A stretch of DNA of 64,000 nucleotides from Halanaerobium kushneri. GTDB taxonomy: Bacteria; Bacillota; Halanaerobiia; Halanaerobiales; Halanaerobiaceae. This document shows, piece after piece, positions 1 to 64,000 of this stretch. The notes under the pieces were generated by a model that saw nothing but the letters and a program-made list of their open reading frames with translations, ran no database searches and was not told where the DNA came from. A program made the position numbers and the translations under genes. Every line of letters begins with the position of its first letter. The first letter of the stretch is position 1. The DNA is taken from contig NZ_FTNC01000003.1 in the NCBI RefSeq assembly GCF_900156285.1, positions 1-64,000 of the forward strand, given 5' to 3'.

Positions 1-193
1 TCTTTTTTAAAAGATTATCTTCTTTTAAAGATCTGCCAATATTACTTAAAAGTACTGATTGACTATCTAAAAGTCCATAAATCATTTGAGATATGAATTT
101 AGTTTTAGGTTTTGATAAATCTTTTGATATTTTTTTAGAGAAATTACTTACTTTTCGTTTAATTTCATAGATTAATCTGGTATAATTAGTCAC
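1..193 (-). CDS. Transposase, N-terminal part (runs off the left edge)
   Basis: Reading leftwards from a GTG at 193-191, an open frame of 64 codons runs to the window edge. It starts VTNYTRLIYEIKRK and continues with a basic, helical stretch ending near GRSLKEDNLLKK, which looks like the N-terminal part of a DDE-type insertion-sequence transposase. A good ribosome-binding site (AGGAG, complement of 204-208) sits about ten bases upstream of the GTG. The catalytic domain lies outside the window, so the family cannot be fixed. A TATAAT-like hexamer lies upstream on this strand within 230-240. Moderately sure of transposase; unsure of family. Confidence 0.6.
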   Translation of the reverse strand, partial: MTNYTRLIYEIKRKVSNFSKKISKDLSKPKTKFISQMIYGLLDSQSVLLSNIGRSLKEDNLLKK

Positions 194-263
194 GGTGAAA
201 CAACTCCTTTTGGTGTTTTTTGTCTGCAAACTAATTATACCAAAAGAAGGAGCTTGTTTCACC
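194..263 (-). promoter_or_regulatory. Inverted repeat in the transposase leader covering its ribosome-binding site
   Basis: GGTGAAACAA at 194-203 is matched by its perfect complement TTGTTTCACC at 254-263. Inside this, CTCCTTTTGGT (204-214) pairs imperfectly with ACCAAAAGAAGGAG (239-252). On the minus strand the transposase ribosome-binding site (204-208) is in the stem and the GTG start lies immediately beside it. A transcript entering from outside would fold and hide the start, a known way insertion sequences limit transposase synthesis. It may also mark the end of the element. Confidence 0.55.
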
Positions 264-277
264 TTTTTTGCGTAATC

Positions 278-322
278 TGTGGATAATCTATTTTAAGGAC
301 TTCTAAGAGCTAATTATCCACA
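278..322. promoter_or_regulatory. Pair of inverted perfect DnaA boxes
   Basis: TGTGGATAA at 278-286 and TTATCCACA at 314-322 both match the consensus DnaA box exactly, in opposite orientation and 27 bases apart. They lie beside the insertion-sequence edge and upstream of the YheO-like gene. They could bind DnaA or simply form a long-loop hairpin followed by a T-run (323-328). No other origin features (dnaA, dnaN, AT-rich unwinding repeats) are visible here. Confidence 0.4.
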
Positions 323-391
323 TTTTTTACTGTTGATAACTTTGAGTTTTTGCTATTTTAAAAAATGGGGAAACTACTTTATAATAATTTA

Positions 392-420
392 TTGACATTG
401 TAATAAAATATTGCTATTAT
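392..420 (+). promoter_or_regulatory. Sigma-A promoter for the YheO-like regulator
   Basis: TTGACA at 392-397 is followed after exactly 17 bases by TATTAT at 415-420, a near-consensus vegetative promoter, 57 bases before the GTG start at 478. Confidence 0.6.
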
Positions 421-477
421 AATAGTGACTTTTTTTATTAATAAATATTTATTAAGACTTAAAGAGGAGGCAGAATA

Positions 478-1119
478 GTGGAGAATAGAGTTTTAGATAA
501 ATATAAAGTATTAGTTGAGTTTTTAGCAGAGGTACTGGGAGAAAATAGTGAAGTTGTTCTTCATGATGTTAATGATTTTGAAAATTCCATTGTGGCGATA
601 GAAAATGGCCATATTAGCGGCCGAAAAGTTGGCGATTCTCTAACTGATCTGGCTTTAAATGTTTTAAAAGATCAGGAGAAACTGGAAAGTGATTATTTAA
701 CTAATTATACTGGAAAAACTTTTGATGGTAAAGAGCTTAAATCTTCAACATATTTTATCAAAGAAGATGGCGAAGTTCTCGGTATGCTCTGCATAAATAT
801 AGATGTTAGCGACTATATTGAAGCAAGAGATCTTATAAATTCTTTTATTGGTAATCAAAAAAACATTGAAGAAAAGGAAGAAAATCAAAACTTTGCTGAA
901 AATTTCACTTCCTCGATCGAAGAATTAATTGATTCTATGATCGAAAGTTCAATTGGTAACTCTAAAATCCCACCAGCAAGAATGACTGCTGAGGAAAAAA
1001 AAGAAATAACTAAAAAATTAGATGACAGAGGAGTTTTTCTCTTAAAAAATTCTGTTTCAAAAGTTGCCAAAAAATTACATACCTCGGATGCAACAATTTA
1101 TAGATATTTAAATGATTAA
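478..1119 (+). CDS. YheO-like PAS/HTH transcriptional regulator
   Basis: A 213-residue protein with the layout of the YheO/DauR family: an N-terminal PAS-like sensor (about residues 5-115, with the family-like stretch EVVLHDVNDFENSIVAIENG) and a C-terminal helix-turn-helix (about 165-213, ending KLHTSDATIYRYLND). Between them is a glutamate-rich linker. The family binds DNA and is thought to sense a small ligand; the ligand is unknown. GTG at 478 is chosen because AGAGGAGG lies about eight bases upstream. The gene stands alone with its own promoter and a strong terminator, next to an insertion-sequence edge. Target genes cannot be read from the sequence. Confidence 0.8.
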   Translation: MENRVLDKYKVLVEFLAEVLGENSEVVLHDVNDFENSIVAIENGHISGRKVGDSLTDLALNVLKDQEKLESDYLTNYTGKTFDGKELKSSTYFIKEDGEVLGMLCINIDVSDYIEARDLINSFIGNQKNIEEKEENQNFAENFTSSIEELIDSMIESSIGNSKIPPARMTAEEKKEITKKLDDRGVFLLKNSVSKVAKKLHTSDATIYRYLND

Positions 1120-1154
1120 TTAAATTGAATCAAAAATTTTAGTTAATTTGAATT

Positions 1155-1198
1155 AAAGAGGATGAAAACGGGATTAATTTATCGTTTTCATCCTCTTT
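1155..1198. terminator. Bidirectional intrinsic terminator
   Basis: AAAGAGGATGAAAACG (1155-1170) pairs perfectly with CGTTTTCATCCTCTTT (1183-1198), a 16-bp stem with A- and T-rich flanks. It sits between two convergent genes and can serve both. Confidence 0.85.
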
Positions 1199-1206
1199 TA
1201 TAATAA

Positions 1207-2031
1207 TTATAATTTATTTTTTAGTTCTGCAACGTCAGCAAAAACATAATCAAAGTATTTTTGTCCGGAAGCAAGATTTTTTATATCCTCTCTTTTTGTT
1301 TCTCCACTTAAAACTAAGATTCCTGTTATACCTGCATCGTGAGCCATTCGCATATCAGTATATAAACGATCTCCAACCATTGCCAGTTCTGATTTTTCTA
1401 GATCAAATCTTTTTAAAATATAATCAATAGTAAGTCCTGAAGGCTTACCTACTATTAAAGGCCTTTTTCCGGTTGATGCAGCCAGTAGTTCGATCATTGC
1501 TCCGGTATCCGGCTGAGTTTTACCTTCACTAAGAGGACATACCAGATCAGGATGGGTGGCTACATAGTCCACACCGGAGAGAATTAACTGGTGTGCATCC
1601 CAGAGTTTTTTATAAGTTAATGTTTTGTCAAAACCTAAAACTACAAAGTCAACACTGTCCGCTTTTTCTCTGATATTTTTCTCTTCATTTACAATCTGAT
1701 GGCCAAAGCGTTCCATTTCTTCTCTTAAAGAATCTGTTCCCAACAAATAAATTCTTTTACCCTGCTTAGTGCCCTGTTCAGCTAAATAAGAAGCTGTAAT
1801 CTCACCGGAATTAATAATTTTTTCTGCAGCAATATTAATATTCATCTGTTCCAGTTTCTGCTGATAATCCGCTCTGTTTTTAGAAGAATTATTGGTTAAA
1901 AATATGTAATCTCTATTTGTTGCTTCAACTTCTGCCAGGAAATCAAGACTTCCTTTAAGTATATCGTTTTCTAAATAAATTGTTCCATCCATGTCCAGTA
2001 TAAAAAATTTAATTTCATTTAGTTCATTCAT
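1207..2031 (-). CDS. HAD-superfamily (NagD/IIA-type) sugar-phosphate phosphatase
   Basis: A 274-residue cytosolic hydrolase of the haloacid dehalogenase superfamily, subfamily IIA. Motif I is FFILDMDGTIY (about residues 9-19), whose first Asp would form the phospho-enzyme; motif II is FLTNNSS (about 44-50); the C-terminal Mg-binding motif is AMVGDRLYTDMRMAHDAG (about 217-234). The relatives are NagD and p-nitrophenyl phosphatases that act on nucleotide or sugar phosphates; the substrate here cannot be told. The ATG at 2031 has AAGGGG upstream. The gene follows the first Ugp-like operon on the same strand but a terminator at 2178-2202 separates them, so it may be transcribed on its own. Length is normal for the family. 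Confidence 0.85.
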   Translation of the reverse strand: MNELNEIKFFILDMDGTIYLENDILKGSLDFLAEVEATNRDYIFLTNNSSKNRADYQQKLEQMNINIAAEKIINSGEITASYLAEQGTKQGKRIYLLGTDSLREEMERFGHQIVNEEKNIREKADSVDFVVLGFDKTLTYKKLWDAHQLILSGVDYVATHPDLVCPLSEGKTQPDTGAMIELLAASTGKRPLIVGKPSGLTIDYILKRFDLEKSELAMVGDRLYTDMRMAHDAGITGILVLSGETKREDIKNLASGQKYFDYVFADVAELKNKL

Positions 2032-2177
2032 CTGCTGCCCCTTTCGAAATCTTAATTGTGTAATATTAATTAGCAGTGTAAAGCTGCTGAAGTTTTGTCT
2101 GAAGTTTTGTCTTATAAATAAATCTCATAGTACTAATTTATCAATACTTTCAACTAAATTCAAGTGTTAAATTAAAA

Positions 2178-2202
2178 CCCGGCCGCAGAAAATGCAGCCG
2201 GG
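2178..2202 (-). terminator. Terminator of the minus-strand ABC operon
   Basis: CCCGGCCGCA (2178-2187) and TGCAGCCGGG (2193-2202) form a GC-rich stem with one mismatch. Read on the minus strand it is followed by TTTTAATTTAA, so it ends the transcript of the binding-protein gene at 2228-3523. Confidence 0.75.
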
Positions 2203-2227
2203 TAGTAATCAGTCTATTTTAGATTAT

Positions 2228-3523
2228 TTATTCTCCAAATAGTTCAGTGTAATCCTGGAGAACTTTATCAGCTTCCTCATCAGCTTTGTTTAAAGCTTCT
2301 TCAGCAGTGGAAACCCCAGTAAAAGCTTCTTCAACTGCTGTATCAACAATATCTCTAATTTCTACAAAGTTACCTAAGAGTACACCATTAGCTGCAGGAG
2401 ACTGAACTCCACTTAATACCTGCAGGAAAGCAGTTAGATAGTTAGGATTTTCGCTAAACCAGCGGTTATCCATTAGAGTTTTAACTGCTGCGTTTGTAGA
2501 GGGGAAATAACCGGTATCTTTGTGCCACTGAATAGTAACATCAGTTTGACTTAGATATTTAAAGAATTCTACAACTGCGTCATATTCTTCCTGGCTGTGT
2601 CCTTTCATTACCCAGAGTGAAGCACCACCAATAACTGAATTACCAATTCCCTGACCTTCAAACCGGGGGAGGAAAGTAGTACCAACTTCAAAATCAGCTG
2701 AGTCTATAATTGAACTTAAAGAAGAAGTTGACTGAATCAGCATAGCTACTTCTCCAGCTAAGAAATCCTGATTGGCAGAATATTCACGGCCGCCATAAGC
2801 TACAACATCTTTTTCTACTAAATCTGTCCAGTAACCTAAAACCATTTTCGCAAAGTCACGATCAAGATAAACTTCAGTTGCTCTGCCGCTGCGGCCATTA
2901 TCATTGTTGGCATAGGGTTTATTATGATAGGCATGCATCTGTTCTAAAATCCAGGCTGGCCAGCCAAAAGATAGTCCATGATTGGCAGCGCCACTATCAA
3001 TTATTTTTAAACCCATTTCTTCAATATCTGCCCAGGTTTCCGGAACATCTTCTATACCAGCTTTGGCAAAAGCATCTTTATTGTAATAAAGCATTGCAGT
3101 TGAAGAATTAAAGGGCATTGAGTAGAGGTGACCGTCAACACTGTAGTAATTTAAAATTGGTTGAATAACACTGCCAAAGTCAATTTTTCCTTCTGCGATT
3201 TCATAAACAGGTACAATTGCTTCACTATCTAACATGGTCTGAGTACCTACTTCGTAAACTTGAATAATGTGGGGCGGATTACCTGAACGAACTGCAGAAA
3301 TACCCTGAGTTAGAGTTTCAGCATAACTCCCGGTAAACTGAGCTGTTACATGAATGTCATCATGTTCTGCATTAAACCCATCAACAATTTTTTCTACTGC
3401 TGCAGTACGACCACCACTCATGGCATGCCAGAATTCCAGCTCGATTGTCTGAGCAGATACCATTGCTGCGCTAAAAGCAAAGAGAGTCACCAAGGTTAAA
3501 ATGATAATAGATTTTTTTAACAT
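2228..3523 (-). CDS. ABC transporter extracellular solute-binding protein, UgpB-like (copy 1)
   Basis: A 431-residue secreted or lipid-anchored binding protein of the family-1 (UgpB/MalE) group. Residues 1-24 form a signal peptide (basic KK, hydrophobic core, cleavage near VSAQT). The mature start LEFWHAMSGGRTAAVEK is very close to UgpB, which binds glycerol-3-phosphate and glycerophosphodiesters. It is the last gene of a minus-strand operon behind two permeases; the matching ATPase is absent, as is usual when an MsmX-like shared ATPase is encoded elsewhere. It resembles the second copy at 7001-8335 (shared EFWHAM, ATEVYLDR/ATESYLDR, VIGGASLW segments), so the two are paralogues. Substrate by similarity only. 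The start region is odd: see the leader hairpin. Confidence 0.85.
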   Translation of the reverse strand: MLKKSIIILTLVTLFAFSAAMVSAQTIELEFWHAMSGGRTAAVEKIVDGFNAEHDDIHVTAQFTGSYAETLTQGISAVRSGNPPHIIQVYEVGTQTMLDSEAIVPVYEIAEGKIDFGSVIQPILNYYSVDGHLYSMPFNSSTAMLYYNKDAFAKAGIEDVPETWADIEEMGLKIIDSGAANHGLSFGWPAWILEQMHAYHNKPYANNDNGRSGRATEVYLDRDFAKMVLGYWTDLVEKDVVAYGGREYSANQDFLAGEVAMLIQSTSSLSSIIDSADFEVGTTFLPRFEGQGIGNSVIGGASLWVMKGHSQEEYDAVVEFFKYLSQTDVTIQWHKDTGYFPSTNAAVKTLMDNRWFSENPNYLTAFLQVLSGVQSPAANGVLLGNFVEIRDIVDTAVEEAFTGVSTAEEALNKADEEADKVLQDYTELFGE

Positions 3524-3530
3524 AGATTTT

Positions 3531-3565
3531 CTTCATTTAAGTAAATAAATGAAGATCACACCTCC
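3531..3565 (-). promoter_or_regulatory. Hairpin between ribosome-binding site and start codon
   Basis: On the minus strand the strong site GGAGGTG (complement of 3559-3565) lies about 35 bases from the ATG at 3523. The gap holds CTTCATTTA / TAAATGAAG (3531-3539 with 3546-3554), a perfect 9-bp hairpin. Folding would shorten the effective spacing to about 13 bases. A competing ATG lies in the hairpin arm but is out of frame. Confidence 0.5.
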
Positions 3566-3724
3566 TTTTTTTGTTGAAAAATGAATCAGATTAGACCACT
3601 TATTTTGAGATCACCATTCAACTTCCCAAATTGAATACTGAAAATCTCACCCCCAGTTATTAATTATTTTCTGAAGTTAACCTCAGCTTATCCCTCCTTT
3701 TAGAATTTTAGTCATATTTTTATA

Positions 3725-4552
3725 TTATTTGTCCTGCTGCATGGCAAAACCTTCGACAAGGCTTTTCTGCAGGGTCAAATAAACCAGTAGTGGTGGAATA
3801 ACACCAATTATTAAAGCTGCCATAATTACATTCCACTCCGGCTGAGCGTCAGAGGGAATTAACATTTTGAGACCAATTTGAACTACCCGTACTCGGGCAC
3901 TGTTAGTTGTAACCAGTGGCCAGAGATATTGATTCCAGACCCAGATAAATTCTATAGTAAATAAGGCGACTATATTACTTTTAGAAAGAGGTATCAGAAT
4001 TGACAAGAGAAATCTAAGTGGTGTAATACCATCGATTAGACTGGCTTCCAGAAGTGATTCTGGTACTGTCATATAGAACTGTTTAAATAAAAGAACGCCT
4101 GTGGCACTGGCAAAAAACGGAATTGTTAAGGCATAATAAGTATCGAGCCAGCCCAAATTATCCATTAACTGGTAGGTTGGCACTATTCTAATTGGCAGCG
4201 GCAGCATATGGGTAATTAAAATCATAATAAAAAGCAGATTTTTGCCTGGGAAATCCCCAAAATAGACAAAAGCAAAGGCTGCCGAAACAGATAGAATAAT
4301 TTTTCCTACAGCAGTAACTATCGAAATAAAAGAACTGTTAAAAAGAAGTTTCCCCATGTTTGAACGTTCCCAGGCTTCCCGGTAATTATTTATTAAGTTA
4401 TCTCCCAGCTGTAATTTGGGTGGGGATGAATATACTTGATTAATATTTAAAGTACTGACCATAAATGCATAAATTATTGGAAAAGAAACTAAAAAAACAG
4501 AAACTATTAAAAAAAGATGAATAAATATTGTTGTAGTTTTTTTACGCTTCAT
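3725..4552 (-). CDS. ABC transporter permease, UgpE/MalG-type (copy 1)
   Basis: A 275-residue inner-membrane permease with six predicted membrane spans, starting MKRKKTTTIFIHLFLIV. The cytoplasmic EAA loop that docks the ATPase is EASLIDGITPLRFL (about residues 170-183), with the invariant Gly. With the neighbouring UgpA-type subunit (16 bases upstream) it forms the pore for a glycerol-3-phosphate-like or sugar substrate. A 200-base gap with little structure separates it from the downstream binding-protein gene. Assignment to the UgpE/MalG side follows from the position as second permease and the C-terminal form. Substrate is inferred from the binding protein. Confidence 0.85.
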   Translation of the reverse strand: MKRKKTTTIFIHLFLIVSVFLVSFPIIYAFMVSTLNINQVYSSPPKLQLGDNLINNYREAWERSNMGKLLFNSSFISIVTAVGKIILSVSAAFAFVYFGDFPGKNLLFIMILITHMLPLPIRIVPTYQLMDNLGWLDTYYALTIPFFASATGVLLFKQFYMTVPESLLEASLIDGITPLRFLLSILIPLSKSNIVALFTIEFIWVWNQYLWPLVTTNSARVRVVQIGLKMLIPSDAQPEWNVIMAALIIGVIPPLLVYLTLQKSLVEGFAMQQDK

Positions 4553-4568
4553 TGCTCAGATCTCCCCT

Positions 4569-5456
4569 TTATTGATAAAATACTTTTTCTCCGGCATATT
4601 TAAACTGAATAATAGTTATTATTGCTACAAAAATAAAAAGTATTATTGACTGTGCGGATGCATAGCCGGTTCTCATACTCAAAAAAGCATCTCTAAATAA
4701 TTTGTAGGTAACTATATCTGTAGCTCGAGCTGGTCCCCCCTGGGTTAAAACATCAACAACACCAAATGTTAGAAAGAAAACCTGCAGGGTATTCATAATC
4801 AACAGAAAAAAAGTGATAGGCGAAATTAAGGGAAAGGTAATTCGCCAGAATTTTGTAAAGGGACTGGCTCCATCAATATCAGCTGCCTCTAATAGTTCAG
4901 GTGAAACATTTTGCAGAGCAGCAATAAAAAAGATAAAGTTATAACCGAGCATTCGCCAGCTAGAGGCAATAATAATTAGAATAAATGCGGCTGTACCATT
5001 ACTAATCCAGTCAAAATTTAAAGTTGTGAGTAATTTAATATAATAAGCCATGATTCCCACATTAGGATGCATTAAAACTCCCCAGATAATTCCAGCAAAA
5101 GCAAAGGAAAAAGCAAAGGGCCAGATTAATAAACTTTTATAGATTTTAGCACCTCTGATGTTTTTATTGGTAACAACTGCCAGAATTAAAGCTGAGGCAA
5201 TAGAAATAAAAACTGTAATTGCTGTAAAAACAAGAGAACGAACTAAACTGTTCCAATAGGCGGAAGAGGTTAAAAGCCGCTGAAAGTTCTCCAGACCAAC
5301 ATAGATTTGTCTGTTGCCAAAGGGGGTAGAGCGAAAAAAACTTAAGTAAAGTGACTGGAGCGAAGGATAGATCAAAAAGGTTGTAACTATAATGATTGAT
5401 GGTGCAATTAAAAGATAGGCTAAATAACGATATTTTTTAGCAAACTTACTATTCAA
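4569..5456 (-). CDS. ABC transporter permease, UgpA/MalF-type (copy 1)
   Basis: A 295-residue permease with six predicted membrane spans and the EAA loop EAADIDGASPFTKFW (about residues 189-203). It partners the UgpE-type permease directly downstream. The start is TTG at 5456, preceded by GGGAGG; no ATG gives a better fit. It is the first gene of this operon, since the MFS gene upstream has its own terminator. It is clearly paralogous to the permease at 8464-9351 (shared RSTPFG/RTAPFG and DVLTQGGPA/DIMTQGGPA segments), suggesting that the two operons arose by duplication. Confidence 0.85.
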   Translation of the reverse strand: MNSKFAKKYRYLAYLLIAPSIIIVTTFLIYPSLQSLYLSFFRSTPFGNRQIYVGLENFQRLLTSSAYWNSLVRSLVFTAITVFISIASALILAVVTNKNIRGAKIYKSLLIWPFAFSFAFAGIIWGVLMHPNVGIMAYYIKLLTTLNFDWISNGTAAFILIIIASSWRMLGYNFIFFIAALQNVSPELLEAADIDGASPFTKFWRITFPLISPITFFLLIMNTLQVFFLTFGVVDVLTQGGPARATDIVTYKLFRDAFLSMRTGYASAQSIILFIFVAIITIIQFKYAGEKVFYQ

Positions 5457-5548
5457 TCTGATTACCTCCCAAAAGTAATAATATTATGAATATTTAAAAT
5501 AAAAAAACAGAAGATGCTAATTCTATATTTCGCTGTTAGAGAAAAAAA

Positions 5549-5575
5549 CCCTGCCTTAAATTTATAAAACAGGGC
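5549..5575 (-). terminator. Terminator of the MFS transporter gene
   Basis: CCCTG (5549-5553) pairs with CAGGG (5569-5573). Read on the minus strand the hairpin is followed by seven T residues (complement of 5542-5548). It separates the MFS transcript from the permease operon. Confidence 0.65.
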
Positions 5576-5582
5576 TTAAAAT

Positions 5583-6644
5583 TTAATTTTTTTGACTGTA
5601 TTCAATTCTATGCAGCAAATAAAAATAGCTGAGGCCAGCAATCAGAGAAATTGCACTCCCAAAAGCATACATGGCTGCTCCTCCAGCACCATCATAAATC
5701 ATACCGCCCAGTAAACTACTGACAACGGTGCTGACACTGATAATTGAGGCATAAAGATTTTGACCGGTTGAACGAAATTTCTCTCCTACAAGTTTTGAAA
5801 TATATCCAACAGCTGTGACATGGAATAAAGCATAAGTCAGACCGTGAAAAAGTTGAGTCAGTAAAATTAGAATTGGTGAAGACCAGATAGCGATTAAAAA
5901 CCAGCGAAAAGCAAAGGCCATTGCCGATAATAATAATACCTTCTTCAGTTTAAATTTTTTCAAAAATATATCTGCTTTTTGAAAAATAATTAGTTCACTT
6001 CCTGCTGCAATAAACATTCCCAGGCCCAGCAGAGTTTCTCCTCCACCGATTGATTTAAAATAAATTGGAAAATAAACAAAATTTGCAGTTAATGGAGCCT
6101 GAATAAAAAATGTAAAGATTAGAAAGTACAGCAGATCTTTATTTTTAAATAAGAGTTTAAAACTGCCCATACTGGTTACTTTAATGGTTCGATTACTTTT
6201 GGGTAATTTGTAGGCAAAAAACAGGGATAAAAATAATCCTGCAGCTGCCAGTAAAAAAGTAGTTTCAGACTGAGTCCGTTCTATAATCCAGCCAAAGGGC
6301 ATAATTCCCAGCATATAGCCAAGTGATCCCCAGACTCTAAACTGGCCGTACTGTTCTGCTCGATCCCCCAGATGATTTAGCAGGAGAGAGTCTGACAGAG
6401 GGACAATTGAGCTGCTGAAAACCATAAAGAAGCTGTAGAGAATAAAAATAATTAAAAAACTCTGGCTCAAAAGAAAACTGAGAGAAAAAAGAAGAGTCCC
6501 GGTGATAGTAAAAAGTAATATTTTTTTATTGGCTTCAAAATAATCAGACATCATTCCCCAGACCGGTAGAGCAGTGATCGCCAGTGTTTTGGCAACTGAT
6601 GTCATCAGACCAATCTGAGTTGCGCTGAAGCCAATTGATTCCAT
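5583..6644 (-). CDS. MFS transporter, LacY/HcaT-like (PPP family); true start probably upstream
   Basis: A major-facilitator permease of the MFS_1-like/HcaT type, 353 residues from the first ATG, with hydrophobic spans throughout and the SDYF...NKK loop near residues 33-42. From this ATG the protein lacks the usual first membrane helix. The same frame is open upstream to a TAG at 6731-6729 and encodes FKSYYFIYYIYVAATTYINI, which is just that helix, but has no ATG, GTG or TTG. A good ribosome-binding site (GAAGGA, complement of 6720-6725) sits six bases before an in-frame ATC at 6713. Either an unusual start codon is used or the start has been lost. Substrate unknown. Confidence 0.75.
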   Translation of the reverse strand: MESIGFSATQIGLMTSVAKTLAITALPVWGMMSDYFEANKKILLFTITGTLLFSLSFLLSQSFLIIFILYSFFMVFSSSIVPLSDSLLLNHLGDRAEQYGQFRVWGSLGYMLGIMPFGWIIERTQSETTFLLAAAGLFLSLFFAYKLPKSNRTIKVTSMGSFKLLFKNKDLLYFLIFTFFIQAPLTANFVYFPIYFKSIGGGETLLGLGMFIAAGSELIIFQKADIFLKKFKLKKVLLLSAMAFAFRWFLIAIWSSPILILLTQLFHGLTYALFHVTAVGYISKLVGEKFRSTGQNLYASIISVSTVVSSLLGGMIYDGAGGAAMYAFGSAISLIAGLSYFYLLHRIEYSQKN

Positions 6645-6830
6645 ATGAATATTAATGTAAGTAGTTGCTGCTACATAAATATAATAGATAAAATAGTATG
6701 ATTTAAATAAGATAGTAATTCCTTCTTTCTATAGGTGCTTATCATAGTATAAGCATTTTAAATCTTTTTTGCAAGCATATTTAGTAAATTGATTTAACTT
6801 TTAAATTAAGTTGTGAAAGAATATTCAAAA

Positions 6831-6859
6831 TTGACAAATAATTAAAAAATATATATAAT
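6831..6859 (+). promoter_or_regulatory. Consensus sigma-A promoter of the second Ugp-like operon
   Basis: TTGACA (6831-6836), a 17-base spacer and TATAAT (6854-6859) form a perfect vegetative promoter. A leader of about 130 bases follows before the ATG at 7001. The rest of the interval from 6645 holds only the extended MFS frame and AT-rich sequence. Confidence 0.8.
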
Positions 6860-7000
6860 TATAAATGCAGAGGAATCAAAATTTGTAATATTTTAGTTTC
6901 TTTGTAGTTGGAGATTAAGAATTCCAAAATATATCTAAGGGGGGATGGACTAAAAGTAAAATTTTTTGTCCAAAATCTAACAAGGGGAGTGAATTATTTA

Positions 7001-8335
7001 ATGAGAAAACTGACTTTTTTAATGGTGATTTTACTTGCTTTTATCCTGACATTTTCAGCTGCAGCTCAGGAGCCAGTAACTATTGAATTCTGGCATGCTA
7101 TGGGTGGCTACAATGGTGAAATTGTAAATACTATTGTGGAGAGATTTAATGAAAGTCATGATGATATTCAGGTTGAAGCCCAAAATACAGGTAGTTATAA
7201 TGATACTTTAACTAAAACACAGGCTGCAGTCCAGAGTGGATCAGCACCTCATATTGTTCAGATTTATGAGATTGGAACTCAGGTTATGCTTGATAGTGGT
7301 ATTATAATTCCTGTAGAAGAATTAGGAAGAGAAGTGGCTCAGGATGACAGCTTCGATTGGGGTAAATTTTTAATTCCTGTTTCTAATTATTATAATGTAA
7401 ATGGCCAGCTGAATTCAATGCCTTTTAATTCATCTACACCTATTTTATATTATAATAAAGATGCTTTTGAAGAAGCAGGTCTGGATCCAAATGATCCTCC
7501 ACAGACTTTTGAAGAGTTAAAAGAATATGCTCGTAAACTTACAATTCGGAATGAAGATGGAGATGTAGAGCGTTATGGATTTACCTTAGGTATAGTTGGC
7601 TGGTTTGTTGAACAGATGACAGCTAACCAGGATGCCTTACTTGTTAACAATAATAATGGTCGTGATGGACGAGCTACTGAGTCTTATTTAGATCGGGAAC
7701 CAGTAGTGAGATTTATTGAACTCTGGAAAGAAATGGTTGATGAAGGTATAATGTTAAATCCAGGTCGCGGCTGGGATGGAGCCAAGCAGGCCTTCCTTTC
7801 TGGTAGAGCTGCAATGATGATTGAGTCAACCGCACAGGTTACTAACTTTACCAATAATGCTGAAAACGATGGTTATGAACTGGGAACAGCTTTCCTACCT
7901 CGTCCTCAGGGCGTAGATCGTGGTGGAGTTGTAATTGGTGGAGCAAGCCTCTGGGCTGTAAGAGATCATCCTGAAGAAGAACTTAAAGCTGCCTGGGAAT
8001 TCTTAAGTTTCCTTTCCGAAATGGAGCAGCAGGTATACTGGTTTGAAAATACCGGTTATTTCCCGGTAACAAAAGCAGCTGTAGAGCATGAAATGAATGG
8101 TCAATTCTTTGCGCAGAATCCAAACCATTTAACTGCATTTCTACAGTTATTATTGAGTAAAAGAGCTTCTTCTACTCAGGGTGCATTAATTGGTACTTTC
8201 CCTGAAGTAAGACAGATTGTGGAAGAGGCAGTAGAAAAGACTCTGCAGGGAGATATGACTCCTCAGGAAGCAATGGATGAAGCAGCTTCCAGAGTTGACA
8301 GATCATTAGAACAGTATAATTCACTATATGAATAA
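7001..8335 (+). CDS. ABC transporter extracellular solute-binding protein, UgpB-like (copy 2)
   Basis: A 444-residue binding protein, exported by a signal peptide (MRKLTFLMVILLAFILTF, cleavage after SAAAQ). The mature N-terminus TIEFWHAMGGYNGE and later VIGGASLWAV match the UgpB-type family, which binds glycerol-3-phosphate or its diesters. The frame is open back to 6908, but ATG at 7001 is the start because AGGGGAG lies ten bases upstream and the signal peptide begins there. It heads an operon with two permeases and a glycerophosphodiester phosphodiesterase, which strengthens the substrate guess. A perfect promoter and a downstream hairpin favour high expression of this gene relative to the permeases. 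Confidence 0.88.
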   Translation: MRKLTFLMVILLAFILTFSAAAQEPVTIEFWHAMGGYNGEIVNTIVERFNESHDDIQVEAQNTGSYNDTLTKTQAAVQSGSAPHIVQIYEIGTQVMLDSGIIIPVEELGREVAQDDSFDWGKFLIPVSNYYNVNGQLNSMPFNSSTPILYYNKDAFEEAGLDPNDPPQTFEELKEYARKLTIRNEDGDVERYGFTLGIVGWFVEQMTANQDALLVNNNNGRDGRATESYLDREPVVRFIELWKEMVDEGIMLNPGRGWDGAKQAFLSGRAAMMIESTAQVTNFTNNAENDGYELGTAFLPRPQGVDRGGVVIGGASLWAVRDHPEEELKAAWEFLSFLSEMEQQVYWFENTGYFPVTKAAVEHEMNGQFFAQNPNHLTAFLQLLLSKRASSTQGALIGTFPEVRQIVEEAVEKTLQGDMTPQEAMDEAASRVDRSLEQYNSLYE

Positions 8336-8373
8336 AAGGCATAGAAAGTAGAAAAGTTTGTTATGCCTCTTAA

Positions 8374-8400
8374 CCCCTTCCTCGCTTATTGAGGAGGGGG
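8374..8400 (+). terminator. Intercistronic attenuating hairpin after the binding-protein gene
   Basis: CCCCTTCCTC (8374-8383) pairs with GAGGAGGGGG (8391-8400, one G-U) and is followed by ATTTTT. Its place between binding protein and permease suggests partial termination or 3'-end protection, giving more binding protein than permease. Confidence 0.7.
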
Positions 8401-8463
8401 ATTTTTCCATTAAAAATTAATAATCTATAAATTACTAGATATTCCAGGGGAGGTAGAAAAAAA

Positions 8464-9351
8464 TTGAAAGAACAAGATTATGACTCACATTTTTCGGTTC
8501 CATATTTATTAATATTACCGTCAATGATTATTTTAACTCTTTTTTTATACTGGCCTACAATCCAGTCTGTGATTTTAAGTTTATATCGGACAGCTCCATT
8601 TGGTGCCCGTAGAATCTATTCCGGCTTTGATAATTATATAAATTTATTTACTGATCCAGTTTACAGAGCAAGTCTGCTCAGATCAGCTGTTTTTGTTTTA
8701 ATTACTATTTTTGGTGGTCTGGCTGTATCTTTAATTTTGTCTGTGCTGGTTAATCAGAAATTGAAGGGGATTAAAATTTACCGGACTATATTTTTTATAC
8801 CTTATGCTATTTCTCCCACAGTAGCCGGTTCTCTCTGGGTATTCCTTTTAAACCCGGTAGCTGGTCATGTGAATTACTTTTTAGATCTTTTATTTAATGT
8901 TCAGGTGCCCTGGCTTACCAATGGTTTTTTTGCTTTTATAGCTATTATAATTGCAACTATCTGGAAAAACATGGGGTTTAATATTATATTTTTTCTGGCT
9001 GGGCTGCAGTCAATTCCAGACAGTGTTTATGAATCTGCCAGAATTGATGGAGCGAATTCTTTTCAAATTTTTAGAAAAATAACTATTCCTCTGCTTTCTC
9101 CTACAACTTTTTATCTAATTATTATGAACATTATTTTTACTGTTTTTCAGTCTTTTGGTATTGTAGATATTATGACTCAGGGTGGACCTGCAGATGCTAC
9201 TAATATTGTAATCTACAAATTATACCGGGATATGTTTGTTAATTTCCGTCCGGGACTGGCGGCAGCACAATCAGTAATTTTGCTTATTCTGGTATTAATA
9301 GTAACCTTCTTCCACTTTAGATTTGGCAGTAGAGGTGTTCATTACCAGTAA
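8464..9351 (+). CDS. ABC transporter permease, UgpA/MalF-type (copy 2)
   Basis: A 295-residue membrane protein with six predicted spans. The EAA loop is ESARIDGANSFQIFR (about residues 189-203) and DIMTQGGPADATNIV follows before the last span. Start is TTG at 8464, behind a strong GGGGAGG; no better ATG exists. It lies 128 bases after the binding-protein gene and 92 before the partner permease. It is the paralogue of the permease at 4569-5456. No ATPase gene is present in either operon. Confidence 0.85.
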   Translation: MKEQDYDSHFSVPYLLILPSMIILTLFLYWPTIQSVILSLYRTAPFGARRIYSGFDNYINLFTDPVYRASLLRSAVFVLITIFGGLAVSLILSVLVNQKLKGIKIYRTIFFIPYAISPTVAGSLWVFLLNPVAGHVNYFLDLLFNVQVPWLTNGFFAFIAIIIATIWKNMGFNIIFFLAGLQSIPDSVYESARIDGANSFQIFRKITIPLLSPTTFYLIIMNIIFTVFQSFGIVDIMTQGGPADATNIVIYKLYRDMFVNFRPGLAAAQSVILLILVLIVTFFHFRFGSRGVHYQ

Positions 9352-9443
9352 AAGATAAAAAAATTCTGATGAGATAAAATTAATCAATTTTAAAATCAAC
9401 TAAATTATAAAAGGAGAAATATTATAGAAGGAGTGGTTATCTG

Positions 9444-10280
9444 ATGCGCAAATCTCGAAAAGATTTAATAAATAAAATTTCAACCCATCTGCTCTTAATG
9501 GTAATTAGCTTTATAGTTTTAATGCCTATTTTACTGGCATTAAGTGTAAGTTTTCAACCCAGAGCGCAGATTTTTTCTTATCCACCGTCATTGATTCCGG
9601 ATAAATTATATTTTGGCAACTATATTAATGCCTGGAATTTAGTCAATATGGATCGGCTGCTAGTTAACAGTCTTTTAGCTTCGGCAATTGTAATGTTTGG
9701 TAAACTGGCTCTTGGAGTTTTAAGTGGTTATGCATTTTCTCACTTTGAATTTAAATACAAAAAAACACTGTTTTTTGCTATTTTATTTACTCTGATGCTG
9801 CCGATGCAGGTAAGAGTAGTTCCCCTATTTGAATTTGTCAGTAAACTTGGCCTGGCAAATACATATTCAGGATTGGTTCTTCCTTTTCTGGCAAGTGCAA
9901 CAACAACTTTTTTAATGAGGCAGCATTTTTTGACAATTCCCACCTCTCTTATGGAGTCTGCACAGCTCGATGGCTGTGGCCCTTTTAGGTTCTTATTTCA
10001 AATTCTGATCCCGCTTTCCGGTCCAACTTTGGCCGGTCTGGCAACAGTAAATTTTCTAGTTATGTGGAATGCTTATCTCTGGCCTTTAATCATTTTGAAT
10101 TCTGACGAAATGAAGGTTGCCCAACAGGGGGTAAAAATGTTATTCACCAGTGCTTCAGAACGAGACTGGGGACTAATTATGGCTGGTACAATCATGGTGG
10201 TTATTCCAACTTTAATTGTTTTTTTGCTGGCTCAAAAGTTCTTTGTTAAAGGTATTGCGACCCAGGGACTGAAAGAATAA
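9444..10280 (+). CDS. ABC transporter permease, UgpE/MalG-type (copy 2)
   Basis: A 278-residue six-span permease with the EAA loop ESAQLDGCGPFRFLF (about residues 171-185). It forms the heterodimeric channel with the preceding UgpA-type protein. The ATG at 9444 follows GAAGGAG by about nine bases. The glycerophosphodiester phosphodiesterase gene begins 73 bases downstream. It is paralogous to the permease at 3725-4552. Confidence 0.85.
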   Translation: MRKSRKDLINKISTHLLLMVISFIVLMPILLALSVSFQPRAQIFSYPPSLIPDKLYFGNYINAWNLVNMDRLLVNSLLASAIVMFGKLALGVLSGYAFSHFEFKYKKTLFFAILFTLMLPMQVRVVPLFEFVSKLGLANTYSGLVLPFLASATTTFLMRQHFLTIPTSLMESAQLDGCGPFRFLFQILIPLSGPTLAGLATVNFLVMWNAYLWPLIILNSDEMKVAQQGVKMLFTSASERDWGLIMAGTIMVVIPTLIVFLLAQKFFVKGIATQGLKE

Positions 10281-10353
10281 ACTTGCAGCTTATTTAAAAA
10301 AACTGTATTATAATATTAAATTTTAATTAAGATGGATAGAGGAAGTGATAGTT

Positions 10354-11088
10354 TTGAGGACAAAGATTATTGGACACCGCGGTGGAGCAGCTGGCTATCC
10401 CGAAAATACTCTGGCAGCTTTCAAAAAAGCTGTTGATTTTGGAGCTGATGGGGTGGAATTTGATGTACAGCTGACCAGGGATGGAGAAGTAGTGGTAATT
10501 CATGATGAATTAATTGACAGGACAATGACCGGAAGTGGTCTGGTTAAAGATTATACTCTTGCTGAACTGCGTGAAATGAGTGCTGGAGAATTTTTTAGTC
10601 CTGAATTTAAAGCCGAAAAAATTCCAACCCTGGCAGAAGTTCTGAAAGTTGTTAAGGGGCTGGAAGTAATTAATATTGAATTGAAAAATTATCTCCCCTA
10701 CCCTCGACTGGAGGAAAAGGTCTTAAAACTGGTTGACCAGTTTGGATTAAGAGAACAGGTAATCATTTCTTCTTTTAATCATTACAGTCTGCAGAAAATA
10801 AAGAGATTACAGCCGGAAATGAAAACCGGATGTCTTTTGATGTCAAAAATGATAAATGCTGCTGATTATGCATTTAAAAGAGGCTTTAATGCTTTGCACC
10901 TCCATTTTTTAACAGCTGACCAGGAGGTGGTCGAAAAAGCTCATTTTATGGGTCTGCAGCTGAATGTTTACACAGTTAATTTTCCCGATGCAGTTGCCGG
11001 GCTGCTTGAAAAAAAGGTTGATATGATTATGACTGATGACATTGAGATGGCTCTTGAAATCAGAGATAAAATTGAGAACAAGTCCTGA
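10354..11088 (+). CDS. Glycerophosphodiester phosphodiesterase (GlpQ/UgpQ-like)
   Basis: A cytosolic phosphodiesterase of about 244 residues that would hydrolyse glycerophosphodiesters to glycerol-3-phosphate and an alcohol. It has the family signature IIGHRGGAAGYPENTLAAF at the N-terminus, GADGVEFDVQLTRDGEVVVIHD with the metal-binding Glu, Asp and His, and INIELK. It lacks a signal peptide, like UgpQ. TTG at 10354 is preferred over GTG at 10345: the site AGAGGA (10338-10343) is only one base from the GTG but ten from the TTG, and the enzyme then starts MRTKIIGHRGG. Its place behind a UgpB-like transporter suggests import and cleavage of lipid head-group diesters. Confidence 0.88.
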   Translation: MRTKIIGHRGGAAGYPENTLAAFKKAVDFGADGVEFDVQLTRDGEVVVIHDELIDRTMTGSGLVKDYTLAELREMSAGEFFSPEFKAEKIPTLAEVLKVVKGLEVINIELKNYLPYPRLEEKVLKLVDQFGLREQVIISSFNHYSLQKIKRLQPEMKTGCLLMSKMINAADYAFKRGFNALHLHFLTADQEVVEKAHFMGLQLNVYTVNFPDAVAGLLEKKVDMIMTDDIEMALEIRDKIENKS

Positions 11089-11109
11089 ACCAGTCTTTGA
11101 ACCAGTCTT
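11086..11109 (+). repeat. Tandem 12-base repeat over a stop codon
   Basis: TGAACCAGTCTT occurs twice back to back (11086-11097 and 11098-11109). The first copy supplies the TGA stop of the phosphodiesterase. It looks like a recent slippage duplication. Confidence 0.7.
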
Positions 11110-11174
11110 AAAGTATAGCTTTTTAAGTTTCAATATTCCTCTTAAATTTTTAATCAAAACTTAATTTCTATAGT

Positions 11175-11203
11175 TTGAATTAGCTGTTAATCTTTATTAT
11201 AAT
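11175..11203 (+). promoter_or_regulatory. Sigma-A promoter of the PRC-barrel gene
   Basis: TTGAAT (11175-11180), a 17-base spacer and TATAAT (11198-11203) lie 75 bases before the ATG at 11278. Confidence 0.6.
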
Positions 11204-11277
11204 TAAGTTAGAAGGAGATAAACTTAAATAGATTGATCTTCCGTTTTGAGGCGAAAATTTAAGAGAGGTGAGCAGTT

Positions 11278-12060
11278 ATGTTAAGAAAGCTCAAAAATCT
11301 CGAAGGATTTACTGTTCAGGGTCGTGATGAAAAGCTGGGTAAGACAAAAGACTTTTATTTTGATCAACATCGTTTTGTATTGAGGTATCTTGTTATAGAT
11401 ACAGGTAACTGGCTTAAACACGAAAAAACCTTAATTTCTACAGATTCATTTGAGGAAATAAATTATGATAATCAGGAAATCATTGTCAATCTGACAGCAG
11501 AAGATCTGGAAGCAGGACCAAGTATTCAGAAAAACAAACCAGTTTCCAGAGTGATGGAGGAAAAAGTAGTTAAACATTTTGACTGGCCAATTTACTGGAC
11601 AAGTTCTCATCCTGCGGATGGACCTGCTATTCAGGCAGGCAGCATAATTAGAGAGAAATTATTTAATTTCGAGAATCTAACTGATGAGGAAAAACAGGCA
11701 AAAGAGAAAGAAATCGAATCCAATCTGCGCAGCTTTAACGAAATTCGTGGTTATCACATTCAGGCTCAGGATAAAGAATTTGGCCATTTAGAAGATCTAT
11801 TTGTTGACGAAGAAAACTGGGTGATTCGCTATCTGTTAATCGATACTCGAAATATTCTGCCTGGAAAAGATGTTCTGATAGCACCGGAGTGGCTGCAGAA
11901 TATTAGCTGGAATAAAGAAAAATTATATGTCAGCAAAACCAGGGAAGAAATTAAAAATGCTCCGGAGTATAGAGAAGAAAGCAGCGATTATCTGGTTGAT
12001 CGTAGGTACGAAGAAAAACTCTATAATCACTATGATGAGATTAAATACTGGCAGCAGTAA
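11278..12060 (+). CDS. Double PRC-barrel domain protein
   Basis: A 260-residue cytosolic protein with two PRC-barrel-like repeats, about residues 1-80 and 155-235. The repeats share GFTVQGRDEKLGKTKDFYFD / GYHIQAQDKEFGHLEDLFVD followed by RYLVIDTGNWL / RYLLIDTRNIL. PRC barrels occur in the ribosome-maturation factor RimM and in photosynthetic reaction-centre H subunits, but stand-alone doubles like this have no firm function; several are linked to stress. The ATG at 11278 follows GAGAGGTGAG. It is a single-gene unit with its own promoter and terminator. The segment between the repeats (about 85-150) is charged and unassigned. Confidence 0.75.
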   Translation: MLRKLKNLEGFTVQGRDEKLGKTKDFYFDQHRFVLRYLVIDTGNWLKHEKTLISTDSFEEINYDNQEIIVNLTAEDLEAGPSIQKNKPVSRVMEEKVVKHFDWPIYWTSSHPADGPAIQAGSIIREKLFNFENLTDEEKQAKEKEIESNLRSFNEIRGYHIQAQDKEFGHLEDLFVDEENWVIRYLLIDTRNILPGKDVLIAPEWLQNISWNKEKLYVSKTREEIKNAPEYREESSDYLVDRRYEEKLYNHYDEIKYWQQ

Positions 12061-12143
12061 ATTTCAAATAGAATTCAAATAATTATCTAATAAACACTGT
12101 TAGGATTTTAAAAGTGAGATATAAAAACAGCAAATTAAAAGAC

Positions 12144-12169
12144 GAGCCCTTTGAGGGGCTCTTTTTTTT
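12144..12169 (+). terminator. Intrinsic terminator after the PRC-barrel gene
   Basis: GAGCCCT (12144-12150) pairs with AGGGGCTC (12054 plus 100 onward, 12154-12161), followed by eight T residues. Confidence 0.85.
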
Positions 12170-12471
12170 ATATAGGAAATTATGCTTTTGCAGGAATATG
12201 GATAACCTTGTTGCCAGGAAATTATAACTATAATATTTTTAATGATGATATTTTTATTCCAGAAAGTAATTTAATTTAAGTCTTTAAATTAATAATGATT
12301 ATTGCTATAATAGAAGAGCAGACTAAACATACATTCACTTATTTATTAAAAATGTCAATAATTTTACTGAAAATTATTTGATTTAAATATATAATAGTTA
12401 ATTAATCATTGATTTTGAATTCAGTGGTTAAGAGTTTAATTAGTTTGCAAATTATATTTGGGGGGATTATT
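12170..12471. other. Intergenic region upstream of uvrB
   Basis: About 300 AT-rich bases with no gene-like frame beyond an out-of-place N-terminal extension of uvrB. A TATAAT at about 12305 could be a -10 element but its -35 partner is poor. I looked for an inverted GAAC-N4-GTTC (Gram-positive LexA) box and saw none. Confidence 0.4.
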
Positions 12472-14490
12472 GTGAAAGAAGGACAATTTAAATTAAAGGC
12501 CCCTTTTGAGCCAAAGGGTGATCAGCCTGAGGCGATAGAAAAATTGGCTGAAGGAATAAAAAAAGGATATCGTCATCAGACTCTACTTGGTGCGACAGGT
12601 ACCGGAAAAACTTTTACTATGGCCAAACTGGTGGAAGAGGTAAACAAACCAACCCTGGTTATTGCTCATAATAAAACTCTGGCAGCTCAGCTGACCAGTG
12701 AATTTAAAGAGTTTTTTCCTGATAATGCTGTTGAATATTTTGTTAGTTATTATGACTACTATCAGCCTGAGGCTTATGTACCTCAGACTGATACCTATAT
12801 AGAAAAAGATGCTTCTGTTAATGACGAAATAGAGAAACTCAGACTTTCGGCTACCACTTCACTTTTTGAGAGGCGAGATGTGCTGATTGTGGCCAGTGTC
12901 TCCTGCATTTATGGTCTGGGTTCGCCGGATGATTATTTAAATCTTTCACTTGATTTGAAAGTGGGCAAGATAATGGATCGCAAGGATATTACCCGGAGCC
13001 TGACATTTATGCAGTACAGCCGCAATGATATGGATACCTCACGCGGCCACTTTCGGGTTAAAGGAGATGTTGTTGATATTTTTCCTGCTTATCGTGACAT
13101 TGCAATCAGAGTGGAACTTTTTGGCGATGAAATTGACAGAATTACAAGAATTAATACAGTTACAGGTGAGGTTGAGGCCGAAATTAATGAGATGACAATT
13201 TATCCGGCCAGTCACTTTGTTACTCCAGAAGATAAGGTTGAAAGGGCAATTAAGACAATTTCAGCGGAGCTGGAAGAGAGACTTAAAGAACTGCGTGCAG
13301 AAAATCGACTGGTTGAGGCTCAACGGCTTGAACAGAGAACCCGATATGATCTGGAAATGCTGGAGCAGATGGGTTTTTGCTCAGGGATTGAAAACTATGC
13401 CCGGCATCTTGCTGGTCGTGAACCTGGTTCCAGACCGATGGCTCTTTTAGATTACTTTCCTGATGATTTTATGGTAATTATTGATGAGTCACACATGACA
13501 GTTCCTCAGATTGGTGGAATGTTTGCTGGTGACCGGTCTCGTAAAGAAAAGCTGGTAGAATATGGATTTCGTTTACCGTCAGCTCTGGATAATAGACCGC
13601 TAAACTTTGAGGAGTTTGAAGAGGTTGTACCCCAGGCGGTGTATGTTTCGGCAACACCTGGTCCTTACGAAGAAAAAAACAGTCAGCAGATTGTAGAACA
13701 GATTATTCGACCGACTGGACTGGTTGATCCCGAAATTGATGTTCGACCAACCAGGGGCCAGATTGATGATCTGCTAGAAGAGATCCGTCAGGTTGTAGGA
13801 GATGAAGAGAGGGTCCTGGTTACTACTCTGACTAAAAAGATGTCAGAGGATCTGACTGAGTATCTGGCTGAAGCAGGTATCAGAGTCCGCTATCTACATT
13901 CTGATATCGACACAATTGAGCGTTCAGAGATCATTCGTGATCTGCGCCTGGGTGAATTTGATGTACTTGTAGGAATTAATCTGCTGCGTGAAGGGCTTGA
14001 TCTGCCTGAAGTTTCTCGAGTGGCAATTTTAGATGCCGATAAAGAGGGTTTTCTGCGTTCTGAGCGAGCGCTGGTTCAGACTATTGGACGTGCTGCTCGT
14101 AATGTTGCGGGTAAGGTGATTATGTATGCTGATAAAATAACTGATTCAATGCGGAATGCTATTGATGAAACAGAGAGAAGAAGGGAGATTCAGATTCAGC
14201 ATAACAAAGATAATAATATTACTCCGGAAACAATTATTAAACCTGTTCGCGAAGTAGTGAGACCGGTTGAGATGGTAGTTTCTGAGGATAAGAGCCGCTA
14301 TTATGATAAAAGTCAGGATAATGAAGATCCGGATGATAACAGTCAGAATTATGATCAGATGAGTCGTAAAGAAATTCAACATTTAATTATAGATCTGGAA
14401 GCTGAAATGGAAGAAGCAGCTGATAATCTGGAGTTTGAAATAGCTGCTCAGATTAGAGATGAAATTGAAGAATTAGAAAATAAATTATAA
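12472..14490 (+). CDS. uvrB: UvrABC excinuclease subunit B
   Basis: A 672-residue nucleotide-excision-repair helicase that receives damaged DNA from UvrA and loads UvrC. Visible parts are Walker [11 protein letters not shown] (about residues 42-51), the DNA-clamping beta-hairpin region [21 protein letters not shown], the DESH Walker B box, the later helicase motifs ending in QTIGRAARN, and the C-terminal UVR motif (about 640-672). The frame is open from 12409, but GTG at 12472 is the start: it follows GGGGGG at a suitable distance and gives the normal UvrB N-terminus. uvrA follows after 94 bases, so the two are probably co-transcribed. No LexA-type box was seen upstream. Confidence 0.97.
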
Positions 14491-14584
14491 TCGGGACCGG
14501 TTATCTGTAGAATATTACTAAATAAAAAAACTAGATGCAGATATTTTACAGGTAGCTGCTGCCTTAGAAGAGGTGTTATTATAA

Positions 14585-17395
14585 ATGGGATTAGATCGTT
14601 TGATAGTTAAGGGTGCTGAAGAGCATAATCTTAAAAAAGTAGATTTAGATATACCCCGGGATGAACTGGTGGTAATTACTGGACTCAGTGGTTCTGGTAA
14701 ATCTTCGCTGGCTTTTGATACTATTTATGCAGAGGGGCAGAGGCGTTATGTAGAATCACTTTCAGCTTATGCCCGCCAGTTTTTGGGACAAATGGAAAAG
14801 CCAAAGGTGGAATATATTGAAGGGCTTTCGCCAGCTATTTCTATTGATCAGAAAACAACAAGCCGTAATCCACGCTCAACAGTTGGTACAGTAACTGAGA
14901 TTCATGATTATTTGCGCCTGCTTTATGCCAGAGTTGGGATTCCTCACTGTCCTATCTGTGGTAAAGAAATAAAGTCGCAGACGGTAGATGAGATCGTGGA
15001 TCAGGTGCTTGAACTGCCAGAAAGAACAAAAATTCAGGTGCTGGCCCCCATTGTTCGCGGGCGTAAAGGTGAGCATGAGCGTGCTTTTCTGCAGGCTCAG
15101 CGCGATGGATTTGTTAGAGCCAGAGTTGATGGTGAGACACTTTTACTTGAAGATGCAGAAAAACTGGATAAAAACTTTAAACATGATATAGAGATTATAG
15201 TTGACCGCCTTGTAATTAAGGTAGGGATCAGAGAACGACTGGCTGATTCAATAGAAACAGCTCTCGATTATGCAGAGGGTCTGGTTATGATTGATGAAAT
15301 AGAAGGAGAAATTACAACTTATAGTGAAAAATTTGCCTGTCCAGAGCATAATATCAGCCTGGAAGAAATGTCACCTCGTATGTTCTCATTTAATTCTCCT
15401 TATGGAGCCTGTGAGAATTGTGATGGACTGGGAGTAAAAAAAGAATTTGATCCAGATTTAATCCTGGATAAAGATAAATCAATTGCTGATGGTGGAATTA
15501 TCCCCTGGGCCAGCTCATCCAGCCGCTATTACCCGGCTCTGCTGGAAGCAATGGCCGCTGAGTATGATTTTAGTCTGGAAACAAAAATTGAAGATCTGGA
15601 TTCTGAGATTATTGACAGGTTGGTTTATGGTGATGACAAAAAGATTACTTTCCCCTATACAAATCGTTATGGTCGGACCAGGGATCATACCACCAGGTTT
15701 AAGGGGATAATAGGCTATCTTAAAGAAAGAATGAATAAATCTGACAGTGCTTCAACCCACCGAAAAATGGAAAGGTATATGAATGAAATTCCCTGTCATG
15801 TCTGTGAAGGCCAGCGCCTAAAGCCTGAAGTTCTGGCAGTTACAGTTGGTGGAATTTCAATTGCTAAATTTAGTTCTTTTACTATTAAAGAAGCCCATGA
15901 ATTTTTAAAGGGAGTAGAGCTGGATGATAGACGAGCAAAAATTGGTAAGGAAATTCTAAAAGAAATCCGAGAGAGATTGCGCTTTTTACTGGATGTAGGA
16001 CTTGATTATCTGAGTCTTGATCGCTCGGCCGGGACACTCTCTGGAGGAGAAGCCCAGCGAATCAGGCTTGCTACTCAGATTGGATCAGGATTAATGGGAG
16101 TTTTATATATCCTCGATGAACCAAGTATTGGTCTTCATCAGCGTGATAATAATCGTCTCATCAGTACTTTGGAGCATATCAGAGATCTGGGTAATACAGT
16201 GATAGTTGTTGAACATGATGAAGATACAATTCGCTCGGCAGACTATATTATTGATATGGGACCGGGTGCCGGAAAACATGGTGGTGAAATTGTTGCTGAA
16301 GGTAGTCTTGATGATATAATTGCTGAAGAACGTTCACTGACCGGGCAGTATCTTTCTGGAAAAAAGAAAATCCATGTACCTGAAGATAGATACCAGACTG
16401 GTGAAAAATGGCTTAAATTGAAAGGGGCCAGACAACATAATTTAAAAAATATCGATGTTGATTTTCCACTGGGAACATTTACCTGTGTAACAGGAGTCTC
16501 GGGTTCTGGTAAAAGTACATTAATTAATAACACTTTAAAAAGACAGCTGATGCGGGATATCTATGATTCAACCCTTCATCCAGGAAAACATGATTCAATT
16601 GAAGGGATTGATAATATTGATAAGGTGATTAATATTGATCAGTCTCCGATTGGCAGAACTCCCCGCTCAAATGCTGTAACTTATACTAAAGTTTTTAATT
16701 ATATTCGGGATGTCTTTGCCAGCACTCCGGAAGCCAAACAGCGCGGTTATGAGATCGGACGTTTTAGTTTTAATGTTAAGGGAGGACGCTGTGAAGCCTG
16801 TAAGGGACAGGGAATTGAAGAAATTGAAATGCACTTTTTACCTGATGTGTATGTACCCTGTGATGTCTGTAATGGTAAGCGTTATAATCGAGAAACTTTG
16901 GAAATTAAATATAAAGGGAAAACAATTGCAGATGTACTTGAAATGACAGTAGAAGAAGCACTGGAGTTTTTCGAAAATATCGAGCCGATTCGCCGCCGTC
17001 TGCAGACTCTTTATGATGTAGGTTTAAGTTATATTCGTCTGGGACAGCCGGCTACAACTTTTTCTGGTGGAGAAGCTCAAAGAATTAAAATTGCCAAAGA
17101 GCTGGGAAAGAGAAGTACCGGGCAGACTCTCTATCTACTTGATGAGCCAACAACAGGACTTCATTTTGCTGATATTAAAAAACTGCTTGAAGTACTGCAT
17201 CGCTTGCGGGAAGATGGCAATACTGTAATTGTAATTGAACACAATCTTGATGTAATCAAATCAGCTGATTATTTAATTGATCTCGGACCAGAAGGTGGAG
17301 AAAAGGGAGGAGAAATTGTTGTCACTGGTACTCCGGAAGAGGTGGCCCAGAGTGAAAATTCTTATACCGGCAAGTTTTTAAAAGAAGTGCTCTAG
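14585..17395 (+). CDS. uvrA: UvrABC excinuclease subunit A
   Basis: A 936-residue damage-recognition ATPase with two ABC modules. The first Walker A is [13 protein letters not shown] (about residues 31-43) and the second [12 protein letters not shown] (about 640). Both ABC signatures, [12 protein letters not shown] and [12 protein letters not shown], are present, as are zinc-binding cysteine pairs (CPICGK, CENCDG, CEACKG, CDVCNG). It forms the UvrA2 dimer that hands damaged DNA to UvrB, encoded just upstream. The ATG at 14585 follows AGAGGTG. Length is typical. The last codons run into a weak hairpin near 17392-17415. Confidence 0.97.
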
Positions 17396-17526
17396 ACACC
17401 GGAGTCTGGATATTATTCCCAATGACTTTAATTAAATTATTCCTTTTAATGTAAATATGTAGTATAATAGTTATATAATATCCTGAGGAAAGTTATAATT
17501 GAGGCCTAAAAGGGGAGGTGCAGCAT

Positions 17527-17937
17527 TTGAAGAAGAGAGATAAGAGAGAATCGATGCAGGGCAAAACTGGAGAGGTCATTAGTGAAGAAAAGATGAAGGA
17601 ACGGATTAAACAGCGGGAAAAAATGTTTGCCAGCGCTTTAAATGAGGCACCGATTCCAGTTATGATTCATGCTGAGGATGGGGAAGTTGTAATAGTAAAT
17701 AATACCTGGATTGAAATTAGTGGTTATAGTAAACAAGAAATCAGGACAATTTTTCAGTGGATAAAGAAAGCTCATCGCGGTAATATAAAAGAGATAAAAC
17801 AGGAAATAAATAAATCATTTGCAGCTAATAAAAGTATTGGTGGCGAGTTTGAAATTTTCACCAAGGATGGAGAAAAAAGAATTTGGGATTTTAAAACAGC
17901 CCCCTGGGACGTGATGAAGAGGGGCGCAAACTGGTAA
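17527..17937 (+). pseudogene. N-terminal PAS fragment of a frameshifted c-di-GMP signalling gene
   Basis: This 136-codon frame encodes a PAS domain (core ALNEAPIPVMIHAEDGEVVIVNN, then WIEISGYSKQEI) and stops in the usual place of the PAS C-terminal strand. After the five-C run at 17903-17907 the coding sense continues in the -1 frame as PLGRDEEGRKLVISTAVDIS, then RRKKAEADLQKLNEIYRTLS, which leads straight into the next frame. One extra C would restore a single protein of about 797 residues. TTG at 17527 is preferred as start over the GTG at 17518 that overlaps the GGGGAGGTG ribosome site. So this and the 18021-19916 frame are one broken gene, or one base is missing in the sequence. Confidence 0.8.
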
Positions 17938-18020
17938 TCAGTACTGCTGTAGACATAAGCCGCCGCAAAAAAGCAGAAGCTGACCTGCAGAAATTAAACG
18001 AAATTTACCGAACTTTAAGT

Positions 18021-19916
18021 ATGGTAAATCAGCTAATAGTCAGAGAAAGATCGCTGGAGAATCTGCTGGTAGAAGCAGCTCAGCTTACTTTTGATTACGG
18101 CAAATATAGTAATATTTGGATCGGTAAATTTAGTAAAGATCAGGAAAAATTAAAAATTTTAACTTCAACAGAACAGAATTGTGACTTAATTAGAAAGGGA
18201 GATAATTACAGCTTATTTTCGAAGGATTTAGGTTTTGATTTTAAGGATGCAATGATTAATAATAATCAGGATAAAGTGATTCAGAACAGCTGTCAGAATT
18301 CTTCTGGCTCTGAGTTTTCTTTTCCTAAACACTGTGGTTCCAGAGCTTTTTTTCTATTGGAAGTTATGGACCAACCCTGGGGAATATTTTCTTTTTGCTC
18401 AACTGAGGATGACGAGTTTGATGAAATGGAGATTAAACTACTGTCTGAACTGACAGGAGATATTTCTCTGGGAATTGAAAAGATTATTAATGAGCAGCTA
18501 AGACTGGAGTCAGAAAGGCGGTTGAAAAAAAGTGAGGAGAATTATCGCAGATTATTTGAAAATTCTCCGGTGGGGATTTTCAAAACTACATCGACCGGTC
18601 AGGTGAAAATGATTAACCCTCATATGGCTCAAATTTTAGGTTTTGATTCAATATCTGAAACTATAACTTATTATAATGATCTCAAAAATTCTCTTTATGT
18701 AAATTCTGAACGCCGGGATCAATTTTTAAACCAGATTAAAACAGAGGGTATGGTTGATAATTTCGCTTATCAGGCCTATGATCGGGAAGGGAATATTTTG
18801 TGGCTGGAAATGAATGCACGAGTCAGTCAGAAAGATGAAGACGGCAGTTTTATGATCGATGGATTCTGTCGAAATATAACTGAGCGGCGTCAGAGTGAAG
18901 CGAAAATTCGTTATCTCGGTTTTCATGATAAACTTACCGGGTTATATAATCGGGCTTTTTTAGAGGAAGAAATTAAAAGGGTAGACACATTGCGTCAGCT
19001 GCCGATTAGTATAATTATGGGTGATTTAAATAATTTGAAATTGATTAATGATACTTATGGTCATGCCAGTGGAGATAGATTGATTAAAGAGGCTGCTGAC
19101 ATTTTCCGAAAATCATGCCGGGATGAAGATATAGTTGCCCGCTGGGGTGGGGATGAATTTGTTGTGTTATTACCTCAGACAGATAGGGCTGAGAGTGAAG
19201 ATATCATTAAAAGAATTAATGCTTATTTAGAGCAGGAGGCTGGAGAACTGCAGGTTTCTATTTCACTGGGGACTGCTGCTAAAACAGATATTGAAGAGGA
19301 TTTGATGGTTGTTTTAGGTAGGGCAGAAGATAGAATGTATAAAAATAAAATTGCCAGCAGAAAAAGTGCACGCAGTAGTGTATTGGCAGCTTTTTTAAGT
19401 TCGTTAAGAGAAAAAAGTTCAGAAACTGAAGAACATGTACAGAGGATGAGTAGTCTCGCGGCTGATTTTGCCCAGAAAATTGGACTTTCTAGCTCTGAGC
19501 AGGACCGGCTTTATCTTTTAACTCAAATGCATGATATTGGTAAAATTGCAGTACCGGAAGAAATATTAAACAAAACAGAAGAGTTGAGTGATGAAGAATG
19601 GGAGATAATCAAAAAACATACTGAAACTGGTTTTAGAATAACTTCTAACATCGAAGATTTTGCCCATATATCTTCCGAAATACTGCATCATCATGAGTGC
19701 TGGGATGGTTCAGGTTATCCAGAAGGAATCAGTGGTAAAGATATCCCACTCCTTTCACGGATGCTGACAATAGTTGATTCTTATGATGTAATGATTAGCG
19801 GCCGACCTTACAAGAAGGCATTGACTAGAGCTGAGGCTTTAGCAGAACTGAAAAGATTTGCCGGAGTTCAGTTTGATCCAGAATTAGTGGAAAAATTTAT
19901 TGAGAGTTTAGATTAG
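18021..19916 (+). CDS. GAF-PAS-GGDEF-HD-GYP cyclic-di-GMP signalling protein (C-terminal part of a frameshifted gene)
   Basis: A 631-residue frame with a GAF-like sensor (about residues 1-165), a PAS domain (about 175-295, NYRRLFENSPVGIF), a diguanylate cyclase domain with intact GGDEF (RWGGDEFVVLLP, about 375) and an HD-GYP phosphodiesterase domain (MHDIGKIAVPEEIL, then HHHECWDGSGYPEGISG). It could both make and degrade c-di-GMP. No ribosome-binding site precedes the ATG at 18021, and the in-frame sequence upstream continues the PAS domain of the preceding fragment, so the real gene probably begins at 17527. It lies between uvrA and uvrC, an unusual place for a signalling gene. Confidence 0.88.
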   Translation: MVNQLIVRERSLENLLVEAAQLTFDYGKYSNIWIGKFSKDQEKLKILTSTEQNCDLIRKGDNYSLFSKDLGFDFKDAMINNNQDKVIQNSCQNSSGSEFSFPKHCGSRAFFLLEVMDQPWGIFSFCSTEDDEFDEMEIKLLSELTGDISLGIEKIINEQLRLESERRLKKSEENYRRLFENSPVGIFKTTSTGQVKMINPHMAQILGFDSISETITYYNDLKNSLYVNSERRDQFLNQIKTEGMVDNFAYQAYDREGNILWLEMNARVSQKDEDGSFMIDGFCRNITERRQSEAKIRYLGFHDKLTGLYNRAFLEEEIKRVDTLRQLPISIIMGDLNNLKLINDTYGHASGDRLIKEAADIFRKSCRDEDIVARWGGDEFVVLLPQTDRAESEDIIKRINAYLEQEAGELQVSISLGTAAKTDIEEDLMVVLGRAEDRMYKNKIASRKSARSSVLAAFLSSLREKSSETEEHVQRMSSLAADFAQKIGLSSSEQDRLYLLTQMHDIGKIAVPEEILNKTEELSDEEWEIIKKHTETGFRITSNIEDFAHISSEILHHHECWDGSGYPEGISGKDIPLLSRMLTIVDSYDVMISGRPYKKALTRAEALAELKRFAGVQFDPELVEKFIESLD

Positions 19917-19996
19917 CTAATATTATATCATTTATTTTTAAAAGATTGTTTTGTAACAGTTGAAGAAGTAATTATTCACAAATTAAGGTGATATTT

Positions 19997-21847
19997 ATGA
20001 CAGACAATGAAAATAGAAAAGAACACATAGAAGCACAGCTCAAGGAATTACCCCGACAGCCCGGTGTTTATTTAATGAAAGATGAGACCGGAATGATTAT
20101 TTATGTTGGTAAAGCTAAATCTTTACGCAGTCGGGTAAGATCATATTTCCGTAAAAATGATCAGACTTATAAGACCAGAATGCTGGTTAAATATATAGAT
20201 GATTTTGATTATATTATAACTGATACAGAAGTTGAAGCCTATATTCTAGAGGCTAATTTAATCAAAAAACACCAGCCCAAATTTAATATCAGGCTTAAGG
20301 ATGATAAAACTTATCCCTATATTAAAGTGACTAAGAATGTTGATTTCCCAAGGGTGTTTAAAACCAGAATTGTAAAAAATGATGGAGCAAAATATTTTGG
20401 ACCCTTTGCTGATGTTGATGCAATTTATAAGACTCTTGATGTGATCAAAGATATTTTTAAGCTTAGAAGCTGTAAAAAGGAATTGAAGGCAGATGATCCA
20501 GAAGATCGTCCCTGCTTAAATTACCATATTGATAAATGTCTAGGCCCCTGTATTGGAGCTGTCAGTAAAGAGGATTATCATGAGCTGATTGACCAGGTCT
20601 GCCTTTTTCTTTCCGGGCGTCAGGTGGAGCTTAAACATCAGGTTGAGGAGAAAATGAAAGAAGCGGCTGCTGAAAGAAATTTTGAAAAAGCAGCTCGTTT
20701 TAGAGATGCTCTGGAGGCATTTGAAAAATTAAGTGAAAGTCAGAAAGTAATGACAGATAAAAATGTTGATCAGGATGTGGTGGCCCTGGTTCAGGGAGAA
20801 GAGGATAATGCCTGTGCTCAGCTGCTTTTAGTCCGCAATGGCCGTCTGATTGGACAGGAATACTTTATTCTTCAGGGAACTGAAGAGGAAAGTGAAGCAG
20901 AAACCATGGCTTCATTTTTGCAGCAGTATTATGAGCAGGCAGCTGGAATCCCTGATGAGCTCTTATTAAATACGGAAATAAACTATCAGAGTTTACTTGC
21001 CGAAAGACTGGCAGATATTAAAGGTAAGAAAGTAAGCATCCAGTACCCGCAAAAAGGTGATAAGAAAAAAATGCTGGAGATGGCTGAACGAAATGCCGAA
21101 CAGAATTTAAAGAAGGAAGATATTCGCAGCAAATATGAAAAACAGCGTACCTCAGGAGCTGTAGAGAAGCTGGGAGAAATTCTGGAAATGGAAAATGATC
21201 CCTATCATATTGAGGGATTTGACATCTCAAATATACAGGGTACAGATTCTGTTGCTTCAATGGTTGTTTTCAAAAATGGACGACCTTCCAAGCAGGATTA
21301 CCGGCGTTTTAAAATTAAAACTGTGGAAGGACCCGATGATTTTTCCAGTATGAAAGAAGTGGTGGAACGCCGCTATGCAAGACTTTTGCGTGAAGATAGA
21401 AAACTTCCGGATCTGATTCTAATAGATGGTGGTAAAGGCCAGCTTAATGCAGCCTATGAGATTTTGGAACTCTTAGGTATAGAAGACCTGCCGATTATTG
21501 GTTTGGCTAAAAGAGAAGAAGAGATCTTTAGGCCTGGAGAAAGTGAACCGATCACTTTACCTCACCATACTCCTACTCTGCAGCTGCTGCAGCGGGTAAG
21601 AGATGAAGCCCACCGCTTTGCAGTCAGTTATCACCGCAAACTTAGATCAAGGCGTCTGACCCATTCGATGTTAGATGAGATTCCAGGAGTGGGAGAAACC
21701 AGAAGGAATGCCCTGCTCCAGCACTTTGGTTCTCTGGCAAAAATAAGAGAGGCTAAAATCTGGCAGCTTAAACAGGTGGATGGAATCAGCGGCAAAACAG
21801 CGCGTAAGATCTATGATTATTTAAGAGAAAATATGAGAGCCTATTGA
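19997..21847 (+). CDS. uvrC: UvrABC excinuclease subunit C
   Basis: A 616-residue dual-incision nuclease. It shows the GIY-YIG domain (GVYLMKDETGMIIYVGKAKSL, about residues 17-37) for the 3' cut, a cysteine cluster (CKKEL...CLNYHIDKCLGPCIG), the UVR motif for UvrB binding (about 205-240), the RNase H-like domain (ISNIQGTDSVASMVVF, LILIDGGKGQL) for the 5' cut, and a C-terminal helix-hairpin-helix (IPGVGETRRNALL). ATG at 19997 is chosen over GTG at 19988 because AAGGTG is properly spaced from it. With uvrB and uvrA at 12.4-17.4 kb the whole excinuclease is encoded in one 9.4-kb stretch. Confidence 0.97.
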   Translation: MTDNENRKEHIEAQLKELPRQPGVYLMKDETGMIIYVGKAKSLRSRVRSYFRKNDQTYKTRMLVKYIDDFDYIITDTEVEAYILEANLIKKHQPKFNIRLKDDKTYPYIKVTKNVDFPRVFKTRIVKNDGAKYFGPFADVDAIYKTLDVIKDIFKLRSCKKELKADDPEDRPCLNYHIDKCLGPCIGAVSKEDYHELIDQVCLFLSGRQVELKHQVEEKMKEAAAERNFEKAARFRDALEAFEKLSESQKVMTDKNVDQDVVALVQGEEDNACAQLLLVRNGRLIGQEYFILQGTEEESEAETMASFLQQYYEQAAGIPDELLLNTEINYQSLLAERLADIKGKKVSIQYPQKGDKKKMLEMAERNAEQNLKKEDIRSKYEKQRTSGAVEKLGEILEMENDPYHIEGFDISNIQGTDSVASMVVFKNGRPSKQDYRRFKIKTVEGPDDFSSMKEVVERRYARLLREDRKLPDLILIDGGKGQLNAAYEILELLGIEDLPIIGLAKREEEIFRPGESEPITLPHHTPTLQLLQRVRDEAHRFAVSYHRKLRSRRLTHSMLDEIPGVGETRRNALLQHFGSLAKIREAKIWQLKQVDGISGKTARKIYDYLRENMRAY

Positions 21848-21873
21848 TTTCAGGCTTAAAAGAGGTGAAGATT

Positions 21874-22230
21874 ATGGATTTTAGCAGAGATGAAAAGGGA
21901 CGAATAAAAAGAGATAGTTTAATTGAGGAAATAAGAAAAGAACTTAAGCGATTATATTTTCTTGAACAAATTAACAATATAGATTTAAGAATTGATTTAT
22001 CTAACCATTTTTCTAAACTGACAGGAATAGAAACTGATATAATAATATTAAACTCTGCTAAACCATTATTGAAATTTCAGGTTTTGAAGCATGGAAAACC
22101 AATATATGTAAATGATGATTTTGACTATCCAGGTTATTTTTCTAAAAGTCTGAGGGAACACTTTGATTTTAAATATTATAAGGAATATCATTATCAAAAG
22201 ATGAGAGAAAGATTAACTAAATCAACTTAG
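21874..22230 (+). CDS. MntA-like nucleotidyltransferase remnant (lacks the GS motif)
   Basis: A 118-residue protein whose C-terminal two-thirds resemble the MntA (MNT-type) antitoxin nucleotidyltransferase: TDIIILNSAKPLLKFQVLKH, GKPIYV, then LREHFDFKYYKEYHYQKM. The N-terminal part lacks the GSxxxG and DxD motifs that bind nucleotide and metal, with only NNIDLRIDL near the expected place. No HepT (HEPN) partner follows. The ATG at 21874 is favoured by AGAGGTGAAG just upstream; the frame is open from 21844, overlapping the uvrC end. It is either a decayed toxin-antitoxin component or a non-catalytic relative. Assignment is by pattern only. Confidence 0.5.
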   Translation: MDFSRDEKGRIKRDSLIEEIRKELKRLYFLEQINNIDLRIDLSNHFSKLTGIETDIIILNSAKPLLKFQVLKHGKPIYVNDDFDYPGYFSKSLREHFDFKYYKEYHYQKMRERLTKST

Positions 22231-22359
22231 GTAAACTGAATTTTGATAAGAGGATGTGTTATACATGGTAGATAAAGATGTGGTTTTAAAATATTTATAG
22301 ATTTTTTATTTTTTTTGCAGGAGAATTAACTTCAGTGTTGAATATGTAATATAGAGAAT

Positions 22360-22372
22360 CTGATATATCACA
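22360..22372. promoter_or_regulatory. Candidate operator of the GntR/FCD regulator (site 1)
   Basis: CTGATATATCACA contains the perfect palindrome TGATATATCA. The same 13 bases recur at 23159-23171 ahead of the galactonate dehydratase gene. This copy lies 22 bases before the regulator's own ATG, suggesting autoregulation. Confidence 0.55.
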
Positions 22373-22394
22373 GAAAAAATTAGGAAGTGTTACT

Positions 22395-23021
22395 ATGGCA
22401 ATTAATAAAAAAAGCCTGACAGATCAGGTTTATTCAATGTTAAAGGAAAAGATTTTAAATAGAGAGGTAGAACTTGGAGAGCAGTTAAATACCAGAGAGA
22501 TTGCCGAAGAGCACGGTATTTCTTTGATGCCTGTTCGTGATGCTCTGCGTCGTCTGGCAAATGAGGATCTGGTTGAAAATAAACCGCGAGTTGGCTTTTT
22601 TGTTAAGAATTTTTCGGAAGCTGAAGTCAATGAAATTTTAGAGGTCCGCAAAATGCATGAAATTTACTGTCTTAAAAATTATTTTACTGATATTAATAGA
22701 GAAGTTATTTCTGATCTAAAAGATAAATTTGAGAATGGGCATAAAAAGTATTTTACCAGTTATGACAGTAAATTGCACAAAGAAATTGTGCTAGCCTCTC
22801 ATAACGATTATTTAATTGACAGCTATCTAAAAATGATAAATCACTATACAATGCTGTTTAGTTATTTAAATTATAAGCGTTCGGAGACTTCTCATCAGGA
22901 GCATATTGATTTGATTGACTGTATTTTAAATGATAAAAAAGAAAAAGCAATGGAAATTTTATACCGTCATTTAGATAGAGTTGAGATTGCTGAAGATGCA
23001 GCAATAAAAAGAAGAGCTTAA
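22395..23021 (+). CDS. GntR-family transcriptional regulator, FCD type
   Basis: A 208-residue regulator with an N-terminal winged helix-turn-helix (about residues 8-70: NTREIAEEHGISLMPVRDAL, then RRLANEDLVENKPRVGFFV) and a C-terminal all-helical FCD ligand domain (about 78-200). FCD regulators usually sense carboxylates or sugar acids. It is the first gene of the sugar-acid locus, upstream of dgoD, and a palindrome found before both genes is a good operator candidate. The ATG at 22395 has GGAAG upstream. The most likely effector is the imported sugar acid or a dehydration product, by context. Confidence 0.85.
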   Translation: MAINKKSLTDQVYSMLKEKILNREVELGEQLNTREIAEEHGISLMPVRDALRRLANEDLVENKPRVGFFVKNFSEAEVNEILEVRKMHEIYCLKNYFTDINREVISDLKDKFENGHKKYFTSYDSKLHKEIVLASHNDYLIDSYLKMINHYTMLFSYLNYKRSETSHQEHIDLIDCILNDKKEKAMEILYRHLDRVEIAEDAAIKRRA

Positions 23022-23158
23022 AATTTGATGGTAAAAATGCAAATTTTATTTGCATTTTGTTGCTAAATGTTGTAATATTAAAAATAGAAAGAAAATAAAG
23101 GCAACAGAATAATTAAAAAATCTTTATTTAACAAATAAAGAATATTTTTTGCTCAACT

Positions 23159-23171
23159 CTGATATATCACA
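23159..23171. promoter_or_regulatory. Candidate operator of the GntR/FCD regulator (site 2)
   Basis: Exact repeat of CTGATATATCACA, 81 bases before the dgoD start. A further half-match GATATC lies at about 23190. The identical copy at 22360-22372 suggests one regulator controls both transcripts. Confidence 0.55.
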
Positions 23172-23252
23172 TATCAAATAGTAGATAAATGATATCAGTA
23201 AAAGTTATTAATAAAATTTTTATTAAGATTATTCAGGCAGGAGTTGATTCTT

Positions 23253-24398
23253 GTGCAAATTAAAAAAATTGAACTTTTTAAGGTTCCACCCCGCTGGCTT
23301 TTCCTTAAAATTACTACTGATCAGGGGTTATCTGGTTGGGGAGAAGCAATTGTAGAAGGGAAAGCTGATACAGTAAGAGCAGCAGTAAAAGAAATGGAAA
23401 GCTACTTAATTGATAAAAACCCAATGCAGATAGAAGATATCTGGCAGACTTTATACAGAGGTGCTTTTTACCGGGGAGGGCCTGTTTTAATGAGTGCAAT
23501 TGCTGGTATTGATCAGGCACTCTGGGATATCAAAGGTAAGTATCTGCAGCAGCCTGTTTACGAGCTGTTGGGAGGAAAGGTTAGAGATAAAGTTAGAGTT
23601 TATTCCTGGATTGGTGGAGATAGACCTGATAATGTAGCTCAGGCGGCTCAGGAAAAAAAGGATGCCGGATTTACAGCTGTTAAAATGAATGGAACTGAGG
23701 AATTACATTACATAGATAGTTATAAAAAAATTGATCAGGCAGCTGCCAGAGTTGCAGCTATTAGGGAAAAACTTGGCCCTGATTTTGGAATTGCAGTTGA
23801 TTTTCATGGAAGAGTACATAAAGGAATGGCTCGAATTCTGTTTAAAGAATTAGAACCCTATCGTTTAATGTTTATTGAAGAACCAGTACTGTCTGAAAAT
23901 ATAGAAGCACTGGCTACAATGGATACTTTTGGAATTCCAATTGCTCTGGGAGAGAGATTATTTAGCCGCTGGGATTACAAAAAAGTTTTTGAGCTCAATA
24001 AAGTTGATATAATCCAACCTGATCTATCACATGCAGGTGGTATATCGGAGGTTAAAAAGATTGCAGCAATGGCTGAAGCCTATGATACAGCAGTAGCTCC
24101 TCATTCTCCACTGGGACCAATTAATTTAGCTGCCAGTTTGCAGATTGATGCTGTTACACCAAATGTTTTCATTCAGGAACAGAGCCTTGGTATTCATTAT
24201 AACCAGGGAAATGGCCTTTTGGATTATTTAGTAAATAAGGAAGTATTTAAATATAAAGATGGATATGCGGAAATTTCTGACCAGGCTGGACTTGGTATAG
24301 AAATTGATGAGGAGCTGGTAAGAGCGGAAGCAAAATCAGCCCATAACTGGAAAAATCCTGTCTGGCGCAACCAGGATGGAACTATTGCAGAGTGGTAA
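23253..24398 (+). CDS. dgoD: D-galactonate dehydratase (enolase superfamily)
   Basis: A 381-residue enzyme nearly as long as E. coli DgoD (382). It would dehydrate D-galactonate to 2-keto-3-deoxy-D-galactonate in the De Ley-Doudoroff route. It keeps strong DgoD features: FYRGGPVLMSAIAGIDQALW, YSWIGGDRP, the metal ligands in VDFHGRVHK and FIEEPVL, ALGERLFSRWD, IIQPDLSHAGGI, and the C-terminal PHSPLGPINLAASL and NPVWRNQDGTIAEW. GTG at 23253 is preferred: AGGAG (23239-23243) is nine bases away, while the TTG at 23244 touches it. A kinase and KDPGal aldolase are not in the window, so the rest of the route is elsewhere or different. Confidence 0.88.
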   Translation: MQIKKIELFKVPPRWLFLKITTDQGLSGWGEAIVEGKADTVRAAVKEMESYLIDKNPMQIEDIWQTLYRGAFYRGGPVLMSAIAGIDQALWDIKGKYLQQPVYELLGGKVRDKVRVYSWIGGDRPDNVAQAAQEKKDAGFTAVKMNGTEELHYIDSYKKIDQAAARVAAIREKLGPDFGIAVDFHGRVHKGMARILFKELEPYRLMFIEEPVLSENIEALATMDTFGIPIALGERLFSRWDYKKVFELNKVDIIQPDLSHAGGISEVKKIAAMAEAYDTAVAPHSPLGPINLAASLQIDAVTPNVFIQEQSLGIHYNQGNGLLDYLVNKEVFKYKDGYAEISDQAGLGIEIDEELVRAEAKSAHNWKNPVWRNQDGTIAEW

Positions 24399-24449
24399 AA
24401 ATTTTAATTGCTTATTGTTTTCTCTAAACCATAATTAGGAGAGAAGAAA

Positions 24450-25739
24450 ATGAATAAAATCAAATCCGAAATTATCAGTCAGGGTAAATATCTTAATGAA
24501 GCAGAAATTGATAAATATTTATCTGAACTGACCAGAGATATAATAGATGCAAAAATAAATAACCTCTTACTTATTCCACCTGATTACACACGTAAATCAT
24601 CAGCTCTGGGACCAATAACTGAGAAATTATATTTTAAGCTGGTTGAACAGGTTAAAAATATTGAAATTTTGCCTGCATCTGGAACCCACGATCCAATGGA
24701 CAGAAAAAGTCTTAAGTCTATGTTTGGGGAAATACCCTCAGATAGATTTTTAGCTCATAACTGGAGAAGTGAAACAATCAAAGTTGGCGAAATACCAGCT
24801 GCTAAGATGAAAGAATTTTCTCAGGGAGAATTAACTGAAGCGATTCCCTTAGAAATTAACAGGCACCTATTTGATGATAAATATGATCTTATTATCTCTA
24901 TTGGCCAGGTTATTCCACATGAGGTTGTAGGGATGGCAAATTATACTAAAAATATTGTAGTTGGCTGTGGAGGAGATCAGATAATTAATAAATCACATTT
25001 TCTGGGAGCTCTTGCCGGAATGGAAAAAATAATGGGAAAAGATCATTCTCCGGTTAGGAAGCTTTATGACTACTGTCAGCAGAAATTTTTAGCTCAACTT
25101 CCGCTTTTATATTTAATGTCTGTTAACTCGCCAGTAGGAGACAGCAAAACTGGTTTGACAAAGATTAAAGGTATTTTTGCTGGAAGTGAGAGAGATAGTT
25201 TTGAAAAGGCAGTTGCTTTGAGTCAGCAGCAAAATATAATAAAAGTAGAAAAACCACTGGAAAAAGTTGTAGTTTACTTAAAAGAAGATAAATTTAAAAG
25301 CACCTGGATTGGTGGTAAGGCAATTTATCGAACCAGAATGGCAGTTGCCGATGGGGGAGATTTAATTATCATTGCTCCGGGTATCCATAAGTTTGGAGAA
25401 GACAAAGAAATAGATAGACTGCTGCGTAAATATGGCTATCGGGGGACAGAAAAAACTCTGGAGAACTTGCATAATAATTCGGAGTTACAGGAAAATCTTT
25501 CGGCAGCAGCCCATTTGATTCATGGTTCTTCTGAAGGCAGATTTACAATTTCACTGGCGTCGCCAAAATTAAGTCAACAAGAAATTGAAGCTATAAATTT
25601 TAATTATTTAGATTATCAGCAAACAATTGAAAAATACAAAATAGATGAGTTAGAAAATGGTTTTAATAATGTAAATGAAGAAGAGATCTTTTATATCAAC
25701 AATCCTGCTACAGGATTGTGGGTATATCAAGATAAATAA
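24450..25739 (+). CDS. LarA-like nickel-pincer racemase/epimerase
   Basis: A 429-residue protein of the lactate racemase (LarA) family. The residues known to matter in LarA can be placed with conserved spacing: D45/R48 in PPDYTRKSS, H80 in ASGTHDP, H157 in VIPHEVVG, K167 ten residues later (the cofactor-tethering Lys in LarA), and H183. LarA homologues use a nickel-pincer nucleotide to racemise or epimerise 2-hydroxy acids; some act on sugar acids. Lying between galactonate dehydratase and a carboxylate TRAP transporter, a C2 epimerase for an aldonate is the likeliest role, but this is inference. The cofactor genes larB, larC and larE are not here. ATG at 24450 follows GGAGAG. Confidence 0.75.
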   Translation: MNKIKSEIISQGKYLNEAEIDKYLSELTRDIIDAKINNLLLIPPDYTRKSSALGPITEKLYFKLVEQVKNIEILPASGTHDPMDRKSLKSMFGEIPSDRFLAHNWRSETIKVGEIPAAKMKEFSQGELTEAIPLEINRHLFDDKYDLIISIGQVIPHEVVGMANYTKNIVVGCGGDQIINKSHFLGALAGMEKIMGKDHSPVRKLYDYCQQKFLAQLPLLYLMSVNSPVGDSKTGLTKIKGIFAGSERDSFEKAVALSQQQNIIKVEKPLEKVVVYLKEDKFKSTWIGGKAIYRTRMAVADGGDLIIIAPGIHKFGEDKEIDRLLRKYGYRGTEKTLENLHNNSELQENLSAAAHLIHGSSEGRFTISLASPKLSQQEIEAINFNYLDYQQTIEKYKIDELENGFNNVNEEEIFYINNPATGLWVYQDK

Positions 25740-25899
25740 GTAAAACAGGAGCAAGTTTATAATCCTATAAGCCCTTTAAAAAATCTTGGTGCAGGAGGTG
25801 GTAGTTTAAAAGAGGGGAGATTCATAGTATAATATGTTTGGTCAATTTATTTTAATTAATTAACTTAAACTAAAAAATATCTTACAGGAGGAAATTATC

Positions 25900-26907
25900 T
25901 TGAGAAAAAATTTAATTATTAACTTATCACTTGCTCTATTATTGGTTTTAACATTCACAGTGTCTACAATGGCGGCAGAATATACTATTAATGCTGGTAT
26001 CGGTCTTAACGATAAATCCGCTCAGTACAAGTCTCTGGAATTCTTTAAAGAATTAGTTGAGAAAAATAGTGACGGTCAGATTGAAGTAAACCTTTATCAC
26101 TCCAGTCAGCTTGGTGACGATAGAGAGATGATGGAAGCTCTGCAGATGGGTGTACAGGAAATGACCTGTCCTTCTACAGCTCCTATCGCTCCTTTTGTTA
26201 ATGGATTTAAAGTCTTTGATTTACCTTTCTTATTCCCAACTCACGAAGCAGCAGACTATGTTCTTGATGGACCTGTTGGTCAGGATCTATTAAAGCAGTT
26301 AGAAGATGTTGGTATTGTTGGTCTGGCATTCTGGGAAAATGGATACCGTCAGTTAACAAACAGTGTTAGACCTGTTGAAACTCCAGAAGATGTTAAAGGT
26401 CTAAAAATTAGAACTATGGAAAATCCAATGCATCTGGCTGCCTGGAAAGAAATGGGAGCTAACCCTACACCAATGGCATTTGGTGAGTTATTCTCAGCTA
26501 TGCAGCAGGGTGTTGTAGATGGTCAGGAAAACCCATGGGGTACAATTTACCTACAGAATTTCTTTGAAGTACAGGACTACACAACAAACACAGGACACGT
26601 ATATTCTCCATTTGTACTTATGATTTCCAAGCAGTTCTATGACAAATTACCTTCTGACTTACAGGATGTAGTTTATGAAGCTGCTCAGAAAGCTAAAGAT
26701 CACAACAGAAGAACAAACAGAGCAATGAACGCTGAATACTTAGAAAAACTGAAAGATGTTATGAATGTAACTATTTTAACTCCTGAGCAAAAAGCTGCTT
26801 TCCAGGAAGCTGTTCAGCCAGTATACGATCAGTTTAAAGATGAAATTGGTGCAGACTTAGTTGAAGAAGTACAGGCTCAGGTAAAAGAATTTCAGGCACA
26901 GCAGTAA
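25900..26907 (+). CDS. TRAP transporter solute-binding protein DctP
   Basis: A 335-residue periplasmic-type binding protein of the DctP family. Signal peptide at residues 1-26 (LALLLVLTFTVSTMAAEY). It has the family pattern LGDDREMMEALQMGVQEM, the carboxylate-binding Arg region GLKIRTMENP and the segment MQQGVVDGQENPWGTI. It delivers an organic acid, here probably a sugar acid, to the DctQ-DctM membrane pair encoded next. Start is TTG at 25900 behind AGGAGG. A GC-rich hairpin just after the gene suggests that this product is made in excess over the membrane subunits. Confidence 0.9.
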   Translation: MRKNLIINLSLALLLVLTFTVSTMAAEYTINAGIGLNDKSAQYKSLEFFKELVEKNSDGQIEVNLYHSSQLGDDREMMEALQMGVQEMTCPSTAPIAPFVNGFKVFDLPFLFPTHEAADYVLDGPVGQDLLKQLEDVGIVGLAFWENGYRQLTNSVRPVETPEDVKGLKIRTMENPMHLAAWKEMGANPTPMAFGELFSAMQQGVVDGQENPWGTIYLQNFFEVQDYTTNTGHVYSPFVLMISKQFYDKLPSDLQDVVYEAAQKAKDHNRRTNRAMNAEYLEKLKDVMNVTILTPEQKAAFQEAVQPVYDQFKDEIGADLVEEVQAQVKEFQAQQ

Positions 26908-26956
26908 TTAGTCTGATATTTTAAGCAAAGAATCTTTAGAAGAATAATTAACTGAT

Positions 26957-26979
26957 GAAGGGGGAGCTAATCCCCCTTC
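26957..26979 (+). terminator. Intercistronic attenuating hairpin after dctP
   Basis: GAAGGGGGA (26957-26965) pairs perfectly with TCCCCCTTC (26971-26979), followed by ATTTT. It lies between the binding-protein gene and dctQ, the same arrangement as at 8374 and 36053. Confidence 0.75.
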
Positions 26980-27021
26980 ATTTTAAAATTCAAGCCAAAT
27001 GGGTTTAAAGGGGAGAATATT

Positions 27022-27546
27022 ATGGAAGACAAAGGGTTTTCTAATTTATTTTTTAGCATTTATAAATTTTTATTAATTTTATTAACTCTGGTAATGTTTA
27101 TTATTGTAGGAGCAAATGTTTTCAGCCGTTTTGTTTTAAACAATTCACTTGGCTGGGCAGATGAACTGTCTCGATTTATTTTTATCTGGATTTCATTTCT
27201 GGGGGCTGTACTTGCTTATAATACTGATGACCATGTTGGTTTAAATTTTGTAATAGCAAGAATTCCATCAGCAAAAGTACAGAACATAGTAAATCTTATT
27301 TCTGATATTTTAATTTTACTGGTCGTATCATTTATAACCTATTATGGCTATATAGTGGCAACTTCAGCTACCAATGTATCACCTGCTTTATATATACCAA
27401 TGAGCTATGTTTATTCGGTAGTTCCAGTTAGTGGTCTAATGATGGTAATAATTAATTTATCAAAAATCAAAAAACATATTGACTTATTTAAAGAAAATGA
27501 AAAAGAAATATCTGTTTCGGCTGAAGAATATGGAGGTGCTGAATAA
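27022..27546 (+). CDS. TRAP transporter small membrane subunit DctQ
   Basis: A 174-residue protein with four predicted membrane spans, including the family-typical stretch FSRFVLNNSLGWADELSRF followed by IFIWISFLGAVLAY. It forms the membrane complex with DctM. The ATG at 27022 follows AAGGGGAG. Its TAA shares one base with the ATG of dctM, so the two are translationally coupled. Confidence 0.9.
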   Translation: MEDKGFSNLFFSIYKFLLILLTLVMFIIVGANVFSRFVLNNSLGWADELSRFIFIWISFLGAVLAYNTDDHVGLNFVIARIPSAKVQNIVNLISDILILLVVSFITYYGYIVATSATNVSPALYIPMSYVYSVVPVSGLMMVIINLSKIKKHIDLFKENEKEISVSAEEYGGAE

Positions 27547-28835
27547 TGCTCTGGTTATTTTTAGGAACTTTATTTACTTTTGTACTGGCAGGGATACCTG
27601 TAGTATTTAGTCTGGGATTATCAAATATCGCAATTATGAATGCAATGGACCTGCCTTTTATGGTGCTTCCCTCAAAAATGATCTCCGGTATGAATAGTTT
27701 TCCACTGCTGGCGATTCCATTTTTTATGTTTGTAGGAGAGGTTATGAACCGTGGTGGAATTGCAAAAAGACTGGTTGATTTTGCGGATGCAATTGTAGGG
27801 CATATTACTGGAGGTTTAGGACATGTAAATATTCTGGCCAGTATGTTTTTTGGTGGGATTTCTGGTTCTGCGATTGCTGACACAGCTGCTATTGGTGGAT
27901 TACTGATTCCACCAATGATTAAGCAGGATTATCCAGCTGATTATTCAGCTGCTATTACTGCTTCCTCAGCTGTAATTGGAATTATTATTCCTCCCAGCAT
28001 TCCCTTTATTTTATATGGAATTATTACCAGTACTTCTATTGCCAGATTATTTTTGGCCGGTATTATTCCCGGTATTATTGTTGGGCTGGCTTTAATGATC
28101 ACAACTTATTTTACTACTAAAAAACATGGTTATGGTCATATAGTTGAGTCCGAACAGGTAGCAGAATTTACTCTGGGTAGACTCTGGAAGACATTTAAGC
28201 GGGCCTGGCTTGCTTTAACAATTCCGGTACTTGTTGTAGGTGGAATATTAGGTGGTATTTTTACTGCAACTGAAGCGGGAGTTGTGGCAGCTTTTGTGGC
28301 TTTATTACTTGGTCTTTTTGCTTATAAAGAAATTACAGTTAAAGATCTACCCGAGATCTTTTTGGCTACTGCTAAAACAACTGCAATTGTATTATTTTTA
28401 TGTGGAATGGCAATGGTAACTGCCTGGCTTTTAACAATGGCCCGAGTACCATTTACCTTATCAAATCTGCTGACTTCAATTACTAATAGTCCAATCGGAG
28501 TTTTATTAATTGCCAATGTTTTGCTATTTTTAGTAGGTTTTGTAATGGATTTAACCCCTGCAATGCTGATTTTAGCTCCGATTTTACTGCCGGTTATGGA
28601 ATCAGTTGGTGTTGATCCTGTTTATTTTGGAGTTATTATGTCGATCAACCTGGGTATTGGTTTAATTACACCTCCTGTGGGAACAGTACTTTATGTTGCA
28701 ACCGGGGTGGCTAATATAACATTAGAAGAACTTGTAAGGTCAATACTGCCCTTCTTATTTACTCTGCTGGCAGTACTGGGATTACTACTTGCTTTTCCCC
28801 AGTTAGTAATGTTTATTCCTAATTTAGTAAGTTAA
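27546..28835 (+). CDS. TRAP transporter large membrane subunit DctM
   Basis: A 429-residue permease with about twelve hydrophobic spans. Characteristic segments are FFMFVGEVMNRGGIAKRLVD, MFFGGISGSAIADTAAIGG, and IIPPSIPFILYG. It couples sodium-driven uptake of the acid bound by DctP. It overlaps dctQ by one base. The dehydratase gene follows after about 108 bases. The substrate is not shown by sequence; context points to an aldonate. Confidence 0.92.
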   Translation: MLWLFLGTLFTFVLAGIPVVFSLGLSNIAIMNAMDLPFMVLPSKMISGMNSFPLLAIPFFMFVGEVMNRGGIAKRLVDFADAIVGHITGGLGHVNILASMFFGGISGSAIADTAAIGGLLIPPMIKQDYPADYSAAITASSAVIGIIIPPSIPFILYGIITSTSIARLFLAGIIPGIIVGLALMITTYFTTKKHGYGHIVESEQVAEFTLGRLWKTFKRAWLALTIPVLVVGGILGGIFTATEAGVVAAFVALLLGLFAYKEITVKDLPEIFLATAKTTAIVLFLCGMAMVTAWLLTMARVPFTLSNLLTSITNSPIGVLLIANVLLFLVGFVMDLTPAMLILAPILLPVMESVGVDPVYFGVIMSINLGIGLITPPVGTVLYVATGVANITLEELVRSILPFLFTLLAVLGLLLAFPQLVMFIPNLVS

Positions 28836-28943
28836 TTTTAAAAATAACATAAGCTATATTACTAGCAAGATTGGTTAAATAGATTTTAATTAGTTAGAAA
28901 AAGTTAATTAAGTGTAAGTGTTTTTAATAAGGAGTTGATTTTA

Positions 28944-30662
28944 TTGCTTAGAAGTCAGGAAATTAGAAAGCAGGGTCCGGAAATTGATGCTCTGCGTATG
29001 GGAATGGACTGGAAAGCAGAAGATTTAGATAAAATGCAGATTGTAATTGCCAATACTTATGGCAATGGTCATCCAGGAAGTTTTCATCTTGATAAATATG
29101 TAAGTTTACTAAAAAAAGAATTAAAAGAGATTGATGTGATGGGCAGCAGAATGACAACCTCTGATATCTGTGATGGAATTGCCCAGGGACATGATGGGAT
29201 GAATTATTCCCTGGTTTCCAGAGAAATGATCGCTAATATGGTTGAGATTCAGGCAATGGCAGCTCCTTATGATGGGATTGCTCTTTTTTCCAGCTGTGAT
29301 AAGTCGGTGCCTGCACATTTAATGTCGATAATGAGACTTGATTTACCTGCGGTTCATATACCGGGTGGCTCTATGGCTCCGGGACCAGATGGTTTGACTT
29401 TAGAAATGATCGGAACTTATTCTGCTGAGCTGCAGCGGGGTGAAATTACAGAAGAGGAATTTAAAGAATATCAGTATTCAGCCTGTCCCAGCTGTGGAGC
29501 CTGTCAGTTTATGGGAACAGCTTCTACAATGCAGCTAATGGCGGAAGCTTTAGGTCTTGCTTTACCGGGGGCAGCATTAATACCTTCAACAAGCCAGGCA
29601 CTGTCAGAAATGACAAAAGAGGCAGGACATTATTTAGTTGAGCTGGTCAAAAAAGGTCTGAAACCATCGGATATTATTAGCCGTAAATCATTTGAGAATG
29701 CAATAATGATTCATGCTGCTATCGGAGGTTCTACTAATGCCTTACTCCATCTGCCGGCAATTGCGCACGAATTTGGAATTGAAATTGAACTGGATGAGTT
29801 TGATGAGATCCACCGTAAAATTCCCTTTATTGCCAATGTCAAGACCAGTGGTCAATATCCAACCCACTATTTCTGGTATGCAGGTGGTCTGCCTGCAGTA
29901 ATGAAGGAGCTAAAAGATTACCTACATCTTGACCAGATGACTATTACTGGAAAGACTTTGGGAGAGAATCTTGCAGAACTGGAGAGATTCAGCTATTTAG
30001 AATATATGGAAAGTGAAGCACCTGCTAATCTGCCTGATGATGTAATTTATCCTGCAGCAGAACCAATTAATAACGAAGGTTCACTGGCTGTGCTCAAGGG
30101 TAATCTGGCACCAATGGGGGCGGTTGTAAAACATTCAGCCGTTGAACCGGAAATGCATAAATTTAAAGGTAAAATTAAAGCCTTTGACACGGAAGAGGAT
30201 GCTATGGAAGCAGTTCTTTCTGGTGATATTGTCTCAGGTGATGCAGTAATTATCCGTTATGAAGGACCCAAAGGGACTGGAATGCCTGAAATGTTCTACA
30301 CCAGTGAGGCGATAGCTTCTGATGAAGTTTTAAATACTTCTACGGCCTTAATCACAGATGGCCGTTACTCGGGAGCTACCCGGGGGCCAGCAATTGGACA
30401 TGTTTCTCCCGAGGCAGTAGATGGAGGCCCCATTGCTCTGGTTGAAGATGGAGACCTGATAGAAATTAATATTCCAGAACGGAGTTTAAATATTATTGGA
30501 ATAGCGGGTGAGGAAAAATCTGCCGCAGAAATTGAGCAGGTACTGGCCCGGAGAAAAGAGAAGTGGGTTAAACCTGAACTAAAGTTTAATAGTGGAACTC
30601 TGGGGCTTTATGTCCGGCACGCAGTTCCAGCTGCTAAAGGTGCCTATATTGGTATGGACTAA
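28944..30662 (+). CDS. IlvD/Edd-family sugar-acid dehydratase
   Basis: A 572-residue iron-sulfur dehydratase of the dihydroxy-acid dehydratase/6-phosphogluconate dehydratase superfamily. Likely cluster cysteines lie in FSSCDKSVP (C118) and CPSCGAC (C181, C184, C187). The C-terminal half has TDGRYSGATRGPAIGHVSPE, typical of the family. The usual early PCN cysteine of [2Fe-2S] members is absent (HPGSFHL at 43-49), as in Edd-like members, so the cluster type is uncertain. TTG at 28944 is preferred over TTG at 28935, which abuts AAGGAG. It likely dehydrates an aldonate different from that of DgoD; the exact substrate is unknown. Biosynthetic IlvD is less likely given the neighbours. Confidence 0.8.
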   Translation: MLRSQEIRKQGPEIDALRMGMDWKAEDLDKMQIVIANTYGNGHPGSFHLDKYVSLLKKELKEIDVMGSRMTTSDICDGIAQGHDGMNYSLVSREMIANMVEIQAMAAPYDGIALFSSCDKSVPAHLMSIMRLDLPAVHIPGGSMAPGPDGLTLEMIGTYSAELQRGEITEEEFKEYQYSACPSCGACQFMGTASTMQLMAEALGLALPGAALIPSTSQALSEMTKEAGHYLVELVKKGLKPSDIISRKSFENAIMIHAAIGGSTNALLHLPAIAHEFGIEIELDEFDEIHRKIPFIANVKTSGQYPTHYFWYAGGLPAVMKELKDYLHLDQMTITGKTLGENLAELERFSYLEYMESEAPANLPDDVIYPAAEPINNEGSLAVLKGNLAPMGAVVKHSAVEPEMHKFKGKIKAFDTEEDAMEAVLSGDIVSGDAVIIRYEGPKGTGMPEMFYTSEAIASDEVLNTSTALITDGRYSGATRGPAIGHVSPEAVDGGPIALVEDGDLIEINIPERSLNIIGIAGEEKSAAEIEQVLARRKEKWVKPELKFNSGTLGLYVRHAVPAAKGAYIGMD

Positions 30663-30722
30663 TAAATATTTTGGTTTGGACAGAAAATTAACTATAAATC
30701 ATTTTGCTATGAGGTGAAAAAG

Positions 30723-31832
30723 ATGACTAAAAAAGTTAAATTAGATCCCCAGACGGCTTATCTGCAGGCGGCTCCAGCACAGTATATCAATGAAAAAGGA
30801 ATTCTGAAAAAAGCTGGCGCCTATGTCAGTGAATGGGGAGAGAGAGTTTTAATTACTGGTGGTGTGAGGGCACTTAGAGCTGCCGAGGAAGATTTAACAG
30901 CTTCTTTAGACGAATATGGTATCTACTGGGAGAAGAATGTTTTTAAGGGTGAGGTTTCTCAGTCTAATATGGAGATTATCAAAGAAAAAGCAGAAAAGAT
31001 GAAGGCTGATTTGATTATTGGAGTTGGTGGTGGTAAAGCAATTGATACTGCCAAAGCAGCTGCCGAAGATCTCAGACTTCCAGTTGCAGCTGTGCCGACA
31101 ATTGCAGCTACCTGTGCGGCAGGTTCAGCCTTTGCTGTTGTTTATACAGAAGATGGTCAGTTTGAAAGAGATTATTTTATGACTCAGAATCCGAGACTGG
31201 TAATGGTTGATCCTGAGATTATTGCTGAGGCACCTGCTAAATATTTAAAGTCGGGAATTTTAGATTCTTTAGCAAAATGGTATGAGGGTAAAGCAGTAGA
31301 AAGTGGAATAGAAAATCCCAGTCTGGAAACTGTTGTAGCTATGAATCTGGCAGAAATATTATATAATAAAATGCGAGCAGAGGCGATTACAGCCGTCGAA
31401 CAGTGTGAAAATAATGACTTGGGTCCGGAGTTAAAGGAAGTTATTGATCTAAATATTTATCTAACTACAATTATTCAGAGTCTGGGCCAGAATACTTCTC
31501 GAGGAGCAGCTGCACATGGTATTCACAACGGAATGACAGCACTGGCTGAATCCCACGAATTACTACACGGGTTAAAAGTAGGTTATGGAATTATTGTACA
31601 GCTTTATCTGGAGGAAAAGGATCAGGACTATATAGATGATGTGATTGAGTTTTTTAATCAGCTTGGTTTGGTTCCTTCCTTTAAAGGTCTGGGACTTCCG
31701 TTTACCGAGGAAAATCTTGCGAAAATAGCAGCTAAATCTGTCAATGATACAGTAATGCTCAAGATGCCCATTAAAGTAACCGAAGAGATGATAATTGAGG
31801 CTATGCAGAAGGTAGAAAAAAAGGTAAATTAG
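30723..31832 (+). CDS. Iron-containing alcohol dehydrogenase, glycerol dehydrogenase-like
   Basis: A 369-residue NAD(P)-dependent dehydrogenase of the GldA-like branch. It has the dinucleotide-binding GVGGGKAIDTAKAAA (about residues 100-114), PTIAATCAAGS, and the metal ligands Asp in SGILDSLAKW and His in AAAHGIHNGM and ELLHGLKVGYG. Glycerol dehydrogenases oxidise polyols to ketones; in this locus it may reduce or oxidise a sugar-acid product. ATG at 30723 is chosen because GAGGTG lies seven bases upstream; the frame opens at 30714. It ends the locus, followed by a strong terminator. Confidence 0.8.
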   Translation: MTKKVKLDPQTAYLQAAPAQYINEKGILKKAGAYVSEWGERVLITGGVRALRAAEEDLTASLDEYGIYWEKNVFKGEVSQSNMEIIKEKAEKMKADLIIGVGGGKAIDTAKAAAEDLRLPVAAVPTIAATCAAGSAFAVVYTEDGQFERDYFMTQNPRLVMVDPEIIAEAPAKYLKSGILDSLAKWYEGKAVESGIENPSLETVVAMNLAEILYNKMRAEAITAVEQCENNDLGPELKEVIDLNIYLTTIIQSLGQNTSRGAAAHGIHNGMTALAESHELLHGLKVGYGIIVQLYLEEKDQDYIDDVIEFFNQLGLVPSFKGLGLPFTEENLAKIAAKSVNDTVMLKMPIKVTEEMIIEAMQKVEKKVN

Positions 31833-31902
31833 TAAGATTAAAAAAACGAAGTTGAAAAAGCTATAAATTATTTAAATTTCTCCCTCCGAGGAATTAACAT
31901 TA

Positions 31903-31926
31903 AAGCCAGCCCATTTGGGCTGGCTT
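31903..31926. terminator. Terminator shared by the dehydrogenase gene and cheR
   Basis: AAGCCAGCCC (31903-31912) pairs perfectly with GGGCTGGCTT (31917-31926), followed by ATTATTTT. The flanking genes converge here. Confidence 0.8.
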
Positions 31927-31936
31927 ATTATTTTAG

Positions 31937-32728
31937 TCAGGATAATCCTTCGTATTTATAAAAAGACTGGAAGATTTTATCCAGACCATACTTTTCAGGT
32001 GAAAATATATATTCGGTGTTGCCGAGGAAAAAATAACCGCCTGGATTTAAGACCGAAGTAAACTTTTTAATCAGCTCGTCTTTCATGTCTTTGGTTAAAT
32101 AAATAAAGAAATTGCGGCTTAAAATTAAATCCCAGTCGTTTTTAAAACGAGCATTGATTAAATCCTTCTGCTCGAAATTTACCATTCTTTTGATTTCAGA
32201 ACTGAGAGCATAAGTTTTGCCATCACTGCTTTCTTTAAAATATCTCTTTAAAAGTTTATCGGAAACATTTTTAAGAGAGTTTTCCTTATATTCAGCTCTG
32301 CGGGCGGTATCCAGAATTGTGTGATCTAAATCTGTAGCATAAATTTCAAATTTAGATGGTCTGATCCCCATCTCCTTTAAAATAATGGCCAGAGTATATG
32401 GTTCCGAACCATTAGAACAGGGAGCACTCCAGATTTTAACTTTTTCATTTGTTTCAAATAATTTTGGAAAAACATCTGACTTTAAAAACTCAAAATTTTC
32501 CGGATTGCGAAAAAACTCCGAGGTGTTAATGGTAAAATGGTTTAAATATGCATCTTTAAATTCCCCATCATTTTTGATTAAGTTAATACACTGATCAAAA
32601 TCATCAACCTGATATCGGCGCATCAGGCTCTTAGTCCTTCGCTCAACTCGATCTAGTTTATAGCCATCTAAATCAATATTTAAAATTTCCTTAGCCTGAT
32701 CTTTAAATTCTGTAAAAGTAATAGCCAT
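31937..32728 (-). CDS. cheR: Chemotaxis protein methyltransferase CheR
   Basis: A 263-residue S-adenosylmethionine-dependent methyltransferase that methylates glutamates of chemoreceptors. It has the N-terminal helical domain, then NTSEFFRNPENF, the SAM-binding region IWSAPCSNGSEPYTLA, and LSRNFFIYLTKDM (the SRN(V/F)(L/F)IY motif). It lies five bases downstream of cheB on the same strand, so the receptor methylase and methylesterase are one operon. Substrate receptors include the one at 55760-57469. Confidence 0.95.
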   Translation of the reverse strand: MAITFTEFKDQAKEILNIDLDGYKLDRVERRTKSLMRRYQVDDFDQCINLIKNDGEFKDAYLNHFTINTSEFFRNPENFEFLKSDVFPKLFETNEKVKIWSAPCSNGSEPYTLAIILKEMGIRPSKFEIYATDLDHTILDTARRAEYKENSLKNVSDKLLKRYFKESSDGKTYALSSEIKRMVNFEQKDLINARFKNDWDLILSRNFFIYLTKDMKDELIKKFTSVLNPGGYFFLGNTEYIFSPEKYGLDKIFQSFYKYEGLS

Positions 32729-32733
32729 TAAAT

Positions 32734-33744
32734 TTATCCCTCCACGATTTCTGTAATTCTCCTGCCAATTTCATCTATTCTTTTAATTTCATGATAAGCA
32801 CCAGCCTTTGCCGCAGCTGAAGGCATGCCATAAACAAGTGCAGTCTCTTTAGATTCTATTATACCATATCCACCCTGGTTTACAATGGCAGACATTCCTT
32901 CTGCTCCATCATGACCCATTCCGGTTAAAATAACTCCCAGGAGTCTATCTCCACTGAAGTTTTCAGCAATACTTTTCATCATATAGTCCACACAGGGTCG
33001 AACACCGTGCAGTCTGTCTTTCTGATTCAATTTAACTTTTCCCTGAGCGTCAATTTCTAAATGATAATCTCCAGGAGCTAAAAGTCCATGACCGGGTTTA
33101 AGCTGGTCGCCAGCTTCTGCCTCTTTAATTTTAAGGCCAGAAATATTATTCAATCTTTCAGCTAGAGTTTCTGTAAATCCCGCCGGCATATGCTGTACTA
33201 TCACAAAAGCAGCCGGAGAATTTTTTCCGATATCTGCAAACAGCTTATTTAAAGCTCGCGGTCCTCCCGAAGAGGAGCCAACTGCCACAATCGGAAAACC
33301 TCGATTTTTTTTGATAACTTTTTTCTTAGCCTTCTTATTTGTTATTCTGCCTTTAGAATCAGCAGCAGCCTTCAATTTAAGCAGCAGTTCTTCTTTGATT
33401 GAGTCAATATTTAAAGAAATAGAGCCTGAAGGTTTGGGGATGAAGTCAAAAGCACCCAGCTCCAGTGCTCTAAATACTGTTTCGCGATTATCCAGAGCAC
33501 TGACCATAATTACAGGTATTTCGGGATATTTTTCTTTAACAATTTCTAAGGTTTCAAGGCCGTTAAGTTCAGGCATTTCAACATCCAGCATCAAAAGATC
33601 TATATCAATTTTTTTGAGTTTGCGCAGAGCATCTTTACCGTTATAGGCAGTGGCCGCAACTTTGAGTTCTGCATCTTTTTCAATAGTATCCGAAAAAATT
33701 TTTCTCATAAAAGCGGAATCATCACAGATTAAAACTTTGAGCAT
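32734..33744 (-). CDS. cheB: Chemotaxis response regulator/methylesterase CheB
   Basis: A 336-residue two-domain protein. The receiver domain (about 1-120) has CDDS and the phospho-acceptor Asp in LLMLDVEMPELNGLE. A lysine-rich linker follows. The methylesterase domain (about 150-335) has the catalytic Ser in VGSSSGGPRAL, His in VIVQHMPAGFT and Asp in GMGHDGAEG. It demethylates or deamidates chemoreceptors. The ATG at 33744 follows GGGAGG. A TTGACA-17-TAATTA promoter-like pair lies upstream on the minus strand (33864 down to 33836). Confidence 0.95.
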   Translation of the reverse strand: MLKVLICDDSAFMRKIFSDTIEKDAELKVAATAYNGKDALRKLKKIDIDLLMLDVEMPELNGLETLEIVKEKYPEIPVIMVSALDNRETVFRALELGAFDFIPKPSGSISLNIDSIKEELLLKLKAAADSKGRITNKKAKKKVIKKNRGFPIVAVGSSSGGPRALNKLFADIGKNSPAAFVIVQHMPAGFTETLAERLNNISGLKIKEAEAGDQLKPGHGLLAPGDYHLEIDAQGKVKLNQKDRLHGVRPCVDYMMKSIAENFSGDRLLGVILTGMGHDGAEGMSAIVNQGGYGIIESKETALVYGMPSAAAKAGAYHEIKRIDEIGRRITEIVEG

Positions 33745-33980
33745 GATTTTAACCTCCCTTATTATCTCTGTCTCTAATTTATATATTCTTTGTTTGCCCT
33801 AAAAAACCTCTTTAAATATCTGATTATTATCCTAATAATTATCGAATTTTGCTCAATCTGTCAAAAAATGTCTCAAAATATCTGGAGCCTCAAATGACTC
33901 TATGTTATAATATAGATAAAGAAACTTTAAAAGTAACTCTTTAATCAATTTTTATAAAAATGTTAACAGGAGTGAGACTC

Positions 33981-34385
33981 ATGGAGCTTATAAATTGTAA
34001 AGAATGTGGTAAGTTGTTTTCTTCAGGTGGACAGAAAGTCTGTCCTGATTGTCGTCAGAGTGAAGAGGAAAAGTTTGAGCTGGTCAAGGAATATCTCTGG
34101 GAAAATCCTAATTCAACGGTTAAAAAAGTCTCAGAGGATACTGGAGTAGAAAAAGAATTAATTATTAAGTTTATGCGGGAAGACAGACTGGCTGCTGAGG
34201 GGCTGCTGGTTGACTACAGCCTGAAGTGTAAGCGCTGTGGAACTGAAATTCAGTCGGGACTCTTTTGTTCAAGCTGTCGTTCCAAGATGATTAGTGACTT
34301 TAATCAGGGTTCTGAGCCAGAGGAAGAAAAGAAAAAAAGCAGTCAGGAAATGTTTTTAAAGGAACGTTTCAAAAGGAATAATTAG
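33981..34385 (+). CDS. YvyF-like flagellar operon protein (zinc-ribbon/HTH)
   Basis: A 134-residue protein with an N-terminal CxxC...CxxC pair (NCKECGKLF, KVCPDC), a central helix-turn-helix-like region (STVKKVSEDTGVEKELIIKF) and a second zinc-ribbon pair (LKCKRCGTEI, LFCSSC). This matches the YvyF/TIGR03826 family, found beside flgM in Bacillus. Here flgM is 26 kb away, and the neighbour is divergently transcribed cheBR. ATG at 33981 follows AGGAGTGAG; the frame opens at 33960. Function is not established; motility gene control is the usual guess. Confidence 0.8.
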   Translation: MELINCKECGKLFSSGGQKVCPDCRQSEEEKFELVKEYLWENPNSTVKKVSEDTGVEKELIIKFMREDRLAAEGLLVDYSLKCKRCGTEIQSGLFCSSCRSKMISDFNQGSEPEEEKKKSSQEMFLKERFKRNN

Positions 34386-34454
34386 TTAAAATAATGAATG
34401 AAAAATTAAAGGACAAATAATCTGCTTTCTATTTAAGATTAAAATATTAGTTTA

Positions 34455-34504
34455 AAAATGCCAGGCTGAATGATCAGAGTTGATATTTTCAGTCTGACAT
34501 TTTT
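34455..34504 (+). terminator. Terminator after the YvyF-like gene
   Basis: A long stem, AAAATGCCAGGCTGAA (34455-34470) against TTCAGTCTGACATTTT (34488-34503) with one mismatch and one G-U, ends in a T-run. The remaining 34505-34713 is AT-rich with a TATAAT-like -10 near 34551 and nothing else I can name. Confidence 0.7.
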
Positions 34505-34713
34505 GAGAAAGAATTTTCAAAATAATCTTTTAATTTAGTGAGGATATGATATAATAATAGTTGAAGTCGGATTTTTTTGTCTGAATTCTAATTCGATTTA
34601 GTTAAGTTAAAAAAGGAAAATGAGTTCAGTGGAGGTGGTAGCTGGATAGTATAAATTAGATTCTGTTTTCAACATTTGTTAAAGTCTGAATACAAAAATA
34701 AGGAGGACAAAAA

Positions 34714-35973
34714 ATGTTATTGAAAAAAAGTGCTGTGTTGAGTGTTCTGGTTATGGTGGCTTTGCTTTTTGTCTTCAGTTTTTCAGCTCTGGCTCAAGAA
34801 GGAGAAGTTGAAATTTTTAGCTGGTGGACCGGTGGTGGAGAAGAAGAAGGTCTAAATGCTTTAATTGAACTTTTCAATGAACAATATCCTGATGTTGAAG
34901 TGATTAACGCTACAGTTGCAGGTGGTGCAGGTTCTAATGCTAAGGCTGTACTAAAAACCAGAATGGTTGGGGGTAATCCTCCAGACTCATTCCAGGTACA
35001 TGGTGGTGCAGAACTGGTTGATACTTATGTTGAAACCGGTATGATGGAACCAATTACCGGCCTGCTGGAAGAATGGGGAGTAAAAGACAAATTTAATCAG
35101 CAGATTTTAGAAATGTCTTCTTATGAAGGCGAATATTATTCTATTCCTGTTAATGTTCACCGCTCAAATATTATGTTTTATAACAATCAGGTACTTTCCG
35201 AAAACAATGTTGAACCTCCAACAGATCTAGCAAGCTTTAAAGAAGCTCTGGCTAAGCTGGATGAAGCTGGTGTAGTTCCACTGGCACTTGGTGATACTAA
35301 TAAGTGGCCTGCCGGTCAAATTTTTGAAACATTATTGGTAGCTACTTTAGGTCCTGATGGCTATAATGGTCTCTGGGATGGCTCTACAGCACCAGATGAT
35401 CCTGCAGTCAGAGAAGCACTAGTTCACTTTAAAGATATTATGCAGTATGTAAATGAAGATCACTCTGCTCTTACCTGGCAGGATGCTACTCAACTGGTAA
35501 ATGAGGGAGAAGCAGGATTTAATATTATGGGTGACTGGGCAGAAGGTTATCTTAAAACATTAGGCTGGACTCCCGGTGAAGAATTTGGCTGGACACCTGT
35601 GCCAGGCTCAGAAGGAACTTTTATAGTTGTAACTGATACCTTTGGTCTGCCAAAAGGTGCTCCTCATCCAGAAAACGCTAAGAAATGGTTGAAAATTATT
35701 TCCTCTAAAGCAGGTCAGGATACATTTAACCCAATTAAGGGTTCAATTCCTGCTCGTTTAGATGCTGATAAGAGTAAATATGATCCTTATTTAACAAGTG
35801 CAATGGAAGATTTTGCAAGTGATACTCTGGCACCTTCTATTGTTCACGGTTCTGCTGCTCCAGAAGGATTTATTACAGCAATGAATGATACAATTAACTC
35901 CTTTATTACAACTGGAGATGTTGATCAGGCATTTAAAAGCTTCCAGCAGAATTATGAGGAATATGTTCAGTAA
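34714..35973 (+). CDS. ABC transporter sugar-binding protein (glucose/mannose-type)
   Basis: A 419-residue family-1 solute-binding protein with a signal peptide (residues 1-28, ending FSALAQEG). The mature region EIFSWWTGGGEEEGLNAL and later WAEGYLK and DTFGLPKGA resemble glucose/mannose-type binding proteins of Thermus-like importers rather than the UgpB type found earlier in the window. ATG at 34714 follows AAGGAGG. Permeases follow in the same direction; the ATPase is missing. The GalT and Gfo/Idh/MocA genes downstream suggest a galactose-containing or derivatised sugar. Confidence 0.85.
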   Translation: MLLKKSAVLSVLVMVALLFVFSFSALAQEGEVEIFSWWTGGGEEEGLNALIELFNEQYPDVEVINATVAGGAGSNAKAVLKTRMVGGNPPDSFQVHGGAELVDTYVETGMMEPITGLLEEWGVKDKFNQQILEMSSYEGEYYSIPVNVHRSNIMFYNNQVLSENNVEPPTDLASFKEALAKLDEAGVVPLALGDTNKWPAGQIFETLLVATLGPDGYNGLWDGSTAPDDPAVREALVHFKDIMQYVNEDHSALTWQDATQLVNEGEAGFNIMGDWAEGYLKTLGWTPGEEFGWTPVPGSEGTFIVVTDTFGLPKGAPHPENAKKWLKIISSKAGQDTFNPIKGSIPARLDADKSKYDPYLTSAMEDFASDTLAPSIVHGSAAPEGFITAMNDTINSFITTGDVDQAFKSFQQNYEEYVQ

Positions 35974-36052
35974 TTGATCTAGATTTATTTTAGATCTGGT
36001 TAAAATTGAGGTACTGATGCAGTAAACTATTTCGGTAGGGAATGCAATATCT

Positions 36053-36078
36053 CCCCTCCTGTAAATTTTCAGGAGGGG
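36053..36078 (+). terminator. Intercistronic attenuating hairpin after the sugar-binding-protein gene
   Basis: CCCCTCCTG (36053-36061) pairs perfectly with CAGGAGGGG (36070-36078), followed by AAGATTTATTTT. It lies between binding protein and first permease. Confidence 0.7.
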
Positions 36079-36104
36079 AAGATTTATTTTATGGAGTGAT
36101 AGCT

Positions 36105-37025
36105 ATGAAAAGAAAACATAAAGAATCACTTACTTCACTTGCAATTTTATCACCGTCAATAATTACTCTGGCAGTATTTGTCTATGGTTTTATCAGCCGC
36201 AGTGTTCAGATTTCTCTGCTTGACTGGGACACTTTTTCCAGTTTTATGCGGAAGGCAAAGGATTATGTAGGTTTAGAAAATTATGCCGGACTCTTTCGGG
36301 AAGCGAGGTTTCAGACTGATCTCTGGAACACCCTTTATTTTACTCTCTTTTTTATCCTGGGCTGTCTGGCAATTGGTATTTTACTGTCTTTAATTTTGAA
36401 TAATAAGCCTAAAGGAGGATATTTCTTTCAGAATCTTTATCTTTTCCCGATGGCAATTTCCTTTGTAGTAACAGGTACAGTCTGGCGCTGGATTTTTGCT
36501 CCTGGTCGTTTACCCGATAATCCCCGGGGTATTAATCTGCTCTTTGAGCAGCTGGGGCTCGATGTTTTTCAGTGGGGCTGGTTTACCAGCACCGGTAACT
36601 TTTTGGGTTTCAATATTGCGCTGGTAGCTGTAATAATTGCTGCTGTCTGGCAGTACTCAGGTTATACAATGGCCATGTGGCTGGCCGGTCTGCGGGGAAT
36701 TGATCAGCAGCTGATAGAAGCAGCCCGGATTGATGGTGCCAGTAAGTGGCAGGTTTTTACCAAAATATTATTTCCAATCCAAAAGCCAATTACTCTTTCG
36801 GCGATTATAGTACTGGCTCACGTATCACTAAAAGCCTTTGCTTTAATCTATGCGATGACAGGTAGTGGACCAAATAATGTAACTGATATTCCAGCAGTCT
36901 ATATGTTTGAGGCCACCTTTAGATCCAACCGCTATTCAACAGGTTCGGCAATAGCAATTGTACTTTTAATGATGGTTGGACTGCTGATTATACCTTATCT
37001 GGTCAACAGCTTTAAGGAGGAGTAA
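36105..37025 (+). CDS. ABC sugar transporter permease (first subunit)
   Basis: A 306-residue permease with six predicted spans and the EAA loop EAARIDGASKWQVFTKI (about residues 204-220). ATG at 36105 (MKRKHKES) is the start because GGAGTGA lies just upstream; the frame opens at 36042 but the added segment overlaps the attenuating hairpin. Four bases separate its stop from the next permease gene. It forms the membrane channel with that partner. Confidence 0.88.
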   Translation: MKRKHKESLTSLAILSPSIITLAVFVYGFISRSVQISLLDWDTFSSFMRKAKDYVGLENYAGLFREARFQTDLWNTLYFTLFFILGCLAIGILLSLILNNKPKGGYFFQNLYLFPMAISFVVTGTVWRWIFAPGRLPDNPRGINLLFEQLGLDVFQWGWFTSTGNFLGFNIALVAVIIAAVWQYSGYTMAMWLAGLRGIDQQLIEAARIDGASKWQVFTKILFPIQKPITLSAIIVLAHVSLKAFALIYAMTGSGPNNVTDIPAVYMFEATFRSNRYSTGSAIAIVLLMMVGLLIIPYLVNSFKEE

Positions 37026-37028
37026 GCA

Positions 37029-37856
37029 ATGGACGAAAAAATGACAACTCAAGAAAAAATAATTAGATATGCTATTTTAATTGCCTTTGCCATATTTTTT
37101 CTGATTCCAATGTATGTACTTTTATCTACCAGTTTAAAGAGTTTTTCCGAAGTTTCAATTAACACAATGTGGCAGCTGCCCGACTCGCTTTCTTTTGAAG
37201 GATTTAGAGAGGCTTTTACCAAATTGGCTCCCAATGTGTTAAACAGTTTTTATCTGGTAATTCCGGCCACTCTGCTTTCTGCCATTATGGGCTCAATGAA
37301 TGGTTATGTATTATCACACTGGAAATTTAAAGGTTCAGATACACTCTTTGCTTTAATTTTATTTGGGATGTTTATTCCCTACCAGAGTGTACTTTTTCCT
37401 CTGGTCCAGTTTATGCAGACAATAGGACTTTATGGTTCAATTCCGGGTCTTATTTTAGTTCATGTTGTTTATGGTCTGCCAATTACCACCTTAATGTTTA
37501 GAAATTATTATCAGGATGTTCCGGAGGCTCTAACAGAGGCGGCAAAAGTTGATGGAGCGAATATTTTTAGTATTTATCGTCATATCTTTTTTCCAATTTC
37601 CATTCCGTCTTTTGTAGTAGTCTTTATCTGGCAGTTTACAAATATCTGGAACGAATTTCTCTTTGCTGTTTCTTTAACTGATACCCAGAGTCAGCCAATT
37701 ACTGTAGCTCTAACCAATCTGGCCGGAAGTCAGGTTGTGGAGTGGAATGTGCAGATGAGTGGAGCAATAATTACTGCTCTACCAACCCTTTTAGTTTATA
37801 TTATTTTTGGTCGTTACTTTATTAAGGGGATGCTGGCCGGTTCAGTTAAGGGATAA
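37029..37856 (+). CDS. ABC sugar transporter permease (second subunit)
   Basis: A 275-residue six-span permease of the MalG type with the EAA loop EAAKVDGANIFSIYRHI (about residues 175-191). The ATG at 37029 lies just after AAGGAGGAG within the end of the preceding gene. It ends FGRYFIKGMLAGSVKG, the usual MalG-like C-terminus that helps dock the ATPase. The ATPase is presumably a shared MsmX-like protein encoded elsewhere. A terminator follows. Confidence 0.88.
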   Translation: MDEKMTTQEKIIRYAILIAFAIFFLIPMYVLLSTSLKSFSEVSINTMWQLPDSLSFEGFREAFTKLAPNVLNSFYLVIPATLLSAIMGSMNGYVLSHWKFKGSDTLFALILFGMFIPYQSVLFPLVQFMQTIGLYGSIPGLILVHVVYGLPITTLMFRNYYQDVPEALTEAAKVDGANIFSIYRHIFFPISIPSFVVVFIWQFTNIWNEFLFAVSLTDTQSQPITVALTNLAGSQVVEWNVQMSGAIITALPTLLVYIIFGRYFIKGMLAGSVKG

Positions 37857-37879
37857 TTTTTACTTAAACTTAAAAATGA

Positions 37880-37928
37880 ATAAAACAGAGATATACTCAG
37901 TCACTAATGGCTGGGTTTTATCTTTTTT
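37880..37928 (+). terminator. Terminator after the third ABC importer
   Basis: ATAAAAC (37880-37886) pairs with GTTTTAT (37915-37921) around an inner CTCAGTC/GGCTGGG stem with G-U pairs, then CTTTTTT. The rest up to 38171 is AT-rich with no recognisable element. Confidence 0.65.
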
Positions 37929-38171
37929 AAAAGCTAAAAAATAGTGTTTAACAGAATATGGTTTTAAATTAGATTTTTCAAACGAGCTTTTTCCGGGTTA
38001 AAATTATACTCTGAGAGAGGAATTGCAGCTTTTTTCAAGAAATAAATAAAGAGTGGTTAATTAGCTGTATATTTTTTGATATTTAAAATAGTAAGGCATT
38101 CTACTTAATTTATCTAAATTTATCACTAATAAAGTACTTAAAAATTTTTAAATTAGAGGAGTGAGTTGTTA

Positions 38172-39164
38172 ATGGAGAAAATCAAATGGGGAATTTTAGG
38201 CTGTGCAAATATTGCTCGCAAGGCTGTAATACCAGGCATTATAGCTGCCGAAAATTCAGAATTATATGCTGTGGCCAGTCGGAGTCAGGAAAAAGCGGCT
38301 GATTTTGCGGAGCAATTTGGAGCTGCTGTCTATTATGATGATTATGATAAACTGCTGGCTGACGAAGAGATAGAAGCTGTTTATATTCCACTGCCCAATG
38401 GAATGCATAAGGAATGGACAATAAAGGCAGCAGAAGCTGGAAAACATATTTTATGTGAAAAACCACTTTCCGGAAAAAGCAAAGCAGAAGCAGAGGAAAT
38501 GTTTGCTGCTGCCAAAAAAAATGGAGTTAAGTTGATGGAGGCCTTTATGTATCGTTTTCAGCCTTTTGTGGTTAAGCTCAAAGAAATGGTTGCTGACGGA
38601 GTTATTGGAGAGATTAAAGAGATTAAAAGTAATTTTGCTTTTGATATTAGTGACCGTGATAATGACATTCGTCTCAGTGCTGAATTAGATGGAGGAGCCT
38701 TAAATGATATCGGCTGTTATACTGTTAATATCTCGCGTTATTTAATGGGAGGAATGCCAACGAAAGTTGCTAATTTCTTTCAAAAAGAAACAGCGGCAGG
38801 TGTTGATTTAAGCGGAAGTGGTACTCTCTATTTTGAAGGCGGGTCTTTTGCCAGTCTTTATTACAGCCTCAATTCTTATAATGAGCAGGACCTGGAAGTA
38901 GTAGGGACAGAAGGTATAATTAGAGTACCAGGATTTTTCTCCTGGCTGGAAGAAAATTATTTTCTGCTGGATAAAAATGGTGAGGTGGAAAAGCTTGAAG
39001 TGGAAACCGGTGCTCAATATCAGCTTGAAGTGGAAGCCTTTGCCAGAGCAATCATTTATCAGACTGAGGTGCCGCTAAAAGTAGAAGAAGAAACATATGC
39101 CAACCTGAAAGTTATGGATGCTATGCGCAGATCAGCTGCAGAGGAGACAGTGGTTAAGCTTTAG
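38172..39164 (+). CDS. Gfo/Idh/MocA-family oxidoreductase
   Basis: A 330-residue NAD(P)-dependent dehydrogenase. The Rossmann fold begins GILGCANIARKAVIPGI (about residues 6-22), the family EKP motif is HILCEKPLSG (about 92-101), and the catalytic-domain region GGALNDIGCYTVN follows (about 176-188). Members oxidise or reduce sugars, inositols and related compounds; substrate unknown. ATG at 38172 is preferred over TTG at 38166, since AGGAG (38157-38161) is ten bases away from it. Between the importer and galT it may process the imported sugar. Confidence 0.85.
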   Translation: MEKIKWGILGCANIARKAVIPGIIAAENSELYAVASRSQEKAADFAEQFGAAVYYDDYDKLLADEEIEAVYIPLPNGMHKEWTIKAAEAGKHILCEKPLSGKSKAEAEEMFAAAKKNGVKLMEAFMYRFQPFVVKLKEMVADGVIGEIKEIKSNFAFDISDRDNDIRLSAELDGGALNDIGCYTVNISRYLMGGMPTKVANFFQKETAAGVDLSGSGTLYFEGGSFASLYYSLNSYNEQDLEVVGTEGIIRVPGFFSWLEENYFLLDKNGEVEKLEVETGAQYQLEVEAFARAIIYQTEVPLKVEEETYANLKVMDAMRRSAAEETVVKL

Positions 39165-39306
39165 TAAAGTTTTCACATTAATTTTTTGAGATTACTGGAT
39201 TTTTTGCCTGAAATCAAATACAATAATAACAATAGAGTATTTCAGCTATTTTTAATAAAATAAGAAATTTGATTTTTTGCAGTCAGTACTGACAGGAGGT
39301 TGAATT

Positions 39307-40869
39307 GTGGAAATAGAAAAGGTTAATCAGATTATAGAAAAATTATTGGTTTATGGTGAGTCCAACGATCTGCTGGGAGACTGGGATCGAGTTGCGGCTC
39401 GTAATCAGATCAGAAGTATTTTAGATATTAAGGAAAGTCCGGCATCTGCTTTAACGGAAGAAGATTTTGAGATTCCCGCTGAGCCCCAGGTTTTACTGGA
39501 TCCACTTTTAGATTTTGCAGTTGAAAAGGGACTGATTAAGGATCGGGTAACAGAAAGAGATCTTCTGGATACTAAAATTATGGGGGCACTGACACCTCGC
39601 CAGTCGGAAATTGGGCGTCGTTTTTATCAGACCGCCGAAAGAGAAGGAATCAAAAGGGCTACTAATGAGTACTATCATTTTGCTAAAGCAAGTAATTATA
39701 TCCGCCAGGCCCGAATTGCCCGCGATTTAAATTGGAAGGCCGAAAGTGATTATGGTCAGATTGAGATTACTATCAATCTTTCCAAGCCGGAGAAAGACCC
39801 GGATGAGATCGCAAAAGCAAAAGAAGAACCTCAGAGTAATTATCCAAAATGTTATCTCTGTCTTGAAAATGTGGGATATCCAGGCAATTTTAGTCATCCT
39901 GCCCGTCAGAACCACAGAGTTGTACCTTTAAAACTGCAGAATGAAGACTGGTTTTTACAGTATTCGCCCTATGTTTACTATAATGAACACTGTATAGTTT
40001 TTCATGAAGATCATATTCCAATGCAGATTGATAAAAACACTTTTGCCGTACTGCTGGACTTTATTGACCAGCTGCCGCATTATTTTATCGGTTCTAATGC
40101 TGATCTACCGCTCGTTGGTGGTTCAATTTTAAATCATGATCATTATCAGGGAGGACGACATATTTTCCCGATGGAAGAAGCGGAGGCAGAAAAGTTTTAT
40201 CAGCATCCAACCTTTCCCGAAGTTGAGATCAGCCGGGTTAAGTGGCCAATGTCGGTAATCCGTCTTAAAGCGGAAGTCAGAGAAGATATTATTAATCTGG
40301 CTGCTAAAATTTTAGATAACTGGCGTCAGTATTCTGATCCGGATCTTGATATTCTTGCTTTTTCTCAGGTTGATGGCAAACAGAAAGCTCATAATACAAT
40401 AACCCCAATTGCCCGGAAAAAGAACGGTCTCTATGAATTGGATCTGGTGCTGAGAAATAATCGTAAAAGCGAGGAATATCCGGATGGTATTTTTCATCCG
40501 CATGCAGATTTACATCATATTAAAAAAGAAAATATCGGTCTGATTGAGGTAATGGGAAGAGCTATTCTGCCGGGACGGTTAAAGACTGAATTAAACTGGA
40601 TTTCTAGTTATTTAAGTGGTGATCTGGAGCTGGACGAGTTAAAAATGAAGGATGGTCTGGGAAAACATTTAGACTGGGTTGCAGAGCTTAAAAATGAATA
40701 TGGTATTAATTTAAGTGAGGAAGAAGCCGAGCGAGTTGTAGAAGTTGAAGTGGCCGGTAAATTCAGCCGGGTTCTTGAGGATGCTGGAGTTTATAAAAAT
40801 AATTCAATCGGATATAAGGGTTTTGAGCGATTTCTGGAAAGTGCAGGTATCGAGGTCTCAGAACTATAA
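39307..40869 (+). CDS. galT: Galactose-1-phosphate uridylyltransferase, type 2
   Basis: A 520-residue enzyme of the Firmicutes (type 2) GalT family, which is longer than and distant from E. coli GalT. It transfers UMP between UDP-glucose and galactose-1-phosphate in the Leloir pathway. The active-site HxHxQ motif is GSILNHDHYQGG (about residues 274-285), and CYLCLENVGYPGNFSHPARQ is typical of this family. GTG at 39307 follows GGAGG. galK and galE are not in the window. It is followed after 20 bases by a GntR-type regulator, probably in the same transcript. Confidence 0.92.
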   Translation: MEIEKVNQIIEKLLVYGESNDLLGDWDRVAARNQIRSILDIKESPASALTEEDFEIPAEPQVLLDPLLDFAVEKGLIKDRVTERDLLDTKIMGALTPRQSEIGRRFYQTAEREGIKRATNEYYHFAKASNYIRQARIARDLNWKAESDYGQIEITINLSKPEKDPDEIAKAKEEPQSNYPKCYLCLENVGYPGNFSHPARQNHRVVPLKLQNEDWFLQYSPYVYYNEHCIVFHEDHIPMQIDKNTFAVLLDFIDQLPHYFIGSNADLPLVGGSILNHDHYQGGRHIFPMEEAEAEKFYQHPTFPEVEISRVKWPMSVIRLKAEVREDIINLAAKILDNWRQYSDPDLDILAFSQVDGKQKAHNTITPIARKKNGLYELDLVLRNNRKSEEYPDGIFHPHADLHHIKKENIGLIEVMGRAILPGRLKTELNWISSYLSGDLELDELKMKDGLGKHLDWVAELKNEYGINLSEEEAERVVEVEVAGKFSRVLEDAGVYKNNSIGYKGFERFLESAGIEVSEL

Positions 40870-40889
40870 TAAAGAAGGAAGTGTTGAGT

Positions 40890-41576
40890 ATGAGTAAATT
40901 TAATTTAAGTGCAATTGATTCTTACAGTTATGAACCTTTAAGAAAACAGGTTTATAAAGTTCTGCGGGAAGCCATTTTAAAAGGTGAGCTGATGATCGGG
41001 GAAAAGATAACTGAGATGGAGATCGCGGAAGAGCTCAGTGTCAGTAGAACCCCGGTGAGAGAGGCCTTTAGAATGCTGGAACAGGAGGAATTGATTAATA
41101 TTATTCCTCAGCAGGGCGTTTTTGTGGCTGGAATTGAAACAAAAAAAGAAATTGACGATATTTTTCAGCTCCGGACGGAACTGGAGGGGCTGGCCGCCTA
41201 TCTGGCCGCCCAGAATATTGATGAAAAACAGAAACAGCTCTTAAGGGAATATACTGAGGAGCTGGAAGACTGTATTGAACATAATGATCAGCGAGGCTGT
41301 ATCCGGGTGGATGTTGCTTTTCATCGAATAATTAAAGAAGCCTCTAATAATAAGTGGCTGGAGAAATTTCTGGATACACTTTTTGAGCAGGCAACTCGCT
41401 TCCGGCGGAGCAGTTTTTCCCGCCAGGGAAGGATGCAGGAATTTCTGGCCGAGCATAAGGAGCTGGCCGAGGCAATAGCCAGTGGCGATGCTGAGCGGGC
41501 TCGAGAATGTGCCGAAGAGCATATTAGGGCAGCCTGGCAGAGTATTATTACAGTTTTTGAAAAAGAGAATAGGTAG
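40890..41576 (+). CDS. GntR-family transcriptional regulator, FCD type
   Basis: A 228-residue regulator with an N-terminal winged helix (EMEIAEELSVSRTPVREAFR, then MLEQEELINIIPQQGVFV, about residues 38-80) and a helical FCD domain (about 90-220) with likely metal-binding histidines in VDVAFHRIIKEAS. ATG at 40890 has AAGGAAG upstream; GTG at 40881 is too close to it. As the last gene of the galT group it may control the importer and sugar-processing genes. A perfect terminator palindrome follows. Confidence 0.87.
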   Translation: MSKFNLSAIDSYSYEPLRKQVYKVLREAILKGELMIGEKITEMEIAEELSVSRTPVREAFRMLEQEELINIIPQQGVFVAGIETKKEIDDIFQLRTELEGLAAYLAAQNIDEKQKQLLREYTEELEDCIEHNDQRGCIRVDVAFHRIIKEASNNKWLEKFLDTLFEQATRFRRSSFSRQGRMQEFLAEHKELAEAIASGDAERARECAEEHIRAAWQSIITVFEKENR

Positions 41577-41589
41577 CAAAGAAATTTAT

Positions 41590-41620
41590 GGCTGTAGAGA
41601 GATATCTCTACAGCCTTTTT
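41590..41620 (+). terminator. Terminator after the galT-linked regulator
   Basis: GGCTGTAGAGAGA (41590-41602) and TATCTCTACAGCC form a perfect palindrome to 41615, followed by TTTTTATAT. Confidence 0.85.
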
Positions 41621-41690
41621 ATATATATAATAAAAAATACAATAAATAGATGTAGAATATCAAATCAACTATGGAGGTATAAACTAGTAA

Positions 41691-43409
41691 ATGAAAAAAA
41701 TGTTTAAACTAATGATTCTATTTTCTCTTCTCGTAACTTTGTTAAGTGGATGTTCAAATGGTGGCAATATTGCTGGTGACTCAGGATTGGATAATACAGG
41801 TGATAGTAATAATGTGATTGTAAGTAAAGAGGGTGGCGGAGAAGTCATTTTAGAAGAGGAGGATAGTACAACTACAAAATTGATGGCCCAGGCAGCTGAC
41901 AGTTATTATTTTTCTCACTGGGAAGGTGATCTGAGTGGTACTAATAATCCAGAATATATAGATAATACTGCTCCCCGAGAGGTAACTGCAGTTTTTCTCA
42001 GTCAGGAAGAGAATAATCCGGATGGTACAGATGCAAATGGAGTTTTTAAGCTGATTAATTCCTGGGGAGAAAATTGGGGGGCATTTAACGATGGGTCCTA
42101 TTATATAAGTTATGAGGCTGCGATTGCCAATAATCTCGATTTATATTTAATAGCTCCTCGTGATCAGTATCAACCAAAAGCTCTGGCGGTTTTCAATATC
42201 GAAGCAGCCTCACGTAAAGACGTTGAGATAAAATTTGAGACTGCCGATGGTAGTAAACAGCTCTATCCAGCATCTGCTCCCTATGATTATGATGGCAGTA
42301 TGAATAATATTCCTGTCAATCAAAAAGGAGGAGCTTCTGCTTTTCCTGAAAATAATATTGCTCTTGATATTTCAAGTCTGCTGCCAATAAATGGTGAGAT
42401 TACTCTAACAGTTACTAATTCAGGTAGTAGTGATATCTATTTGAATAACTGGCAGCTAGAAGAATATTCTGCTTATCCAGGTACTCCGGTGCAAACTTAC
42501 AGTTCTAATCTTAGTTCTGAACTAATTGCTGCCGGTAACTCAAAGAGTTTTACAATGAATATTAATATTGAAACCAGTGTTTCAGCTCAAGCTGACAGCA
42601 GTTCCGGTTTGGATAGTTATGTTCGCGATTATACTGAGGCTGACTGGAGGAGCAGGGAAAATAAACATTTAAGGGCTCAGAGTTATCACAATGATAGTTT
42701 TGGCAGAGGTTTAAAAGAGCTATCAGCCGAAGAGATGAAAACTGCTCTGGAAAGTGGTATAGTAAAAACAATTGATGCTGGTGCTCTTGCAGGTGATCAA
42801 ATTAAAGTTGCCGGAGAAGCAAGTCTGGATTATTCTGCTTCTGAATATTTTCCTCCGGTAGGAAATCAGGGCAGTGAAGGTTCCTGTGCTTCCTGGAGTA
42901 CTGTCTATTACATGCTCGGTTTCTATCAAGCTCGAGATCAGGGTTGGGATCTAAGTGCAGCTGCAGTAACTGGAGTAGATCAGAGCCAATTAATGAGCCC
43001 AGATTTTATTTATCAGCTGATTAACGGCGGCCAGGATGGAGGAAGTTATTATACTGATAACCTGATGATGCTTGCCAACCTCGGAGCTGCAAGCTGGGCC
43101 GAGATGCCGGCTGATGATAGTGAATATCTAAGCTGGGGCAGTGAAGAAGCCTGGAGAACAGCGGCTGGCCATCGAGTTGATTATCCAATATATTATCTGC
43201 AGATAAATAATTATACAGATATCAAGGCAGTAAAAGATCTTCTGGATCAGGGATATTTACTTTCAGCAGCTATTGATAGTACCCAGTATAATAGTAATGG
43301 TATCTGGACAGTTGATAATTACAGCAACCCATATTTAGATCATGCCAATACAGTAGTTGGTTATGATGACTCCTATCAAAATAGTGTTGAAGAAATTTCT
43401 ATTAAATAA
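41691..43409 (+). CDS. Lipoprotein papain-family (C1) cysteine peptidase with permuted catalytic motifs
   Basis: A 572-residue secreted lipoprotein (lipobox LLSGC, Cys21). Residues 44-104 form an InlB-type bacterial repeat (YYFSHWEGDLSG, ending VTAVF). Residues 116-142 read GVFKLINSWGENWG and then GSYYISYEA: this is the papain Asn motif that normally lies near the end of the peptidase domain. The oxyanion Gln and catalytic Cys come much later (PPVGNQGSEGSCASWS, Q393 and C399), and the catalytic His is in LDHANTVVGYDD (H551), after which the protein stops. The order is therefore Asn-Cys-His rather than Cys-His-Asn. It is either a circularly permuted enzyme or a scrambled, possibly inactive one. 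The next gene encodes a chagasin-type inhibitor of such peptidases. Confidence 0.75.
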   Translation: MKKMFKLMILFSLLVTLLSGCSNGGNIAGDSGLDNTGDSNNVIVSKEGGGEVILEEEDSTTTKLMAQAADSYYFSHWEGDLSGTNNPEYIDNTAPREVTAVFLSQEENNPDGTDANGVFKLINSWGENWGAFNDGSYYISYEAAIANNLDLYLIAPRDQYQPKALAVFNIEAASRKDVEIKFETADGSKQLYPASAPYDYDGSMNNIPVNQKGGASAFPENNIALDISSLLPINGEITLTVTNSGSSDIYLNNWQLEEYSAYPGTPVQTYSSNLSSELIAAGNSKSFTMNINIETSVSAQADSSSGLDSYVRDYTEADWRSRENKHLRAQSYHNDSFGRGLKELSAEEMKTALESGIVKTIDAGALAGDQIKVAGEASLDYSASEYFPPVGNQGSEGSCASWSTVYYMLGFYQARDQGWDLSAAAVTGVDQSQLMSPDFIYQLINGGQDGGSYYTDNLMMLANLGAASWAEMPADDSEYLSWGSEEAWRTAAGHRVDYPIYYLQINNYTDIKAVKDLLDQGYLLSAAIDSTQYNSNGIWTVDNYSNPYLDHANTVVGYDDSYQNSVEEISIK

Positions 43410-43432
43410 AGATAGTTATGAGGTGACAACCA

Positions 43433-44137
43433 ATGAATAATTTATTTAAAAACTCAAATAGCAAAATAATTCTGCTGTTTATTATCCTGATTTGTTTAAA
43501 TGGAACTGCTGCAGCAATAAACTTAAAAGCATTAAATACGGAAGAAATCAGTCAGATAAAATTGTTTGAAAATCCTGACGCCGGTCAGCGGTGGCAGATA
43601 AAAGTTAAGAATCCGGAACTTATCTCTTTGCTTTCTGAAGGTTATGAGCCGCTGAAAAAAAGAGAGCAGCTGGCAGGTGAAGGAGGAATTCACAGCTGGT
43701 ATTTTGAGGCTGCAAAGAAAGGTGCAGCTCTGGTTAATTTTAACCTTTTAAATGCTGAAGCTGGGAGTTTAGTTAGCCAAAAAACTTATCTTTTTGCTAT
43801 CAATTTACTGACCAGGGAAATAGCAGTGGATGAAATTTTAGAGCTTAAACTGGCGGAAAATCCGAGTACAGGTTATCGCTGGAGTTTAATAGAATCAGAG
43901 GCTAAGATTTTGGAGCTGCTTGCAGCTGATTATCAAAGAGATGCTGCTGGCCCAGAATCAGATGTTGAGGCAGCAGAATCTAAAATAGAGGGCTCCGGGC
44001 TGTTGGTTGGCCGGGGAGGAATTAAAAGCTGGACTTTTAGGGGAGCTGCAGCCGGCTATCAGCGCTTAAGTTTTGAGCTTGCCCGCAAAGGTGGGGAGGT
44101 AATAAAAACTGTCGATTATCTAGTTTTGGTAGAATAG
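43433..44137 (+). CDS. Secreted double chagasin-type (I42) cysteine peptidase inhibitor
   Basis: A 234-residue exported protein (signal peptide about 1-28) with two chagasin-like repeats. Repeat 1 has ENPDAGQRW (46-54), GEGGI (82-86) and SWYF; repeat 2 has ENPSTGYRW (142-150), GRGGI (193-197) and SWTF. These correspond to the NPTTGY, GxGG and RPW/F loops with which chagasin blocks papain-like enzymes. Repeat 1 is more divergent in its first loop. It begins 23 bases after the peptidase gene, behind GAGGTGA, so the two are probably co-expressed. Guarding the cell from its own peptidase is the natural guess; blocking foreign peptidases is an alternative. Confidence 0.8.
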   Translation: MNNLFKNSNSKIILLFIILICLNGTAAAINLKALNTEEISQIKLFENPDAGQRWQIKVKNPELISLLSEGYEPLKKREQLAGEGGIHSWYFEAAKKGAALVNFNLLNAEAGSLVSQKTYLFAINLLTREIAVDEILELKLAENPSTGYRWSLIESEAKILELLAADYQRDAAGPESDVEAAESKIEGSGLLVGRGGIKSWTFRGAAAGYQRLSFELARKGGEVIKTVDYLVLVE

Positions 44138-44266
44138 AGATTAAGTAATATTTGGACCCTGCATCTTTGTCAGAAAAGGGATATTATGCTAAATGGATTA
44201 ATTGCTGATCTTTATTCTTAAACTATCAGGATTTTTAAGATAATAATTAAATAATTATATTGAATT

Positions 44267-44297
44267 AAAAACGCTGTCTTTGCCGACAGCGTTTTTT
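44267..44297. terminator. Bidirectional terminator
   Basis: AAAAACGCTGTC (44267-44278) pairs perfectly with GACAGCGTTTTT (44285-44296). It serves the inhibitor gene and the convergent GGDEF/EAL gene. Confidence 0.85.
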
Positions 44298-44317
44298 GGA
44301 TAAATACGAGTTTGATT

Positions 44318-46660
44318 TTACTGTTGATTCAGCTTTTCAAGTTCTGTAATAATATTTTTGATCGGCTCCGGGTGGCTGTAATAATAACCCTGTAGAAGAT
44401 CACAATCCACAGCTTTTAATTTTTCAGCCTGGTTTATTGTCTCTACACCTTCGGCAACAACTTCTAAATTGAGACTGTGAGCCAGGGTAATAATTGTATT
44501 AACAATCGCTCTGTTATTGTTATCAGTAATGAACTCATCAATAAAAGACTTATCAATTTTTAGAGTGTTGATTGCAAATTCCTTAATATAATTTAAAGAA
44601 GAATAACCGGTACCAAAGTCATCAATTGAGGTTTTAACCCCAAGCTCCTGCAGCTGATTTAAAGCTTTAACTGTATAATCAATATTTTCAACAGTAGTAC
44701 GTTCAGTAATTTCCAGTTCCAGATTTTCAGCTTTTAGACCTGTTTTTTGCAGGGTGGATTTTACTTTTTTTATAAAATCCTGACTTATAAACTGTTCCGG
44801 ACTGACATTAACCGAGATAAAATAATTTCTGTTAAAACGATTATTTAATTTTTTTATTTCTCGACAGGATTCCTCTAAAACCCAGTCGCCAATTTCTTTA
44901 ATCAGACCATTTTCTTCTGCCAGTGGTATAAAAACTCCCGGTGGAATTAGACCCTTTTCGGGATGCTGCCACCTGATTAAGGCTTCAAAACCAACTATCT
45001 TTTCCTTTCTGCTGTCAATAAAGCTCTGATAGTAAAGAGTAAATTGATTTTCAGCCAGTGCATTTTGCAGCTGGTTTTCCAGCCTCTTTTTTTCGGAGAT
45101 ATTATTATCGATATTTATCGAATAAAAAGCCATTTTGTTTGAGCTATTTCTTTTTACATAATGCATTGCCAGACTGGCATTTTTAATCATTCTTTCCGGG
45201 TTCTGACTATCATCAGGGTAAACTGTAACTCCCAGGCTGGAACTAATATAAATTATATGGTCCTCAATAAAATAATCACTATTAATGTTTTCTAAAATAT
45301 TGGCCAATTTTTTCTTAATATTTTCTTTATCCGAATTGTGGCTTAGATGAAAATAAAACTCGTCTCCAACCCGGCTGATTACTTCCTTTTCTTTTAATTG
45401 AACTGATAGTCTTTCTGCCATTTTTTTCAAAATCTCGTTACCCACATTATGTCCAAAGCTGTCATTTATCGTTTTAAAATCATCAATGCCGACTGCACAG
45501 ACATATATTTTTTCATTTTGATGTTCTTTTATATACTGATTTAGCTTCTTTTTGAAAAAATTAATGTTTGGCAGCCCTGTAAGAGCATCATTAAAACTTA
45601 AATCTTTAATTACAGCCATCATTTTATTGAAACTCTGGGCAGCTTCTCCAATTTCATCATTACTTTTTATATCAGAGCGGACATTTAAGTTTCCAGAAGC
45701 ACCTTTTTTAAAAGTATTTTTAAGTTGAATAATTGGTTTAGCAATATTTTCTGCCAGGTAGATACTTAAAACAACAGCAATGATGATGGTCAACACCGTT
45801 ATTATAATAATTATATTATTTACTTTTTCAATCGATTGATTAAGATAACTGTGAGGCAGTATACTTACCAGTTTCCAGTTATCTGTTCCGGGTATTGTCT
45901 GGTAAAAGGCATGTTTTTCCTCTCCATTTTCTTCAAAATGAAGATCTCCTTTTTTCTGGCCTATAATATCTGCAATAAAACTGTAATCATAAGCAAAAAA
46001 GCTGCTGTAATTATAAAAATACTGGTTTTTAATTTTTTCCTGCTCGGGATGAGCAACAATATTTCCTTCTGCATTAATAATGAAAGAATAAAGACCTTCT
46101 TTAGTATTTGTATAACGGTTTATGTAATTAGATAAATCTTTAATTTTAATGGTGGCTCCCAGCAGAGAAAGCCGATCCTGATTATTAATTGGGGCGGCAA
46201 GTACTATAATTGGTTCGCCCGTTGATTTTGAAATCAGAGGATCTGAAACTACAGTTTTTCCCTTTAAAACCTTCTGGAAATATCTGCGATCACTGATATT
46301 TCCGGCTTTTTTCTCAATTGTGGTGCTGTAATTGCCTTTTTGGTCAGCTATAAAGAAGAAAAAATAGTTATTTTCTCGCTTGTTCAATTCAGACTGCAGA
46401 TAGGTAAGTTTTTTATCCCAGCTGTCGGACTGAATAATTTGTGTATTGGCATAAATCTCTAAATCTGCTTTTTTCTCTTCAAACCAGTTTGCCGTCAGTT
46501 CGGATTTTTGAGCGGTTTTATTTCTTTCGTTTTCAAAAATAATTCCCTGAAGTATAGAATTAAAACTATTTGTAATTGCAATAATTACAACTAACGCAAA
46601 AATGACAATGATCGTTAAAATCAATGTCATAATCTTATTTTTAAAGCTAAAATTTTTCAT
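44318..46660 (-). CDS. Membrane GGDEF/EAL protein with Cache sensor, probable c-di-GMP phosphodiesterase
   Basis: A 780-residue membrane protein. Order: span 1 (about 8-30), an extracellular double-Cache sensor (about 35-275), span 2 (about 283-305), HAMP (about 305-358), a GGDEF domain (about 360-515) and an EAL domain (about 525-775). The cyclase motif is degenerate, SRVGDEFYF instead of GGDEF, so synthesis is doubtful. The EAL domain looks intact: VGFEALIRWQHP, NVSPEQF, ELEITE, IDDFGTGYSSL, KIDKSFI and AEGVE. It likely degrades c-di-GMP in response to an outside ligand. ATG at 46660 is preferred to the GTG at 46669, which overlaps the AGG ribosome site. Confidence 0.9.
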   Translation of the reverse strand: MKNFSFKNKIMTLILTIIVIFALVVIIAITNSFNSILQGIIFENERNKTAQKSELTANWFEEKKADLEIYANTQIIQSDSWDKKLTYLQSELNKRENNYFFFFIADQKGNYSTTIEKKAGNISDRRYFQKVLKGKTVVSDPLISKSTGEPIIVLAAPINNQDRLSLLGATIKIKDLSNYINRYTNTKEGLYSFIINAEGNIVAHPEQEKIKNQYFYNYSSFFAYDYSFIADIIGQKKGDLHFEENGEEKHAFYQTIPGTDNWKLVSILPHSYLNQSIEKVNNIIIIITVLTIIIAVVLSIYLAENIAKPIIQLKNTFKKGASGNLNVRSDIKSNDEIGEAAQSFNKMMAVIKDLSFNDALTGLPNINFFKKKLNQYIKEHQNEKIYVCAVGIDDFKTINDSFGHNVGNEILKKMAERLSVQLKEKEVISRVGDEFYFHLSHNSDKENIKKKLANILENINSDYFIEDHIIYISSSLGVTVYPDDSQNPERMIKNASLAMHYVKRNSSNKMAFYSINIDNNISEKKRLENQLQNALAENQFTLYYQSFIDSRKEKIVGFEALIRWQHPEKGLIPPGVFIPLAEENGLIKEIGDWVLEESCREIKKLNNRFNRNYFISVNVSPEQFISQDFIKKVKSTLQKTGLKAENLELEITERTTVENIDYTVKALNQLQELGVKTSIDDFGTGYSSLNYIKEFAINTLKIDKSFIDEFITDNNNRAIVNTIITLAHSLNLEVVAEGVETINQAEKLKAVDCDLLQGYYYSHPEPIKNIITELEKLNQQ

Positions 46661-46875
46661 TTCTGACACCTGCTTTATTTATCTATCTTGTTCTTATAGT
46701 CCATAAAAATTAACCACTATTAACAATTATTCTTTATCCGACTAAAATATCCTGTATTTTTTATAAAAATAATTTAAAATATAATCCCTGTATACAAGGA
46801 TAGAAAGTTGAGAAGCTATTTACACTTTTAAACTTTGGCTCTATACTAAATAGTACACCTTATAAAAGAAAAAAC

Positions 46876-46925
46876 ATTGGTACCCGGTATCCGGTAAATT
46901 TCTCCGGCTGCTCGGTACCTTCAAT
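46876..46925 (+). promoter_or_regulatory. Three-tier inverted repeat in the gltB leader
   Basis: ATTG/CAAT, GGTACC/GGTACC and CCGG/CCGG nest around a short loop between 46876 and 46925, ending 25 bases before the gltB ATG. It could be a leader hairpin or a protein-binding site. A 14-base part, ATTGGTACCCGGTA, recurs with one change after gltD (53068-53081). Confidence 0.5.
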
Positions 46926-46950
46926 CACAAGAGAGAAGGAATGATTTGCT

Positions 46951-49900
46951 ATGACTTTTACAAAAATGCCTGAGAAGCAGGGTTTGTACAGTCCAGAATT
47001 TGAACATGATGCCTGTGGTATGGGTTTTGTAAGCCATATTAAAGGTAGAAAGTCGCATCAGATAGTTGAACAGGCTCTGGAGGTGCTGGTCAATTTAAGC
47101 CACAGGGGAGCAAGTGGTAGTGAAGAGAATACTGGTGATGGTGCCGGTATTCTTATTCAGCTTCCTGATAGTTTTTTGAGACAGCAGATGGCGGCAAAGG
47201 GAATATCACTCCCAGAAGTCGGAGATTATGGAGCAGGAATGGTTTTTCTGCCGCAGGCTGAGAAGAAGCGAGAAGAAATTAAGGAATTAGTTGAAAATAT
47301 TGTTAGAGCAGAAGGACAGAAGCTGCTTGGCTGGCGTAAGGTACCGGTTGAGACAGCAGAAATTGGAAAATCAGCTTTAGAAGTAATGCCAGATTTTTAT
47401 CAAATTTTTATTGAGAAGTCGAAAGAAGTAGAGCAGGGAATAGATTTTGAGAGAGTATTATATTTAATTCGCAAAAAAATTGAAAATAAAATTCGTAATT
47501 CAGAGTATAAAGGAGAACTGTATTTTGCCTCTCTCTCCAGCCGTACTCTGGTCTATAAGGGGATGCTGACTCCTGAACAGCTGGAAGGATTCTTTCCGGA
47601 TTTAAGTAAGGCAGAAATGGAGACTGCAATTGCTCTGGTACATTCACGTTTTAGTACCAATACTTTTCCCAGCTGGGAGCGGGCTCATCCAAATCGTTAT
47701 TTGATTCATAATGGTGAGATCAACACAATGCTTGGTAATCAGAACTGGATGCGGGCCCGGGAAGGGATTTTTGAGAGTGAGATCTTCAGTGATGATTTAA
47801 AAGAGCTGCTGCCTGTTATTGCCCCCGAAGGTAGTGACTCGGCACGTTTTGATAATGTTTTAGAGTTTTTAGCTCTAAATGGACGCTCGCTTGCTCATTC
47901 GGTTATGATGATGATACCGGAGCCCTGGGAGCATAACGAAGAGATGGAAAAAAAGAAGCGGGACTTTTATCATTATCACAGCACCTTAATGGAAGCCTGG
48001 GATGGTCCGGCTGCAATGGCCTTTACTGATGGGACTCAGGTTGGAGCCGTACTTGACCGTAATGGTCTGCGTCCATCCAGATATTATATAACTGAAGATG
48101 ATTTATTGATTTTATCCTCTGAAGTAGGGGTTCTGGAGCTGCCTGAAGAAAGGGTTATCAGCAAACAGCGCCTGGAGCCGGGAAAAATGCTGCTCCTGGA
48201 CACCGAAAAAGGGCGAATAATTAATGATCAGGAACTTAAGAGAGAAATTGCTGCCGCTGAACCGTATGGCGAGTGGCTGCAGGAAGAATTAATTGAACTA
48301 AATGATTTAAAGTCTGAGTCAGCAAGTGACCAGACTAAAATTAAAGCTGCTGCAGAAGAGAGCCTGGATTCTGCCGAACTGGTTAAAATGCAGAAAAGTT
48401 TCGGCTATAGTTATGAAGATTTGCAGAAGATTTTAATTCCAATGGCCCGCGATGGTGTAGATCCAATTGGTTCAATGGGCAATGATGCCTCCCTGGCAGT
48501 TCTATCTGACCAGCCGCAGCTTTTGTATAATTATTTTAAGCAGCGTTTTGCTCAGGTAACCAATCCTCCCATTGATTCAATTAGAGAAAAGCTGATTACA
48601 GCTACCAATACTTTTTTAGGTTCAGAAGGGAATCTGCTGCAGCCTGCAGCTAAGAGCTGTCGGCAGCTGGAGCTTGAACACCCAATTTTAACAAATGAAG
48701 AGTTAGATTTGATTAAGCAAATTGAGCAGCCAGGTTTTAAAACCGCGACCCTCGATATTATCTTTGATAAAAAAGAGGAGAGCGGCAGTCTGGCTGCAAG
48801 AATGGAAGAATTATGTACTGAAGCGGAAGAGCTGATAGCTGAGGGAGTAAATATTCTGCTTCTCTCTGACCGGGGAGTAAACGGCACTAAAGTAGCTGTG
48901 CCAGCTCTTCTGGCAGTAAGTGGACTGCATCATTATTTGATTGAAAAAGGATTGCGGACTGAAGTTAGTCTGGTTTTAGAATCAGGAGAGCCCAAAGAAG
49001 TGCATCATTTTTCCGTTTTAATTGGTTATGGAGCCGATGCAGTAAATCCCTATCTGGCGTTTGCAACCCTGGAAGATCTGGTTGAAACAGGACATCTTGA
49101 GTCTTCTAAAGAAAAAGCTGTTCAAAAATATATTAAGGCAGCAGTTAAAGGTGTAGTTAAGGTTATGGCCAAGATGGGAATTTCTACTGTTCAAAGTTAC
49201 AGAGGAGCTCAGATATTTGAGGCGATTGGGATTTCAAAAGCAGTTATTGATAAATATTTCTGCCGGACAGCTTCCAGAATCGGTGGGATTGGTCTGGATG
49301 AAATTGAAAAAGAAAGTATTATGCGCCATGATAGTGCTTTTAAGGGTGTTAAAGTTGAAAAGGAGACTCTCGAACCCGGCGGTCAATTCAGCTGGCGAAA
49401 AGATGGAGAAGAACATCTTTATGATCCGGAGACTATTTATCTGCTGCAGCGGGCAGTGAGAGAAAATAATTATGAGCTATTTAAAGAATACAGAGAAAAG
49501 ATAAATGATCAGAGTTCAAAAATGCTGACTCTGCGAGGCCTTTTAGAACCAGAATATCAGCCAGAGCCAATACCTTTAGAGGAAGTTGAGCCGGCTGAAA
49601 AAATCATGCAGCGATTTAAAACAGGAGCTATGTCCTATGGTTCGATCAGTCAGGAGGCCCATGAGGCATTAGCGATTGCCATGAATAGAATTGGTGGTAA
49701 AAGTAATACTGGAGAAGGAGGAGAAGATCCAGAGCGCTTTACTCCCGATGCAAATGGAGATTTAAGGAGCAGTGCAATTAAACAGGTTGCTTCCGGTCGT
49801 TTTGGAGTTGATTCGAACTATCTGGTTAATGCTAAAGAAATTCAGATTAAGATGGCCCAGGGAGCCAAGCCGGGAGAAGGCGGACAGCTGCCCGGAAAAA

Positions 49901-51570
49901 AAGTTTACCCCTGGATAGCTGAGACCAGAGGTACAACACCTGGAGTAGGACTTATTTCCCCTCCTCCTCACCATGATATTTATTCGATTGAAGATCTGGC
50001 CCAGCTGATTCATGATCTCAAAAATGCCAATCGGGAGGCCCGGATTAATGTTAAGTTGGTCTCAGAAGTTGGAGTCGGAACTGTAGCAGCCGGAGTAGCC
50101 AAAGGAAAAGCAGATGTAATCTTAATCAGCGGTTATGATGGAGGAACAGGTGCTTCCCCGCGGACCAGTATTCGTCACGCCGGTTTGCCCTGGGAACTTG
50201 GACTTTCGGAAACCCATCAGACCCTTGTCTTAAATGATCTGCGGGACCGTGTGACCTTAGAGACTGACGGCAAGATAATGACTGGTAAGGATTTAGCGGT
50301 GGCAGCAATGATGGGAGCGGAGGAATTTGGTTTTGCGACAACCCCTCTGGTTGCTTTAGGCTGTGTGATGATGCGGGTCTGCAGTAAAAATACCTGCCCG
50401 GTTGGGGTAGCCACTCAGGACCCTGAACTGAGGAAGAAGTTTCAGGGTAAACCGGAACATGTTGTTAACTTTATGCGCTTTATGGCAGAAGACTTTCGCC
50501 GCGAGCTGGCAGCTTTAGGTTTCCGTTCGGTTAATGAACTGGTAGGTAGAGTTGATAAGTTGAGACAGGATAAAAAAGAAGAACACTGGAAAGCAAAAGG
50601 ACTCGACTATGCTTCCATTTTATATCAGCCGGAAAAAGCAAAAGAAAAGTCGATTTACTGTCAGCAAAAACAGGATCACGGGCTGGAGAAGAGTCTGGAT
50701 CTGCGAGAATTACTTAAACTGACTAAAAATGCTGTGGAAAATGGAGTTCAGCTGCAGAAGGATTTAAAAATTAAAAATACAGACCGAGTTGTAGGAACAA
50801 TTATGGGCAGTGAAATAACCAAACGCTATGGTGCTGAAGGTTTAAAAGAAGATACTATTCAGCTTAATTTTGAAGGATCAGCCGGTCAGAGTTTTGCAGC
50901 TTATCTGCCAAAGGGGGTCAGCTTCCGTCTCAAAGGAGACAGCAATGATTATCTCGGTAAGGGACTCTCAGGAGCAAAAATAATTGTTGAGAAATCGGAG
51001 AGCTCAAAATTTAAGGCAGAAGAAAATATTATCATTGGTAATGTTGCTTTCTTTGGTGCTACAGCTGGAGAAGCCTATATAGAAGGGAAGGCAGGCGAAC
51101 GTTTCTGTGTCCGCAACAGTGGTGTTAATGCTGTTGTTGAAGGACTGGGAGATCATGGCTGTGAATACATGACAGGTGGTAGAGTTGTAGTTCTCGGTCA
51201 GGTCGGCCGTAATTTTGCTGCTGGTATGACCGGTGGAACTGCTTATGTATTTGATTTAGAGTCTGATTTTAAAGATAAAGTGAATCAAGAAATGGTTGAA
51301 CTTGATTATTTAACTGAAACAGAAGATGAAACAGTTGTAAAGAAAATGATAGAAGACCATTTAAAATATACCGGTAGTGATCGGGCAGCTGAAATTTTAA
51401 ATAATTGGCAGCACCTGCGCGAGAAGTTTTTGCGGGTTATGCCGCGAGATTATCAGCGGATGATTACAGCTATCAATAGTTTTAAGGATCAGGGATTAAG
51501 CAGAAAAGATGCTTTAATGAAGGCTTTCGAGGAAAATGCTCATGACGAAGCCCGAGTAAGCGGAAATTAA
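46951..51570 (+). CDS. gltB: Glutamate synthase large subunit
   Basis: A 1539-residue enzyme that makes glutamate from glutamine and 2-oxoglutarate. The N-terminal class II glutaminase starts at the conserved DACGMGFV (Cys22 becomes the N-terminal nucleophile after a short propeptide is removed). The central and FMN-binding synthase domains follow ([36 protein letters not shown]), then the 3Fe-4S cysteines in [12 protein letters not shown], and the C-terminal beta-helix domain. Length is standard. gltD follows after 19 bases as one operon. The ATG at 46951 follows GAGAGAAGGA. The leader carries a hairpin that may matter for regulation. Confidence 0.97.
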
Positions 51571-51589
51571 GACAGAGGAGGAGAATAAT

Positions 51590-53062
51590 ATGGGTAAAGC
51601 AACTGGATTTATGGAATATAAGCGGGAAGTTCCAAAAGAGCGCCCGCCTAAAGAACGTATAAATGACTGGCTTGAATTTAAAAATAAATTTAGCGAAAAA
51701 GCTGCTAAAATTCAGGGAGCCCGCTGTATGGAATGTGGTATCCCCTTCTGTCACAGTGGCCTTGATATCGGAGGCATGGTTTCCGGCTGCCCGGTAAACA
51801 ATTTAATTCCGGAGTGGAATGATCTAATCTATAAAGGTAAGTGGGAAGAGGCAGTAAAAAGACTGCTTAAAACCAATAACTTCCCTGAATTTACAGGCAG
51901 AGTCTGTCCGGCTCCCTGTGAGGGTTCCTGTACTGTAGGACTCAATGATCCAGCAGTTACAATTAAGGCTAATGAATATCAGATTATAGAAAAGGCTTTT
52001 GCAGAAGGCTGGATTCAGCCGGAACCACCGGAAAAAAGGACAGGTAAATCAGCAGCAGTGGTTGGTTCTGGCCCGGCCGGTCTGGCTGCAGCTGATCAGT
52101 TAAATAAGCTGGGACATAAAGTAACAGTGTATGAACGTCAGGATCGAATTGGTGGGCTTTTAGTCTACGGTATTCCTAATATGAAGCTCGACAAGAAAAA
52201 AGTACTAAAGCGTCGGCTGAAGATTATGGAAGCTGAAGGAATTGAGTTCATTACAGAAACAGAAATTGGAAAAGATTTGAGCTTAGCAGAGCTTCAAGGT
52301 GGGTTCGACGCGGTGGTCCTCACCGGAGGAGCAACCAAGGCTCGCGACCTGGAAGTGCCGGGCCGTGAGGCAGATGGGGTCCATTTTGCCGTCGATTACT
52401 TAAAAGCAAATACAAAGCATATTTTAGGCGATCAAAATGAGGACTATATTTCCGCCCAGGATAAAGATGTAATTGTAATTGGTGGTGGTGATACTGGAAC
52501 TGACTGTGTAGCAACTGCTATTAGACAGGGAGCCAAAAGTGTAAACCAGTTTGAAATTATGCCTAAATCACCATCTGAACGCCAGCCAGATAACCCCTGG
52601 CCGGAATGGTCAAAAACTCTGAAGGTGGATTATGGCCAGGAAGAAGCAATTGAGCTTTTTGGCTCTGACCCTCGAGAATTTCTGATAATGACAGAAGAAA
52701 TTTTAACTGAAGAAGCTGAAGGTCAAAAGATTGTCAGTGGAGTTAAAACTGTTAAAATCAACTGGGAAAGAAATGATGAAAATCGTTTTGTACCTATAGA
52801 ACAGCCAGGAACAGAAAAAATCTGGTCTGCTGATTTAATTTTGATAGCGATGGGCTTTTTAGGACCTGAAGAGACTATAATAGAAAAAGCTGGACTTGAA
52901 CAGGATCAGCGTTCCAATATTGATGCAGAGTACGGAGATTTCAAAACTAATATTGATGGTGTTTTTGCAGCTGGAGATATGCGCAGAGGCCAGAGTCTGA
53001 TTGTAAATGCAATAGATGAAGGTCGAAAAGCTGCAGCAGAAATAGATCAATATTTAAGTTAA
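51590..53062 (+). CDS. gltD: Glutamate synthase small subunit
   Basis: A 490-residue NAD(P)H-dependent flavoprotein that feeds electrons to GltB. The N-terminus carries two iron-sulfur cysteine sets ([12 protein letters not shown]...GCPV and [12 protein letters not shown]), followed by the FAD motif [16 protein letters not shown] (about 147-162), the NAD(P)H motif [11 protein letters not shown] (about 299-309) and the C-terminal [13 protein letters not shown]. The ATG follows GAGGAGG. It is co-transcribed with gltB. The gene is followed by an inverted repeat rather than a classical terminator. Confidence 0.96.
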
Positions 53063-53067
53063 ATTTT

Positions 53068-53105
53068 ATTGGTACCTGGTACAAAACGATTGTTTTGTAC
53101 CGGGT
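53068..53105 (+). repeat. Inverted repeat after gltD sharing a 14-mer with the gltB leader
   Basis: GGTACAAAAC (53078-53087) pairs perfectly with GTTTTGTACC (53092-53101) around GATT, with four further outer pairs. No T-run follows on the plus strand. ATTGGTACCTGGTA at 53068-53081 matches 46876-46889 with one difference, so this could be one of a family of dispersed palindromes. Confidence 0.5.
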
Positions 53106-53268
53106 TATGGAATATTAATTCACAAAGTTAAAATATCTTTATTATCACCACCTGTTATGGTATAATTTAAATAATAACAGAAATCAAATAAAGCTAAATG
53201 ATAAAATTAATTAATTGAAAAAATAAATACCGCTCATGGAAAAGATTAAAAGATAGGTGGTGTTAACT

Positions 53269-53766
53269 TTGGATCAAGAACTTTTAGATGGCATCCGACA
53301 GATAATCAGAGAGGAAATATCTGGTGTTAAAGAAGATATCTCTTCATTAAAGGACGATGTATCAACCCTAAAAAGCGATGTAACTTCACTAAAAACTGAT
53401 GTTTCTTCACTAATGGACGATGTATCAACCTTAAAAAGTGATGTGTCTTCATTAAAAACTGACGTATCTTTACTAAAGGATGATGTATCAGGACTTAAAA
53501 TTGATGTAGCAGGACTTAAATCTGATGTTGCAGGACTTAAATCTGATGTTGCAGCAATGAAGCCGCAGCTCGAAGAAAATACTCAAATGATTAAGACTCT
53601 GCTTGCAAGAACTGAAGCTAATGGTGCCAAAATTGATCAGTTAGATAATAAAGTTGCTCATTTACAGGGTAGCGAAAAAAGGCAGAATAAACTTGAAGAT
53701 GAGCTTTATCATCACAGACATAAAATTATTATTGAAACAGGAGAACCAGAATTCAAAGCAAGTTAA
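53269..53766 (+). CDS. Heptad-repeat coiled-coil protein
   Basis: A 165-residue protein of unknown function. About residues 20-100 are eleven near-identical seven-residue units such as STLKSDV, SSLKTDV and AGLKSDV, with hydrophobic residues at a and d positions: a long parallel coiled coil. The repeats are also close at DNA level, so copy number may vary. A charged C-terminal segment (ARTEANGAKIDQLDNKVAHL) continues the helix. TTG at 53269 is preferred because AGGTGG is eight bases upstream; the frame opens at GTG 53257. Similar small proteins are common in Halanaerobiales-like genomes, as far as I recall, but none is characterised. Confidence 0.7.
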   Translation: MDQELLDGIRQIIREEISGVKEDISSLKDDVSTLKSDVTSLKTDVSSLMDDVSTLKSDVSSLKTDVSLLKDDVSGLKIDVAGLKSDVAGLKSDVAAMKPQLEENTQMIKTLLARTEANGAKIDQLDNKVAHLQGSEKRQNKLEDELYHHRHKIIIETGEPEFKAS

Positions 53767-53784
53767 AAATCAAGATTTCTTGAG

Positions 53785-53813
53785 CCACTATCCACTGCGG
53801 GTAGTGGTTTTTT
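53785..53813 (+). terminator. Terminator after the coiled-coil gene
   Basis: CCACTATCC (53785-53793) pairs with GGGTAGTGG (53799-53807, with a T-G pair), followed by TTTTTT. Confidence 0.8.
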
Positions 53814-53856
53814 GTTAGCTGTATGATATAATGAATTTAAGAAAGCAGGTGAGATC

Positions 53857-54198
53857 ATGAGCAAGAAATATCCACTTTTATTTAAAGACAGCAAAAAAAC
53901 GGAAAAAGCAGAGCGGAGACAGGAAGCTTTAAACAAAGCTGAACAGGCAGCTTTGATGTTAAAAGAAAAGTATAATGTCGAAAAGGTTGTTCTCTTTGGA
54001 TCTGTTTTGAATGAAGATAAATTTCATCTGCATTCAGATGTTGATCTGGCTGTGTTTGGGCTTAAAGATGAACTTTTCTTTAAAGCTTATGCAGAAGTGA
54101 TGAATATTTTAAGTGGATTTGAAGTTGATCTCCTTGACTATAAAGAATGTCGTGAATCTTTCAAAAAAGAAATAAAAGAGAGAGGTGTAGAATTATGA
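53857..54198 (+). CDS. MNT-type nucleotidyltransferase (antitoxin-like)
   Basis: A 113-residue protein with the minimal nucleotidyltransferase signature LFGSV (G48-S49) and, twelve residues on, SDVDLAVFGL (D61, D63), as in MntA antitoxins and kanamycin-type nucleotidyltransferases. In type VII MntA-HepT systems such a protein AMPylates its HEPN partner. Here the TGA overlaps the ATG of a following frame (ATGA at 54195-54198), the usual coupling to the partner gene, but that partner is reduced to a few codons. The N-terminal 40 residues are lysine- and glutamate-rich. ATG at 53857 follows GCAGGTGA. Probably an orphaned antitoxin. Confidence 0.75.
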   Translation: MSKKYPLLFKDSKKTEKAERRQEALNKAEQAALMLKEKYNVEKVVLFGSVLNEDKFHLHSDVDLAVFGLKDELFFKAYAEVMNILSGFEVDLLDYKECRESFKKEIKERGVEL

Positions 54199-54252
54199 CT
54201 GAAAGAAGAAATTCTTCAATTTTTGAGGTTTTTAGAATCTGATATAAACTGA
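54195..54252 (+). pseudogene. Remnant of the HEPN/HepT-like partner gene
   Basis: The ATG coupled to the nucleotidyltransferase stop opens a 15-codon frame (MTERRNSSIFEVFRI). One base later the other frame reads EILQFLRFLESDIN before a TGA at 54250-54252. MTER plus EILQFLRFLESDIN is what the start of a HEPN-domain partner looks like, so a one-base insertion and a truncation appear to have destroyed it. The stretch is short, so this is a reading, not proof. Confidence 0.5.
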
Positions 54253-54366
54253 TTTAAAATAATAATCAAAAAATAGATTATTTTTTTAGATTAGCTGTTA
54301 AAAATAGTTAAAATGTTATATAATTAGTAACAATAACTAAAAAGAACGGATTTAAGGGGGTAAATT

Positions 54367-55320
54367 ATGGCTAAAGCAAAAAAACAGGACATATTACTGG
54401 AAAGTGGAACTGGAGAACTGGAGATACTAAAATTTATAGTTGATGATAGTTCATATGCGATAAATGTACTTAAGGTTAGAGAAATTTTAAGAATTAATAA
54501 AGCTGATATTAAAAAGTTGCCGGAAAAATCGGATGTTATTTTAGGGATGACCAATATTCGCGGGGAAGTTATCATGATTGTTAATTTAAGTTCTTACCTT
54601 AATTCGGAGTTAGTCGAAAATGATGGGGTAATAATGTCAATTCTGGCGGAGTTTAATAATACCAAAATTTTATTTGCAGTCGACAATGTGGTTGGTATTG
54701 ATCGTATTGGCTGGAACGATATTCAGCCACCTGACAGGATGATGGGAGAACTTGTTAATGGTGTTATTAAGTCAGATGAAAATAAAGATTTAATTAACTT
54801 TTTAAACTTCGAAAAGATTTTAAAAGATTTACAGCCTGAATTAGGGAATGAAGTCGATGTTCAGCCAGAAGCACCGGCTGAGGTAAGAGCACGTCGAAAA
54901 GGCAAAACTCTGGCCCTGGCTGATGACTCACCTACGACCAGAAATATGATCAAGGATACTCTGGTTGAGGCAGGTTATCAGGACTTTAAAATTTTCAGTG
55001 ATGGGCAAAAGCTCTATGATCACCTAATGGAGATTAAAGAAAATTATCCAGAAGATGACATTTTAGATCATGTGCAGGGGATTATTACTGATATTGAAAT
55101 GCCCAATATGGATGGACATACTCTAATCAGAAAAATTCATGAGGATCGCTACTTAAGGAAATTACCTACGGTTATCTTTTCCTCATTAATTAGCGAGGAT
55201 CTGCTGCATAAAGGAAAAGAAGTGGGAGCAGACGCACAGATAACAAAACCGGAACTTGATAAAATGGTTGGTGTTATTGATCAGCTGGTTAAGGCAAAAA
55301 AACCGGTAGCAGACTATTAA
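54367..55320 (+). CDS. cheV: Chemotaxis coupling protein CheV
   Basis: A 317-residue protein with a CheW-like domain (about residues 15-160; EILKFIVDDSSYAINVLKVR, VILGMTNIRGEVIMIVNL) fused to a receiver domain (about 180-310; LALADDSPTTRNMI, phospho-acceptor Asp in IITDIEMPNMDGHT, Lys in AQITKPELDK). CheV couples receptors to CheA and adjusts gain through phosphorylation. ATG at 54367 follows AAGGGGG. It is a single gene ahead of a receptor gene, with a folded RNA element and T-run directly downstream. A TATAAT lies about 45 bases upstream. Confidence 0.93.
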   Translation: MAKAKKQDILLESGTGELEILKFIVDDSSYAINVLKVREILRINKADIKKLPEKSDVILGMTNIRGEVIMIVNLSSYLNSELVENDGVIMSILAEFNNTKILFAVDNVVGIDRIGWNDIQPPDRMMGELVNGVIKSDENKDLINFLNFEKILKDLQPELGNEVDVQPEAPAEVRARRKGKTLALADDSPTTRNMIKDTLVEAGYQDFKIFSDGQKLYDHLMEIKENYPEDDILDHVQGIITDIEMPNMDGHTLIRKIHEDRYLRKLPTVIFSSLISEDLLHKGKEVGADAQITKPELDKMVGVIDQLVKAKKPVADY

Positions 55321-55376
55321 TAAAAGAAGATAGAATTGCGCTCCAAATTAAATTTAGAAACAACTAGAATTCACCC

Positions 55377-55468
55377 AAGACTTAAATTAAGCTGTCTTCC
55401 CGATTGGTACATCCTGTGCCACGGTTAGTCAGAGCCTCGTGCTCTTCAGCTTGCTTTAAGTCTTTTTT
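55377..55468 (+). ncRNA. Candidate structured RNA ending in a terminator, downstream of cheV
   Basis: A perfect 10-bp outer stem (AAGACTTAAA 55377-55386 with TTTAAGTCTT 55455-55464) and an inner stem (AAGCTG 55389-55394 with CAGCTT 55447-55452) enclose two hairpins, GGTAC/GTGCC (55406-55420) and AGAGC/GCTCT (55431-55445). A run of T residues follows (to 55468). This makes a compact multi-branched fold of about 88 nt with the form of a small RNA or riboregulator. I match it to no known class. At the least it is the cheV terminator. The rest of 55321-55759 is AT-rich with no gene-like frame. Confidence 0.5.
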
Positions 55469-55759
55469 ATTTAAAAAAAATCATTAAAATTAATTTACAC
55501 AACTTATTATACAATGGTTAACTAAAGGTAATAAGTCGCTTAACTTTATAGTCTTTTTTGCCTGCATAAATATTTGTTAAGAAAATCAATCCTGAGAAAA
55601 GTTATCGATTTTAAATGAAAATAGAAGCCCAGTTATTGTAGAAGTCATTTTTGGCATAATTTGACCCCTGGAAGCTCTTTACTTTTTCTCCTTTTTATAT
55701 AATAATCATTATTAATAAGAGAATATTAATATAATTTGTAAGTCTAAGGAGAAAATAAA

Positions 55760-57469
55760 ATGAACATTAAAAAAATATCAATTAAGTATAAGATTTTACT
55801 GCTGGTGTTTACCGGAATCGTAATTTTAACTGGAGGAATAATTTTCAGTGTTTATGAGATTGCTTCTAAAGAAGCAAATAACGCAGCCGTTGTTAAAGCA
55901 GTTTCTGATCTGGAACTTGGCTATGAAATAATCAATTCCAAATTTCCCGGGGAATGGAGATTAGAAGGAGATCAGCTGTATAAAGGTCAAACCCTACTCA
56001 ATGATAATAATCGGATTGTTGATATGATTGGAAAATTATCTCAGGGAAATATAGTAACAATTTTTGCAGACGAAATAAGGGTGGCAACCAATGTTAGAGA
56101 AAATGGCAGCAGGGCAGTTGGAACTCCAGTTTCAGCGGCAGTAAAAGAGAGAGTTTTAGTTAATGGAAAGCGTTTTACAGGAGCAGCCAGTGTACTGGGA
56201 AAAAGTTATCAGACTGCATATATGCCGCTCAGAAATGATAATAACGAAATAATTGGAATCTGGTCGCTGGGGACTTCAACAGAGTTTGTAAAAGCGATGA
56301 AATCAGGAATTACTTTCTCAACAGCCATCTTTGCTTTGATAGTGGGAGTAATATTTCTAATAGCTATCTTCATTTTTGTACTTAAAATGACAGAGCCCTT
56401 AACAGAATTAAGTTCCTATGCTGAAGAAATTGCTGATGGTAATTTAACTTTTGAAGTTAATGATAGTTATCTTAAAAAAGAAGACGAAATAGGAACTCTT
56501 GCTAAGTCTTTTGAAAAAATGAGAAATAACTTAAAGAATCTAATTGGAAATATTGATGACAGTGTAGATGAACTAAGCGAATCCAGTCAGGAGCTAACTG
56601 CTACAGGAGAGGAATTAACAGCCTCGGCAGAAGAAGTAGGAAATTCAATTCAGCAGATTGCTTCTGGTGCTGAAGAACAGTCGGCCCAGGTAGAGGAAGT
56701 CTATTCGATTTTTGAAAGACTGGTGGAAAATATTGATCAGGTCAGCCATAATTCTGATTTAATGGCCGGTCAGTCGAAAGAGGTAATGGAAAATATCAAA
56801 GAAGGAGATAATTCTTTAAAAAGTTCTGAAAAGAGCTTTAAAGAAGTTAATGATAACATTAGAGAGACCTCAGAGTTGATTAATTCTCTGGGTGAGTCTT
56901 CAGAAAAAATAGGTGAAATTATTAGTCTTATTGATAATATTGCTGCTCAAACAAATCTTTTGGCTTTAAACGCTGCTATCGAGGCGGCTAGAGCAGGAGA
57001 GGCAGGAAGAGGATTCTCTGTTGTAGCAGATGAGATTAGAGAACTGGCAGAACAGTCTGCAGCTTCAACTAAAAATATTGCAGATTTAATTGCTTCTATT
57101 CAAAAGGGGATTAATCAGACTGTCAGTAAGATGAAAGAAAATGAGCTTAAAGTCGAAGCGAGTGTAGATAATATCAACAATACTTCTGAGTTATTCAATC
57201 AGATTACTGCAGCTTCTAAGAATCTGGATCAACTGGTCCATGAGATTGACCGGATGACCAGGGAGATGAATAATGATAGTAAAGGAGCCAGAAATTCTGT
57301 TAAAGAAATCGCTGTGGTTAGTGAGGAAGCAGCCTATAATGCTGAAGGTGTAGCCGCTGCCAGTGAGGAGCAGTCAAAGTCGACAAAAATTATTGCCGAA
57401 GCCTCGGAAGATTTAACTGAACTGGCAAAAAATCTTGCAACATTAATTAAAAGATTTAAAGTTAAATAA
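55760..57469 (+). CDS. Methyl-accepting chemotaxis protein with single-Cache sensor
   Basis: A 569-residue receptor. Span 1 (about 12-32), an extracellular single-Cache-like sensor (about 35-185, with [18 protein letters not shown]), span 2 (about 188-212), HAMP (about 213-268) and the cytoplasmic signalling domain (about 280-569). The highly conserved hairpin tip [20 protein letters not shown] and [18 protein letters not shown] is intact and would bind CheA and CheW/CheV. It is modified by CheR/CheB encoded at 31.9-33.7 kb. The ATG follows AAGGAG. The ligand is unknown. A 105-base fragment of a related receptor lies just downstream. Confidence 0.94.
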
Positions 57470-57481
57470 TTAAAAATAACT

Positions 57482-57527
57482 AAAAGTATCAGAGATCTAA
57501 TTTATTTAGATTTTTGGTACTTTTTTT
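57482..57527 (+). terminator. Terminator after the chemoreceptor gene
   Basis: AAAAGTA (57482-57488) pairs with TACTTTT (from 57518), with an inner ATCTAA/TTAGAT stem, then a T-run. Confidence 0.65.
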
Positions 57528-57571
57528 ATTATCGTTATAAAAAATATTTTATAATTCAAATCAATAATGGT

Positions 57572-57676
57572 GTTAATAATACTAATCAGATGGCAATTCA
57601 ATCAGATAAAGTAATGGAAAATATAAAGAGTGGAAACCAGTCCTTAAGCAGTTCAGAAAAAAGCTTTTTAGATTAA
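57572..57676 (+). pseudogene. Chemoreceptor gene fragment
   Basis: An in-frame stretch reads NQMAIQSDKVMENIKSGN, then QSLSSSEKSFLD and a stop. It closely matches residues about 333-365 of the receptor just upstream ([19 protein letters not shown], then [12 protein letters not shown]). There is no start codon or ribosome site for it as a gene. It is the relic of a second, partly deleted receptor gene, cut off right beside the minus-strand two-gene operon. Confidence 0.75.
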
Positions 57677-57699
57677 ATATTTTAATAAAATAGTGATAC

Positions 57700-58773
57700 T
57701 TAAATATCATCTTCACTAAAATTAAAATTTAGCTGATTATTTTTAACAGCTTTATTTTCTCTTTTAATATTTACTTTTAGAAATTCTTTTCTAAGTTCCT
57801 CAACAGTTGATTTATCTTGAATATCTAAATTATATCCATTATTTATACTTTGATATGAAAAAGTATCAATTTTTTTCTCTAATTTTGAAATGATCTTATT
57901 TAAATATAGTCGAGTTTGGTTTCTGATATATTTTTTAGTCTCAGCGTTATTCCAAATGTCCCATACATTTATAATGTTTTTAAGAATTTCTTTTTCAATG
58001 TCTAAAATTATATTTTCATTCTTAATTAAATTATTAAGTTTTCCCAGGAAAACACCAAAATTGCTCTTTATTCTTTTATAAAAGACTATCTCGCCATATT
58101 TATCGGTGTTACCTGAACTATCAATTGGGATTAAATACAGTGGAGCTAAAATATTATTTTCTTTAAGGGACATAACCTTTATTTGATTGTTATCACTTAT
58201 TTCAGGAATTGTATTTTTGGGATCTATAAACTTTAAATATAGTGTTTCATCTTTTTCAAAAAAATATGAAGTTGAAGGAAGATTAATATTTTCATTAAAT
58301 AATTCATTTAAATTTTCCTGCATTTCTATAACTTTTTGACTAAACTCTGTTAGAAAATCATTTTTCATGAAATTATAATTTAAAAGACCAATATAATTTT
58401 CAGCTTCTATACCAAAACTTTCAGAAATTAAATCTGCATTATAAATTAAAAAGGAAACAACCTGTTTTGTGGATCTGGTGTCTTTATTATCTAAATTAAA
58501 ACATTGATTTTTACATTCGATAATAAAGTAATTTTTGTTTTCTTTATTTAATAAGATAACTTCGGGTTTAGGATTATCAATAAATTCAATATTATTTTGA
58601 TTTAAAATGTTTACATGTTTAGGAGGTAGAGGTAATTCTGGTTCAATCACAAGAATTTCATAACCCATTTTATTAAAATATGGGTTTAACCAGCTTTCCT
58701 TACCATTGAGGGACATCCATAAGAGCAGGTTTAATTGTATTAAAGGATTATTTTCTAAAGAAACTTCTATCAT
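57700..58773 (-). CDS. Unrecognised protein with a PD-(D/E)XK-like nuclease motif
   Basis: A 357-residue protein I do not recognise as a named family. Residues 68-90 read PKPEVILL then NYFIIECKNQ: the pattern P-E-(14 residues)-E-x-K (E71, E86, K88) with hydrophobic strands around it is that of PD-(D/E)XK nucleases, and STKQVVSFLIY follows where a conserved Gln often sits. The rest is lysine-, asparagine- and isoleucine-rich, with a helical C-terminal region (about 245-350). Its ATG overlaps the stop of the upstream gene (ATGA, 58770-58773) and follows GGGAGG, so both are made together. Nuclease activity is inferred from the motif only. Confidence 0.6.
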   Translation of the reverse strand: MIEVSLENNPLIQLNLLLWMSLNGKESWLNPYFNKMGYEILVIEPELPLPPKHVNILNQNNIEFIDNPKPEVILLNKENKNYFIIECKNQCFNLDNKDTRSTKQVVSFLIYNADLISESFGIEAENYIGLLNYNFMKNDFLTEFSQKVIEMQENLNELFNENINLPSTSYFFEKDETLYLKFIDPKNTIPEISDNNQIKVMSLKENNILAPLYLIPIDSSGNTDKYGEIVFYKRIKSNFGVFLGKLNNLIKNENIILDIEKEILKNIINVWDIWNNAETKKYIRNQTRLYLNKIISKLEKKIDTFSYQSINNGYNLDIQDKSTVEELRKEFLKVNIKRENKAVKNNQLNFNFSEDDI

Positions 58774-59978
58774 GATTTTAAACCTCCCTTAATAAAACTT
58801 TTTTCTAAAAACTTCTCATAGGATTCATCTCCAATATAAACATTAAAATTTGGCTCTAAAAAAGTTTGAACATTGGTGATAAATCTATTAATTGTATTTC
58901 CACAAACTCCTTCTGGTAAAATTAATACAAATTGTTTGGGAGTAAGTTCCAGAAAAACTTCTTTCCAGAGATGAAGATCGAGTCCGTATATGTGATATCT
59001 TTGTTCGGAAAGCTGAAGTGGTTCTCCCCAGAGTCTAAAGTTTTTATTTCGCTGCTGGAATACTTTATAGATAAAGTTTTTAAACACTGTTAATTCCAGG
59101 TCTTCTTCAAATTCAATAATTACAGGACTACCTTTTATTGTATAACCACTGCTCTTAAAATTATATCTTTCCTGTTTTAACCAGGATTTTTCTTCTAAAA
59201 GTTTATTTAGATAGCTATAATTGTCGAGAATAAATTTTATATTATGATGTAGATCAATAAAACTTCGACTTCGATTAGTTATCTTACCATTATTATATAA
59301 ATCAATCCCTCCACCACTTTTGGCAGGTATTCTAAGCATATGAATAGAGTTTACAGCCGACCAATATTTCATTTTCCTTAATTCTGGTAATATTTTGTTC
59401 ACTTTACTTATACTTTCACTTAAATTGAAATCTTTATGTGTTTCAATACTTTTTAAGTCTTCAAGCAAATCCGCGGGTTTATCTTCACTTACAATGGTTT
59501 TATTAATATTTGTTACCAATTCACTATCATATTTCATTTTAAGTTTTACATAGCGATAATCATTAAAGTTATCTTTGATATAATTATAGAAATTATAATA
59601 AAATGAGTCTGCAAGCCACAAGGTATCAAGAAGTGGAGAATCATGGATGATTTTGATCAACTTATTTTCAATAGTGTCTGTAGATCTAGTTGAGTAGAAA
59701 ATAAAATAACGGTCATTAAAACTTTCTATCCAGGCAGCCGGTTTATCATCTTCTTGATCATCATTAATTTCTACAATATTACCTTTTAATTGAGATAAAT
59801 CATAATAATTATTAATCTCATCAAAAAAAGCCTTTTCTTTTTTCTTACTTGAAGTTTCCACAATATATGATTTAAGTAGGGGAGATCTTGTTTTATGGAG
59901 ATCTAACTCGTCTTTCTTTTCAGCTGAATGTTTATTAAGATAATTGAATAGTTCTTGTTTAGATTTGTAGTAACTCAT
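58770..59978 (-). CDS. Unrecognised protein, first gene of a two-gene operon
   Basis: A 402-residue protein with no motif I can assign. It has no signal peptide or membrane span and is rich in Asn, Lys, Tyr and Phe. Notable stretches are AAWIESFNDRYFIFYSTRST (about residues 81-100), SPLLDTLWLADSFYYNFYNY (about 113-132), a glycine turn PAKSGGGIDLYNNGK (about 218-232) and FVLILPEGVCGN near the C-terminus. ATG at 59978 follows AGGGGAG. It has its own promoter with a TTGTTT/AAACAA dyad. It is coupled to the nuclease-like gene by a 4-base overlap. The pair lies between chemotaxis and flagellar genes on the opposite strand, which suggests insertion. Confidence 0.6.
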   Translation of the reverse strand: MSYYKSKQELFNYLNKHSAEKKDELDLHKTRSPLLKSYIVETSSKKKEKAFFDEINNYYDLSQLKGNIVEINDDQEDDKPAAWIESFNDRYFIFYSTRSTDTIENKLIKIIHDSPLLDTLWLADSFYYNFYNYIKDNFNDYRYVKLKMKYDSELVTNINKTIVSEDKPADLLEDLKSIETHKDFNLSESISKVNKILPELRKMKYWSAVNSIHMLRIPAKSGGGIDLYNNGKITNRSRSFIDLHHNIKFILDNYSYLNKLLEEKSWLKQERYNFKSSGYTIKGSPVIIEFEEDLELTVFKNFIYKVFQQRNKNFRLWGEPLQLSEQRYHIYGLDLHLWKEVFLELTPKQFVLILPEGVCGNTINRFITNVQTFLEPNFNVYIGDESYEKFLEKSFIKGGLKS

Positions 59979-60008
59979 CTTTAGCTCCCCTTTCTTTATA
60001 TTAATTTA

Positions 60009-60037
60009 ATTATAATACATTTGTTTGACCAAAACAA
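60009..60037 (-). promoter_or_regulatory. Promoter and possible operator of the two-gene operon
   Basis: On the minus strand TTGTTT (complement of 60032-60037), a 17-base spacer and TATAAT (complement of 60009-60014) form a good sigma-A promoter. The dyad TTGTTT-GACCA-AAACAA (60021-60037) covers the -35 element and could bind a repressor. Confidence 0.55.
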
Positions 60038-60174
60038 GTTGATTATGAAAAAATTTCCAATAAAGAAATTTAAAATTTAATCTAAAATAAGTTGGATTAA
60101 GTTAAAAAATAGAGAATAAATGAGATAATCATATCTAAAAGCTAAATAAAGGCTCAAAAGCTATTATAGTCTAT

Positions 60175-60201
60175 TTAAGAATTCAACTACTCTGACGATA
60201 A
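60175..60201 (+). promoter_or_regulatory. Candidate sigma-28 (SigD/FliA) promoter of the flgM operon
   Basis: TTAA (60175-60178), a 15-base spacer and GACGATAA (60194-60201) match the flagellar sigma-28 pattern TAAA-N15-GCCGATAA with one change in each box. It lies 47 bases before the flgM ATG. Confidence 0.55.
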
Positions 60202-60247
60202 TATAAGCAGAAGATAAAAATAAATTACTTTTTAGGAGGGAGCAGCC

Positions 60248-60520
60248 ATGAAAATTAATAACATTCAAGCAGGAAAGATAAATCAATATTATAAAAAGAT
60301 GCAGCAGAAGCAGACAGAAAAGAAACAGGCTAAAGATGACAGTACTCAAATTTCTGCTAAAGCAAAAGAAATCATGACTGCTAGAGCTGAACTCAAAAAG
60401 ATGCCTCAGCTTAGAGAAGAAAAGGTAGCAGCTTTAAAAGAAAGAGTTCAATCAGGTAACTACCAGGTTGACAGCAAAAATTTAGCTGCAAAGATTTTAA
60501 ATAATGTTGAGCGGGTGTAA
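60248..60520 (+). CDS. flgM: Anti-sigma-28 factor FlgM
   Basis: A 90-residue protein, typical in size for FlgM. The N-terminus MKINNIQAGKINQYYKKMQ and the C-terminal helices (RAELKKMPQLREEKVAALKE then RVQSGNYQVDSKNLAAKIL) fit the family, which binds and inhibits the flagellar sigma factor until the hook is complete. The ATG follows AGGAGGGAG. It heads flgM-flgN-flgK-flgL and carries a sigma-28-like promoter, consistent with feedback control of its own operon. Confidence 0.9.
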   Translation: MKINNIQAGKINQYYKKMQQKQTEKKQAKDDSTQISAKAKEIMTARAELKKMPQLREEKVAALKERVQSGNYQVDSKNLAAKILNNVERV

Positions 60521-60522
60521 AA

Positions 60523-61023
60523 ATGTCAGAGAAGCTAAAAGATGATTTATTAAATATATTAAAAGAGGAAAAGGCTCTCTATCAGAAGCTTTTTGAGATT
60601 GCGGAAGAAAAAAATGAAGCTTTAGTAAGTAATAATACAGATCAATTAATGGAAATAGTAGAAAATGATAGAGAAGTTATTTCAGATATAGAAGCAAAGG
60701 ATCAGGAGAGAAATGAGAAGATCCAGGAGATTAAAGCTGAATTTGAAATTGAACTAGAAAAAGATTCTTACAGCAACTTAATCAAAAAACTGCCTGAAGA
60801 TTGGGGAGAAGCTTTAAATCCGATTAGAGAAGAGTTAATAGAACTGACTGATGAATTCCACAGTTTAAATGAGCAGAATCAAAAACTTCTCGAGCAGGCT
60901 ATAGAGTTAAATCAGATTTCTTTTGAAACAATAGTAAAGAGCATCAAAGATCAGGATACTACTTATAATAAAGATGCAAAAAAGAAAAAGGAACAGCCGA
61001 GAATTATAAATAAACAGGGCTAA
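60523..61023 (+). CDS. flgN: Flagellar export chaperone FlgN
   Basis: A 166-residue mostly helical, strongly charged protein in the position of flgN, two bases after flgM and 13 before flgK. FlgN proteins chaperone the hook-associated proteins FlgK and FlgL for export. The heptad-like helices (LLNILKEEKALYQKLFEIAE and later LTDEFHSLNEQNQKLLEQAI) are as expected; overall sequence is poorly conserved in this family, so position carries much of the call. Confidence 0.85.
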   Translation: MSEKLKDDLLNILKEEKALYQKLFEIAEEKNEALVSNNTDQLMEIVENDREVISDIEAKDQERNEKIQEIKAEFEIELEKDSYSNLIKKLPEDWGEALNPIREELIELTDEFHSLNEQNQKLLEQAIELNQISFETIVKSIKDQDTTYNKDAKKKKEQPRIINKQG

Positions 61024-61036
61024 AGGTGGGAAGATA

Positions 61037-62743
61037 ATGAATAATATATTCAGCGGCCTGAGTGTCGGGTTGAGAGCTTTAGAAACACAGCGCAAATCAC
61101 TCGATGTTACAGGACATAACATAGCAAATGCAAATAATGAAGATTATAATAAACAGCGAGCAGTACATAAGGCTTCTTACCCTTATACAGCTCCCGGGCT
61201 TTCCAATCACGGTGGAGCAGGACAGTTTGGTACAGGAGTTGAGATTGCAGAGGTCCAAAGAGTTAAAGATCAGTTTATCAACTCCCAGATTTTTAATGAG
61301 ACTCAGACCTCAGGTTACTGGGAAGAGATGCAGCGGGGCTTAGAGAAGGTTGAATATATTTTAAATGAGCCCTCTGATTCCGGAATAGACAGTTCAATTA
61401 ATCAGTTCTGGAACTCACTGCAGGATTTAAGCAACAATCCCAGTGATAATGCAGCTCGGAACATGGTCAGAGAAAATGCCTATAATGTAATTGATTCTTT
61501 TCAGAGTGTAGAAAATCAGCTGAATGACTACAAAAAGAGTATTAATGAAAACTTATCTAATGCAGCAGCCGATATTAATAATATAACAACCAAAATGGCT
61601 GATTTAAATAAACAGATAGTTTCTGTTAAGGGTAGTGGACAGAACCCAAATGATCTAATTGATAGAAGAGATGCCTTATATAAAGATTTGAGTGAACTAA
61701 TTAATGTTCAGTCCAGACAGGATGCTCAGGGAAATCTGGTAGTTTCTACCAATGGTCTGCAGCTGGTTAATGGTTCAGATGCTTATGAGCTGGAAACTAA
61801 AAGTTTTACTGATGATAATAGCATTCCAAGAAATGAAGATCAGTTGATCCACAGTCGGACCGGCACAGAGCTTAAACCTACAAATGGAAAAATTTCTGCC
61901 TGGATGGATATGAGAGATGAAAAACTTGATTTTTATGCAGGTAGACTTGATAAATTAGCTGAAACTATGGTGAGCGAGTTTAATACACAGCATCAGGCAG
62001 GTTATGATGCTAATGGTGTTGATGGTGGAGATTTCTTTAAACCAATAGATACAACAAGTGATCAGAGTGCCATAGAACAGTTAGATCTGACAGCGGCTAT
62101 CAAAGATTTAGAAAATGGACTAGATAAAATAGCAGCCGGAAATAAGAATATTGATACTTTTGTTAAATTAGATACTAAGAGTAATGATCTGGAAGGTAAT
62201 TATCAGATTGAGGTTACAGATGATGGCAGTGGTAGTTTTGATTTAACTATTGAAGATCTTGATGGTAATAACTTATATACTCAGACAGGAATAAGTGCTG
62301 GCGATACTATTAATCTAGAAGTAGATGGTAGTGGTGGTATTCAATCACCGACTACAGCTGTTAATACTGATAATTTCACTTTAACAGTTAATAAGATTGG
62401 TAATAGAAATATCAGTTTAGATAAAGCGATTGGTAATGGAGAAAATGCTAATGAGCTTGGAAATTTATTTAACAGTGATCAAGTTATAGAAGGAACTTCT
62501 CTTGAAGGCTATTTTAGAACAATTGTAACCTCTGTTGGGGCTGAATCATCAAGATCTCAGCAGATGAAAGCTAATCAGGATGTAGTTTTAAAACAACTGC
62601 AGACTCTTGACCGCAGCATTTCTGGAGTTTCTTTAGATGAAGAAATGGCTAAATTAATCAAATATCAGCAGTCATACACTGCTGCAGCAAAATATATAAC
62701 AAAAACCGAAGAATTACTTGACAGTTTAATGACTATAGTATAA
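61037..62743 (+). CDS. flgK: Flagellar hook-associated protein 1, FlgK
   Basis: A 568-residue hook-filament junction protein. The N-terminal FSGLSVGLRALETQRKSLDV and TGHNIANANNEDYNKQR, and the C-terminal GVSLDEEMAKLIKYQQSYTA with AAKYITKTEELLDSLMTIV, are the conserved axial-protein helices that polymerise. The variable surface part lies about residues 330-470. No cleaved signal peptide, as for type III-exported proteins. The ATG follows AAAGGTGGG. FlgN upstream is the likely chaperone. Confidence 0.95.
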   Translation: MNNIFSGLSVGLRALETQRKSLDVTGHNIANANNEDYNKQRAVHKASYPYTAPGLSNHGGAGQFGTGVEIAEVQRVKDQFINSQIFNETQTSGYWEEMQRGLEKVEYILNEPSDSGIDSSINQFWNSLQDLSNNPSDNAARNMVRENAYNVIDSFQSVENQLNDYKKSINENLSNAAADINNITTKMADLNKQIVSVKGSGQNPNDLIDRRDALYKDLSELINVQSRQDAQGNLVVSTNGLQLVNGSDAYELETKSFTDDNSIPRNEDQLIHSRTGTELKPTNGKISAWMDMRDEKLDFYAGRLDKLAETMVSEFNTQHQAGYDANGVDGGDFFKPIDTTSDQSAIEQLDLTAAIKDLENGLDKIAAGNKNIDTFVKLDTKSNDLEGNYQIEVTDDGSGSFDLTIEDLDGNNLYTQTGISAGDTINLEVDGSGGIQSPTTAVNTDNFTLTVNKIGNRNISLDKAIGNGENANELGNLFNSDQVIEGTSLEGYFRTIVTSVGAESSRSQQMKANQDVVLKQLQTLDRSISGVSLDEEMAKLIKYQQSYTAAAKYITKTEELLDSLMTIV

Positions 62744-62762
62744 ATAACAGGAGTTGACAGCA

Positions 62763-63656
62763 ATGAGAGTTACAAACTCAATGATGGTTAGAAATATGTT
62801 AGATCATCTTAAAAATAATATGGGAGATTTAAACGACTTAAATGAACAGTTAAGTTCAGGTAAGTTATTCCAGATGCCATCTGATGCGCCTATTAAGGTA
62901 GCAGACAGCATGAATTATAAATCTCAGTTAAATAGGAATTCACAGTTTCAAAGAAATTTGACCCAGACTGAGAACTGGTTAAATACTACAGAAAGTGCCT
63001 TGAAAAGTGGAACTGAAGTTGTGCAGAGAGCTAGAGAATTGACTATTTATGCTGCTAATGACTCAATGACTTCTAATGACAGGAAAATGGTGGCCAAGGA
63101 AATGAAGCAGCTGCGGGATGAGCTAATTGATATTTCCAACGCTAAGCTTGGTGACAGTTATATCTTTTCCGGCCAGAAAACGAATGAAAAACCATTTGAA
63201 GTTACACCCAGTGATCCCAATAATTATGTACAATATCAGGGTGATATCAGCAGTGTTGAAAGAAGATTAAATGAAAATGTTGAGATGGCTGTTAATTTGA
63301 ATGGACATGAAGTTTTTAAAGAAGAAATTGAGAATTTAAATAAAATTTATAATGAATTAGAAGATCCCAGTATTTCAGGTGAAGATATAGGTAACAATTT
63401 ATCCGAAATGGATGATTCAATCAATAAATATGTTGAACTAAGATCTGAAGTTGGTGGGAAGCTTCAGCGGACAGGAAATATTATTAGCAGACTGGAAGCA
63501 AATGAAGTTCACCTTAGAAGTTTAAAATCTAAAAATGAGGATGCTGATTTAGCTGCGGTAATAACAGAACTGAAAATGGAAGAAACAGTTTACAGAGCTT
63601 CTTTAGCCTCTGGCTCCAGAATTATGCAGCAGTCTTTAGTAGATTTTATTAGATAA
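62763..63656 (+). CDS. flgL: Flagellar hook-associated protein 3, FlgL
   Basis: A 297-residue flagellin-related junction protein that follows FlgK in the axial order. It starts MRVTNSMMVRNMLDHLKNNM and has LNEQLSSGKLFQMPSDAP, and a C-terminal helix ending ASLASGSRIMQQSLVDFIR. ATG at 62763 is chosen because AGGAG lies seven to eleven bases upstream; the frame opens at TTG 62754. In Bacillus the flgL-hag gap holds yviE, fliW and csrA; here flagellin follows directly. Confidence 0.95.
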   Translation: MRVTNSMMVRNMLDHLKNNMGDLNDLNEQLSSGKLFQMPSDAPIKVADSMNYKSQLNRNSQFQRNLTQTENWLNTTESALKSGTEVVQRARELTIYAANDSMTSNDRKMVAKEMKQLRDELIDISNAKLGDSYIFSGQKTNEKPFEVTPSDPNNYVQYQGDISSVERRLNENVEMAVNLNGHEVFKEEIENLNKIYNELEDPSISGEDIGNNLSEMDDSINKYVELRSEVGGKLQRTGNIISRLEANEVHLRSLKSKNEDADLAAVITELKMEETVYRASLASGSRIMQQSLVDFIR

Positions 63657-63670
63657 ATTTTTAGTGGCTT

Positions 63671-63838
63671 TTATAACTATGGTTTAAAGAGCACCATAGT
63701 TGTAATGGTTACTAAAACACCGTTGCTGGCAACACTATCGGCCGAAGTGTTGCTGCAGAGGTGCTCATATAACCAAAATGAATAGATTTAACTGGCAAGG
63801 ATGCCAGTAAAACACAAAATTTCAAGGAGGAATAAAAA
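63671..63838 (+). promoter_or_regulatory. Structured flagellin leader with two CsrA-like sites
   Basis: Three strong hairpins lie in this leader: 63671-63705 (13 bp), 63729-63753 (GCAACACT/AGTGTTGC, inside outer CACC/GGTG and GGTTA/TAACC pairs) and 63791-63808 (ACTGGC/GCCAGT with loop AAGGAT). The last presents CAAGGATG, the core of the CsrA consensus, in its loop. The ribosome site CAAGGAGG (63823-63830) is a second GGA-type site. This matches the two-site arrangement by which CsrA represses flagellin translation in Bacillus. No clear sigma-28 promoter was seen in the leader. Confidence 0.65.
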
Positions 63839-64000
63839 ATGAGAATTAACACTAATGTTGCTGCGTTGAATTCATACAACCAGCTAAAAAACACACAGAA
63901 TAACTTAAGTAAGTCTTTATCAAGGTTGTCTTCAGGTAAAAGAATTAATGGTGCTGCTGATGATGCTGCAGGTCTGGCAATCAGTGAGAAGATGAAAAGT
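63839..64000 (+). CDS. hag: Flagellin, N-terminal part (runs off the right edge)
   Basis: The first 54 codons of flagellin: MRINTNVAALNSYNQLKNTQ, then NLSKSLSRLSSGKRINGAAD and DAAGLAISEKMKS. This is the highly conserved N-terminal D0/D1 helix region of the filament protein. The ATG follows AAGGAGG with seven to eight bases of spacing. The long hairpin-rich leader suggests translational control. The rest of the gene, including the C-terminal D0 helix and the variable domain, lies outside the window. Confidence 0.95.
   Translation, partial: MRINTNVAALNSYNQLKNTQNNLSKSLSRLSSGKRINGAADDAAGLAISEKMKS

Follow-up and report, generated by a model that had tools for sequence, protein, structure and literature searches.

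The window analyzed in the current study (64,000 nucleotides of DNA from the halophile Halanaerobium kushneri) carries a gene for a papain-type peptidase (41691-43409) in which the catalytic residues occur in the order Asn, Cys, His instead of Cys, His, Asn. The sequence strongly supports the interpretation that the protein is a circularly permuted C1 domain bridged by a beta-rich domain. It is followed by a gene for a tandem chagasin (I42) protein of 234 residues (43433-44137), and the pair likely encodes an exported, lipid-anchored, permuted C1 peptidase together with a co-exported and probably protective chagasin-type inhibitor.

Both ORFs lie on the forward strand with the coordinates and the 23-base gap given in the initial annotation of this DNA. 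Codon checks placed N123, Q393, C399 and H551 where it had located them, with the chain ending 21 residues past H551. A putative ribosome-binding site precedes the ATG of the peptidase gene (GGAGGT) and that of the inhibitor gene (GAGGTG). The upstream GntR gene has its own intrinsic terminator (41590-41615, forward strand; 11-pair stem, then TTTTT), which divides it from the pair, and a terminator 3' of the pair (44267-44296; hairpin of -16.9 kcal/mol, z -4.95) is common to a convergent GGDEF/EAL gene. Ribosome-binding sites on both genes and a terminator on each side make a bicistronic transcript likely, i.e. the two genes are probably transcribed as one unit. Co-directional genes at 36042-41576 run up to the pair; they were named, by eye except for the last, as sugar ABC transporter permeases, a Gfo/Idh-type dehydrogenase, a galactose-1-phosphate uridylyltransferase-like protein and a GntR/FCD regulator.

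The peptidase is a predicted lipoprotein of 572 residues. Its signal peptide (41691-41753) contains the lipobox LLSGC, from which acylation of Cys21 is predicted, and an accessory InlB-type repeat (PF18998) occupies residues 42-103 (41814-41999). The displaced C-terminal papain part follows at residues 117-157 (42039-42161; positions 176-208 of the normal-order HMM) and includes Trp125 and the catalytic Asn123 (codon 42057-42059) within the motif GVFKLINSWGENWG. A bridging domain rich in beta strands (residues 158-262, 42162-42476; pLDDT 70-85 for the modeled strands) leads from the old C end to the old N end, and a linker (residues 263-375, 42477-42815), in which G338, G340 and D362 are invariant in the alignment, takes the place of a propeptide. 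The Cys-His papain part (residues 376-560, 42816-43370; HMM positions 2-178) carries NQGSEGSC, with the nucleophile Cys399 (codon 42885-42887) and, six residues before it, the oxyanion-hole residue Gln393 (42867-42869), and DHANTVVGYDD, with His551 (43341-43343). About 220 other residues separate the Asn and Cys parts.

A search for C1 peptidases with the same motif order, as suggested in the initial annotation, found it in six genomes of four genera. Two further Halanaerobium records (L003 and L004) encode peptidases 78% identical to the window protein, and the class has proteins with 35-41% identity across the whole chain in three further genera (L008, L009 and L010). The parts follow in the order Asn, bridge, linker, Cys, His in all six proteins, and N123, W125, Q393, C399 and H551 are invariant. 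Values of dN/dS were 0.02-0.04 across the Asn and Cys-His segments; dN was 0.03-0.06 in the Asn segment, 0.04-0.05 in the Cys-His segment and 0.17-0.20 for bridge plus linker, and dS exceeded 0.9 in every segment. This conservation of order and residues in six genomes, together with the low dN/dS, indicates that the layout goes beyond chance. A scan for the Asn-plus-bridge segment over 59 genomes of the class and 398 of the phylum matched only the permuted family, apart from one additional match, which fell on the Asn motif of a protein with normal order. No permuted homolog was detected in viral contigs, plasmids or phage records, and the plasmid search returned only a normal-order C1 protein of Leptospira.

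In the Pfam search, Peptidase_C1 (PF00112) matched residues 378-561 of the window peptidase with 24.1 bits (cut-off 20.7), over positions 4-178 of the 220 in the profile; since the match stops at 178, the Asn part is missing at its C end. L008 and L009 also matched PF00112 above the cut-off; L010 was not among the matches listed. The catalytic Cys, His and Asn of a C1 enzyme and its oxyanion Gln are all present and invariant in the six homologs, whereas the linear Cys-His-Asn order is replaced by Asn-Cys-His, with the HMM pieces swapped.

The normal-order relatives used for comparison (L011, L027-L030 and the viral L057-L060) all run Cys, His, Asn. The N-terminal segment of the permuted proteins aligned only to columns 183-215 of the 224 in the normal-order domain (hhalign probability 97.2%), and the normal-order HMM gave two matches per permuted protein, to positions of about 173-208 earlier in the chain and about 1-182 later. 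In every permuted member the two pieces abut at positions 176-178, the turn that connects the His strand to the Asn strand (His-Asn turn). When its pieces were rejoined in standard order, the window protein scored 143.2 bits, as opposed to 106.7 bits for the Cys-His part alone and at most 112.6 bits with 20 shuffled Asn pieces. Over the six proteins the gain from rejoining was 28-38 bits above Cys-His alone, while shuffled Asn pieces added no more than about 8. A profile built solely from the permuted proteins matched papain relatives in the PDB (1pci, 7w33 and 1cs8) in two pieces of swapped order, the Asn piece alone being weak; the swapped stretches were clearer, in 3ois and 8r78, with a profile that included split normal-order rows as well.

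The permuted proteins group as a single clade in the tree built from rejoined domains (100/100 support, a single label change), with L027 as the nearest normal-order sequence. Abutting HMM pieces and a single supported clade make a single permutation at the His-Asn turn the simplest history. The circular permutation considered in the initial annotation is thus strongly supported by sequence, as a conserved family of single origin. In the gene tree L008, which belongs to another order, sits beside Halanaerobium (97/96), a placement that would suit horizontal transfer.

The bridging domain is conserved in all six proteins and has no Pfam match, i.e. it belongs to no known sequence family, and no relationship was detectable between it and the Lectin_like domain of normal-order C1 proteins. 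No normal-order ancestor carrying the same bridging domain was found, and an origin of the permutation by tandem duplication is only inferred.

AlphaFold gave a mean pLDDT of 38 with the three close orthologs and of 50 when split normal-order viral homologs were added, with L008-L010 left out of the alignments. Local values in the latter model were 56-73 for the Asn segment and about 48-70 for part of the His region. When this model was used in Foldseek and VIA searches, the matches covered the bridging domain only and were lipoxygenase N-terminal-type and CBM60-like sandwiches; the best Z of 7.2 stood among many ties and allowed no identification. With models of this quality, the proposal that N123 completes the triad rests on the sequence, and the low dN of the Asn and Cys-His segments relative to the bridge and linker supports it.

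The fold, activity, localization, co-transcription and inhibition that we infer would combine as follows. The chain would have been opened at the His-Asn turn and its old C and N ends linked via the beta-rich domain and the linker, giving the present order of Asn hairpin, bridge, linker, Cys helix and His strand. The peptidase would be exported and held on the envelope by its lipid anchor, and the N-terminal Asn123 hairpin would pack by the His strand to form a normal Cys-His-Asn triad, with Gln393 as the oxyanion residue. The co-exported chagasin would most likely restrain the peptidase in the producer's own envelope.

Two Inhibitor_I42 stretches (PF09394; E 1.7e-32, above the cut-off) were detected in the product of 43433-44137, which starts with a hydrophobic signal peptide (MNNLFKNSNSKIILLFIILICLNGTAAA), read by eye and without a lipobox; two chagasin-type domains in a secreted protein had been expected here. 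The motifs then listed for both repeats, NPSTGYRW, GRGG and SWTF, hold for the second domain (43820-44101) and not for the first (43535-43792), which has NPDAGQRW, GEGG and SWYF. A single I42 domain is present at both orthologous loci (L003 and L004), 60-61% identical to domain 2 and 37-38% identical to domain 1. The tandem duplication is confined to the window genome, and the first-loop motif of its first copy is decayed.

Of the chagasin contact loops as defined in PMC2607524, loop 2 (NPxTG) reads NPSTGYRW in domain 2 and in both orthologs and is degenerate in domain 1, and loop 4 (GxGG) reads GRGG/GQGG and GEGG. The RPW/F of loop 6 is missing at all three loci, where ELARKGGEVIKTV / ELARSGGEAKKTV was read by eye at the expected place. 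In chagasin, replacement of the loop-6 Trp (W93A) caused a 100-fold loss on cathepsin L and a loss of only about 4-fold on cruzipain (PMC2607524), so the missing motif is compatible with inhibition.

Both genes were found in three of 12 Halanaerobium genomes and neither in the other nine. Within the class, I42 was present in these three genomes and in one other genome, which has no such peptidase. Eight of the Halanaerobium genomes lacking the pair have the upstream GntR gene, with no pair 3' of it, and in L087, L088 (two close relatives), L089 and L094 the GntR gene leads directly into the convergent GGDEF/EAL gene. This joint presence and absence, with empty sites, indicates that in Halanaerobium the two genes arrive and disappear as a unit. 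No chagasin was found near the three more distant permuted peptidases (L008, L009 and L010), which suggests that the inhibitor is not needed by the permuted family as a whole and that the pairing is secondary. The self-protection role raised in the initial annotation is plausible and fits the distribution in Halanaerobium.

At the L004 locus, which is from a MAG (8287-11563, equal to L056:6394-9670), the chagasin gene is separated from the GGDEF/EAL gene by an AAA-ATPase-like ORF (MKKIPIGIDDFKELREKDAYFVDKS), and the GGDEF/EAL gene is in fragments. Elsewhere in the order, a related family has a chagasin-like lipoprotein gene (L055:6112-6789, G018), with no C1 gene in the available sequence.

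An alternative, which we regard as unlikely, is that the chagasin targets some other papain-type enzyme, e.g. one from other cells, and that its neighborhood is incidental. Some genomes do encode a chagasin with no C1 gene in its vicinity, the distant permuted peptidases have none beside them, and a bacterial chagasin-like protein secreted into the apoplast is reported to inhibit host proteases (PMC5014320). Yet the two Halanaerobium genes co-occur in 3/3 genomes, are absent together from the other nine, and lie 19-23 bp apart (23 in the window, 19 in L003 and L004) with terminators on either side, all of which speaks against this alternative.

It is also conceivable, with a rather low probability, that the permutation serves as a control device. 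The Asn hairpin and bridge would then form a lipid-anchored module, cutting of the linker (residues 263-375) would give a two-chain enzyme that receives its catalytic Asn from a separable subunit, and the co-exported chagasin would be the off switch. If so, the activity of a papain-type peptidase would be controlled through the docking of its third catalytic residue. A motif hGtGlkplt...iDs (residues 338-362, 42702-42776), immediately N-terminal of the Cys segment, is kept in all permuted homologs, and the region around G338, G340 and D362 is a possible inhibitory or hinge element.

A reading that appears quite improbable is that the enzyme works with a Cys-His dyad and that the Asn segment is leftover decoration or a separate N-terminal domain. 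The Pfam C1 model does score the Cys-His part alone, and some papain-like families use a dyad (PMC10318531). Against this, dN in the Asn segment is among the lowest in the protein, N123/S124/W125/G126/W129/G130 are invariant across the permuted homologs, and no substitute Asn motif follows the His in any permuted protein; in L009 and L010 the chain ends about twenty residues or fewer past the His. The Asn segment moreover always precedes the bridge, whichever N-terminal domains are present. The mature chain of L008 opens with the Asn segment and has a CBM5/12-like domain C-terminally, and L009 has N-terminal domains different from those of the window peptidase; neither contains the InlB-type repeat. 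The Asn segment is therefore not part of the InlB-like domain. A lipobox-like GC was seen in L009 and L010 and not in L008. As the accessory domains vary around a constant permuted core, an objection named at the outset, that the Asn motif might belong to a separate, unrelated domain, is set aside.

The contact-dependent weapon with immunity, the other role raised at the outset, found nothing specific in its favor, and an antibacterial function of this kind, contact-dependent or secreted, with the chagasin as immunity protein, is very improbable. Surface-type accessory domains (the InlB repeat), the lipid anchor, the adjacent inhibitor and the patchy distribution of the two genes would suit it. 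On the other hand, no toxin-delivery or trafficking domain was recognized with Pfam, NCBIfam or PADLOC (the last gave no match at all), the catalytic part does not form an exchangeable toxin tip at the C end, the enzyme being the whole chain, and homologs elsewhere lack an adjacent inhibitor. Finally, a functionless gene that is a normal-order copy scrambled in this genome only, as named at the outset, or misassembled is suggested by an order unlike that of nearly all C1 peptidases and by the draft state of the window genome (53 contigs), but was rejected as almost certainly wrong, given the same order in independent assemblies and in four genera, strong purifying selection, and a bleomycin-hydrolase-like gene as the only other C1-type match in the genome.

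Compared with known systems, the window peptidase is closest to the secreted bacterial branch of C1 (PF00112; e.g. L027 and L028), with which it shares the Q-x5-C helix, the HAxxxVGYDD-like His strand, NSWGxxWG and export. It differs in having the Asn segment N-terminal of Cys and His, in the joining of the old ends via a new beta-rich domain, and in lacking a recognized propeptide. Permuted papain-like folds are known from NlpC/P60 proteins (LRAT-like, YaeF/YiiX; PMC3142127) and from PPPDE, LupA and OTU-type families with a permuted strand 3, some of which carry the third catalytic residue on the moved strand (PMC10318531). All of these differ from C1 in family and in the position of the cut. 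In the permuted NlpC/P60 proteins the Cys helix has moved to the C end, so that His precedes Cys, whereas here Cys399 precedes His551 and the cut separates the His strand from the Asn strand in a recognizable C1 domain. In the available part of a recent superfamily-wide classification, permutations are given for NlpC/P60, PPPDE and OTU-type families, with none named in C1 (PMC10318531), and no permuted C1 peptidase was found described in a literature search of incomplete coverage.

The inhibitor shares the NPxTGYxW first loop and the GxGG second loop with chagasin/ICP proteins (I42, PF09394; inhibitor of cysteine peptidase, PDB 2wgn), and differs in the missing third-loop RPW/F and, in the window genome, in the tandem arrangement with a degenerate first domain. 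A papain-like peptidase gene adjoining a small-inhibitor gene is also the arrangement of the staphopain/staphostatin and SpeB/Spi operons (PMC3462683). Those peptidases belong to families C47 and C10 and their unrelated inhibitors are thought to be cytoplasmic (PMC3462683), whereas the inhibitor found here has a hydrophobic signal peptide; by analogy with these operons, protection of the producer's envelope is the most likely role.

Among 20 chagasin neighborhoods inspected, one other genus had a normal-order C1 gene adjoining an I42 gene, so the C1/I42 pairing is not unique. At these loci (L125:2811-5247 and L127; G242 and G118) a C1 plus Lectin_like (PF18560) gene is followed after about 130 bases by that for an I42-domain protein. 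They resemble the window pair in the adjacent C1 and chagasin-domain genes, and differ in the standard motif order, the C-terminal position of PF18560, the fusion of I42 to another domain, and beta domains without detectable homology to the bridge. The statement that no system of this layout had been described therefore holds, in the literature searched, for the permuted order in C1, but not for peptidase/inhibitor operons, which are well known. Permuted papain-like enzymes as such are not new either; the permuted order within C1 is new as far as searched.

C1, with papain and the cathepsins, is among the best-studied enzyme families. Since Pfam scores only the Cys-His part, permuted C1 peptidases are partly missed by current models. 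A natural, conserved permutation of single origin at the His and Asn strands tests the tolerance of the papain fold to re-wiring, and the turn between these strands is a tolerated cut site for use in protein engineering. The Halanaerobium pair also provides a compact case of a peptidase and a chagasin that are gained and lost together.
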